Assembly (NCBI GenBank): GCA_015657535.1
Contig: JADHZB010000608.1
Span: 1 to 64,000 of the forward strand
From: Nephromyces sp. MM_2019
Lineage: Eukaryota > Apicomplexa > Aconoidasida > Nephromycida
Reading direction: 5' to 3'
DNA length: 64,000 bases
Under the pieces are notes generated by a model, which was not told the DNA's origin, did not search any database, and saw only the letters and a list, made by a program, of their open reading frames with translations. Position 1 is the stretch's first letter; each line of letters opens with the position of its first letter. Both the position numbers and the translations under genes were made by a program. Shown here piece by piece: positions 1-64,000 of the stretch.

Positions 1-577
1 TATATATATATAACACGAGTTTGACACCGTGATACAAATTTTTAAATTAGAATAACTCAATGTCTAAACAAATATTATTATTCTATCTTATAATACAATT
101 TTTTATTAAAATATACCTGAAGTTTTTGTTTTTGACATATTATATGCTTTTTCCTATGCTGAGTAAACCAATAACAAAATTGGTATAATTTTTTAACCTT
201 ACTTCTAGCCTATCTTCATAAAGCTATTTTAGATTTATTGGGTAAGGCTATATATCTAATGATCATGACATACTAAAATTTTAAAGGACTAATTATCGAT
301 TTTCAGTTAGATCCTAAAATTAATTGATAAAAACAAGAAGGAGGATATAAAATGACAGTCAAACCAATGAAATTTTTTACCTTTAAATTAATTTGTAAAT
401 TAATTTTGAGAACTTCATGTATGACATTTAATCAAAATCTCAACAATGAAACAGCAAAATAAACATAGTAATACCGATTGAACCCTTTTAATTTTATCCG
501 TACTTATACAATATTTGTTAAACTCATGTTGTAAGAAAATGTAAACAACTCAACACTATGAAACTAATAATACATTA
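1..577. other. Window edge, no gene recognised
   Basis: AT-rich sequence opening with a short TA repeat. I see no reading frame with coding character or family resemblance on either strand. Confidence 0.5.
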
Positions 578-721
578 TTAGCTAAGTTCTAAATTAATGA
601 GATTCCAAGCTGCTACACAAGCTGAAAAATTGTTAAATTTATTTCCGTTTAGAGCTAAACATGATTCGATTGATTCACTTGGCAGCTTGTATGAAACCAA
701 TCTTTGTTGCAAGTTAACCAT
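578..721 (-). CDS. Possible 47-residue microprotein with a Cys pair
   Basis: Minus-strand ATG at 721 and TAA at 578-580 enclose 47 codons of higher-than-background GC. The middle reads ESCLALNGNKFN and then ACVAAW, two cysteines 14 residues apart, each in a short potential helix. That is loosely like half of a CHCH-type mitochondrial protein, but only two cysteines are present, not four. A plausible 3' splice acceptor (TTATTTAG) lies just upstream of the ATG, so this may instead be the last exon of a longer gene. It sits downstream of the PrsW gene on the same strand. The call rests on composition and codon-like structure only. Confidence 0.3.
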   Translation of the reverse strand: MVNLQQRLVSYKLPSESIESCLALNGNKFNNFSACVAAWNLINLELS

Positions 722-1218
722 TCAAATCTAAATAAGAAAAGACATCTATGAATAATTTTAAACTCATGAACTGTTAAGTATAATTTTATTCAAAAAGTTC
801 TGAAAACTAAAACATTTGATATTTAGCTTGTGCATCTTAGAAAAAGGAGATCCTGGAACTACTCAGTGCTTGTATGAACATATTTAGATTATGAGAAGAA
901 AGAGTAATTCACTTAAAGAATACGTCAGAACAAAATTCAAATAAGAAATTAACAAAATATTTCAGAGTTGTCCCAGAATATAAATAAATAGAACAAATTT
1001 TTGAATAATATTTTTTCAATGAAGATTTGTTCAAAGTGTCGCTACACCAATTTTAAGTTAATAATAATTTTACACACTTGATATTTAAAGTTTATATTGT
1101 ATAAGAGAAATTGTTATTTAAGTTTGAAATTTTGTTAAAGCACTAATGCAAAATTATTACTCGTTAAATTTCCAATCTTATAAATCTTTTAACTATACAA
1201 TTAATGTTGCAATTGATT
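722..1218. other. Intergenic, about 500 bp
   Basis: AT-rich spacer. A stretch at about 845-965 (plus) has somewhat richer codon-like composition (a frame reading KGDPGTTQCLYEHI then stop), but no gene could be assembled from it. Confidence 0.35.
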
Positions 1219-4200
1219 TTATAATCTTATTTCTAGTGAAGATGTACAAACGGGGCAATGGTAGAAATATATTAATTTGTTGAAAATTAATAAAAATGTA
1301 TCACAAACAGGACAATGAACACTCCTTGGTTCTATACTTTTCATGAGATCCTGATATATTGTTCTACTCATTTCAATGGCTGTGTATTTTCGCTTGGCCT
1401 CAGATTTATAGGTTTCTGTGTTGTTGCCTATGTGATTTTGTTCGGGTAGGGATTCATTGAAACTTAAAGGGATGTTATCTGAAGTTTTATAAGTATAAGT
1501 TAGTTTATAGAGTTGAACAAACTATGTTTTTAGATTTAATTTTTCACTTTATTTGAAATTATTTATTGGGGTACCTTGTGGACAAAGAACTAGTTTACTA
1601 ATCTGTGCTTAATAAAAACTATTTCTTAATTTTGTTTAATTTTCATAAGCTAAGGTAATAGGATTTCTGTGTGTTATATGAATCTAGCTTACTAGAGAAT
1701 TCAACAAAAAAACTAACTGATTCAAAAAAATTTGCCATGTTTTGATTTCAATACCTGAAAGCATTATCTCATGATTGTGAGAATCACTTTTGTGTCCATT
1801 CGGAGTTGAAGGATTTGGTAGGCTATCAGTTTGAGGATGAGTATTGTGTGAAAACATTTCTTCGTCGTCAGTACCATACGAGTCTATTGTATTATTTTGA
1901 CAGCTTCTTATATATTTTTTAAATAAAGTTGCCTTAATGCTTAAGAATCCTTGCCTTGTTATAGTATCTATACTTTGGCATTCCAGATATTTATTTGGCT
2001 TATGGACATCCACGTGTGGTATGTTAATAGAGTTAACAACTATAGTACTGAAAAGAAAGAAACACAAGTTGTAGGATTTCTCTATAATCATCTAACAAAC
2101 TAGTCTACAAATTATGCGTTTTGATTTTTAAGTACTTACTTTACCTTACCAAATATAAATAAAAGCACAGAAATTGATCAAAGCAGCTAGGCCTAATCCA
2201 ACAGGTATTAAGCCAGTAATTTCTCCTTGAAAACAAGAATCAAAGCAATTAATTTTTCAATTTTGATTACATATCAAGCATTCAATAAAATTCTATTGAT
2301 TAATGACTTGAGCACTTTGAAATGGTAAAGCAGAAATCACAAAATCAATTAACACTGAAAATAGCTAAAACTATTTTTATTGATTCTGATGGGACCAAGT
2401 GAAGGATAACACAGATCACTCATGAATGCTGATGTAGTTTCTATTAAAACTATCTCTTACTCTAAACTTTATAATTGTATTAGTATATAGCTAAGGCAAA
2501 AATTCACTTAGTTTTTACAGCATTAAAATCAATTACCAATGTAGAGCATAAAGTTATAGAGTCCATGTATAAGTATTGGCTGTGGCATAACACTGATATA
2601 TGTGTGCCCTCTCCAACACTCATCAGTAAGCCTAGTCTCAAATTTTTTGCGCCCCATTAATAAACCTATAATTGTAGAAGTTATGCAATGGCCTGGGAAA
2701 GACAAAGTTACTTTCAAGGCTGCTGAGATAATAAAATCCTGTCTATATTGAGAGTCACCCAAGAGTTCTCGATAATGTTGATCAAATGCAAAGCTTATTG
2801 CTAAAGCTAGTAGTTCAATTAAAGCAAAGGATAAACCAGAAACAAATGAGTAGACTAAAATTGAAGCAATGTCTGCTATATTCTTTTGCTTTATTAAAGA
2901 CCTGCATGACGAATCACAACAGATGTTAATATTTAATCTCTATTAAATCTATAATGTACCCAAAATAAATTCGACTCAGGCAATCTATCTTAATAGATCC
3001 ATTCTTATACTTTCATAAGCATAGAATTCCCTAATTATCTTAAAGGTTAGGAATAATTGTAGCTGTTTATTAATGAAAACTAACAATGTAACTGAATTAA
3101 TACTAAATATTTATAAAATTAGAAATGTGTTAATTAGGACTTTTAATGAAGTTAAAACATTTTAAAAACTCCTAAATAATAAATAAAACTAATGAAGAAT
3201 TATGCCACGCTTTTTGACTATAAATTCTGTCCCTTAATTGTTAAACAATTGCGGAGACTCAGTTTCATAGCTACTATTAAGCTCTTAAATATTCATAGAA
3301 TTTCCGATTGTCAGAGAATTGTCAAAAGGTAGCTTAAATTTTAAGCTAGTTCTAAAATCTCCCACCTTACAATTAGATACTTGTAGCTTTCTTCGAGCAG
3401 GGCTCCTATAATGAATGCACTCCATATGGAATATAGCATGTAGGACTGAGCTGTTATTGGTGGATCTAGAATGCTTAGCAGCGACTCTAGATAATGGAGA
3501 AGGTATTTTATGGCCATGAGTGGTATAAACCAAAAAAGCGCCTCACCAAGAGTAACTAACAATTGTGATCGTAGTATGCTTCTTTGAAATTTCTAGATAA
3601 ATTAAGTGAAACAAATAAAAAATGATTGTATTAATCCTAATCCAGTTCATGGAATGCTACAGCACATTTTTACACAAGTAAATTACAAAGGGAGCAGAAT
3701 GATCAAATGCATATATATTTATAAATTTGGATGGTGTAATGAAGCCAAACCTCGAGATGGGAATAGTGTGAATTTTGAACAGTTTTTTATTAACTTCACA
3801 AGGTAATTTGCTATCACTACTATATATAATACTACATAGGCTAGTGATGAAACAAATGTTTTCCAAAACTAATTTGGTGTTTTACCCATAAAAAATATGC
3901 CATAATTACACAGGAAGGGAATATTCCGATTAAAATGAAGCTTCCAATCAGTCCCAACAGGTCTAAGAGGAATACAGCTAGTAAAATAGCTAATAAGTAA
4001 CAGAGTGTTACAATAAGGAACTCGAAGAGGAACAGCCCTAAGCGAGTTAACCTAGCTCCATATCTGTTTTGGTAATACTCTGATGAATATAGAACTTTAA
4101 TCCTGAGAAAATGTAAAAAATTACCAAGGTCCGAGTTAAACACAAGTAATGAACCCAAACAAGGCACTGTTTATTTAGATTTATTTAAGTCTTAATTGTT

Positions 4201-4309
4201 TTTATCAAATGAAGCATAGCTTCAAGAAAGTCCATAATGTGTAAACAATGATTTTGAAATTAAGTTGAAAAATTGTACACAAATTGCTTAAATTTCTTAT
4301 ATCAGTCAT
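1219..4309 (-). CDS. PrsW-family intramembrane protease with C-terminal double CPVC knuckle
   Basis: Exons on the minus strand: 4309-4279 (tentative first exon), 4166-3886, 3592-3366, 2901-2537, 2225-2150, 2047-1755, 1478-1219. All junction phases agree, giving about 510 residues. A polytopic membrane core carries the PrsW family motifs in order: EESYK at about 170 (the EExxK motif), SGLSFALIE near 200, FPGHCITST with a His near 251, and ILIHGLYNF with a His near 292. In PrsW and CPBP-type proteases these Glu and His residues form the proposed intramembrane active site. After the last helices comes a hydrophilic tail of about 180 residues. It ends in two CPVC motifs (about 480-483 and 499-502), as in a four-Cys zinc site. 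Substrate and compartment are unknown; the product lies in some cellular membrane. The family call is firm, the first exon is not. Confidence 0.85.
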
Positions 4310-4350
4310 TTTAATTGTCTCTAAAACCATATACTATTACAAATAATTGA

Positions 4351-5607
4351 TCACTTGGAGTTATAGGGACCACGAAGCTCTTCCTCACTATCATCTCTAG
4401 TGTTATGTGCATCTTCAGCTGGTTCTAAATTGAAAGATTGAAATGTAGTTCAGTTTATTTGTCAAACTTACTAGTTGTTCAATATGAGACACTCCGTGAA
4501 ACTATGTGTTGTGTAAATTTGTATTGATTTCATTGAGTTTTTTCATATGCAAGAGGCACAAGCCTTATCAATTTATGTTGTTTTTGGTAGTAAGTTGCCA
4601 AATTATTCGAAAAGATTAATCTGCAAGGGCTCTACAAACATAAGTAAATGCAGAAATTTACCTTCAAATTTAGGTGCTTTAATTTGTTCTAACTCGCTAT
4701 TGGTAGGTTCAAACATACTGTCAGAGGTATCACCTCCCACTCCTATCTCATAATGGTATTCTAAATCGTATCGTCCTTCCATATTTGCCTGAAAATAGAC
4801 TACTACCTACTTATGTCTGTGAAAAACACAATTTGATAAGGCTTTGCCAATATCTCAACTGGGTTTATAGATTTTTATTCATTTTAACTATGTTAAAAAT
4901 AAAAGTATAGAGGAAAAATACTCTTAGTACTAAATTGAATATGTAATTGTTTATATTATACAAGCTTTTTTTATTAATGTTTTGCTTATTTATCCAAATT
5001 CACCTAACAAGTCCTTTTAATGGCTCAATGCTAAAGGCTGGAATTTGGTAATCCTTCTAAAATTGATAATATTTTACTTGATGTAATAAACTTTCTATTC
5101 CTTTTAAAAATTGTATAAGTAATATTTACATTTATTTCTAAAGTTTAGATACAATCAATGCATATTTTATGTATTATCAATACAAACTACAATCAATAGT
5201 TTCACAATCAGTATTAACTAGATCCAATCTCAAAAGTAGGCTAAGCCATTATAAGTTTTATATGCTATTATAACTAAATTTATGCAAGTTTTCTATGCAA
5301 TGACTTAGTTAGAATAAGAGACAGTTTATTACTTGAAACTCAAATATTACTTTAAAAGCAGTAAATTCAACATACCCTTTTTTCCTTCAAACTTTAAGGG
5401 TTTACAATCAACAGTCAGTATGCCAATTTAACTCGATTGAATCATATTTTCAAAGATCTTTCAAATTCAAGCCTAGAATATTACTCTAAACAAATATTTT
5501 AAAGGAATTTGCTCCACTCTGAAACTACTACCCAGTTGCTCACTTAAGTCTATATCATAAACTTGCACATAATTGTAGTTTCTAACAACAGTCTGGATTT
5601 TAGGCAT
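4351..5607 (-). CDS. Small acidic protein of unknown function, four exons
   Basis: Exons 5607-5485, 5056-5009, 4788-4662 and 4424-4351 join in frame to 123 codons plus stop (TGA at 4351-4353). The boundaries are AGA|GTAATA, CTT|GTTAGG and GAAG|GTAAAT, with acceptors ending in TTTTAG, TTTCAG and TTTAG. The product begins MPKIQTVVRNYN, has a middle part rich in Tyr and Glu (GRYDLEYHYE), and ends in an acidic, probably disordered tail (SEEELRGPYNSK). No membrane segment is visible. A possible acceptor ahead of the first ATG (TTTAG at 5618-5620) leaves room for a further upstream exon. I do not recognise the family. The stop lies only about 40 bp before the proposed start of the PrsW gene on the same strand. 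Confidence 0.6.
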
Positions 5608-6393
5608 CAGAACTTGACTAAATAATATCACTGATCACTTAGGACGAAAATGGTTGGTTCACAATTGTACTAAAAGTGTGAATTACATATAAAGATTTTC
5701 AGCTAGCAGAACCAATTTTAACTTCAAAAACTTATCAACACTTATTTTAGGTCAGAAATCACAAGCTCTTAAAGGCTGGTCCAATTTCTTTGCAAGGTAT
5801 GGAACCTTATTCCTTGCTTAAAATGATTGCTACTATTATGCAGAGCAAGGCTATAAGGTATTTAAATTTCTAGCTACAAAAATTAATTAAGATTCTGTTT
5901 TGAAATTGCATAGATTATTCACTCACATTGCAATTAAAAGATATGAATCATGTGCTGCTAGCCTGTATTAAGCTTATGAATGTATATTTTCGATTAATGA
6001 TTGGTAATCTGTCGCGTGTGGGTTTGTTCTTAATTTCGGTTTTAAAAGATATGTATTTTTTCAATATATTAATATTTTTAAAGCAATAAGGTTCGAAACA
6101 GTTCGTTAAATCATATGCTACCAAAAAATTTTAATTAAATAGCTTTCGTAAAGTTTAGGCACATGTTGTGAATGTGACCGAATTAGGTAAGTATATAAAA
6201 ATAAATGCCACAAAAAAACCCGAGTTGTATGAATTGCTTATTTACGATTTATAAATCAAAGCTACATTAATTCATGTTACAAGTAAATATAATTATTATT
6301 AAAAATTCTGAGTTGGGTTGCATAAATCGAATTCTAAGATTCTCCACAGCTTATAGTTTAGGGAGCTTAACGAAATGATACTAACTTATCTTC
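5608..6393. other. Intergenic, with one exon-like segment on the plus strand
   Basis: Mostly AT-rich spacer. At 5751-5821 on the plus strand a good acceptor (TTATTTTAG) opens a 23-codon frame ending KGWSNFFARYGTLFLA then TAA. It looks like the end of a small membrane or mitochondrial protein, but no upstream exon could be attached without crossing the minus-strand gene. A minus-strand reading of the same DNA also looks codon-like, so I do not call a gene. Confidence 0.3.
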
Positions 6394-8107
6394 CTAATAC
6401 TCTTGCTTGGCGAAAGAGTAAACAAATTCAGTATTAATTTCGATCTTGTACCATATTAGTTTTTCACCAAGTTGATTTTTTAATTGAGTTATTTCTTTGT
6501 CATTGGTCGTCAGAATATGTCTATCTAAGTCAACAATTTGATCATAATCATTCAAAACTCTTATTTTACCTTCTTTGAAGGCTTGAGTTGCTTCTGCTAA
6601 ACCTGACAGTATATATAGGAGATATTTTTTAAATTAACTTAAGGTGTCTAGAATAGATCCCAAGCATGAACTCGGGGAAATATCGTGCATGTTAAGCAAA
6701 ATATTAAGTAGAAAATAAATAGAAATTCATGAAATATAATTCTATACAAGTGCATGTATAGATTTGTGACTTTTTTAAGATTAATGCTAAGATTAAGAAA
6801 AATAAGTTAACGTGATACCTTTACCTTCATTAAAGTCTGAAGTTTTAAGCTTGTGGTCATAAATTTTTTTATTTGTAACTGCATCCTCTCTAGTCATTTT
6901 TTCTGGTATGCTTGTGTGGAGGTCAATAGGTATCTTATCCAATTCTTTAAATGAAGATGCACCAGTTAACCTCTCTGAAAAGTGAGTGCGATTTATAGTT
7001 ATGTAATTCAGCTGACATCTGTGTTGAAAATCATTATCTTCCCAGCCCCAACCCCAATAGCAATTAGAGAAACCTAGAACAAAAAAATAAATAAAAAAAT
7101 TCATGGATATCGAAAAATAATTCATTTTTATAACCAACTTGTGGGACAAACTTGAAAAATTCAAATTTTATAGAAAAATTACATAAAAGACCAAGCATTC
7201 AAAATATTCAAATTTAGCTTACCACCAGATCTTACATAATCATCTAAGCGAATTGAAAAAACCCCACCAATAGACCAAAGGTGTCCATAAAGGTGCATAA
7301 TTTCTCCAGACATTGGGCAAAAGTAATAGCCTAAATTTTTGTAAAGTATAAATGATCTGTGCATTAGCAATTTATCCATAATTTCATCTCATATAAATTG
7401 GTTTTGAAGTTTATCATTACTGTTAATAATTGCATAATAAACCATAACTATAGTAACAAAATAAAATTATTTTTGTTTCAGTTCTTACATGGTTGGCTTG
7501 CACAATAATCGAAGTCAAAGTGTCGACCTCTTGGAATTACATCAACATCATGAAAACAGATATAGGGAGTTAATTTTTGATGTTTTTCAGCTTCATATTT
7601 TTCATGGACTTGTGATATTAGAACAGTAGCAATGTTGAATAAGATACCTGCACAATTAAATACATATCATCACTGTGCTACAAATTTGGATCAGACTCAA
7701 GCTATAAACTTATTAGCCTAACCACCCCACTCACCTTTGTTAAATGGCTTACTATCTGATTGCTCAACTAGCACAAAAGTATAGCCAAAAGATTCAACCC
7801 CATCAAAGATGACTTGAAAGTAAGATTCTAATTGAGGTAACATATTAAGCAACTGTTCTTTTCTGTTTCTAAAAGGAATTACCACATAGAGGTATGAATT
7901 GCTAGAGTGTAAGAGGCTTCCTTGGTATGGTCTCTGGTTTTGTGAATATTTAATTTGATGTTGCACCTCTTTCAATGGCTTACCTAAAGCCGTTTCAAGC
8001 ATTTTATTTACTTCATCCTCATCATGGAGGTGAAAATTGGGAGAAGCTAATGCCGGTAGTAAATTATTCATTGTTTTGCCCTTATTTAACCCTTTTAATA
8101 ATGGCAT
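6394..8107 (-). CDS. GT7-family beta-1,4-galactosyltransferase-like enzyme
   Basis: Five exons (8107-7735, 7647-7489, 7330-7223, 7073-6825, 6602-6394) total 1098 nt and encode 365 residues. The family marks of GT7 galactosyltransferases are in order. VVIPFRNRKEQ (about 75-85) is the start of the nucleotide-sugar fold. A VEQ...FNKG segment follows near 110-125. HDVDVIP (157-162) carries the Asp-rich metal-binding motif. IGGVFSI is present, and YWGWGWEDND (218-227) corresponds to the WGWGGEDDD catalytic signature. Such enzymes transfer Gal, GalNAc or GlcNAc from UDP-sugar to a glycan in the Golgi. Usually they are type II membrane proteins, but no N-terminal anchor is visible here, so an upstream exon may be missing. 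A tail of about 70 residues after the last exon junction (from EGLAEATQ) has no match I know. The donor specificity cannot be read from sequence. Confidence 0.9.
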
Positions 8108-8954
8108 ATAGGATTTTAGCCTCAAATTCTAATCATCCAAATCGATATATAAGTATTCATACTTGATTTGTATTGTGGCAGATCTTAATTTTGCTTAGAA
8201 TATTAGGTTGTGTGCAAAAATTTATTGCACTGAGTACTCTTCTTTCATTTCATGGATTTTATGCCGTCAAAATCTTAATGACAAATAAGTAGTAGGTATA
8301 ATTAAAAGGGAGCTATAAAAGATAGGACAAAGATACTGATTTCATTATAAAATTTTGTTTGACTTTAAAATCTATGGACAGAGAAAATCTATTTAACAAA
8401 TTGCTTATATGACTAGCATTCTTGCGCTAGGCAAAACCTAATTAGCCTAGTTTATATTAAATCCAAATTATATCGTTAAAGACTCGAATATTTTTAGCTC
8501 AAAAAGACCTTTATAAGGCGAATAGAATGTGATGAAACATTTTAAAGTGTACTTTCCGTGCCTTGTGAAATGTAGGAATAATTAACAACAGTTTACTTTC
8601 ACTTCATTGATAGGACAATAAATTCGTCGTTTTTTGGGTGCAGAAATAAAGGTAATATTCTAAACTAAAGTTGTTAGATTTAAATTTCGGTGCTTTTGTT
8701 AAACATTGCTACTAAATTACAAAAACATAACACGCTAGAATAATTAATGTATAGTTATCTAGAATTTAGATAATTTTAAATTAAAAGCAATTATCAGCAA
8801 ATTCAGCTCACTACTTAGTGTTAAAAGGCTTATTATGTAGCAGTACTTAAACTAAGGGTGGACAGTCTGGTTTGTTTGTTTTTGAATTGTTTTTATTCTG
8901 CAACAAGTTAACAGCATCCCAGAGGTAGTCTCGTATGCGTTAATTTACTTTTCG
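8108..8954. other. Intergenic, about 850 bp
   Basis: AT-rich spacer upstream of the galactosyltransferase-like gene. I looked on the minus strand for an exon encoding a signal-anchor helix and saw none. Confidence 0.45.
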
Positions 8955-10007
8955 CTAAACTTTATTTATGCACTCCTTATTTCTCTTTCTTATAAAATAT
9001 ATGTTGTTGTATGCACACTCTATAGCAATTAATAAGATGAGTAAATTAAATGTATATGATATAAAAAACATGCCTATTAAAAATGTTATACTCCCATCTG
9101 CATGCTTATCTATAATTCCCATTTCTTGGATCTCTAACAAAAATTTAGTTATAAAACCCAAGTATTTACTGGCAATGTTTTGTCTTGATTCCTGAAACCA
9201 TTGTATGTATCCCTTGCTGTTTCTAGTAAATAATTATAAAAGCAAATTAATTACTTATCAATTACTTGAATTTGAGCTGATTCTAAAAATTTGTAAAACG
9301 AGCTCAATTGAAAACTTCATATCCATTCACAAGAAAAAATCTAATAATCTGAATTAAAAAAATAAAGAGTTTTATCATTTTTAATTTTCTTGGGGATCCA
9401 AGTAGTTAAGATTGGATTCCTGAATTATCTTTTATACATACCTTCTAATCTTAGGGAGTTTTATCTTTTGTACTATTTCATAACAAGTGACATAAATGCA
9501 ATATATTATCATATTCAAGTGGAACTGGCCCTAGCTGCTTGCTACTGAATCTGCTAAGACCATATTTGGTGGTACAATTACCCCTACCTAGTTTCATTTC
9601 AAGCTGTATGTTAAAAGAAATTCACTTGCCACATCTCGGCTTGTTTATGTTAAGATCAATTTATTTGTTATATAAATTTTTACACTTGGCTAAAACTTAA
9701 TTATAATTGAATAAAAACCTAAACAATCGATTGAAATTCAACCTCACATTACAGTTTTCAGCTAAGTAAAAACACCCTTGCGCTTATTACAACTAAAATT
9801 ATGATAATCCCAGGCTAATGCAATGACATCTTTACATACTGAAAGCTCAACAGTGTCGCTAAATGGATTTAAATCGAAAGCGATCGAAGCAGCAACATCA
9901 TAACAGATCTCACATAAAATGTGCAAGTTTCCTATACGCAGATAATGTCTCTTCATTTTACGATAGCTAGCTCTTTTATCCGAAGATGCATATAAATTAT
10001 CCTTCAC
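8955..10007 (-). CDS. Tentative two-helix membrane protein, three exons
   Basis: Exons 10007-9840, 9524-9442 and 9222-8955 join in phase (TCA|GTATGT, AGAAG|GTATGT; acceptors GGCCAG and TTTACTAG) to 172 codons plus stop. The second exon contains a hydrophobic run (NMIIYCIYVTCY). The last contains a clear membrane helix (ITFLIGMFFISYTFNLLILL) followed by a basic end (FIRKRNKE). The family is not recognised. A problem: the first 22 nt overlap, head to head, the start of the 1104-residue ORF on the other strand. A start at the internal Met at 9956 would remove the overlap. The last exon is the best supported; the joining is inference. Confidence 0.4.
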
Positions 10008-13000
10008 CTATCTTAAATTTTGCTCCCTCAAGTATAACAGATCGTAGATACTCTAAAGAACGTAGACACAATTACTATGACTACTATGAAACGCAAAATG
10101 TGAACTCCCGACGCTTTCACCAATCCTCACCGAGCACATTTAATAATCACAACTTACCTAACACACTACCCTATCATGATAAACAATGGCATCACAAAGA
10201 GAGTTCACGATGCAACAATTCACCTTACACAAGTTGGGATCAATCTCCGGATACATATTTAAATTTGTCTTATAAACACACATCTCGTGAGGATAATGAT
10301 AAAAATATGAAGATCCACCAGCGTCACCTAGATCACACAAACCCTAGCATTGACTCACCTGGGAGCCTCAAGAATCTAGATGGCCGATACCCCATAACTG
10401 AAGACAATTTTGAAAAGCTTGCACTTCGAAAACGACTTCAAATAGGTAGGCTGAACAATTTCAGCAGCTTCGAGAATGAACAAGTTCAAAATAAATTCAG
10501 AGATTTTGAACCACCTTTTAATAAGCTTTCATATTATAACGAAGACACACATTTGAGACAAAAACAAATTTCACCAGAACTATTAAGTAATGATTCTTCT
10601 CATTATGAAACTTCACACGATTATTATCCTGCAACAATTAACCCTCCTTTACAAAGAACAAGCTATGAAGATGAATTTCCAGGCTCCAAAGGCTATCCAT
10701 ATCGTAATGGTCGACTACCCAAAGAAGAAACATTCAAAGATAATTTTGGAGCCACCTTCAAATTAAACGACGATTTATATTATAGAAACTCATATAATAA
10801 CTGGGATAATGATTTTATTAAAAAACTAGACATGAATAACCCTGAAACTCGTAACAATAAATACCACAGACACCAAGATTATATTGAACCTAACTTAGAA
10901 ACTTTGACTAAAATGAGCTTTGCTCGTTCAAATGTGAAACTTCCTAGCCCCAATTATTCTGATGATTATCCCTACTCTGACAGCAATTATAGACCCAAAG
11001 GAATGATGAAAAGAATCATTGATACTTATGGATTTGGCCCACATCCTCAAAAGTTATACAGTAAATCCGAGAGACAGTATCAGAACCTTAGTGACTATGA
11101 TAATTCAAGGATCAGAAAAAATCTAATCTCAAACCAGGGCAACGTCAACTCACTAGAATATTATGAGGACAGTGAAAATCCTGGTGGAACTCAATTTGAA
11201 ACTTATAATGACTACAAAGAGAATGAAGGTATTAGGGATCAATATCCTTTGCTAACTAACCCAAAAGCAAATTTATCACATTATGAAAAGCCTCCTAAGC
11301 ACTATCCAGATGAACGTTATCATAAACGACACAATAAACCATACTTCCCATATATTGAATCAAGTGAGTTTGAGACCCATCCTCATAATATATATAGAGA
11401 CAAGCTTAATTATTTGGGCGAAGGATATCACGATAATAGTAGCAAATATATCCCAGAATATAAACTGAATGACCCTATAGAAGACCTATATTTTGATAAT
11501 TATAATCGCTTCACAAGAAATGAAACCTCTTTACCAGGAGACATTCCCATCCGTTATAAAATACCAGATACTAATAGAAATAAAATAAAAAATAAATACA
11601 TTCACAATAATGCGTATACAATCCGTCATAAAAAATATAACACAAGAGATTTAAGCCCCGAGTATCTAAGCCCGTCAATATCTTACTCAGACAACATCCA
11701 TAATCACGATTCAAGACCTAATAATAGAAGATTTATTTATAGTTCTCTAAATGATAAAGAGAATTACCAAAGTCCTATAGATAGAAGTGATCGAGTCCCT
11801 TTTGTTAAAACCGGGACCATACCATATTATGAAAAAAGGAATTACCCGGACTCACCAGATCATTCTTTTGGTAGGACGATGACTACACATAAGACTCCAC
11901 CTCCACCATTTCTATATGAAAAAAAATTACATCACAAGCCAAGAGATTACTACGACCATTATAATCAACAAAGGCATCCAACTTATAAAACAAGTGCACA
12001 CCCCGGGCCATATAGGGATGAATATCAACACCCTAAAAATCTAAGTAACAAATACATAGCTTATAATAACCATCCACAAAAAACACAACATCGCCGGAAC
12101 AACACAGACCATTACCCAGAAGGAACACAGCAACACCAGGGCTACAAAATTACAGATGTCATAAATGAGAGAATTAAGAGAAATCATGATACTCGTGACA
12201 ATTTTGTAAGTCGCTACAAAGTTACAACTCTGGATACTTCTACTCAGACAAACCAAAATTTTAGCCCACCACTAAAAGAAACTTCATCCAATCCGACTCC
12301 ATTAAACAATACAGAGGATATCAAATCCAAACAACCAACTAATTCATCTGAGGATTTCAAATCTTCATTAAATAAACCTTTGAATAACCAAGCACATAAT
12401 CAATATGGTTTTAGACAGCAGGTGAAGGGGAATGATCCTCCAAGAGAAGACAGAAATAACATTTCATCTCACAATCCCTTAGGCATTAACACTAGCAAAA
12501 AAGTTTCTAGATCCACTCAAACACCTAATGAAAATACTATGCAAAATGGATACACTTATGCAGACTCGAAAACCTTGGATGAATCCCCTGTAAATAGAAA
12601 TCAAATTAGAGCCCCAACCCACAATCTCTCTGAAAGTATTTCTTCAAACAATAGCAACCAAGGTGCTCATAAAGATGCGATTCATCAAGAGAATATTCAG
12701 AGAAAAGATGAGCTAAATAGACAACTTTTAGATTTACACCAATTATTGGAGCAAGAAAAAGTTGAAGTTAGCCTTGGAAGATATAATCAAGAAAGAATGA
12801 AAGAGCGCATTTTAAAATCTGAAGGACAGCTTGAAAATATTCAGATTCAGCTGTTCAAAGCACTTCAATCTAAGCTCCAATATGAGAAAAGATTAAATTT
12901 TGCCTATACTACTATTGAACAAATCCAGACTTCACAATTCATAAGAGAGAATGTGTTGAAGGATGAATTCAACAAAATATTTAATCAGATGAAACAAGCT

Positions 13001-13300
13001 GTTGCTACAACACAGGATGATCGAGATCGAGCACAGAATAATGTTGACTCTCTGAAATCAGAACTAAAATATTGTATGGAGCAACTTGGAAAAATTGCAG
13101 GTGAAACTAATATACCAAATCTCAAGAATGCTATACAGGATTTATTAAACTACGAACACTTAAAACTAGATTATAACCCAACGCTCAAAATGCTAGGAAG
13201 ATGTAAAAACGACCTGGAAAAAATAAAAAATGTTAATCAGATAATAACATCAACAGACACTGCACAAAACTTCAACAATCTAAATCCAGGAAAAGTCTAA
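9986..13300 (+). CDS. Large Tyr/Asn/His/Arg-rich disordered protein with C-terminal coiled coil
   Basis: Uninterrupted 1104-codon frame, with an in-frame TAG upstream of the ATG. Roughly the first 900 residues are low complexity, dominated by Y, N, H, R, S, P and D (for example HNYYDYYE, DRYHKRHNK-like and YDNYNR-like clusters), with no signal peptide or membrane helix. From about residue 905 it becomes a heptad-rich helical segment (for example DELNRQLLDLHQLLEQEK and further Leu/Gln/Glu-rich runs) to about 1075. This looks like a structural or scaffold protein with a coiled-coil end; pellicle, cytoskeleton and conoid are all possible, but there is no evidence for any of them. It is one of the few intronless genes of the window. 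No known family recognised. Confidence 0.85.
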   Translation: MHINYPSPILNFAPSSITDRRYSKERRHNYYDYYETQNVNSRRFHQSSPSTFNNHNLPNTLPYHDKQWHHKESSRCNNSPYTSWDQSPDTYLNLSYKHTSREDNDKNMKIHQRHLDHTNPSIDSPGSLKNLDGRYPITEDNFEKLALRKRLQIGRLNNFSSFENEQVQNKFRDFEPPFNKLSYYNEDTHLRQKQISPELLSNDSSHYETSHDYYPATINPPLQRTSYEDEFPGSKGYPYRNGRLPKEETFKDNFGATFKLNDDLYYRNSYNNWDNDFIKKLDMNNPETRNNKYHRHQDYIEPNLETLTKMSFARSNVKLPSPNYSDDYPYSDSNYRPKGMMKRIIDTYGFGPHPQKLYSKSERQYQNLSDYDNSRIRKNLISNQGNVNSLEYYEDSENPGGTQFETYNDYKENEGIRDQYPLLTNPKANLSHYEKPPKHYPDERYHKRHNKPYFPYIESSEFETHPHNIYRDKLNYLGEGYHDNSSKYIPEYKLNDPIEDLYFDNYNRFTRNETSLPGDIPIRYKIPDTNRNKIKNKYIHNNAYTIRHKKYNTRDLSPEYLSPSISYSDNIHNHDSRPNNRRFIYSSLNDKENYQSPIDRSDRVPFVKTGTIPYYEKRNYPDSPDHSFGRTMTTHKTPPPPFLYEKKLHHKPRDYYDHYNQQRHPTYKTSAHPGPYRDEYQHPKNLSNKYIAYNNHPQKTQHRRNNTDHYPEGTQQHQGYKITDVINERIKRNHDTRDNFVSRYKVTTLDTSTQTNQNFSPPLKETSSNPTPLNNTEDIKSKQPTNSSEDFKSSLNKPLNNQAHNQYGFRQQVKGNDPPREDRNNISSHNPLGINTSKKVSRSTQTPNENTMQNGYTYADSKTLDESPVNRNQIRAPTHNLSESISSNNSNQGAHKDAIHQENIQRKDELNRQLLDLHQLLEQEKVEVSLGRYNQERMKERILKSEGQLENIQIQLFKALQSKLQYEKRLNFAYTTIEQIQTSQFIRENVLKDEFNKIFNQMKQAVATTQDDRDRAQNNVDSLKSELKYCMEQLGKIAGETNIPNLKNAIQDLLNYEHLKLDYNPTLKMLGRCKNDLEKIKNVNQIITSTDTAQNFNNLNPGKV

Positions 13301-15165
13301 TGGAAGAGTAAAAGGTGGTCGAGAAATTTATATAAAATTCTAAAATGGAAACAACACTATAAGATTACTTCATCAATCAAAATCTAAGAATTGTTTCAAT
13401 AAGAAAAATATTTTTTATTCGAGAATATCACCCCTTAAATATCTTCTACTCACACATTAAATTATTAGTTTTCAATCCGCTTGAAAGAAAATGACACAGC
13501 ACAGCAAGCCAAGTCATTACGCAGGACTTGTTATTTTATGGACAAAGTTTCTCGATTACTTTTGAAATTATAGACAACTTAAATAATAATCTTAATAATC
13601 TAACTATCCAGAATTGAAATATTTACTACATACAAAAGTGCTAACCTATTTTTCAACACAGAAACAATGACCTATGGACAGAATTTATATAAACTCACAA
13701 ACACACAAAAATTTCAACAATGTCTCTTTTGAGAAAAGAATATTATCTACATTTTACTTGATCCTTCTTTCAACATAGCTTATTGAAATATTTTATAAAT
13801 TTTTAGTTTTTCTAATATAACCACCATTCTAATTCCCTTTGTAACTTATAAACTTATCGCAAAACTATGGGACTGAATTCACTTGTACTAATTCTAATTG
13901 GTAAAATTACAAAAGAAATTTAAGAAATTGTCAACAAAAATTTCTAATTTTATAAGTTTTAATTTACCTCGAGTTGAACGAACCTTTATTTTACGAGAGC
14001 TGTTATATAACTAATTATACTGAATTTAAAGCTAAATTAATCTTAATTTATTGCTTAAATTAAAATGTTTTGATCAATTTTCGAAGTAAATCCATGTAAT
14101 TAATAAAATTTAAATATATACTAAAGGAGTGTATATATTTAGAAAGAATTTGAATCAAGTTTTCATTCTTAAATTATAAATTAAATAAATAGAATTGAAT
14201 TAAAAGGAGTTATTCATGTTATAATTTAGACGAGGTAAAATCAATTTTGTTATCTTTCCGTCATTATAAAAAAAAGATAAAGAGCATATGTAGCTTCATT
14301 TTACAATAACCACTAGTCATCTCTCTGTTTTAACTTTTTCAAATTTTCTACGCATTAAATTACTTGTCACAGACCTAAACAGTCTTGTGGGCACTTGTAC
14401 CACAAATTTTCCTAGTCCTTTAAATCAATTCTTAAAAAGAACACTCACTGTTGCTACACAACACACAAATAATCACTTGACTATATATATACAAGGCTTC
14501 ATACATATATACACATTTCTAGCCTCAATACGCACATACTTATACTATCTCGGCCTTTATTCGCATTTTCCTACACATTACTAAGCTTTGTGCTTGTACG
14601 CATACTCTGTTTACCCTTAGGTATATATACACACATATTCACATACACACAGGTGACCTTTAAATGTATTCCTGTATCATTTAAATTATATGCACATCTT
14701 ATAGCTTTAAATACAATTCTTACACACATCATTAACTTTTTTAAACACATATATATACTATTAACCTTTACATATATACGCACACAAATACACAAACACA
14801 CACACACATAGACATCAGCATCTCCAATTTCAAATATCAGAACTCATTCAATTTCTCAAAAACACACACACTCAAACATGTAAATACGCTTATTAAATTT
14901 ATACACTGGTTAAACCCTCAATTATTTTAAACAAATTAATTCACACACACTGATTCAAATATCTCCTAACATACAGTCCCTACACATGCTCATATCGATA
15001 AATTGAAGTTTAAGTTAAAATAAGATTTTAAACACTGAAATTATCAATACTTTAAGCTGATTCCCAGGTGTTTAGAAGAACTATTACCTCAAATATTGCT
15101 TTCCACACCCTTTAGCTTTCCAATAAAATGTGTATAGTGTTTAGATATCAACTTTTTTTAACATA
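13301..15165. other. Intergenic with CA-rich microsatellite block
   Basis: AT-rich sequence to about 14380, then a CA/TA-rich block to about 14990 with repeated ACACAC and ATATAC runs. Reading frames in it, such as those at 14387-14811, are short, made of Thr/His/Ile/Tyr from the repeat, and appear on both strands, so they are taken as non-coding. Confidence 0.5.
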
Positions 15166-18100
15166 ATGAATAGGCTAAATTGTTATTATTGTTATGGAGG
15201 AATAACAAATAAAATTCTCAGGTACGAACATATACAACCAAATCTACTTACAAAAGTACAACTTAGAAGATATGATCGAAACCAGGATGGAAACTCTCTG
15301 CAAATCATATTTGCACACACAAGGTAATTATATACTTAAAAATATTTGTGTGTATTTGTACTGAACTATTTTATGATTGCTAAACCCTTGTGTATGTAGT
15401 ACATCCAATTACTTTGCATTGTATACATGTTGAAGAGAGTGTAATTATATATGTATATATGTAATTACACAAAATTTCAGTTGGAGTAAAAATTGTTCCA
15501 AGTGCATGGATAATTTACAAACTGTACTTGAAAAGAATGATAACTTTAAGAAACATTTGAAGAAATTGGATGTTGAAAAGGATACGCAAATTCATAAAAT
15601 AGGAGGAATTAGTTGTGTCCCGACATTGCAGATTTGGTCTAAAAAGGAGTGTAAAGGAGGTTAGCTTTGTTCCTGTTAGCATTTATAGGCCTTTTAAAGT
15701 TAATATATTAAAAAATGTATATAAATACATATATTAGAACTTGTTAACCCACAAGATGCAAATGAAATTGAAACATTTCTCCACAAACATTTCCGGTCTG
15801 AAAGTTCTCTAAATCAACTTCAACCCACAACAAGTGTTGGACGGTAAGAAATTTCTAGTCTTGTATTTAGGCTTTGAAACTTTTAGCAAATAAGCACATG
15901 TTTAAGCTCATTAAGCAATTGTTTCTATAATTTTAAAGGTACACTCAGCTACTCTATGAGGCTCATAACAAGCAAAATTGGGATACCTTGAAGAGTTTAC
16001 TATATGATGTACAAAATAATTTCACAGAAAACATGTTACAAACATTCTAATATGAACCCTCAATACTTAAAACTACAGCACACACCACAAACACACAAAT
16101 TTACGATTTTATATCTTTATATAGTTAGACTTGTGAAAATAAATACTCACATACTCCTTGTAGAAGCTTTTTCATATAAATTATATTATATATGAAATCA
16201 GATATTCACCATATATAAATATTAATCTTAGTTACACTGAAAATGTATTAAAAGCATGATAACATCTTGTATATACTATAGTGATTGCTCTTTAGAAATG
16301 ATACTGTGTATTCTCATAAAATTTCAGGATGGAAACCAAACTCTTGTCTCGAATATTACACCAGAGAATTATTTATTTGAACGTAAGAATAAAGTCTAGC
16401 ATTATCTATTAACTTTATAGGTTTGATTAAGTGTAAGATGGTCACTCAGTTCAGCGTATGTGTGGAAGCACTATGCCGATAGAAGTATATAGCTACTAAC
16501 TATAACATATGAGTGATATATGGTTTCATATAGTGCGTGTGTATGATAGTAAAGCAGGTTATAAAAATTTTTGTTTTGAATTAATTATTCAGTCTCATTG
16601 ATCAGTAAAGACCGTGACTTTAACAAGGCAAAGGTACAGCTAATATATAAATACACAGAGAACCACTCAAGCCGTCTACGCTTTCATAATATCCTATCTC
16701 TTAATTTGATAGGAAATATTTTCAGAGTTGCTAAAATATGATACAAACAAGTTTCAAGATGAGGACCTCACACACACTATAATCTCCAGGGTTATTATTT
16801 TATTGAATGATATACCAAGCCGCAAGAATTTGAAAAAAGAGGTAAATATATTTTATAAAATTTGTATACACCTATTTTGAATATAATGAGGGATTTGATA
16901 TGATAATATACAAAATCACAATACTTTCCAAAAGAGTAAGAATACTCCTTTTCCCCTCAAAATCATCAACCACTAAACTTACCTCCTACTATGACTATCA
17001 TATAGTTGTATCAATTTTCGATATGATTCTTTTTATTATTCCTGATCTCTCCATATAGTTACGTGGTTACAATTTTACGTAAGTTTATACATACCCAAAG
17101 AATAATATTTAATCGTGGAGTGTATTTTATATTTTCCCTATGTGTTTATACATAATAAATATAAGCTTGCTATTTGTTTAAAACACTGATGCATATAGTT
17201 GAATTGGCTTAAAGGAAGTTAACTATATCTTCATCACAAATCACTATACTTAATTTTTATTGTATGTGTATACTTAGACTTTACTGAGACAGATTGATTC
17301 ATTCCAAAAAAGTATTAAATCAAATACACCAACCTCGATAAATCTAAAGAAACACAACTATCTTGGTATAGGCCAACTAACACCCTATGATATAATCATA
17401 ACACAGCTATTGAAACATTTCATTTCTACACAATATACCTATTCTCCCTATGCAAACTTTTCAAACATTGAGTTTGATACTGAAAAGGAATCAAACAATA
17501 CTAACCACCAAGGGGACATTCATTTAGTCACCAAGCTTATAATTGCTCGACTATACCTTTGTCTAGCATCACGCTCCTTTCAGTAAGCATTTTCTCTATA
17601 TTCATTGCGGTGTGCATGATTTTGTACGTACGTTTAGACATATATTGGTGCTCATGCTCAAGGGTATATACACTGCTGCCTGTATTTATATGTATGAAAA
17701 TGCTTGAATTTTTGTGTGTTGACATTTTTTATTTGCAGTTTCGTGTGTGTCTACATGTGTTTGTATGTATGTTTGTATTTATATATACACTCATACGTAT
17801 AAAGATTTTTGTCTGTATGTACACATCCCTATTTTTGTATTGGGGCTTAAATATATACATATATATATATAAAGTAACAATGGCCACTCTTATGCCATAA
17901 CAATCATTTTATTTGTATGTAACAGCTATGAAAATTTTCCAGAAGCATTTGAATTTGCCATCAAATCCTACCAACAAGAAAATGAATTACAATTGAATGA
18001 AAATAATTTCAACACTTCAACTCAAGCAACAACACCCTCTATGCTATTTCTACAATCTATGATAACTATTTTAGGTACAATATATGTTTTCACCACTTTA

Positions 18101-19039
18101 CCCCCAAAACACACTCAGTATTCAATTAAATCATACGTAGCAACCTCCTTGCACATGGGGTTATTATTAGATTCAACAATTGATTAATTTTCATTTGAAA
18201 TGACGATTATATTATACACACACATGTACACATTTTCCACTCTAATAACTATGTCAGATTTATTACCATGCAGTATATGTTTTACTTGAGTTTTAGAATT
18301 ATATTTATCTATTTATATTATTTAGGTAACACACACCCATCTGTTGCTGAAGCAAGATCTCAATTAGATTTTATAGTAAGTTGGGATGATCATTATACAT
18401 ACAAATTAGCACACATAATATGTAGGCAGTATCTATTATACACATTTTGTGAAAAAACAAGATTACACCTATTCTAAGTAGACAGCAAGTGTTAAAGGCA
18501 TGTTTTATAGCATACCATCGCATATACTTTTACAATACCATTACGAATAGTTTTAAGCCATATCAACTTATTATACTTATCCTTTACACATTATTGTTTA
18601 AAGACTGGCAATTATAAATTTCACCCAAACAAAATACCATTTGCTAAAGTTTTCCGAGGAGGAAGGCCTAGAATTGTAAGTAGCATATAAGTACACTTAT
18701 ACCCTATTCAAACAAAACTATTTTTAATTGCACAACTGTATTGCAAATAAGCATTATTTTCATATAACAAACAAAGCTCTTTTGAATTTAAAATTTTTTT
18801 TGAGCTATTTAATAAAAGATATTTCTGAGTATATTTATTTGCATTTTTTTAAATCATGAAAACATTCTTCTGGTATATATAACACCTTTATACTAGGACA
18901 TCATATATTATTATATTTTGTGTGCTATTTTATCGTACTATCTATATCTCCAATGTTTTAGTTGAGAGGTAAATCAGGGAAATGGCAATGGCTTGGCCCA
19001 GAGTGGAAACCACCATGGGTTCCAAAATGGAAAAATTAG
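15166..19039 (+). CDS. Helical-repeat (TPR-like) protein with N-terminal Cys pairs, 12 exons
   Basis: Exons: 15166-15323, 15481-15659, 15738-15843, 15939-16008, 16328-16382, 16593-16633, 16713-16841, 17278-17582, 17926-18074, 18326-18375, 18511-18675, 18962-19039. They sum to 1485 nt (494 residues) with every phase consistent. The N-terminus has NCYYCYGG and, about 55 residues on, NCSKCMDN, a possible zinc site. The middle is helical: paired amphipathic helices of about 35 residues, such as DFNKAKEIFSELLKYD. A segment near 320-390 (ASRSFQHYENFPEAFEFA, then GNTHPSVAEARSQLDFI) resembles the TPR end of SMYD or kinesin-light-chain proteins. No SET domain is visible. The last two exons (RGGRPRILRGKSGKW and a Trp/Pro-rich end) look unlike the rest and could belong to a separate small gene, perhaps mitochondrial. 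Function unknown. Confidence 0.7.
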
Positions 19040-19431
19040 TTTATACGAGACTTTTATTTGTTTGTGTGAATAAAGGGTTATTTGATAATATGTAACAAAT
19101 TTTTCTAAGGAATTTATAACATGATTAAACAGTCTAATTAAAAATTAACTTAAGTACCTTGACAGTGCGAAATATACATTTTTAATGGAAAATAATAACA
19201 AATACATTTATCACTCATTTGATTTTATGGAATTATTTTAGTCTCATTTACATTTATTTGAATTCTTCGAGAATTATAAACAAAGTACTCCATTATATTT
19301 ACAATGATCACATAGCTATCTCATCAAAATAGTCAATCTAATTATACTTGTATATATATAATTCCTAAGCTGAAGGAAAAGAATTTTTACATAAGGTTAA
19401 TCCATATTTTATAAATTTCCTCAGAAAAATA

Positions 19432-19465
<34 letters not shown>

Positions 19466-19578
19466 ATATACCACAATAAAAAAGATTCACACCAAACATT
19501 TATATACAATATATATAAATATATATTCCATCAAAAAATATTTCCACACAGCATATATATACCAACATTCTATATTTA
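19040..19578. other. Convergent intergenic spacer
   Basis: Shared 3' region between two convergent genes. AT-rich with a pure TA run at 19435-19463. No gene seen. Confidence 0.6.
19435..19463. repeat. (TA)n microsatellite
   Basis: About 14 uninterrupted TA units. Confidence 0.95.
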
Positions 19579-21102
19579 TTAAATCCTTAACCGACTTGAC
19601 AAAATAGAAGAGAAATCATTCACAGATTTTGGTGTGAAAAATTCATCTTCAGTGACACTTTTTATATAATTAATTTGCCTCTTCAATTCATTTTCTCTCA
19701 TATCATTTTCCAATTTGTACAAATTGTTATTACTTTCCATAATATGTATGAACGCTTGTTGATAGGAACTCTCTATCTTTTTTATCTTCTCATTTATCCT
19801 ATCTTTATTTTTCGTTTCAGCTCTCAACAATTCTTTGTAACGTGAAGTTTCGAATTCTAGGTTTTGAATACGTTTATTTGTTGAGTCTAATTTCTGAATA
19901 TTCACTTCATTTTGTTGATTGAGTATTCCTATATGAGTAATAAGATCTTGTTGTTTCTTTTCTTTCTCTTCTATTTCTAGCTCAAGTTTCATTGTTTTCA
20001 AGCTGAAGGATTTTCTTTGTTCAGAACCTTCTTTCTCAAGTTTTGATATCTGTATATCCTTGTCAGCCATTGCTTTTAATTGATTAGCAGATTCATTCTT
20101 TATATGTGTTATATCGCAACTTTTCTGATTTAATGAGGATTCCAGTTCTACACACTTTCTCTGTAATTTCTCCTTTATGTTTTCCAAGTCCTCGATCTCT
20201 GTGCGTAGCTCATCCGTCGATCGTAGAAGCTGTATTGCTTGTATGCTTAATCTCATTGCCTCTGATTCATTATCTTTGCTTATTTTCGGTGCAAGTTTGT
20301 GAGTATAGGCAGGATCATTGACCAATGATACTACACTTGGTGCATCATTTAGGCTGTAGGGAATATTTCGTGTGCTATTGTCTACCTTACTAGTTGAATT
20401 CGTATGACTTGGATCCATAGGACGTAGATGTTGTTGAGGAAAGTAACTATTTATAGGGTGCTTGTTCTCTTGATCTTGATTTGTATAAAAGACACGTTTA
20501 GGTAGAACCGCTACGTTCTGATTTACCTGTAGAGTTGCTTCGTTACTTACTGCATGTTTATTTATCATGGGCCTTGTGTATTGCCTAAATGCAAATTTAG
20601 TAAGCAAGTATTACTTGAGAGATTTATCATATTTAGATATCGATATGAATTATCATAGATGATATATCGATCGACAATTTCCAAGAAGAAACAAGTAAAA
20701 TGCATTAATTTGGTTAGAACCTTCCTTGAAACACTAATCTCATAAACTAAAAATGGAATTTCCCAATAAAAGTTATAAGGTATTGATTTCAGGCAACAAA
20801 GATGTATAGCTTCATGTCAAAGTTTATATATCTCCCAAGAACAATATAAATATCAACTTACTCAGAACTTTTTACTGTTAATTGGCTATCAGTGCTTTGT
20901 ACATTGATTTGTGGATTTTTATCATCTTCAAAACCCTATTTTCCAATATCATATAATCTTTATTTTTTTACTAAAATTATAAAATAGTGTCAAGCTATAT
21001 ATGGTATTAAGAACAACTCAAAGAAAATTCCTTTATACTTAATAACTTCTATAAGTTTACATTCGAATTCGTAAGCTTGTTTGGTAAAGCCATTTTATCC
21101 AT
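19579..21102 (-). CDS. Coiled-coil protein, three exons, unknown function
   Basis: Exons 21102-21061, 20935-20862 and 20584-19579 join in phase (AAT|GTAAAC, TCTGA|GTAAGT; acceptors AAAATAG and GCATTTAG) to 373 residues starting MDKMALPNK. The first 150 residues are polar and probably disordered. From about residue 155 to 330 the protein is one long coiled coil with Leu/Ile heptads and dense Glu/Lys (for example RTEIEDLENIKEKLQRK and LELEIEEKEKKQQDL). The last 30 residues (FFTPKSVNDFSSILSSRL) are non-helical. No signal peptide or membrane helix. It resembles cytoskeletal or centrosomal coiled-coil proteins only in general character. Confidence 0.8.
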
Positions 21103-21306
21103 TATTTTTAATTTATCTCTCAATTTGAAAAATCGTGTTTGCAATTTAGCAGGACTTTCATTGGTTCCATCTATTTATAAATATATAAATAATTATTCAA
21201 ATTATTTTGTAATTATAACAATAACCCTAAAGGAGATTTATTTTAATGTCCATATGTAAAGATATTAATGAATTAAGCTATAAACACACTTAGCTAATTC
21301 ATACTC

Positions 21307-22311
21307 TTATATAGTTAAGTATATTATATAACTTAGGGTATATATAGATATCATTCTACCGTTGATATCCATTGTGTAAAGTGAGATAAGACGTGTTTTT
21401 GGCCTTTCTCCATGTGAAACAAATTGTTGGTAATGATATATTCGATGTGTAATAAATGGTAAGATGTAGCTATTTATAAGATCTTCAATACAATGTAGAA
21501 AGTTATGAATTATTGTGAGTAATAAATCACACTCGTGTTCATGATTTTCATTATACAAATTTAGCCTGGAGTCATCTACTTCTTCAAATGACACATTTTT
21601 ACCAACCGAGTCGCCCAATTCTGAGTTAATAGGAATTATACTTTTTTTTGATAAATTGGGTGTTAATTGATCACTTGTGATAGGATTACTGTCTGTTTTA
21701 CAAGTGTCCAATCCCTCATTTAACTCTATTAGCTTAGTTAAATTCTCGTTGAAATCAATTAGCTGTGTTGATTTAGCTAATTCTGTTAATTCATTTTCAT
21801 CTTTAAAATCCCTAGTTTCTTGTAAATCATAAAATTCTAGCACATCTTTAAATCCAAGTTGGGTAAAGTTGTGATCCGTGTTATGGGTTTTACTTTTGCC
21901 CAAATTAATATTTTCACTCACCTGTTGACTTGATGTGCGTGGAAAGTTTGTTGAATTATCTGGGTCTATTAAAAAGCTCTTTGTATTTTCTATTGAGTCA
22001 TCACCAATACCTAACTTATCGGCTTGTGGGATATAAAGTGGGGAAGAACCTTGAAGAAATTCTCTAGTACCTGAAGTTGGTTTAAATGCTGAATTTATAT
22101 CAAATGATTTCTTAAGTTTGGTTTGTGGTCTCGTTAAATTTGATAAGTATTGTGTTACAATTGGGCTCGATAAGTCGTGTTCTATAGCACCCTGATTAGC
22201 TAATAAGTCTTTGTTTGGCGTGTATGTACTATTATCTTCTGTACTTTCCACTGGATGCTCATCAATCTGACCTAAATTAGGAATTGATAATTTCAAATTT
22301 GTGTGTGACAT
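21307..22311 (-). CDS. Disordered Asn/Ser/Thr-rich protein of unknown function
   Basis: Single frame of 334 codons with ATG at 22311 and TAA at 21307. The first 250 residues are polar, rich in N, S, T, D and L, with several short LxEL-type patches (LTELAKSTQLIDFNENLTK). Near 260-290 there is one helical, more hydrophobic segment (CDLLLTIIHNFLHCIEDL). The last 30 residues are odd and could be read-through of an intron: a GT at about ATCAACG|GTAGAA could end an exon. About 200 bp separate it from the start of the coiled-coil gene on the same strand. No family recognised. Confidence 0.65.
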   Translation of the reverse strand: MSHTNLKLSIPNLGQIDEHPVESTEDNSTYTPNKDLLANQGAIEHDLSSPIVTQYLSNLTRPQTKLKKSFDINSAFKPTSGTREFLQGSSPLYIPQADKLGIGDDSIENTKSFLIDPDNSTNFPRTSSQQVSENINLGKSKTHNTDHNFTQLGFKDVLEFYDLQETRDFKDENELTELAKSTQLIDFNENLTKLIELNEGLDTCKTDSNPITSDQLTPNLSKKSIIPINSELGDSVGKNVSFEEVDDSRLNLYNENHEHECDLLLTIIHNFLHCIEDLINSYILPFITHRIYHYQQFVSHGERPKTRLISLYTMDINGRMISIYTLSYIIYLTI

Positions 22312-23968
22312 CGCTAGGTTCCATCATTTTTACTATGAGCTCCTAAACATACATCCCGTTTGATATTCATTTCACTTTAATCACTTGATTCCGGATCAAA
22401 ATATCTTTTGATTTGAAATTTCGTCTTAGCCACTTTGTTATTACCAACTTTCTTATTTAGTTAATTTACGAGTCTTGCTTATATCTATTTTTAAGAATAA
22501 ACACACAGTGAATGAAAAATCTTTTTATAAGTTTGTTCTGTACACAATGAATACCAAGCATGATTGTAATGAATACTTCGGAAAAATGAAAGATAGTCTT
22601 TATTTTACAAATAGGCTGTTACAGTGCAGCTAATAAAATGATCGATAAGCCTACATAATGAATGCTTGGAAGGAATTTTTTACTAATATATGAGTTTACA
22701 AATGCATAAAATTACTACTGAAATAGGTAAGGGGAAATATATACGTATATATGTCATATATAAAGTTATTCTTTTAAATGTGTGTGTAAATAATTTTCTA
22801 ATCTTACCTACTGGTTTATTTTTTCCCAAAATTACTTTGAATGATTCACACGTTTGTAAATTTTTTTTCAAAATGAATTTACAGCCAATTAGTTATAGCT
22901 TTTATTGGAAATTATTAATAAAATACTGTGACAAAGCTAATTCAAGCAATGTGAATATTAAATAGCTTAAAAATACAGCGAATATACAATGGTTTATATA
23001 TGTTTTGACCTTATGTTCTATAAATTTCTGTGTATAAATCCCAAGTCAATTAAATTTAAAAAACCAAATTTTTACTTCAAATATTTATTATATGCAATAA
23101 AGTGTTGTTTTAAAACAAGAATGTTATAAAGATTCTTGGATTGATTTTAACTTTTTAATTCAATTACATTTGATGAATTAAATCGAAAAAATATATCAAT
23201 ACAAGCTTAAAAATAAATTTTTGTATTTTCCAATCTTTAATTCATGTTACTTCTGTGGTACTTATTAATTGGATGATTAAGCATGTATATATGTAGCACG
23301 AGTATACATATATGAATAGTTATTCTATATTTTCAGCCCAAAATGATTAATTTAAGTGTAAATTAGCCTAATTTAACTTAAAAAGTTTAAGTAAATGATA
23401 ATCCTAAGATTTCTAGTATAATAGCTAGAATTTTTTCTAGAAAATGAGTTATTCTATTTTTGGGCCTTTTTTAATAACATAAACAATGGCTACATGTAAG
23501 GATTGTTTATCCATTCAAATTGTTGCTTTCATATATATATATATATATATATATGATGTAAAGGTGTACACAAAAATCAAATATATACTAAAAAGAGTAT
23601 ATATATGAACATTAGATGAAGCATACATACTTGGAATTACAACACAACTATTCACATAATCTATAAGTGTAAATACTAAATAAATTTAAAAAATATTATT
23701 TACAGTAGGATATAATATTGGGTTTTTTGAATTAAAGGATATTTTCAAGTATAGACCATCAAAGATGGTGTGCGTGGTTATGTTCTTGAAATTAAAATCA
23801 TTTTATAGAAATCAAAAATTTCTTTTTATCTCCACTCCCTAATTTCATAAAAATACAAAAATTATACACACAAGAGATTATATTCTTAGGAATTTTTCAG
23901 AGATTAATTATAAAAGTTATCTAGCAGCTTAATAGAATTTATGTATGGGTGGTGTCTGCCTGTAAGAC
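22312..23968. other. Intergenic, 1.65 kb
   Basis: AT-rich, includes a pure AT run at 23531-23554. Short frames around 22683-22965 exist on both strands and lack coding character. Nothing else seen. Confidence 0.55.
23531..23554. repeat. (AT)n microsatellite
   Basis: Twelve uninterrupted AT units. Confidence 0.95.
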
Positions 23969-26900
23969 TTAGGGAATTTTGATACAACTAAAATTCCCTT
24001 TATTTGTAATTGATTGATCAGGAGTGGAGATAGAGCTAGAGTTTCTAGTGAATGATAAGGAATGGTTTAAGTCTTTATCATATTGTGACTTTCCTTGGTG
24101 TAATGAGGTCATCTTACTAGATGGTGTAGTCTCAGTTTGAGCTTGATCAGAGTCATCTATAGTTTCAATATCTTGATCAAAAAAGTTTTTATCGAATTTA
24201 AAAGCTTGATCAAAAGTAGTTACGTCTTCATCTCTATCAGAAGAAATGAGAGAGCTCCTTTTATTCGTAAAATCATTTGAGTTATGGTCACCACTTTTGA
24301 CTTGTGAAGATGTGTCCGTTTGATAAATTGAGCCCTCAGATTTCACTATCGAGTATTCATCATTACTTATAGCAACGTTTGGAGAGAGTTCCTCGAGTTT
24401 TGCTTTGTATCTGAGTGCATCTTCTTTAGCACTGTCTGCGTTTGGGCCATTAAATTTGAAGGATTTAGAGTATGATATACCATCTTGGGTCCAATAAACT
24501 TCCCATGCACCCTCTTCATTACCTTTGGGGGGGAGGAACTTCATAATAGGTATTCTCTTATTGCCTCTAGTTTTAGCCAGGCCTTGGTTTTCCTTATCCA
24601 ATCGCAACTGTTCAGCCTTTTTTTTGGCTCCTTCAAAACCATGTTGATTGATGTGGAAATTGTGAACTTTGACTTTCTGAGCTTCCCTATCAGACCAACG
24701 GCAAATCCATGCCTTTTCGCGCTTGCTATAATGTACACCTTTGACGTTAGACATGGGGTGATCGGGGTCAGATGTTCGTTTCCATATCTTCGGTCCATCT
24801 TCTTGAAGCATCTTTATGTGCTCAGAGGTATCAAGAGCATTTGTGGAAGTTGTTGAAGTTGCCTTATGATTTTTACGCTTCTTATAAGGCCTTTTCACTT
24901 TGATAAGGTGAGCGGATTGGTTATCATGAACTTTATTGGCTTTAGAAATTAAATGAGAGTTTAAATCCTTGGGCTTTATTGTTTTCTTAGGTGTCTCATT
25001 AACCATCCCCGAGCATGGTTTGTATTTCATTTTGTAAGGGTGGTCCTTTTCTAGTATTTTACGGAGTATTGAGCTCTCTTGAATTGAAAGTTTTGGACCT
25101 GAACCCCAGTCTGTTGGTTCTTCACCACCCAACTCTTCCACTCTCCTTTTATAAATAATTGCGAGATTCTTAGCTTTTTCCCAGCCATACTTACTTATGT
25201 TAAAATACTTATTTCTGCGCACTTGTTTACTCTCTATCCAAAAAGTGACTCTCCAACAGTGCCTTGATCTTTCGTAAGCTATACCATGTTCATTTCCATC
25301 ATAATATTGGGTTAAGAGATGTTGTTCGGAATCCTCTAGTTTCTGCCCGGCAAGCTGTCTAGCTTTTTCATATCCAAAAATCTGAGCGGAAATTCTTTCA
25401 AGTGTGGTAGATTGGGGAGATAAAGGGATTAATACACACCAACTCTTTGTTTCATGTTCCCAATATATTTCACGCTGATTGTCAACTCGATCTTGAAAAA
25501 TATTCTTAATGTCATGTTGCTTGGTGGATGATATAGTATTATTCTTCTTTGAATCCGTGCGTAGATCAGATTGTGCAATGGATGATGCCTATATTTAATA
25601 TACAAAAAGAATTTGAATTGTATGTGCAATTATTTAGAAGGTTACATAAACTATATCACAAGAATCTTTTATGAATCGATATAATTCCATCTGTGGTATT
25701 GTAGTACAGTGAAAGTATTGTTAAAAATAGAATTGTAATAAAATTACCTGTGTTGTAGCTTCTTTTGTGGGTTTCCTTGGTCTACCTCTACCACGATGTA
25801 TTGTAGTAGGTCGTTTATTTACTTTATTGTGATGTTTTTCATAGTTTGTGTTAGATTTATTTGCATTCATAGATTGTACCATTGCCTCTATTTTACTGTG
25901 GTAGAAATTCTCAGCTAATTGCTTAGCACATTCAAAACCATATTGTGAGACAGAGAATGATCTCTGTAAACAACGACCATTCACAACCCAAGCAGCAATC
26001 CATCTGCCCATCTCCATGAAGGATAGTGTGTAGTCTGTTTTGTCAAGGAATACTCCCCCATTAACAGTGTTTTGAGCAGATTGTATTGTAGTTGAATTGC
26101 TCGTGGTTTGTTCACTAGGATGATGGGTGTTATATGTTTCATTTTTAGTACCCATTGGCCTTTCTTGTTCTATTATCCCTGTAGGTTTCCATTTCTTTGG
26201 CTTCTTCTGTGAAGGATCAGCCCTTGTATACTTTCGTTTTATATGGACTTGTCCTTTTGGCTCGGTTTTCCTACCAAGGGAGTTTTTTGATATTCCTTCA
26301 CGATTTTTAGTGTTCGGATCGATGTTGTTATTTTTCTGGTGTTGTTCAAATTCAGGTGTTTGAACCTTTGCCTCACCGACTACACCTTGTCGGTTGTATT
26401 CACGTGGAGCCATTTTCCTGTTGAGCAAGTTTATGGCCATTTCTCTTGCCTTCTCATTGCCAAATTGGGCACACGAAAAGCGCTTCTTGAGATTCTTACT
26501 ACCCTGTTTAGTTGTCCAAGAACACTCCCAATATAATTTCTTACCCTCATTGACTAATGTAACTCTATAATTGGGTGATTGTGCACTTGCATTTTCACTT
26601 GTATTTACATGGTTAATTTCAGTTGTGATGCTTTTCTGAGGTTTAGAGTGCGAATTAAGTAACTTGGCATTCTTTGGTGCTCCATTCTTATTGGTTGGTG
26701 AATCCGATTGCTTTATATTCTTCTCGTGGGTAGGTGAGGTTTTGCCAATCGAGTTTGTTGGTGACTGTTGTTTGCTATCATTATCGGGTTCACCTTGGGA
26801 GTCGAGTGTTGAAAAAGAAGCCAAAATATCAAGGAGTCCCTGTGCAGCATTGCGGGTGGATTGAATTAATTGATTGTCAGTAATTGCATTTAAATCTGAA

Positions 26901-27154
26901 CTGATTTCAGTGAAGAGATTCTTGTGTGGTGTACTATCAAATCCAGAGAGATGTGCTACGTTGTTGCGTTCACTCTGTGCAACCTCATCCTGGGATGTAT
27001 GTTCATCATCGACTGAGTTCTGATTAGTTTGAATGAGATATTGTCTGTCTTGTTCTTCTCTGTTCTGCTTCTTAGCAAATTTTGCTCCTTTAATTTCAAG
27101 CCGTTTACCAAGGTGGTCTAATCTTTTCAGGACTCTGACCAAAGTTTTATCCAT
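23969..27154 (-). CDS. ApiAP2-type protein with six AP2 repeats
   Basis: Two exons, 27154-25748 and 25588-23969, joined in phase 0 (ACACAG|GTAATT; TTAAATATAG|GCATCA), give 1008 residues. Six segments of about 50 residues share the AP2/ERF pattern, a three-strand sheet with a Trp followed by an amphipathic helix containing (Y/F)G(F/Y/W)E.AK. They lie at about 196-247, 373-425, 509-553, 570-620, 752-800 and 817-870. The clearest is the fifth: GVHYSKREKAWICRW, then HGFEGAKKKAEQLRLD. Linkers are long, polar and basic (KRPYKKRKNHK near 700; RGRGRPRKP near the end of exon 1, an AT-hook-like GRGRP core). In Apicomplexa such proteins are nuclear DNA-binding regulators of stage-specific transcription. 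The sixth repeat is the most degenerate (QDGISYSKSFKFNG, then DSAKEDALRYKAKLEEL). Confidence 0.95.
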
Positions 27155-28339
27155 AAGGACTTTATCCCAGAAAAGTCTAAGGAATATAGTATGAAATGTG
27201 TGGGTTATATGGTGTATTTGTATGCATAATGAGTTAAGGTGTCGGGTTATAAGTGTTTGAGTATTAACAAGTTTTGTATGCTTTTATTAGGATGATTTAT
27301 ATTTAGATCTAAAACTTAAGTTATTGTGTACATGTGAGAGGGAATAGAAAAGATATATGAGATAATCCATTTGTTCATGTTATTAAATCGTATATAAAGA
27401 TGCTACGTTAGATGGTGCATTTAAAAAAATTGCTGAACTGTAATTAGAAATAATTTATAAAGTGGTGATTGAGATATTAGCTTGCTATAATCATCCCACC
27501 CAATGATTTAATTTGATAGTCTCATACAATTTATAAATTGAACTCACCTATTAATATAAATTTAAACATAAGATAGCCATTGAAAGTGACTCTTGCTTAT
27601 AAAGGGATAAGTAGAAGATATTTTATAGCCTTGTAAAATTAGTGATTTGAGATGTGTAAGATTATTTGCTTTATATATCACTATTTATATATCATAAATT
27701 CATCTAAATCATAGTGTATATATAGAGATATCAAATTAATAGTTTAAAAATTTATATAGTGTGTTATTAATCAATAACATATGCTATAATAGAGTCAACA
27801 CACGCTTTAAAATATAAAAACTTGATAATTTTTTAAGCTTAAATAGTTCCAAAGGTGGTTTATCATTTATGTGTGGATGTTATGTTTATCTAAATTGATA
27901 AGAGCAAAATTGAATACTTATAGCATTTTGTACACACACAGTGCTATATATACATTTACACCCAAAACACATGCCCTATATCTAGACATCCAGGATATAA
28001 AAAATGTTTATATACACATAAAAAACATGTTCCATCACTCCCTTGAACTTACATTGCTTGAGTTTCCAACTTTTAAATTGTCCAATGAATTGCTGTAATT
28101 GTTTTAAAATCACAGCAATTCAAACATTCGAATCAGGGTGATTCAATATATGTGTGTAAAGCCTAACTAGAGACCACTACACACTATTATAGATGATGGC
28201 ATAAAAAATATTCATATACATCACACACATTAAGAATTGTAGGCAAAATTTAGTAATTTAAACAATTTTTCGAATTTAAGTTCTTACAGGGCTAACACCT
28301 TTTATTATTACTTATCTATGCCATGAGCCAATTTAATTA

Positions 28340-28720
28340 CCTATTTATGATATGTGTGTGTGTTTATGTGAAGTAAGAGTATATGTGGTGTGCGTGAGAA
28401 TGTGATGTGTGTCCTATTTGTATGTATATAATGTGTGTGTGTATATAGTGTTGGTGTATATACAGTGTGTGTGTCTTTATGATGTTTGTTTATGGTTTTT
28501 TGTGATGTTTATTTGTTGATGTGTATATGAGGTGTGTATTTGAGAGTAAAAGTGTAGCAAAATAGTTGTATACGTATAAATGTGTGAGTGTTATAAGTGA
28601 GTAAAGTATGTGTGGTGTTTGGGTGGCTAATATGTGTATATGTATGTGTGGTGATTGTTGGTGGATGTATTTTGTGTAATACAACACACACATCCATATA
28701 TATATATATCTATGTGTTGT
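28340..28720. repeat. TG-rich microsatellite tract
   Basis: Interrupted (TG)n with TATA and GTTTG interruptions, e.g. pure runs near 28354 and 28433. Confidence 0.8.
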
Positions 28721-29430
28721 TGTGTGCTTGAAAGTGTGGATAAATGAGTAAAGGCTTACTAGGTATGTAATTTATAATTTATATAAGAGATAAGGTGTGA
28801 ATTTTTGATGATCATGTTAGAAAAAAAATGTGCAAATCAAACAAACTGATCTATATACAACAAAGTTTTTTTAAGAGTATAAATGAGGTAAAAGGGTGTG
28901 TAAAAAATAAACTTTATAAATTGTTGGGAGGTGAATATGAGAAAATCAGAAATTATACAAAAAACATGCAATTTGAGGGGGAGAATTATATGTGTGTGTG
29001 CTTGTATGTATATGTAAAAGTTTGTGTACATGTGTATGTTTGACTTGTAAATGTTTGGCGACTAAAATTTAGTTATATTTTCATATAAAATTCCCTATTA
29101 TCAAGATTTCATTTTAGTTTTTATTTTATTTTTGTCAACCTAATTTATTTCAAATCATTTTATCTATTTTAGCATGCACACCTGATATAGGGGGCACTAT
29201 ACACACATACACACACAAAATTATGAGCATACTAATACACACAAATAGCTTATATAGATATTATATTAAGGTATGTGTGTGTGTGTTTTTATTATATGTA
29301 TATATATTAATTATGTTTTTTATTTATAATTGAAAAAATTAAATTTATTTAATTATATCAAAACTATATAAGATAAAAGATAACACATCTACATAATTTA
29401 TTCAGACACTACTACTACATAAATCTATAT

Positions 29431-29524
29431 ACACATAATTTTTTCTCATATAGCACATCCAACACGCACACACGCATACACATAATTTTTTCTCATATAG
29501 CACATCCAACACGCACACACGCAC
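29431..29524. repeat. 47-bp tandem duplication
   Basis: The unit beginning ACACATAATTTTTTCTCATA at 29431 is repeated without change from 29478, covering a T-rich stretch and a CACGCACACACGCA end. Confidence 0.9.
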
Positions 29525-30993
29525 GCAAATAAATCTACACAAACTTGTACAGTTACCAAAGGCTACCTAAAACGCTCGTCTCAGATAAATACATTACTTT
29601 GTTTTTTATTTTTTATAATTCGTTTGATGTGGATGGTGACTATGTGATAGGGTGTGTTGATTTCTCGTAGTATGTTTCAGATGTTATATATGTGTGTGAT
29701 GTGTTTGTGTTGTGTGTGTGTTGTGAGTGAACTATATGTACATAAGGTACCTTTATAGGTGTGGACGTGTTGATGTGTAAGTATGTTGGTGTGGAGGTGA
29801 TGTGTGGGTATATATGCTCTTGTGTTTGTATTTGTGTATGCTACTTCCACAAAAACTAAAAGTATTTGTATTAATTAAATTAAGTTGCTAAATTATATAA
29901 AAATTACTAAGTAAAAATAATAGAAAATAAAAGTAAATGTTAAAGATTTGCAATTTTATGTCTTTCTACATCTTGAATGATATGCTTTACAAAGTATTTC
30001 GAAACAATTCAATTGCAAAAGTTTTACAAAAGCATCACTTTTTATTTTAATATACAATAACCAAAAAATACATTTAGGTACCCAATTCTTTATATTCTAA
30101 TACATATGTTGAATATCTATGTGTGAGTATACAAAGCGAGTATGTATGCATCTCTTAATAGGATTCTGGCTACACATATTTTAGATACATTTATTTATCT
30201 TGGTGTGTTTTATGTTTTACGCAAGTTTTATGAGGTTTAATTAAGCAAAATTAAGTTTAAGTGTGTTATAACGGTTTTAACACCCTGATAAGTAGGTGTT
30301 ATAATTTACTCGAAATTTGAAATCTCTTGTTTATATTTTAATTGTAAAAAGTGTGTAAACACAATTAGCAAATGCTTGAGTGAAATTTATCCTTGTAAAT
30401 CAACAAATCAAAAACTGTCTTAATTATTGCTTTGTAAATTAAAAATAGTTTGAAATCGTTTGTTTGGATAAATTAAGAAAATAATTAGATATAAGTGCTA
30501 GTCAAACTAGATTTGCATTTGAAAAGCATCAAATTTTGTGAAATAAATTTTATCAAATTGATTAATTTTCAAGTCACTAGAAAATCTCACATAGAACGGA
30601 TTGTAAATTATTTTTAAAACGTTATACTTAATCCTTAAAAAACTTAAAAGTGTGAAAACATTAGACATTTGAAACGTATAGCTTATTTAGTTACTTTCCA
30701 ACTTTATATATAACAAAACATCACACACGAACGTACACAGAATTATTCTTCACCAACAAAATATAAACACCGAGACACTCTCACACAGTAGACATTTCCT
30801 AAATCATCCTAGGCCAATCTGGCACGCACCTAGCATGCTATATGCGGACACAATCATTTGCTTACACAATTACACGAACATTTACCCAAGAATTACAATG
30901 ATGGTTAATTAAAATTATAGATTTCATGTAGTTATTAAAAATCTTCAGCCTCGGGCCTAACTTGTCTAAAGATTTCTATTTAATTCCCAAAAA

Positions 30994-33900
30994 ATGGCTA
31001 ACCGAATTAAGAATACTTTCTGCAATTGTTACAATGAACTAAAGCAATCTTACTATTCCACACCTCGAAAGAACCTCATCTCATACCTCATTGCACACAA
31101 AAACAATCATAAAGATGGAGAACATCATTTACCACAGCCATGTATACGAACAATCTCAGAAAATCAGAGGAAAATTAATGGATATCTTAAAAATTACCAT
31201 CTAGTGAGTATGCATACACCACAAAAAGATATGCCCATCGCATTTAGTGGACGCATACACAATTCAAATTACCTCGAATCACATATAAGAACATCTACAT
31301 ACCTAAACCCAACAACCCAGGGTAGCATGGGAGGCTACTGTACATACTCCAGCCACAAAAATGCTTTAGCCAACACCATCCTGAGGCACAATTATCAACA
31401 ATCCTCTCAAGACTACTTAAATTACAAACTATTGGTAGCAGCATGTGCAGGACTTTTTTTTACAGCCTACGAGATTGATAATTTAACCAATACACCTCTG
31501 ACCCAAATAGGTCTTCCCCTACAAAGACTCTATGACTTCTTTATTAGATTTACAAAAACTTCCTTAGCTTATATGGAAATTGTAAGAATATATCAATCTT
31601 CATTGAATTCGAACCTACACACCATCAAGTGTGAACAAATCCCGAAATTCAATTCTTCATACGATGAGCCTACAAAACCCAAGTCATTTACTGGGAAGCT
31701 CAACAACATATCCATATCGGCGGATCAAGCTGCCTCAAATTCTCCGATTGAAGATAGGTTTCAGATCACTTTTGAGAGAATAAATAATAAAGAAGTTATC
31801 ATAGCCTCTGTTATTGATGGCCACAGTGGATTTATTGCTGGTTAGATTCTTTATACAAGAGAAATAATAATTTTGTGTGCATGCATATTTTATGCACATT
31901 ACGAGTGTATTGAGAATTTATGTATGTCTTTATACACTGTAGCTTTGGAATCGTATGAATTTTATGTTGTTTATTTTGAAGAGAATTTCATAAATGTACT
32001 TTCATTTGAGGTTCAAATACTTGATTGTGCATTTCACTGTATAATTTGTAATTATCCACTTTTAATTATCTCAGCGGAATTTATTTGTAAAAACATTGCT
32101 CAATATGTTATAAAAGCATATAAGGATAGCTACTTCAAGTTCTCAGAGGGTTTAATTCATTATTTTAACGAATTGGTAATATGATTTATGCATAGAGGCT
32201 TTTATGCCTTTTGTGTGTACCTATTTACAGGCTAAGAGAACTGATGTATATGCATTTAAAGGCATATCATGTGTGTGGGCTTGTTTGATATAGATGTAAA
32301 TCAGCGTGCTATATATTTTATGAATTGCACGATTAAATGAAATTATATTCGAATTTCTCATTTCGAAATTTTAACACTCATAGGATAAAGCACTTGAAAA
32401 ATTCTTAGTAGAAACAACATCAAATCCCTCCAAGGTTATATTTTAAACTCTTTGTAATTGATACATTCACACACTATTACCTCTTCAATCTTTAAATTAA
32501 TTTATTCCTTTATTTTTGTATATAAATAATTACGTTATGGTCTGTGATTTTTTTTTTTAAATATTGTGTATTATTAACAACTGAGCTATCATTTTGTGTG
32601 TGTGTAACACAAGCTTACAACTTATGATTATACATACCTAAATGCGAGGTGTTTATGTAGAATATCTGCGAGCAATATTCGCATTATTTGTCAATATAAA
32701 ATGCTTATGTGTTGAATAAAATGTTTTGTGCTTGTAAATCTACATTGTGATTACATTCAAGGTAACATATGACTACAACATTTTTTCATAGGGTGGAGCT
32801 TGTGCTATTACTGTGACTATCGATGATGAATTCATAACTGTGGCCAACACAGGCGATTGTATGGCAGTACTGAGCACACAAAACAAAGTTGTAAAAATGA
32901 ATCCAGTTCACAAGTACTCACCTAAATTTCTTACCATTTAAATTTATTAAATCCTAAGCAAAAAGGCTGTATTTCATACGTATACTAATTGATGGAATGT
33001 GTATATACTGTCCACACAATTGACATATTGTTTGCAATGGAGATTAAAGTTTAGACCATATTCCTTTATATCAAATAAAACAGTGCAAATGACCCAATAG
33101 AAAGAAAAAAAGTACTAGAATCGCATCCAAATGAAGAAGATGCAGTATGTTATTATATGTAACATAAAGATTTCCTAGTTCGATAATAAAATATTATAAA
33201 TATCAACTATTCAATAAAGCTGTTATACAAATCTAGTTTTAATTACTCTATAAACAGAATGGCTTGAATGTTTGACTACTTATATGATGTATATGTGCAC
33301 TCATACTATCTTAATGTAAAATTTTAACATTTTGGAAAGAAAAAATTAATATTACCATAAAAAAAATCAGACTACTTAAATACTATTTTATAAATTTTGT
33401 TTCTTGGAATTATATTATGACTGAAATTTATTTGTACTCTATTTTACTTACTAAATATAGCATTCTAATCATAAACACAATCTAAATCATCAGCAAAGCA
33501 TTCTGGTTAAATTTATTTTTTTATATTGGATAAAATTTTCTTCAAAGTATACACATATATACTTTTATTCACTACTTTAATAACCTTAAACACAGCACAC
33601 ATCTAATTGCACCATTGCACACCAAACAGGTTTACTGCAAACATTCATGGGCAGGTAAAAAGGCTCCTACCTCAGCATATGAGAAAACTCTTAGTGCCAT
33701 AGGGATGGGCCAAACAGAGGTATTTTACTCAGGTTGTTATGTGAAAAATGCACTAAACCCAACACGTTCATTTGGTGATTTCTTTTTAAAAGATGAGAAA
33801 TATGCTTACAATAAGAAAAATGAAAGGTATGTAAGAAGTGCTTCACATGAAAACTTCTCATTTTATTATTTTCTTATATTCTCTAGATATAGAGTTTCCA

Positions 33901-34818
33901 AACCATTTTCATTCCCCTACATTACAGCTGAACCAGAGGTATGAATTTAATATCTTACACATTACAAGTGACATTGAAATGAATCTCTTTTTTATCTCAC
34001 TAAAGTACAAGTTGAATATGATAAATCAACCTTTACTATACACCCACACATTTCTCAAAATAACTTCAAAATTTCAGATTACAACATTTAATCGTTCCAG
34101 AGAAGATGAATTCATAATCATTGCCTGTGATGGAGTATGGGATTTCTTTAGTGCTGAAGAGGTGGCCAAATTGGTTAGGGAGGAAATTAAAGTTTCAACT
34201 CAAGCTGCTACTGAAAGGTGATAAATTAAACCTCTCAAAATGTTAGCTATAGAAAATCAACTTTACTTTATCAATTGTTAATATTACAAAGTTTACCTAT
34301 TATTTTAAACTTACATAAGCTGTAACACTTTCCTAATATCAAGCCCAAACTTATAGACCTTCACAAACAGATTTACTAAACACCATCACCAATTACCTAT
34401 GCATACTCGTACACCTTTTTGAATAACAAAATCTTTAGAAATCCACAAGAGTGTTTTAAAATGATCAATCTACATTCAATATCATTCTAAATTATTTTTT
34501 ATATAATATAGGAGATGATTTACACATATTTCTACTAGACTTACTATGAGTAGCATTTTCTAAATAATTGTTTAATTAGAAGGCTTTCAAATATTCATGT
34601 TTAATCTATACTAATAGGGTAATAAGTGAAGTTTATAACAGAGCATGCCAGGAATCAGGTTGGGTATATATATCTGATTTTTTTATTAAACAGAAATGCT
34701 TTTATATTTTATTCCTTTAGGTCTTACACTTGAGAAATTATCATCACATCCACGCAAACGAAGATACATTGATGACCTTACCGTAATAGTGATTGACTTA
34801 TCAAACAAAGAATTTTAA
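30994..34818 (+). CDS. PP2C/PPM protein phosphatase, pyruvate-dehydrogenase-phosphatase-like
   Basis: Ten exons (30994-31840, 32075-32175, 32384-32434, 32792-32913, 33084-33144, 33630-33826, 33887-33938, 34078-34217, 34618-34658, 34721-34818) total 1710 nt, 569 residues, all phases closing. The PPM motifs are in order: SPIEDR (251-255), DGHSGF (275-280, metal-binding Asp), ANTGDCMAV, NPTRSFGD, FIIIACDGVWDFF (metal-binding Asp) and the final RYIDDLTVIVIDL. SADQAASNSPIEDR resembles the N-terminal motif of the mitochondrial pyruvate dehydrogenase phosphatase (PDP) subgroup. Manganese or magnesium phosphoserine/threonine hydrolysis is expected. The first 240 residues are an unrelated basic, Asn/His/Ser-rich extension with a likely membrane helix (YKLLVAACAGLFFTAYEI, about 144-161), so it may be a membrane-anchored or mitochondrial enzyme. 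Donors at exons 1, 3 and 9 begin GTT. Confidence 0.95.
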
Positions 34819-34975
34819 ATTAATATGACTAGTTAGAAAAAATTATTTAAAGAATAAATGAAAAGTTTCAACAACTAAAATTTGCTTAAAAGAATTGTAC
34901 CAACAAGTTAACCCGAGTGCCTCTTAAATATTTTTATTAAGAAAAGTAGATTAAAACAAAGCTAGCTAGAAACAA

Positions 34976-35350
34976 TTATAAAAATACTTCATACTGACTT
35001 CTACGGTCAAGCCTATTACTCAGTTTCACCCTCCTAGGGATGAAAGATAGTTTTTCAGATTTAAAAATATTTTTAAACTCAAGATTCCTCCAAAACAAAA
35101 AGAAAGGCATCATTGCAGCCATGGGTGCTGCTGGTATACCACCTACAGTTGCGGCTGCTGGTATACCACCTACAGTTGCGGCTGCTGGAACTGTTGCAGC
35201 TGCAGGTATGGTTGCTGCGGGAACAGCTGCTGGAGCTACAGTTGCGGCTGGAACCGCAGCTGCAGTACTTGGCCCTAACCCACAGCATGTGCCCCCGGCG
35301 GCAGCTCCTCCAGTCAAAGCACTTGCCAAAATAGCCATTGTATGAGGCAT
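34976..35350 (-). CDS. Ala-rich small protein, strand uncertain
   Basis: Minus-strand frame of 124 codons, ATG at 35350. Its N-terminus is hydrophobic (MPHTMAILASALTGG), followed by about 70 residues of Ala with Val, Pro, Gly and Thr, then a basic aromatic end (PFFLFWRNLEFKN, then RRVKLSNRLDRRSQYEVFL). The opposite strand (35040-35345) also has an open Ala-rich frame of 101 codons, because the GCN/NGC-rich repeat reads as Ala in both directions. I prefer the minus strand because its non-repetitive end looks like protein. The segment is far more GC-rich than anything around it. Function unknown; it could also be a non-coding island. Confidence 0.4.
   Translation of the reverse strand: MPHTMAILASALTGGAAAGGTCCGLGPSTAAAVPAATVAPAAVPAATIPAAATVPAAATVGGIPAAATVGGIPAAPMAAMMPFFLFWRNLEFKNIFKSEKLSFIPRRVKLSNRLDRRSQYEVFL
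35133..35186. repeat. 27-bp exact tandem duplication in the Ala-rich frame
   Basis: Unit GGTATACCACCTACAGTTGC (then GGCTGCT) at 35133-35159 and again at 35160-35186. It encodes nine residues per copy in either strand frame. Confidence 0.95.
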
Positions 35351-36396
35351 TCTATATTCTTAGAACTTTTTGAAATTTTTATAAAACTTTATTCGATTTG
35401 ATAATGAAGCATCTTTTAGTCTTTATATTTCTCTTTCTGAATATTCAATCCCAAGATTCGATAGCGTAGAAAATTATAATCTCCTGAACCTTGATAAGAT
35501 TTCTCATGAATATCCTAACATATAGCTGCATTCATAAAAGATATAAATACATATACATGGGTAATTCATTATTATACTTTTGTAGCATATCTCATTTTTC
35601 AAATTGAGTTAAATCCCTACTTCAATACTTTCTATGACGAGTTGAGAATCATATAGGCACAGTTATCAATCTATTATTTCTATTTGTTATTACACTTTTC
35701 ATACTAAAATATAACTCACTGTCGAGATTTATTTCTTTCTTGACCGAAACTGGAAAGAAGGAGCTCAAAATATTTTATAAATTATTTGAGATCCAACTAA
35801 TCAATGATATATAGTTTGATTGAATCAAATAAAATTATCTTAGCTGGATTTTAAAATTGGAGTTTTTATTCAATTATTTCTAAATTATTAAAATTACAAT
35901 AAACATCCTTAAGGTGTGAAATATATTTAATCCAATTTGAATTTTACAGAAATTCATGGAAATTAAAAATCACACTTTATGAACAGCTTTATTTCTACAC
36001 TTATTATATGCGATTTTGGAAGATTTGGAAACTTTATTTGGAATTCTTCTATATATAATTTTATATTCCAATCTAGATATGATTAATTATTCGTTTTCAT
36101 AGTGAACTGTGTAAACTTATCAAGTCAATTGGAATTGCTAAATTAGAGTAATAGGATTTTGGGGAATTTCTTCAATTAAAGAGGTAGAAATTCAGTGTAA
36201 TAAAGTCTCGAAATCAAAAACCAAATTAATAATACTTTGTGTTAAAGATATTTCTAGATTTTAGTTAAAATGGCCAAGGAGCAAAATTGTATTTATTATG
36301 AAATCAGCCAAGGATCGTTAATTATATCTTCTAACGTGATTCTTAGTTCAGCTTTAGGTTCAAGCATTTTTCTGATATGTTAAAAAGAATTTCTTA
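35351..36396. other. Intergenic, about 1 kb
   Basis: AT-rich, no frame with coding character on either strand. Confidence 0.6.
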
Positions 36397-38225
36397 TTAA
36401 CGTTTAATTGGTGTATTCAATAAATAGAAATAAATATATTTGGATTGCTTGAACTTTCTATTCAAAGATCTTAGATATGATGCTGCTTGCCTTATCAAAT
36501 TGCGAGGTCTTTCAGATAAAAATGGATGATATTTAAAATTTGGAGATTGGATTTTACTATTCAAGCTTTCAATGTAATATGAGAACTCAGAATACCTAAG
36601 ATTTAAAAAAGTTAAAAACTGTTGTACATAGTATATAAAGATTTTGATCACTAATTGTGGAGTTGTGAATAAGTAAATTAATTTTGTTTTTCATTTATTT
36701 ATTATTTGTTAATACCCGTGGTGGTAAATCGGATGCATTCCAGTTAAAAAAATGTGCATCACACAACCAAGTGACCAAATGTCTTTTGCGTAGCCATTAC
36801 AAAATACTGAATTTACACATTCAGGTGGTATATATGTCCTAGTGGTTCCTAATCATCAAATTTACGTATAAAGCATTACAATTTGTTAAGCACATAGTTG
36901 TGTCTCAAATATAGGATTTCACCTCCTGATGATGATGTGTTATTTACAATGTTTTGGTAGTGTTCTAAGTCAATTAGTTCTAATCTTAAATTTTCAAGAT
37001 TAAGACTCTTGTCTGAGTTAATATCCGAGTCTTGAGCGCATTGATACCACTTGCTGTCAATCTTTGAAAGTTGAATAAGTTGGAATTGTTCTAACGGGAT
37101 GCAAGGAATTACTTAAAAGCTAAAATCAAGAGAAATTAATTAAAAGGAAAACACCTTTAGTAATCAAATTTGAAATTATATTCCCTGGTTTGATATCGTT
37201 ATGTGATATACTTAGGCACTTTTTTAGGTATAGGAGTCCATTAACTATCTTTAGTTCAATTGATCATTTTGTAAAAATTATTATTTCATAATTCAAAATT
37301 ATCTTTTCAATTTGACTACCTAACCTGTTTGAGTATTTCTTTTGCAAATTGTTCTTTGCACACATAGAGAATATTTGGATCCTCGATGACTTTACCTAAA
37401 TTACAATAATTTTATAAACCTATTGTTTTATCTATGATTTCATTATATGGTCATAGATATTTATGTATATATATCCAAAATAACTCAATAATCAAATAAT
37501 ACCTGTATGTTCAATTGTTGAGTCATAAAACCCGTGTTTCCCTTTAGTCATTATACAGTTTCCAGCATCATGAAAAAACATTTTAATGCTTTCCTTAGTT
37601 TCATACCACTATATAGTAAAAATCAAACAATATGTTTTTATATAGAATAGTTCGTCATAGAAACTGTTTACAAAAAGCAGCTTATTGATATTAGGGTGAT
37701 CCATAGTCCGGTATAATTTAATTTGCCTAATTACCTGTATAAAGAGCGTGTTTCTTAAATATTTTTTTAAATAAAAATATAGTTTCTAATTATATTAATT
37801 TGACCAGTTCGGAAATGGATTCGGTAGACTCTACTCCATCTTTGAGATAGAACATTGAAGACTCTTTTTGGAGAGTACTATACGCCTAAAAGATTATGAA
37901 ATGCGTTAGTAAAATTATGAATCAAAGTTTAGTTTGTTTGCCATGAATAGTTATAATCTATGAAACTTTTTATCAACGCTTCAAGTCAAAGCCTAAAAGA
38001 TTACGTATTTAAAAGATTTAATTCAATTATGGGCATCGATAAATCGATTTTTACCTTTCTTATTGCTATAAATGTTTCTTCATTATGCTTGACACTCACG
38101 CGATCGACGACCTTACAAGGATTTTTTGACAAGTTCTCTATGAATCGTATATAATCAAGATCAACAGATCTTATTTCTGACATCTTCTTTATGATAACTT
38201 CTCTTAGTGTGAGTAGCTCAAACAT
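36397..38225 (-). CDS. Divergent protein kinase, nine exons
   Basis: Exons 38225-38055, 37885-37805, 37734-37672, 37608-37503, 37395-37325, 37248-37155, 37111-36923, 36848-36716 and 36595-36397 sum to 1107 nt (368 residues), with all phases closing. Kinase landmarks in order are FIAIRK (Lys 57, the VAIK position), MDHPNINKLL, SHNDIKPGN (180-187, the HRDxKxxN loop with Arg changed to Asn), LIDLEHY (241-247, where DFG is DLE), TYIPPE (263-268, the APE site) and AKDIWSLGCV (279-288). No Gly-rich loop is visible before Lys 57. The lobe between the hinge and catalytic loop is shortened, and about 50 unusual residues precede the DLE. Catalytic Lys, Asp and Asn are kept, so activity is possible but atypical. 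Substrate unknown. The donor at the end of exon 2 (CTG|GTCAAA) is weak. Confidence 0.88.
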
Positions 38226-38887
38226 CCAAACATAAGGGCTAATATATGTCTCTATGATCTAATTAGAACTTATTCTCGACTCATTTTAAATTTTCAAACA
38301 TATTTCACTATTGTTCAGCTTAAGGTTACCATTACAATGATAAAGTAGTGTTATTAAAAGTGGAGGAAAACTTTTCTATTTAATTTAATATTGAAATTTA
38401 ATTACTATGCATTATAATTTGAGTCCGAGAATGCTCAAATCATCAACTTATCTTTATTAAAGGGATTGCAACAAGACAATCACCTGCTTAACACTCTAGC
38501 ACAAAGCGCATTGGAGATTGATTAGCTTCATTTTACTTATTAAATAAACATTTACAAATTACTCAAAGTCTGATTAAACTAAACCTAAAAATTTTTATAT
38601 TAAAAAATAAAGGCTTAAAAAGGATATTGAAAAGATTATTAACCTTATAGTAAAAACTTTTTTGGAGCTTTATTTATTATAACCCAAGTCAAAAAGTTAA
38701 ATAAATCACTTTCTCGATTACCAAATCTCGATTAGAACTTGGGTTGAATCCCTCCAATTCTATATTCATAAGTCAGCTAAAAGTTGAAACAATAGATATT
38801 ACCAAAAAAATATAAAATATAGATTCCTTTAACTCTGTGTTACGATTTCATAAATTTTGCAACACAAACTCGACTCTTTGATTCAGC
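38226..38887. other. Intergenic, about 660 bp
   Basis: AT-rich spacer between two tandem minus-strand genes. Nothing seen. Confidence 0.6.
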
Positions 38888-40937
38888 TCAACCTGAGCCA
38901 TAAGCTAACTTTGTAGATCTCCCAGTCCTATCACAAAATGGATCATTGGCAGGATCGCACTCGATCAGCTTCCCAATTCCTCCTCCTATCAAAAGAGCAG
39001 CTAAATCTTCAGCATTTAGCCCTAGAAAGTTTCCACCTGAAATAGCTTTAAGAAAAAAAGGTTTAAAGAACATAATTTCGAAATTATCTTCTAACTAACA
39101 AACCTATGCTAACTTATAGATTATACTAACCCGAATTTCCTATTGGCACATTTTGCCTTTGTGGATCAAGAGGTGAGCTCAATGGACCGGCCGCTGCAGC
39201 TACCTCTTGAGGCACTGAACTCAATTCAGTTATCCACTTTTGCAACTCATTAGAAACAACGGCAGTATTCTTGACAAATGAATCTGTTAGCTCTTCAGGG
39301 TTGACTGGCCTTTGGTTGCCATACTCATCCCTAGTGTTAGAGATGAATGCTGATTGAACTGCATTCATTGCAGCCTTACGGGTCCTTGCTCTCTGTAAGT
39401 CTGCACCCATCATAAACCCTTCAGGGCATGTATTTCCTCTCATTGTTCGTAATCCACCTAAATTTGTTGGAATTATTGAACTAGAGCCTTGACGAGCTGA
39501 GATCAAAAGGTCACTATTAGTTGGAATAAGAAAATACTATAGAAAAACTATTACCTTTGTTATTAATTTGCAGGGGTCCACTTGTAAACAGAGAGGGTAG
39601 GAGTTGTAAGGATCTGGGTTCACTACTGAAGAATTGATTAGTTATATAGTAGACCTTTGAAAGTTCCATATTTCGTGCTACCAAAGCCTTCACTCCTGTA
39701 TAAGCGCTAATAGCTGTAAAAATTGTATTATAAATAGAGATATTTCAGCTACCCTATAAATATTACTACTAAACTACTCACCTTCATCACTCAGGTTTCG
39801 AGGGCTAGCTTCCATCCCAAAAATAGGAGAGATTGTCTGAAGTGTATCTGTTATTACATTACTTATATCTCCAAAAGGCACCACATAACCTGCCTCAGTT
39901 AGTTCGCTGGTTATCGCTTGAATATTTGCATCACCTGGAATTATGCAAGCAAATCTATCGGGTGGGGATAAATCTTTACAACATGACCTAGCACCACCAC
40001 AAATATATGGATATTCTTCACACTCATTAAAATTCTTGCAAGAATACCCATCTCCTGAATTTCGATACCCTAACTCATTATTACAGTCGCAAAAGTATCC
40101 TCCCCGAGTATTTACACAATTAGAAATCATACCACTAGGATCACAGGCATGTAGGTATGGATCTATACACTCATTAATATCCTCACAGGTTCGCTGGTCT
40201 ATTGCTAATCTAAATCCCATATTGCATGCACACTCCACTCCTGGGCTCCTATTAATACATATCTGCTCACATGGATTCATTGCTCCATCCATATCATTAC
40301 ACTCATCTAGATCTCTGCACTTCTTAGTGCTCTCATCTTTTATCTGATTAGGATTTTTACAATCACATTGATATGAACCTTGTAAATTCCTACAAGTCAT
40401 TGTTTCCGAGTCACAAGTATTGAGAGAAGGATCATGACATTCATCTATATCTAAGCAAATTTTCCCACTTGGTGCAAGATCATAGCCTTTTTTACACAGA
40501 CATTCGAAAGTACCTTGCAAATCGAAGCAATCCATTGTTTCCATATCACAATTATGAGTCCCTGTACGACATTCGTCGATATTCACACAACCCACACCAT
40601 CTTTACGACCATCCCCACTGTATCCTGAAGGGCATTGGCACAAGGCATCACCTATTATTGGTACTGAGGGTACGCATGTTGCTTCTGGGATACAAGGATT
40701 AAATGCAGGCAAGCTGCATACACCATCCATAATAGGATTATTGTGAGTGCTTGTTGATAACTTTGGCTGAGACATGTTACTTTTATTACTACGAATCAGT
40801 GTTCCACTGCCAGATTTTGGAGCAGGAGCTCCATGCCACAATTGCTGAGCTAAAGCATTTTGGATTTCAAGTAGACTAAAACTTATTGTTAGTATATAAA
40901 GGACAATAGGCCTATAGAAAAGGTACAAATTTTTCAT
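38888..40937 (-). CDS. Secreted protein with calcium-binding EGF repeats
   Basis: Four exons (40937-39782, 39713-39555, 39496-39131, 39036-38888) total 1830 nt, 609 residues. A signal peptide is clear (LYFRP-like start, hydrophobic core IVLYILTISFSLLEI, likely cut after ALAQ). After a short Ser/Asn-rich spacer come a six-Cys EGF (about 73-117) and at least five calcium-binding EGF repeats. These start NIDEC, DIDEC, DLDEC, DINEC and NFNEC, each with the D-x-(D/N)-E-C calcium signature. The last is followed by ICGGARSCCKDL and a Cys-poor region of about 270 residues containing NAEDLAALLIGGGIGKL. No membrane anchor or GPI signal is evident at the end (STKLAYGSG). Such proteins act extracellularly, as adhesins, wall or matrix proteins, and in Apicomplexa often traffic via micronemes. 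The exact role is not inferable. Confidence 0.95.
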
Positions 40938-43368
40938 CGGAATAATTCAATTTTGTCAATGTTCGCTTAAAAAACTTTCAATGGCTGAGGTTTTTAAAAA
41001 TTTGCTCATTGTCTAACAAAAAAATAATTCATTAGGTCCACTTACAGCCCTTTGCTCAAATTATACCTTTAGTTCTGATCAAGAATTTTTAAATTGTTAA
41101 TATTCTGCACAAGTTTTCTATAAATTATTGCTATCAAATTTCCTGGGAAACTGTTATCTAAATCCAATGCTTGAATAGTAGATTATTTAAATATAAACTA
41201 ATAAAATATTTAATTATTTTCTAATTTGAAATTAACCAAAAAAAAGAAATTCCAAGACAGCTGAATATAAAATTTCTGAAATTTGTTTTAATAAGAAAAT
41301 TTAAATTTTTAAAGTTTATGAAAAAATTAGAGTCCAAAAATTTTCTTCAAGTTTGAGTTGAATTAAACAATATCAATGTGTTCGATTTCTAGTCTATGGA
41401 ATGAAATTGTAAATTTTATTGAACTTTAAAATAGTCATACATTTTCAATTTATTTGTTTGCACTTAGTTACACTCTAAAGTCTACTAGAAAAAGGATAGA
41501 AAACATAAAGTTTTATATTATAGAGCGAAATTGATAAAGGCTTGAGCTAATTTTTGTAAGATGTTTTGTTAGCTATGTAAATTTATACTCAATAACCTCT
41601 AAAATCATGTTATACTAATTATCCCAAATAGAAAAGCACGAGTTTGCAGGCTATCTCTTAGGTCACTAATTTCTTGAAAATTTTGTACAAAAATTACAGA
41701 AGTTCTCACTAAACAGATTTATAAATCAACTCTAATTTATTTGAAATTAGCCACTCAGCTTCGGAGCTACAAATTTTGTTCCAATGTGTGTTGAACATAT
41801 GTATAATCTGTTTTCTTACAAATTACATGTAAATTATTAGTTAAACAATTCATACTATAATTAGTTTAAATATATTCCCATCACATTAGAATATTGTCTT
41901 GCATATTTTATTAATAATTATTAGCTAAATGTTTCAGGCTATAGTTCTAGTAAAGATTGTAAACTTTTGATGCTAAGTAAAAATGTTAGGAAATAGAAAA
42001 TTTATTATAAACTCTAAATAGTATGTGTATAAATACTTGTTCATTTCCAATTTCAAAACGTCATTAATAAATTTATATGTGGTAGTAAGGAATTGTTTAA
42101 GCACATTTAGCCTAAATTGATTTGTACCAATCAAATAAATAAATTATTAATGTGATTTTACATCAAGTCTTATGGAAAAGCACAAAGTTCTTAAGAATTT
42201 TATTAACTAATGCAATTAGAATCACCTAGTATATTTGAATTTACATGTGTCCTAAATTAAAAAAATTTTCAGCTCAATTATATATGTGAACAATATGCAT
42301 AAAAATTTGAATAATTCATTATAATCGTAACCTGGAAAATATGATTTATGTTTATTCTACAGTATTGAGATTATATCTAAACATCAAGTAATTTTTAATT
42401 TAAATAGTTTTGCATCTAATCTTCTTACATCATTACGTTTACTGATTATGATTTGAAATTTAATAAAATTCACATAAAAGCATCCAAAAATGAATCTTTT
42501 TGAAAGTTTATTTACATCAAATAATAACTCCTTGTTGAATAATATACCAAAATATAACTAAATTTGTTAAAGTTGATCCCAAAGCTTTAATTATATCCTA
42601 ATAATCAAATTTGAAACTTGTTGATTATGGGATGAATTTAAACGATTAAAAATTGAATTAAAATAATGATTTTTTAAAGCAATCTTTGTGTTATAGGAAA
42701 ATTGTTAAAACTGAAACCAAAAGTACACACAAGTTTAGATATCTTCAATTTTATGAAAACAAGTTCACTTTGTTTAAGTATTCAAATTTTTTTTAAACTT
42801 TCAATTGTTAATCAAACTTAAGTTACACTATAACTATAATTATATAATTTTAGGTATATTATCCACCAATTTTGTTGACTTTTTTAACAACAAAAACATA
42901 CCTCAATTAAAACTCAAGGTTTTAATCCTTGTTTATATAGATATATATTATAAAGTTTTACATTTCAAATAGAAGAGTAGACTAAGTGATTGATATGTTA
43001 TGTGTGCATGATGTGTATGAATATTATATATATATATTTCACAACTCATCACTCAACCTAAGTTCTCTAATTCAATTCTAGAGCTCTTTTTTAATGAGTA
43101 GTATAATTGAGGTTTCCAAAATCATCAAAATTGTAAAAAAGAGATATATTAACAAAAACTCAATCTATCAACACATAAAGATGATTATATATATATATAT
43201 ATATAGCCAATATCATTTTATATAAACAAAAAAAACCAAATAAAAAACTTTTAAAATTTACCATAAGAGGCTTTGAATAGCTTTGAATATAAAAAACAAA
43301 AATTGTCATAATATTAAAAACTCGTTCAAATTACTTAATTATTTATAAACTTTCAATATTAATGAATT
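40938..43368. other. Divergent intergenic region, 2.4 kb
   Basis: Very AT-rich between divergent genes, with poly-A and poly-T stretches and (TA)n near 43026 and 43187. No coding character. It should carry both promoters. Confidence 0.6.
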
Positions 43369-46300
43369 ATGGCCTCAAATATTGAAATTGATGGAAATAT
43401 TCAATACAACACAGAAATCGATGATTTTAAACATTCTATTCGTTTAAAAAATATATTATGTATTGGGGCAGGTCATGTTGGTGGCCCAACTATGGCGGTG
43501 TTTGCCAAATATTGTCCAAATCAAAATGTAAGTAAGTCTCAAAAATGTGTGACTGGTGATATGGTTCTCTGTCTTGAGGTGTTTATGTGTTGATTTCGGT
43601 GGTGGGTGTGTGTTGGTTTATTTTGGTGGTGGGTACATTTGGGTTTTTATTTTGAGTGTGGGGTGTTGATATAGACAGAGATGACATCCCCGCATGTGTG
43701 GATATGGATGATTTACTGAATTGTGGATGATGATTTGTGTATGCTATATAAATAAGCGGTGTATGAGTGGGTGTATAAATAAGGGACATGTATGTGTGTG
43801 TTTCTGTTTATATTTAAAGGTCTGAGTTGATACATAAGGTCTCTGTATTATTATTTGGATATCTGTTAATATGTAGGTTACTTGTATTTGAATTTTAGGC
43901 GCTATTTTCAGACGTGTGTTTGAATTGTGTATTATAAAGTATAGATATGCATATGTGCTGGCCTGTAAAACTGCCTACATTATAATTTAAGTCTCAATAT
44001 AGATTTTTTCAGTAAATAACCAAAATAATTAAATGTAATTTTCATGCAAACGTTTTATGAAATTATAAATATCTGATATACCCCATTTTGTTTGGAATTT
44101 TTTCTTAAATATTATATAAATATAAATATATATATACACCCTCCATCCAAACTTAATTTTCTTACAAATAAATACATACAAAAATAGATTTCTATCAAAA
44201 TTTCACTTAATTCGAAACACAGATTTGTTACATTTTCATTATATCTTCAATATACAATACAGTTTATTGTTGTGGATAACAATTTTGAACGTATAAGACG
44301 TTGGAATAGCCCTAATATACCATTTTATGAGCCTGGTTTGAATGAAATTATAGAAAAATGTAGAAATATAAATTTGATATTTTCTACGGAAATAAACAAA
44401 TACATTGATTTGTGTGATATAATTTTTGTGTGTACAAACACGTGTACAAATCAACAAATGAACTTTGATAACTGGTGAGTTACACACCTTTATAACTATA
44501 TATATTTACTTTAGTTTTATAGACTTATAATTTGAATATATTTAGTCTTAATTTTTACATTAGATATAGATAATATAGATTGTCTATAATTAGTTATATT
44601 ACCTATACTTTTCTTAGTGAAAAGATAATTAAAATAATCACTCAACAAACTGACCAAAATAAGATTATTATACTCAAGTCAACACTACCAATCTACACAT
44701 CAATTAAATTCAAAGAACTATTCAAACTATATAGACCGCATACACACTACTGTGTTTTGACTATTCCTGAGTTCTTATCTCAAGGTAAGATTACACAAAA
44801 ACACACATTTTTATTACACACCTACTAAACATATATTTATAGATAGAATGATTGAGAGAGAGAGGAAAAGACACAGAAAAACGTAAACACACATTTATCT
44901 ATAGATTAAGTAACTCATAAAAAAAGATAGATGGAGGTATACACACTTTTATACATGTATAGGTACAGAAACATACATTAATGCATATATTTACATACAC
45001 ACATGAATTTATAAAAATACAACATCACACACACATATGTTTATAGGTACAGCTATTCAAGACCTGACAGAACCGAGTCAAATATTGATCGGTGGACCAC
45101 AGGATGAAACTGGCCAATTTTCAATAAAATTAATAAAAAATTTATATGAAAATTGGGTCCCAATTACACGCATTTTTACCATGTGTAACAATTCTGCTGA
45201 ATTATCTAAGCTTGGTATTATATATATATATATATACACACATAAAAATACCAAATCTTGTTTAAATTATACCAATTTATAATAACCCAAATAATATATC
45301 TTTTTATTATATACAACTACATCATCACATTAATCTATTCACAACATTTCAAGCATAAAATCATTTATTTACTACTATGTAAGTGTGTTTTTGTATGTAT
45401 GTGTGTGCGTGTATTTGTTTATGTATTTATGTGTATGTGTATGGCTAAGATCTTTATATACAAAAAATTTTAGGACTGAACTTCACTAATCGCTTTTACT
45501 ATACTATAAACAAAATATACCATATCTTTTAGTTCGCTTATATTAGATAGCTCATACACAATTTATGAATTTCTAAAGTCACAACACAAGCAATGTATCT
45601 ATACCTACAACACACTCATGCACACAAATCTAAACACTCTTTTTTCCACTTCATTTGTGTAGCTATGAATGCATTTTTATCACAAAGAATTAGCTCTGTA
45701 AACTCATTGGCAATTGTGTGTGAAAAAATTGGCCTCGATGTTAACCAAATATTGAACACTCTCAAACGAGATAAGAGAATAGGCCCACACTACCTCAAAC
45801 CCTCAATAGGTTTTGGTGGGTCATGTTTAATGAAGGATGTCAAACACCTAACACATTTTTGTCAAATTAATAAATTAAAACAGGTATATTCAATAAATGT
45901 ATATATATACACACACTACTAACTATTTTTATATCGAATGTCCTACCATTATACGTTCATATTGGTACTAGAGAATCACACTTTATATATATATATATAT
46001 ATATATATCACATTTTATCTTACAAAAAACCTTTGCAGTATACAAACACATCTTTGATATATACGAAAACTCTTTACCTCACACAATACTTTTACAATAC
46101 ATACACATACTTTTCATATATATGCGCACAAACCTTATCTTACACACATATACCTCCTTTTAATTTTTGATAATATTTTAGGTTGCTGATTATTGGCAGA
46201 CAGTTCTTGATATTAATCGATTTCATAAAGATCACTACGCATCTCAGATTGTATGTCTTAAGTCTACATATTTTATATGCATAACCACACATATACATAG

Positions 46301-47882
46301 AAACAGACAAGAAAGCATTGACACATACACATAGAATCATATAGTGAAATATACAGTGTTAGACTTAGATACAAGGTATACACACACAAAAAACCCCGAC
46401 ATGAATAGCATATATACATTCATAAATATAGACACAAGGCAAAAACACACACAAAATAAAATATTAAAAACATAGACCCACACAGACAATCATCCGAAAA
46501 TAATATCCTCTTACTTATGTACACACTAATTTTTGTCCTAGTTGGATTTACACACAAAAAATGCGTACAATAAAAATATTTGTATTTTTGGGCTAAGTTA
46601 TAAAAACAACACATCAGACCTACGAGAGTCAACCGCCATGTAAGAATGTCCTATTATAAATCATAATTTCATTAACATATACACCTTTTACAGATGTTAC
46701 ACATCCATGCATAATTCATATGATGTACATATGCATGCTTATACTGTACATTTAAGTGTGTAGGTTTATTTATGTGTATGCTTAAGTTTGTTTATGCTTA
46801 TGTTTTTGTATGCTTATGTTTGTGTATGCTTATGTTTGTGAGTATTTTTAAGCTTGTGTTTATGCTCTTGTGTTTATTCTTATGTGTGTGGTATGCCTGT
46901 TTGTGTGTAGTTATGTCTGCGATATTTTATTAAAAAATGGGGCTAAATTGGTGGTTTACGATCCAAAAGTTAATCAAAGAATGGCCATACAACATATGAT
47001 TGATTTTCATAATTATAGTGAACACATTTTGAGTAAAAATTTTAAAATTTATGTAAGACCAAACAAATACACCAAAATTATAAATTTGGATATGTTTGTT
47101 TGAAAGAAATCAATCAAATTTTATCTGTATCGTTTCACTGCATTTCTAGTACCTTGCTTAATTTTTTACAAACAGTTATGATGATGTTTGAAATGAAAAT
47201 TGATTACTTATTCTCATCCTCATAAAATCCTGAATTTTTCTTTCCCTATCTTCTATTTCAACTTATTAATTCAATAAGTATACACATTCATCCCTATATA
47301 CATACAAAAACATATATATATTCTTATTTATTAGCACACATATCCCTCTTACCTATATGCTTGCCTCAACAGGATAACCCATTTGAAGCCGTTTTAAATA
47401 CATCATTGATTGCTATTTTAACCGATTGGGAAGAGTTTACTAAATTAGATTTCACACACATACATCATCTAATGGATCAACCACACACAATATTTGATGG
47501 GCATAATATACTAGACCATCAGACGTATGTTTGTATATACTGATATCAATCTCACATACAGCTAAACAGACACATGCATATCTCAGTGCACATTAATAAC
47601 AGCACACAAAGCAACCTCAGTTCATACAAATTAATACACACATGTTACTAAGCATTGACACACAAATCCCTACATTCAGACACACGTGTTATTCACTATA
47701 TTTAGAAACACAACTCACACATTGAAAACTGTTTTAGCACACACATAATTTTCTTCATTGATCTAACTTTTTCATATTTTTTTTTTTTCAGAGTATATAA
47801 AATTGGCTTTGATATTTACCCAATTGGTAAACAGCCATTACTTCATAAAAACACACACACGTACACACATACACACAATTGA
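43369..47882 (+). CDS. UGDH: UDP-glucose 6-dehydrogenase
   Basis: Ten exons (43369-43527, 44263-44474, 44618-44784, 45047-45214, 45663-45883, 46182-46250, 46542-46639, 46911-47052, 47373-47524, 47792-47882) sum to 1479 nt, 492 residues, close to the animal enzyme length. It oxidises UDP-glucose to UDP-glucuronate with two NAD+. Motifs seen: the Rossmann CIGAGHVGGP (31-40), SPNIPFYEPGL, LKSTLPIYTS, ELSKLAMNAFLSQR (with the Lys and Asn that act in catalysis), IGFGGSC (active-site Cys near 290), GLSYKNNTSDLRES, VVYDPKV and IFDGHNIL. Oddities: the segment between the NTPT-like VCTNTC motif and the next helix is about ten residues shorter than usual and lacks the GKGRA-type sequence. The FDGR Arg that reaches into the neighbouring subunit is His here. 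The last 12 residues (HKNTHTYTHTHN) come from a CA microsatellite. Confidence 0.97.
45984..46008. repeat. (TA)n microsatellite in a UGDH intron
   Basis: About 12 TA units. Confidence 0.9.
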
Positions 47883-49256
47883 TTTACTAATATTGGCCGC
47901 TCATAAAAATATCAATGGTTTCTAAATCCACCTTATAAGATACTTATTTTAACCACATTTGCACTTACCCATAATTACATCTTTCTTAATAAGAGATAAA
48001 TCACACATGAGTGGAGATAAAATTGTACTTTAAGTTTATATATTACATATTTTTTATATATAAAACTATTTTCTATGTACACATCTTAATTATAATTTCT
48101 TAAGGAAAATAACTATTTGATATGTTGAACACATTTTATTAGGTTTTTACATTTTTACAATTTTTTTCAATGATAGTGTGTAGAATATATATTAGTAAAA
48201 ATTAGTTATTGAATAATTTTTTGTACAAGCCTAAACACACTTTAGCTAATAAATCCGACATAATAATACACACTCAATTTACCTCAAGAAGTACACGCAA
48301 TTAAATCATATATATATATTCAATTAATTAACACACATGAGATGGTTTATGTGGATTTAATTATTATATATAGTTATTTTATGTGTCTATAATTTTACAA
48401 GTTTTATGTATATATTTAAAGTTAGCTCTGTCACTATAAAATTGTATTTGTGTGTACAAGTATAGGTGTACAAGTATCTGTATAGAAATTTATTTATTCT
48501 CATAAATCTATATTATTTTCTAAATTTATCTGTGTGTGTACCAAGTACTTATAGGTGTGTAGAAATTTATATATCTCCAGAAATTTATTTGTGTAAAATA
48601 ATTTAGATGAATATAAAAACTTATATATGTGGATGTCTGTATGCCTAATATTGTATATATTTTCTTAAGTGTTTGTAAATTAGTTAAGATATGATGATAA
48701 AAAAATAAGATTATAAAAGACTTAAATCGATGCTATTAAATGAAGTACGTATTACTAAAAAGTGTGTAAATAATGAAATCTAAGCCGTTTTTTATGAATG
48801 TAAGCACATACATATATGAATATATATGTGTTTGTGTGCACACAAAAATTAATATATAATAGCAAGTGGTACACCACACTTTTGTGCCATCACATAACGT
48901 TACAGCCCTTTTTCTTTTTAGACTGAAAAGATAATAGCAGGAAGGTATAGTATATGTGTATTTAAAAAATTCTATATAGGTGTGTGTGTTTAACTTTACC
49001 TCATTGTATTATATGACAATTGTATGTATGTGTGTGTGTCAATGTATATACACAAGCGGTATGTTCATAGATACATCTATTTAGAATATGTATTTCAAGA
49101 GTCTCATTAAAATAGGTGTTGAGTATATGAGTTATGTGTGGATATGTGTAAGTGGATTATATTAATGTTTATAAGGTTGTGCGTAAATATCAAAACTCAA
49201 AATTGTTCAAGTATACATTAAATATATGCATTACGGTCATCAAAATCATTTCAAAT
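47883..49256. other. Convergent intergenic spacer, 1.4 kb
   Basis: AT-rich with scattered TG runs. No gene seen. Confidence 0.6.
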
Positions 49257-51220
49257 TCAGGATTCATACACATTAACCTTTTTACTCTGAGCTGATTTGG
49301 GTTGGACAACATTATACATGGCTGGCCTATGATTACTATTCATTGAGTGTGTGATGGGGCGATTGGAGTCAGTTAAGGAAGGTGCAAAATAACTATCACA
49401 GAACACATTATCACCCTTTATATTTAAGAGGTTCTCCCAGACAATGTTTGGATATTGATACAGTGCATGATCATTTGCAAGTAAATAAAGTGATCCATTT
49501 TTCTTATAGATTGTGTTGAAATGATTGTTTCTGAATAGGACTGCAACTTGGTTTTCTCTGATTATTTCCTTTAATTTTATTATCCCATAATCTGTCAGTT
49601 GTGTATTTGTGTCTTCCAAAAATTCTTGGATACGTATGGCATCTTCTTTGCTAAATTTCTTGGCTTCGGGTGTAAATGTGGGTGATGAATATGCATTTGG
49701 GCTATTTGTACCCTTGCTTGACTGGCTGTGTTGGCCTTGCAAATCACCCATTGTTGTAAGTTCTGTATAAGTTTAGACAAATGATATTCATTGTTCGGAG
49801 ATGTGGGGTAGAGGAAGGTGTGTACAGCTGGGGGTAAGGGTAGAGGTGTAATTTAGTATTTTATAGTTTGAGCACTTTGAGATTAATATGTGTAAGATCA
49901 ATCGATGGTATGTGAAAATCGAAATCAAAATAAAGGGCATGTTACTCAATTTTAGAAGCTATTAAATATAAAAATATAACCTTCGTTAAATATATATGGA
50001 TCTTCCATTCTTTTATCTTCTATACTCTCTGGCTTGTTGAGGTAAACAAAGTTTTAGACATTTATTCGAATAAGTAATATTCAATTTTACCTTTGTTAGA
50101 TACATATTCATCTTCATATTGATTAAATGAATCAATTATAATGTCAGTTAATTCATTGTAGTACATATCATCTTTAATAATGGATCCTAGGCTATCAGAG
50201 GGAGATATTAACCATCCATGAACAAGTTCTAGTTGACAGATTTCAAACAGAAACACTCCCATTGAAAACTGAAATGCATGGGGTTCAAGGAAACCACAAT
50301 TAACGTCCAATCCATTCAACATTGTTGGTAATAGTTTTGCAGTCTAAAAAGTTTGATTGGAATAAGAGGAGATGGGTTCAAAATGTGTTTGAAAAAGTTT
50401 GTCAGCAATAAAATAAAAAATGTTTTAAGGATATGTTTGAAAGTGCTCTATGATTTATTATCTAGATCAGAGAAAAACAAAAGTTTAAAAAATTTTATTC
50501 AAGTTCCACGTTACTTATAAGATTATATGAGATTTTTAGAAAATAAATTATAGCTATTCATATCCATATTTAAGTTTTTGTAAGTATTATAAAACAAGAG
50601 AAAATCCATATTTATTATAGAGGTAGTAGGTGAGAAAATATTCATAAGCTCATATTGTTGAAACTTTTGAAGTTTATTAAAAATATAAATCCCTCATAAA
50701 AAATATAACGATCTCCAAAGTAAATCATATCAAGAAGAATATCAGATGGAATGTTTTAAATAGGGGGTAAAGTATATCATGAACACTGGTGTAAATGAAT
50801 GTGTACTGATTACTCATCTTGTTTAAAACATCAAAAATAAGCTTGAGTTTATATTGTATAAGCTAAGCATACCTCATATATCTGAAACTTAGCGTCTAAT
50901 TGGGTTTGGGGGTTCAAAAGTATCTCTCGTTGGAGTTCTAATACATAATTCAGTATCAGTTCCAAGACTTCTGGAAATTCTATGAATTCTTTCCCTTTCG
51001 GTAGCACCAGCTTTCCTTTTAATATCAATGAATTTACTATCGAAACTAATGGGCAGGGTCCATATGACATTTGCATTAGGATATACACTTCGTCATCGAA
51101 AAATGTAATTCTTTTAACCGGGAAAACAAAATTTGATCCTCCATTCAAAAGTTTTGAGAGAGCTTGGTAAAGCTCCGCAATAGCATGCGAAGATACATCA
51201 TTGAATGTTATCAATTCCAT
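49257..51220 (-). CDS. MINDY-family (FAM63) deubiquitinase
   Basis: Three exons (51220-50873, 50343-50091, 49762-49257) total 1107 nt, 368 residues, in phase. The MINDY cysteine protease signature is intact: QMSYGPCPLVSIVNSL (Gln 50, active-site Cys 56) and VLFRNNHFNTIYKKNG (catalytic His near 281). Other family blocks are GLDVNCGFLEPHAFQFS, LVHGWLISP, YNELTDIIIDS and NIVWENLLNIKGDNVFCDS. MINDY enzymes cleave Lys48-linked polyubiquitin, preferring long chains, in cytosol or nucleus. There is no C-terminal ubiquitin-binding (MIU) helix as in animal MINDY1. Between the two catalytic parts lies a polar Ser/Asn insert (about 205-235) that falls at an exon start. The tail after FCDS is disordered. 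Confidence 0.95.
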
Positions 51221-54200
51221 GGAGGTTGTGGTGTGATACTAGAGCATCCGATTCTCTATAACTTAATTAGAGATTAAGAAGCTCAAAAACCTTAGTTCAG
51301 CTAGCTTTTTTGTTAAACGAATGGAGTTCTGTCACTAAAGAAAGTTTATTTAGGTTCTTGAGCTGAAAAAGTGTGTTTTGAGAAAGATTTGTTTCGGTGA
51401 TTACAAATAATATCGGATAAGTTCAAAAAGTGGGATTAAAGGGTATATTTATTGTCGAGATCTTTTAATTTGTGTAACATGTAGCAGCATGGATATAGGC
51501 CAAATTAATTTATCAGGGCTTGTGCAGGTCTAAAATGAGTCTAATTTTTTAACTTTTAGTAGTCTTCAATGGGTCTATATATAAGCCTGTAGTTAGGTGC
51601 AAAAATATCTAAATATTATGGATAATTAAAGAGAAGGTTTATGATTTACCTATGGGATTCATAAATCTTTAGGAGCTTTATTTTTAAAATATATATCCCC
51701 AAAAGTGAGTTTGTAGCTGCTAAAACTCTTAATGCGCTTCAACTGATTTGTGATATGTTCAATTTGTTTTGAAATTGGTATCGATATTTTTTCTTTGAGT
51801 AAATTTAAGTAGCTTGATAAACTTAAAATATATAGGTATTTACCAGCCCAAAATTGTGCAGGAATATAAAACTAGGTTGGAAAATTATTCAGACAAAAGG
51901 CTTAAAAAAGAAGAGAAAAAATAAATTCTCTCAACAAGCAAATTGCATTTGTTCAAACTTTATTATTACAATATTTAGCTTGTAAGGTCAACATAGCTGA
52001 GTTGGGAGCTGTTCCTTGTAAATTTATAAAGCTCAGAGTTATACCCCTCTTCCAGATTTAAAAATCCTAATTTCAAATACTAAATTGCAAAATTTTAACT
52101 AGCAATATTAAATCTCTCTCCTTATTTTCCTTAAAGCAAAATATTTGGTTTTTTCATAAATTGATAATTAATTCCTTTACATGTTAAGCTTTATATATAT
52201 GCATTTTTTTGGAGATGTTGCAGTAGAGTTGAATACCATTTCAAAGTGGTCTCTGAATTTATTATTTGTCAAATAGTCATTTCTCGTATATCTTATAAGG
52301 GGATTATTTAAAATTAATATAGAAAATTTGAAATAAATATGATTTTTATATAATTTATACTTCTATTAATTTCTACATATTTGTAAATTTTGGTATGTAA
52401 ATTAGAATTTAAGGTTTTGCGTTTTTTTTTATCTTCTTAAAGATGAAACCTTGAGAAGCCATTAACGATATCTCATATTTATTGTGTTTCTGACATTATC
52501 ATAAATGCAACTTTTTAATAATTCTTTTTAATAAATACATCTTTTATAAAGTTTGAAATCGATTATAGTATTAAGTTTACAATTCAATAGATAAGAATAT
52601 GCTTTAAGTTCTGGTGAGACTATTAAACAAAAGAAAATCACGCTTATATTAGATAAGAAGTGATAGTTATTAGATTTGGAAAGCGAAATCTTAGTATATG
52701 TTTCTTATGTTAAAATTTTTCACAAAACTTGAAGGTGAATGATTTTTTATTGGTCCATCGGGATTAAGTGTCCGAAGTGTAAAAACAAAATTTGTAAAAG
52801 TCTAATCCCTTAAATTTTGTATGCATTTTTGGAATTAAACGCATCTTAATGCGGTGTAAAATTAAGGCCTATGTTGACTTTTATTTGTTATTTTTGGAAT
52901 GATTGTTAAGTCAAGTGTCAATAACAAACTAGTTCCAATAAATCATTATGATTTCTTCAACTTGCTAAATTGAGTATTTCTTAATCTTGAATTTGGTAAA
53001 AGAAAAGAAGCTCGTCCATTAGTAATCATTAACTCTACTATCACCTTACACAAAGCAGCATGTTTGCTAAACTTATTGATAAATTTGACATATTTGAATA
53101 ATTAAGACTTGATTTTGAAATCTTATTCTCATATTTTGTGAGAGCAGTTTGTAACTTGCAACCCAATAAATTTCTTCTTAAGTTTAAATATTTAAAGCTT
53201 TATATTTGATCTAAACTGATTATCCTAAACGAAATCGTGTATATAAATTGTGCTTAAAATGTTTTTTGCTATCTATTATATTGTATACGTAATTCCAAAA
53301 ATTCTACAATTATTTTTTAGTGTTAACATCTAATACTTGATTAATTTTTGTGTTTTCTAGTTAATAAAGACTTGTTATTTTTAAATATATCTTATGTACA
53401 GACAATTATAACCTATGATGTAAAGTAATTACAAGAATGGTTTTAAATATGAAAACAAATTCAAGTATTGTACTACATATATACATATGTGCAAATACAG
53501 GTATATCTTGATTAACAAAAAAAAAGGTAACTAAGCACGCCAAAAAGGCTAGCTAACTAGGTGCAGTTGATAACACTTATATGTAATTTATAAAAACAAA
53601 TTTATATAAATATTTTATCTTATATTAATTAAGTATGGTTTCTATAGATGTCATAAATGCGCTCAAATGAAAATTGTTGAATCCAGAATTTGATTTTGGT
53701 TTTGGAAATTTTTAAAATAAAAATTTCTGATAAATTATAAAATTTTTCAAAATATTTAATCCTCATCTGAAAAGTTTTTTTCTCTATAATCTCGTAAATT
53801 CATATGAAATTTTTCAAATTTTTGTTATATTAGTACAATCCTTTTGGGTAAGTCATTTTCTCACTACATTATAAAATTTGCGTGATAAAACTTTTGTTGG
53901 TATACAAAAATTTTATGCAATGTTTCATATAATTGTATATTAAGTATATTTCAATTTTGTATATATTTGTATATAATATGCACTTTGGGGTTTGATAATT
54001 ATTTGGGGCCTTTTTCTTTTATTTTTAGGGTTTTGATACAATATCTGAACATTTCAAGTTGAGTAAATTTTTTAATTTTCGACTGTCTAAGCTTAATATT
54101 TTAAAGTAAATTATTAGATATAAATATGTAAAATTTTCGAAAACTTTAAGTTATTAAGCTATTTGTACAAAATCGACAACAGCTCAATTCTTTATTTTAC

Positions 54201-56878
54201 TCATATTTTTGTTGACGTTATAAATTATAGAGCAATCGTAAGAACTTAAAAAGTTGAATATAAAGGAAACTTTTTTAACTCTGAAACTTTATTTAAAAAT
54301 TTTTATTTTGTTTCATAGGGAAATACAAATTTCAATTGGTCTGTGGTAAAAAGCTTTTAAAGAAAATTTAAGGTCTGACATTTGTAATATATATATGTTT
54401 TCGTATATGTATACATGTTTGTATATGTTTAATTTCAAATGTTAAAGGTGAAATTGAAAATTAGATAGTCAGATTTAAGGTATCAAAAAGTGTACCTAAT
54501 TCCTTTTAGTTAATTTGAATTTAAAAGAAATTTTAGCAACTAAAATTAAAACACAATTACTCAGAAAATCTATTCTCACACTCATACATACATGCACACA
54601 AGAGATACTTTTCTACAAATTATTTAATGTTACATATATACACACAAAGTAGGCTTATCCTATATCATCAAACTTTATAAATACTAGGTTAATTAGTCTT
54701 AAAATAATTCAATTTTACATAAAAAATTGATGTATAAATAAAAATAATCTAAATTTTAAGGTTAACATACACAATACAATAGTAATAGGGATTTATAGCT
54801 AAATCTATAGCGTAATCATAAACAAGTACACTCATAAACAACTATTCAAATGATATTAATAAAATTACATGAACAATCACACAAACAAATAGAACCCAGC
54901 AAAACAGAAACATAGTTAATTAACTAATAAAATCACACATGAGTGAAAATACACCAGTAATGACAATCACACAACAGGCAAATAAATCTATATATACTCA
55001 TACAATAATGAATTGATTTTAATACAAGCTCGGTAATTATAATCAAATTTCGTTAACCAATCGACACAATTAGTGTAACATGTATGCGTTTTATATATGA
55101 AATAAGATATAGGCTTTAGTGTAGATCTTAGCGCTTATGAGTCTAAATATTAATAGATTGCTATTACTTTTCATTAGCTAAGTTAGAAACGTTAAAATGT
55201 ATACACATGTTGTAACTATTACACATATGTATTAGTGTGTAACAAGCATTATGTGTTTGCGTTACAAGTGTGTCGAGAAAAATTCAAACACATGTGCTTT
55301 TGCTTGAAATCTACTACTATTTCACTATGCTTTTAAATTAATTTCTAAGCACTAAAACTTTTTGACTGGACGCGTGCACGAAACACATAATTGCAAACAG
55401 CACATATAAACAGTGTTAATTATCGTGATAGCGCTATCTACACATACACAAACACACACTATAACTAAAACACAAGTACACTCCCCATCTTCCCAAACAC
55501 ACACACACACACACACACACGGGCAACACATACCATATATATATACACACAAAAACACACACACAAAAACACACACATGCACAACACATACCCCTTTACA
55601 TACACACAACACACACAAACGCACACCAGAGCTATAAATAAGCAAGCAATTATCGTTAGCAAATTATATTTATCTACACTGAGCGGTGCATCCTACCTAA
55701 TCGCAACATGCCTACTTAGTATTAAATATGTAAATTCACATGCACACACACACTACTAATGTTTATATATATAACACACAAACGCACATACAAATTAAAC
55801 TGCATTAAATAATAACATGTTTCCAAAATGTAATATTTTCATGTTCTTCAGTAAGATCCTTTAAAGCTCGTCTAATTTATAGTACACATATCCACACATA
55901 CACATTCTCTCCCTTGCTATATATGTATTGAATATATACTAACAAACACACACCAAAATATAAACTTATTCAGACGCATAAACACACTATACATGCACAA
56001 CTACTACAAATACACAGCATACACATACATATACATATACACTCACATATACACATAGATTAAACCCTATTTTCACCATATTTTTCTTAATGTTACTTAA
56101 TTTATCACCTTGTCTCTCTCTCTCTCACTCTCTCTATTCAATCACATGACACATTAAACTCTACACTCTCCTTACACACATTCACACCAACACACACACA
56201 ACCACACATTCACACACACACAAATACACATAGTCTCACTACTGGAACTTAACATAAATCTGAGCAACTTCTTCACACAAACTCTCTCCCATTTGTGAAT
56301 AATTAATTCAAACATATACATACCTAATTAATTTGACTAAATGTCACACCCTTTCTTTTACACAACCACTCATATGCCAATTCATTTGCACCTCCTGTTC
56401 AAAAATATAATTTTTTAACCGAATTTACAGCTAATTTTGACATACAAATCTGATAGATACTAACTTACTTTTCACGATTTATGTATACTTCTAAGAGAAT
56501 CTTCACACATTAAGCCACTCTCAATCAACTTGTAAGCTCACACCTACCATTTACACTCATACCCACCTTTGAGACACTCACACAGACCACTGCATACACA
56601 CATAAGTTCACAGCAGCTCACACACTCCTACCTAGACACTTATCCCCAACATCTACATTACCCGCTACTATACATAAGTACAATACAGGCACAGACATAC
56701 TCACATATACCCCCACGCACCCACTTAAGCGCTCACACCTTAAACACGCATAACATACCCACCCCCACCCCCCAAACCTCCACACACTACACATACATAC
56801 ACATCACACCAATTTTATTTAAAATATAATATTAATTTTACTGTATTCATCAGCCAATATATCTACACACAACTGAAG
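51221..56878. other. Gene-poor region, 5.6 kb
   Basis: 51240-54560 is extremely AT-rich, with no frame of coding character on either strand. From about 54570 to 56830 the plus strand turns CA-rich (ACACAC, CACATA), with a pure CA run at 55496-55520. Frames in this second half, for example 55352-55662 on either strand and 56569-56829, are His/Thr- or Cys/Val-rich translations of the repeat and are not called. Upstream of the IQ/CBM48 gene, so its promoter lies here. Confidence 0.55.
55496..55520. repeat. (CA)n microsatellite
   Basis: Pure run of about 12 AC units before GGGC. Confidence 0.95.
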
Positions 56879-57103
56879 ATGATGAATCATTTCACCGATA
56901 AATGTCTGACATGGAATTTACATTTCAACACTTTCAGGCCTCTCTTGAGATATTCATATTATCAACACCTCTTTACTTCATTCAGCTACACAAACATTTT
57001 AACAAAAGCCCCTTTCCATTTCCTACGCTTTAAATATATCTCACAACTCCTTACATTTCCCCTATTAATCTCAGCCAATTGTGCACACAACTCACTGAAT
57101 AGA

Positions 57104-60100
57104 ATGGGGAATACAACGACTGTTATATATACATCAGAAAATTCTACATACCCTGAGATCATACCACCTCTGAACTCACTCTTACACACACACTCTGATG
57201 ACCCACAAGGTTCTGAGTCAGTTAAGGCTTCTTATATTAATATGGCTGAGCTACTTATTTCCAAATTAGTTAGATTTGAAAAACAGTTATGGAGGGATTT
57301 GCTAGCAAATTCTACAAACACTTTTAATAATAGTAGCACCAATACACAAATTAGCACTACAAACAATGCACGTATGAGTGATAGAGATTTCGCTAGGAAC
57401 CTACCTACTGTGGGACAATCAGATACATCCTCAGGGAATACACGCACATCTGATAAAGTAGATGGTCATCCAAGTGATAAAGGGTGCACACACACACCAG
57501 ATAATCAACGAAACATGAGTGAAGTTGGTGATAAGAAAACTGTGCTGATTAAAGAAGAAAGTAAAAATGAACTTTCCGTTAAGATTGGTTTGCTCAAATC
57601 ATTTGCATTCAAACAGGTGCGTGTATTGGGAGGTGTGTGTGTTGGGAGGTGCTTAGGTTCTTGAGTCTGCTATATGGTTGTTTTTTGAGTATTAAACAAG
57701 CTTCATTTTTTTTATTTGTATATACTTTATTTACTTAATTTTATATTATATTTCCAAATTGCATGCTTTTATATAAACATTCTTTCCTATAAAAGATAAC
57801 ACCCCTATACAAAATATTATCTACAATTATACGCACACACAACCCACACGAACATTCTCTCAAATCTATACAAATAACCCATTCAACCCCACCCTCACAC
57901 ATACACAGGATACAATGGACTATTTAAATATACCCACAAGCCCTACTGAAAACATCGACAGGCCCCTCACAATCACCGAACTAACAATTCTAAGGAGAAT
58001 GTTTGCAACTGCTGCAGCCACAGTTATACAAAAACATTATAGAGGGTACAAACAAAGGTGTAAATATACACACGATATTGTGATTTATAGGGAACAACAA
58101 AAACTAATAAATGCAGCAATTTGTATACAAAAACATTGGAGAGGTAAATTAGGTAGAGAAGCATATGAAGTGGAAAAAATTTGCCAAGAAATTATGAAAA
58201 AACGAAGAGATGCAGCGGTGTGTTTATGTATATGGGTGTGTGTGTGTATAGGGGGGCTTGTAAAGTACGTGTGTATGGTTTCTGTGTATGTGGGTTGTAT
58301 GTATGGTTTCTTTGTGTATGATGTGCGAGTGTATGGATTGTATATCCCTGTAGAGATGTATCAGAGAGAGTGAAAGAGGGGTATAGAAACAGTGTATTTT
58401 TCTGGGAATGTATGGGCCGCGGGTTGTATAGAATGTGTATATAAATAACAGTTAGTTGGATTGTGTGTAAAATATATACCCCCTATAATATAATGTTTTC
58501 CAAAAAAAGATACAACACACTCCTCACATCCCTGATTACATCTCAGTCTTTCCACATCAATACACACCTCACAAAATTATATGAATTACACATGCATATA
58601 CACAAAATCAACTTAATTATTTTTTATGTATAGATCATCATACAAAAGAACTGGAGGAGGTGGCAAGCACAACAAACTTATGCTTTTGAACAACTGGTAA
58701 AGTACAACCCCCCCTACAATCACCTACCCCTACGACAATGACACACACACTCACACACACACCCCATAACAATCACACCCACCCACATACCCATACTCCT
58801 ACACATTTGTTTACAGACCATTTTCTTTATGAAATTGAGGAGCTGTGCAGCATCAGAAATTCAAAAGACCTGGAGAGGTTATAAGACGAGAACGTGTGTA
58901 GACTCTGAGTGGAAAGATTGGATCATTAAATGGAAGTGGGACTCACCTGGTACAATTGTGGAGGTATGTGTGTATGTGTGTGCAATTAAGATAATACGTG
59001 TTTAATGTAAGAATGTGTGTACATGAATGTTTATGAATGTGAATGTGTGTGAATGTAAATGTGTGTGAATTTTTATGTATGTTGCGTGTGTATATGAATG
59101 TGTGTGTGTATAGATTAGTGAAATATGCCCATTATTTATATATAATCTTGATGTGCAGGTTGTGGGTGACTTTTCGAACCCTCCTTGGACCAAGAGGCAC
59201 CTAATGACATATTGTCATATCAGAAAGTCTGTGTGTGTGTATTCTAATTAGTATACTTTATGAATAGATGATTTCATGTAAAGTATAAATCTGTAATATT
59301 ATTGTAAGATGATTAAACCCTACACACTCATGTATTATTAGACATTTTACGCTGAAATTACCACGAAAGGTTGGACGTTATGAACTCAAATTTATAGTGG
59401 ATGGACGATATGTTTGTGATGGTGGCCAACCTGTTATATTGGTATACACATATATTTTTAAACACACCCAGTTCATTTTCCATAGCTTAGAATTTTACTC
59501 AAACATTTCTATATTCATACAACTTTTATCCCTAGTTTTAAAATGTTACACACACATAACATTACGCCTCTAATCTTACATACACAGACATACATATTTA
59601 AATATATTTAAGATTCACATCTTGCACACACATAACTTCACCCTGCTAACCTTACACACACACACACAAATTTAAATATTTTTGAATATAGGATGGCGCA
59701 GGCCATTTTAACAATCTTATTACAGTTGAACCTGCAAAGGAATCACCAAGTGAGTATTTTAATTTTAATTTTTGCACACACATAAGTATACTTAAGTTAT
59801 ACTAACAACATACAGATATATATATTATAGGCTCAACTAGTTATAATGTTTTATATAATTTCCTACACACAGTGAGTCGTATAAGAAGAAATCTACTTGG
59901 GAGTTTACACTACAGGGTATCCAGAAAGGGGCCAGATGTACATACGCACAATTCATTTAATAGTACACCAATGTTTGAGATCTCATCTACTAGTCATTCT
60001 GAATTAAAAAGTGTGCACACACACAAACAAGCACAAGCTACAGATAGTCAAGAACACATAGAAAGCATGGGTAAACAAACAAACGTACCCAGCACTGTCG

Positions 60101-60933
60101 ATAGGCCTAACGAAAACATAGAAACTCCTCCACACAACTCAATTACATATACACCTCAGGATTCTAATTCATCGTATGACCCTACACACACCTCACTCAT
60201 TACTGAGACCACATCAACTACCTACCCACACAATTACACAGACAGTATTAGGGCTGAGACAACCACACATCCTCTAGACATTGACATAGATCCTAAATCC
60301 TCTTCTCTACACACATTTGACTTATACACCCATATACTTGATCCTATAACACATGGATGTGACACACTCATAAATAACATAGATGATGATAGTACAAACA
60401 CAAATGATTCTAGCATGTTATCCCCCAATTTACATACACAAGCTCCAAACCTAACCACACACACATTCAAAACACCACAAGAAAAAAACTTTTTAACTGC
60501 AAGCACTTGCCCATCTGAATCAAGCAGCCCACTCCAAATATTTTCACAAGCACACACACAAACCACTAACAACCAAAATGCAAGTAATGCTGATCATCAC
60601 CACTCCTTTAATTTAAATGGAGGAAAACAATCTAAACACATACACACACTTCCCTCTCCCTATAATTATAATAACCCAGAAGAGACCATTCTTTTTGGTG
60701 ATGAATACACTTTTAATATTCAAACACAGCCATTACCATTTGATGATGATGGACCTAATTTTGATAACTTTACTCAAACCAATCTTGTATATACAGGAAC
60801 TAACAATAATGAAAGCCCTATATTATTTAATGTTGATTACATACACACAAAGAATGATAGATTGAGAGGTTTCACACCTCTCAACGAAGACGATTATGAA
60901 CGTAAAGATTGGCGAAAACGAAAAAAACTGTAG
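57104..60933 (+). CDS. IQ-motif protein with CBM48-like glucan-binding domain
   Basis: Exons 57104-57616, 57909-58217, 58634-58696, 58817-58963, 59159-59232, 59342-59441, 59692-59749 and 59831-60933 give 788 residues, phases consistent. The start is chosen as MGNTTTVIY, a potential N-myristoylation site; the frame also opens at 56879, 75 codons further upstream. Four IQ calmodulin-binding motifs follow at about 210-220 (VIQKHYRGYKQR), 241-253 (ICIQKHWRGKLGR), 275-285 (IIIQKNWRRWQ) and 309-320 (EIQKTWRGYKTR). A domain at about 328-418 matches CBM48 / AMPK-beta glycogen-binding domains: WKWDSPGTIVEVVGDFSNPPW, then VGRYELKFIVDGRY and GHFNNLITV. The C-terminal 365 residues are disordered, His/Thr/Ser/Asn-rich, partly CA-repeat-derived, ending in a basic patch (RKDWRKRKKL). 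Likely a Ca2+/calmodulin-linked glucan (amylopectin) adaptor; this is inference. The exon 5 donor lies in a TG repeat. Confidence 0.88.
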
Positions 60934-63417
60934 CACATTACACACACACACATACCACTCACAACATACATAATAAACTCACACACACATCACAAACACA
61001 CTCACACTTCACAAACCCACACACAGCATCCATATATCACACGTACACACACAAAACCTTATATTTTACTCACTTAGACTCTCTTTTTTTCACACCTACA
61101 TACATTACAAGCACATATTAAACCCATATTTCCACAATAGTTTTATATGTAATGCTCACAGACAAGCATAGACAAAATGAATGTGAATCGCTTCATTTAC
61201 ACACTAATTTCTGTGCAATTGACATATCATCTCAAATATATCCAAAACATAAACACATGCCTAATATATTAACGAATAAAGAACAACTACTATCTACACA
61301 CTCTCCCTCACAAACTCACACCTCAATCTATTCAAAACACTACGCCAATTACCATAATTTTAATTAGTTAACTTATTACACACACTTTTACAACAACCCA
61401 TTATGTCAAGATCACTTTCCTACTATTTGAGAAAAGGGGAATGATAACAATGTTTTATTAACAAAATTACAAAACTTATCACAAATAAACAGACAAATAT
61501 ACACCTCTGATTTAGCAAACAAAATAGACTACTTCAATTTTTAAGAAACGCACCTTGATAATAATACCAAACACAATAGCAACACACATTATACCCATTC
61601 TACTAATAAACAACGCCAATTTTAACCAATATCTCACACATACTCTATAGACATCCTTAAACTATAATAGTAAATAACCATACAATCATAGGGGTTCACA
61701 CTATCACACATAATTCTCCTAACAATATTTTTTTCTAGCCACAGACACAACCCTTCCTTTATTTCAAAGAATATTTTAACTTCATTTTGTATGTATTCTT
61801 CCATCCTCTTTTAATTCAGATTTAGAATATAAACAATTTTACACACAATTTGGCATTGATTGATTAAAATTACAATATATATATCTAGAAATATTAGCTA
61901 CTAAAATTGGTCATTAAACATTATGTGTGTATATATATATCTGTATATATATATGTATGTTAAATCATAGAAATTTCTTGTATAAATAAACAGTTTATCA
62001 AATATACAATTATATGTATATGAAATGTTTCTAAAATAAAAATTTATCAAAATTATATGAGGAATTTTTTTAAATTGAAAATTTATTCAAATGTGTATGC
62101 ATTTATATCATTGTGTAAACTTTTTATTTAACCTTTGTCTGTTTTTTTTTTAAATTTTAATCTTCAAAAATATAATAAATTAGAAGGCTCTTTAAATATT
62201 TTTCTCTTTTTTGATAAGATTTTATTAAAAATATTAAAATTAGATATATTTTATGATTCAGTGAGATCGGTAGATATATGGAAAATTGATATATATATAT
62301 ATATATATATTGACCAATAAATTCATATAGATATAAAAAACCTATCTTTCAATTTACATTTGTGTGTTTTTGAGTATTTATTAGATTGTGCAAGTTCAAA
62401 TTGTCCTGAAATATAATTAAACTTAACTTCTTTGAAATATCGAGGCTCTTTTACTTTTTCAGAAATATTATAAAATGTGTGATAAGAGTTCAATATTCAT
62501 TTAATGTAAATCGAATTAACTTTTTTAGAAAACTCGTGTAAGACAAAAAAAATTAATTTTTCCAATTAAAATTAAATTTGAAACATTTTATAAGAACATT
62601 TCCCCACCGTTTGAAATAAAAAATTGATTTAGAGTTTACTTAATGAGTCATGCAACACATCCCATACACATCTTGATCTTGTGTCTACTTGTTGATATGG
62701 CACACTCAATTACACGCACACATATGTCTTACATACAATTAAGAAAAAATTTTCCATAACAATTAACTTTATTATAGTATTTAGTATATATGATAATCAT
62801 TTCGGTTGTTGCATACACATCATAACAAGTCCAGAATTTCATACAGCTATTATTTAATAACTTTCCTTTAAGTGTCACATATTTCAATTTCCAGTGTGAA
62901 ATAGACCTTAAAAAATATCGAAAATATGATTTTGGAGAGGTGTATGTACACTCATTCAATTTATCATTTCCCTAGTTTTAATATATTCTCTAAATTTATT
63001 ATTTCTCAGATTTATTTTAAGCAAAGTTAATGTCAAATTTATTCCTTAACTAACTAAAAAAAAAAGTAAATTGATGGACAAAGAAATAAAAGTTTTGTTT
63101 TACCTTGAGGAATCTAAAATTGAAAGATTGTAAACCAGAAATGTTGTTAAAACAATTTCAATAGTGAATATCAATCATGCTTTATTTTAAAAATAGATCA
63201 TTAGAAATGATAATGTTAAAGATTTTTTATTTCTTAATACATTTTTCCAAAAAATATTTCTCATCAATAATAAGTAAGTAATTAGTGTGTGTTTAGAAAA
63301 GTCATCTCATTTTTTAATAATTTGAATACAATTCTGATTGGATTTTGTAAGCTTTTGGAGGAAGCTAAGATTTTAAATAAAATATGAATGAAGTCATAAG
63401 TGTCTAATTGTTTATTC
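60934..63417. other. 3' intergenic region, no gene recognised
   Basis: CA-rich to about 61400 on the plus strand, then very AT-rich with a TA run at 62290-62310. A minus-strand frame at 62729-62959 (SHWKLKYVTLKGKLLNN within it) has mildly protein-like composition, but no start, splice support or family resemblance, so I do not call it. Confidence 0.5.
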
Positions 63418-63488
63418 TTATTTCTTTGAGTTTGGCCAGCGTTCATTTTGAGCATCAATGATCTTTGCATTATTAAATTTCTCAAGCT
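63418..63488 (-). CDS. Possible terminal exon of a gene entering from the right
   Basis: On the minus strand an acceptor (CAAACAATTTCAG) is followed by 23 codons ending NAKIIDAQNERWPNSKK and TAA. The composition is typical of coding DNA here, unlike its surroundings. No upstream exon was found between 63489 and the window end, so the rest would lie outside. Very tentative. Confidence 0.3.
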
Positions 63489-64000
63489 CTGAAATTGTTT
63501 GTGTATATGTTTTCAATTTTTAGTAGATAGTATAAACTTAATTGATATAGGTGAGGAGAATCGGATTTAAAGTTTATAAACTACAACGCAAAGACTATAT
63601 CACTTATATATTATTTTGCTAAAGTGTATAAAACGTATACATAGCTATTTCCTAAGTAGGTGTAATTAGAAATATGTATACACACATAATCAATAAAACT
63701 TTATCACTTATAGCCTAATGTAAGCACATTTGCACCATTGCGAATATATAGTTAAATCAATTTGTAAGCCATAGCAATGTACGACAACTCAATACATACA
63801 CAAAAACGTAACACTATTTTAGTATTGTACAAAAAAAAAGGTTTGCTGATATAAATAAGCTATAACAATTATGTCACTATATCTATATGTAAGCCATAAT
63901 AAGTTAATTATAGAACCTTTATATAGGAACTAGAAATATATATCTTAATATGTATGATCAAAATAGATTAACTGTATCTTGGTATTTTTAGATAATACCA
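63489..64000. other. Window edge, nothing recognised
   Basis: AT-rich, with no coding frame or RNA gene seen. Confidence 0.5.

Follow-up and report, generated by a model that had tools for sequence, protein, structure and literature searches.

A conserved apicomplexan protein family joining IQ motifs to an AMPK-beta-type CBM48 in a 33-residue register

Within a 64,000-nucleotide stretch of Nephromyces sp. DNA (hereafter the window), an eight-exon gene at 57104-60933 on the forward strand encodes a protein of 772 aa in which four IQ motifs lead directly into an AMPK-beta-type CBM48. Judged from the homologous sequences described below, the apicomplexan IQ-CBM48 proteins form a real, conserved family. 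The most surprising feature of this family, absent from the original prediction made on this DNA, is a register of 33 residues which includes the CBM. The domain pair itself is already present in public Toxoplasma annotation and is not a new category. The eight-exon model, which had been proposed from the letters and was here assembled by hand (Table 1), has GT/AG ends at all junctions and a spliced translation free of internal stops. The frame of exon 1 remains open upstream to 56744, with further in-frame ATGs at 56879 and 56882, and MGN is one among several possible starts of the protein.

Table 1. Features of the Nephromyces IQ-CBM48 gene (positions in the window; residues of the 772-aa translation)
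Feature	Position	Strand	Content
Exon 1	57104..57616	+	Low-complexity N-terminal region, start at MGN
Exon 2 (309 nt)	57909..58217	+	IQ1 and IQ2
IQ1, IQKHYRGYKQR	58026..58058	+	Residues 211-221, complete IQ consensus
IQ2, IQKHWRGKLGR	58125..58157	+	Residues 244-254, complete; IQ1 plus 33 residues
Exon 3 (63 nt)	58634..58696	+	IQ3; length equal to the second copy on C697
IQ3, IQKNWRRWQAQ	58640..58672	+	Residues 277-287, incomplete IQ motif; IQ2 plus 33 residues
Exon 4 (147 nt)	58817..58963	+	IQ4 and conserved bridge (EWxxWxIKWxWDxPGTIVE) into the CBM
IQ4, IQKTWRGYKTR	58859..58891	+	Residues 310-320, complete; IQ3 plus 33; 33 before the CBM VEV strand
AMPK-beta-type CBM48 (PF16561)	58931..59736	+	Residues 334-415, over exons 4-7, introns within the span
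Exon 5 (68 nt)	59159..59226	+	VVGDFSNPPWTKRHLMTYCHIRK
Exon 6 (100 nt)	59342..59441	+	Contains GRYELKFIVDGRYVCDGG
Exon 7 (58 nt)	59692..59749	+	DGAGHFNNLITV, final CBM strands
Exon 8	59873..60933	+	Remainder of conserved SPxxxIR stretch, long low-complexity tail, basic ERKDWRKRKKL, stop

The four IQ motifs and the CBM of AMPK-beta pattern had been predicted from short strings, which are present at the place and on the strand given for them, and both assignments held in the profile tests suggested at the time. Against Pfam, the protein matches PF00612 (IQ) in four stretches with 67.6 bits (E 2.6e-19; cut-off 20.3 bits) and PF16561 (AMPK1_CBM) with 53.6 bits (E 2.7e-14; cut-off 26.8 bits), so that both families lie above cut-off in one chain, far above chance. 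The IQ consensus is IQxxx[RK]Gxxx[RK], and three of the four motifs are complete by it. The CBM also matches AMPK beta2 structures by sequence (2f15, E 1.1e-6). Beyond these two families, the Pfam listing up to E 10 contains just a weak IQ variant, which indicates that the protein has neither a catalytic domain nor an AMPKBI domain. A profile search of the whole assembly (48.28 Mb, 1127 contigs) with PF16561 gave four matches and missed the gene itself because its exons split the domain. At two further loci of the assembly, L003 and L004, there are AMPK-beta-like CBM genes; their CBM reads GTFS(N/D)PPW and has a longer loop.

The fusion of IQ motifs and CBM48 in one gene is real and conserved. 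A second copy lies on contig C697 of the same assembly (57 and 59% identity in two matches); spliced at GT/AG sites chosen beside the homology matches, it has exons of 63, 147, 68, 100 and 58 nt that correspond to exons 3-7 with identical length and phase, and an exon of 192 nt in place of the 309-nt exon 2. Both domains are likewise encoded by a Rhytidocystis transcript (P0001; GHVS, organism as named in PMC7522995), and the predicted proteins of Toxoplasma, Hammondia, Besnoitia and Cystoisospora hold both in a single chain.

Public proteins of these four coccidian genera overturn the uniqueness which the original prediction had implied for the domain pair. The same layout is seen in three metagenome proteins (P0007, P0011 and P0012), and a further homologue, P0002, comes from the GHVT transcriptome. 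The four named coccidian proteins are annotated only as “IQ calmodulin-binding motif” proteins (the Toxoplasma entry is P0004); they share domain order, register and Pfam pair with the Nephromyces protein. Counting a Cyclospora counterpart, these proteins are 977-1651 aa long, with disordered arms unlike those of the Nephromyces protein. Over the conserved core, Toxoplasma, Hammondia and Besnoitia are each 51% identical to Nephromyces and P0007 36%, while the Cystoisospora core is 77% identical to that of Toxoplasma and the cores of P0011 and P0012 are 32 and 33% identical to it. The Cyclospora record (P0006) shows 62% identity over 58% of the Nephromyces core; it keeps IQ4 and the CBM, Pfam finds the CBM alone, and its unaligned upstream region is probably a gene-model fault. 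In a Pfam scan of six homologues, P0007 scored below the cut-off for IQ, while P0011 and P0012 narrowly missed that for the CBM. The C-terminal 30 residues are rich in Arg and Lys (9-11 of the 30, where 3-4 would be expected) in the Nephromyces protein, P0001, P0003-P0006 and P0010; this enrichment is weaker in P0011 and P0012 and absent from P0002 and P0007.

The homology searches, which depended on 5-residue words in common and on limits of length and are weak as a sign of absence, gave no protein labelled Plasmodium, Babesia, Theileria or Cryptosporidium. A family profile search over 7994 scored candidates returned only its query, P0007, under length limits that excluded longer homologues. 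Among the titles and abstract openings listed from freely available papers, we found no published study of an IQ-CBM48 protein and no function for the coccidian counterparts; one paper gives the same generic IQ name to TGME49_262120, which may or may not be the P0004 gene.

We compared spacing across 11 sequences, the Nephromyces protein and 10 homologues, not all of them independent (the Toxoplasma and Hammondia cores are 98% identical). In 10 of the 11, each IQ site follows the one before it by exactly 33 residues and the CBM's VEV strand starts a further 33 residues beyond IQ4; the CBM thus occupies the start position of a fifth site. A pattern script recovered this register directly in eight sequences, and two were read by hand: P0002 fits once an additional pattern hit lying between sites 2 and 3 is disregarded, and P0007 fits with a hand-read third site (LQNAWF at 247) and one extra match set aside. 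For P0006 the last step alone is comparable, and it is 33. The C697 copy is off register, at 30, 34, 33 and 33. In two IQ-only proteins from the homology search, used as controls (P0008 and P0009), the spacing varies from 21 to 92 residues, with a single value of 282; P0009 has two steps of 33 among its spacings. For two homologues, AlphaFold models built on 7 and 10 sequences predict a single helix of 134 residues capped by the CBM. At a rise of 1.5 angstrom per residue, the modelled helix would be about 20 nm long. The last part of the CBM has pLDDT below 50 in both models, as does the helix end adjoining the CBM in the P0007 model (290-296), so that a rigid junction is not supported in that model.

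In rat AMPK beta1, W100, K126, W133 and N150 are given as the critical sugar residues (PMC4032982) and L146 and T148 are also described as sugar contacts (PMC2642990). In nine of the 11 sequences (the Nephromyces protein, P0001-P0007 and P0010), and in the C697 copy, the positions of W100, K126 and N150 are kept and W133 is replaced by Tyr. The positions of L146 and T148 are Ala/His in the Nephromyces protein, the C697 copy and Rhytidocystis, Asn/His in Toxoplasma and Glu/Tyr in P0007. In P0011 and P0012, K126 is replaced by Gln and the W133 position is Ile, in an alignment read by hand. By these alignments the sugar site is not conserved across the whole family; it appears weakened but plausible in the apicomplexans and doubtful in P0011 and P0012. 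Tyr at 133 marks the family because the AMPK-beta-like L003 and L004 of the same assembly keep Trp. With the glycogen-binding module of AMPK beta (PF16561; PDB 2f15, 4yee, 1z0m) the IQ-CBM48 proteins share the fold and part of the sugar site; they differ in the Tyr, in two extra residues before the first Trp, in the IQ array in front and in having no AMPKBI listed.

We read the protein as a cytosolic scaffold, an EF-hand-decorated helix rod that would bring calcium sensors to storage glucan through its CBM48 cap; this is a tentative reading, which we place a little short of probable. One rigid helix, about 134 residues long, would carry four EF-hand docking sites 33 residues apart, with the CBM capping its C-terminal end and disordered arms to either side. 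The IQ sites would likely be occupied by light chains, either calmodulin or centrin-like, the CBM would hold the rod on storage glucan (amylopectin) or sense glucan, and Ca2+ occupancy of the light chains may alter the stiffness of the rod or its recruitment of partners, by which the building, breakdown or placement of granules could respond to Ca2+. Docking of EF-hand proteins is likely, and is the safest part of this scheme. Calmodulin is a plausible default partner and centrin a plausible rival, the latter because centrin binds Sfi1 over a region of about 33 residues (PMC8622359).

Glucan binding by the protein is plausible, as is the Ca2+/EF-hand control of storage glucan that had been suggested for it. 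The link to glucan draws on the domain type, the partly kept site, the starch-synthase, CBM_48 and CBM20 profile matches that the assembly contains, and work on Toxoplasma amylopectin. In Toxoplasma, calmodulin loss is accompanied by a build-up of amylopectin, a sign of defective metabolism in the view of the study's authors (PMC9602672), and the connection of calmodulin with amylopectin may therefore be indirect. Toxoplasma CDPK2 is described as acting through a CBM20, by which a Ca2+ sensor is brought to amylopectin (PMC9254107). The idea is the same as that proposed here, a Ca2+ sensor carried to amylopectin by a CBM, but CBM20 is another CBM family, and the IQ-CBM48 protein would need to recruit its EF-hand partners. 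In CDPK2 the EF hands and the kinase sit within its own chain. Against the glucan reading stand the change of W133 to Tyr, the replacement of L146 and T148 (by Ala and His in the Nephromyces protein) and, weakly as an absence, the lack of a Cryptosporidium protein in the homology searches. Cryptosporidium stores amylopectin.

It is quite possible, though we would not call it probable, that the CBM48 has instead turned to protein binding in an Sfi1-like structural element, in which centrin or other EF-hand proteins would line the helix and the CBM would anchor it to a cytoskeletal or other protein, with no glucan involved. Several observations agree with this: P0011 and P0012 retain the register despite their altered K126 and W133 positions, and the CBM strip VEVxGDFxxPxWTxR, conserved in six aligned sequences, extends beyond the sugar site. 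Sfi1 is a long single helix, and Pfam includes an Sfi1 family. The 33-residue step equals the length reported for the centrin-binding region of Sfi1, at one EF-hand protein per repeat of about 33 residues (PMC8622359). The IQ-CBM48 proteins differ from Sfi1 in their IQ consensus, their limit of four sites and their CBM48 cap; Pfam gives IQ and no Sfi1 profile match at E up to 10 (HMMER filters drop most matches above about 0.1), and the retention of W100, K126 and N150 in nine of the 11 sequences also speaks against the loss of a sugar-binding role.

A divergent AMPK beta subunit, bringing Ca2+ input to the AMPK complex, would account for the AMPK-beta type of the CBM, but we consider it very unlikely, and rejected it on the AMPKBI domain expected of such a subunit: none (PF04739) is listed for the 772-aa protein at Pfam E up to 10. 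Toxoplasma already has a separate putative AMPK beta, TGGT1_268960, with one gene per subunit suggested by the authors (PMC9880002), and the Nephromyces assembly has its own AMPK-beta-like CBM loci, L003 and L004, which keep the Trp. A search of the genome with PF04739 was empty, as were its controls, and hence is uninformative. An origin of the family's CBM from the apicomplexan AMPK beta CBM was unsupported, at 35 and 34% identity to L003 and L004 against 36% to human beta2. Conserved myristoylation, which had been raised from the MGN start, is not supported by the predicted sequences: none of the 10 homologues, as predicted, begins with MG, and the Nephromyces gene offers other in-frame ATGs. 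That two adjacent genes were merged into one, for which it can be said that the model is hand-made, is scarcely conceivable and was rejected, since exons 3-7 recur with the same lengths and phases in the C697 copy and both domains occur together in the Rhytidocystis transcript and in predicted proteins of four coccidian genera, which contradicts the placement of IQ and CBM exons in separate genes that the original prediction had named as its refutation.

Other features of the assembly and window were observed alongside the gene. Matching loci occur as pairs of unlike GC (0.41/0.32 for L001/L002 and 0.44/0.35 for L003/L004), and the second IQ-CBM48 copy has a GC of 0.45, against about 0.35 for the gene at 57104-60933; two related genomes thus seem to be present in the assembly, whether through mixed infection or through mixed assembly. 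The AMPK1_CBM matches L001 and L002 share contig and strand with starch-synthase (PF08323) matches L011-L014; on C353 the CBM match comes about 2 kb after the synthase matches, and on C813 the distance is about 6 kb. These loci may encode a starch synthase that carries a C-terminal CBM48. Repeats of CACACA/TGTGTG occur across 56744-60933 and in L004, in intergenic DNA, in introns and even within coding exons, where they encode His-Thr runs, with 8-10 per kb around the IQ-CBM48 gene and 32 per kb in L004. On the reverse strand of the window, two adjacent open frames at 23969-27283 each contain two stretches matching the AP2 DNA-binding domain, as in apicomplexan ApiAP2-type regulators; an open frame at 39774-40946 opens with hydrophobic residues and includes three stretches of calcium-binding EGF type, and another at 49257-49772 matches the end of a MINDY deubiquitinase domain.

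The scaffold reading may be carried one step further, to a Ca2+-gated tether: a stiff-helix ruler holding four calcium sensors at 5-nm steps, with a glucan-gripping end, which would set both time and place for the building or breakdown of amylopectin granules in apicomplexans and would predate the split of coccidians and Rhytidocystis. In this full form we consider the proposal unlikely. Toxoplasma bradyzoites and oocysts accumulate amylopectin, and control over this kind of stage-specific metabolism is said to be largely unknown (PMC9880002). Links between calcium and amylopectin already exist through CDPK2 and calmodulin depletion, and a conserved protein that physically couples docking sites for calcium sensors to a module of glucan type would supply a missing link open to direct testing. 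Should the CBM turn out to bind no sugar, the 33-residue ruler would remain an unusual scaffold for EF-hand proteins.
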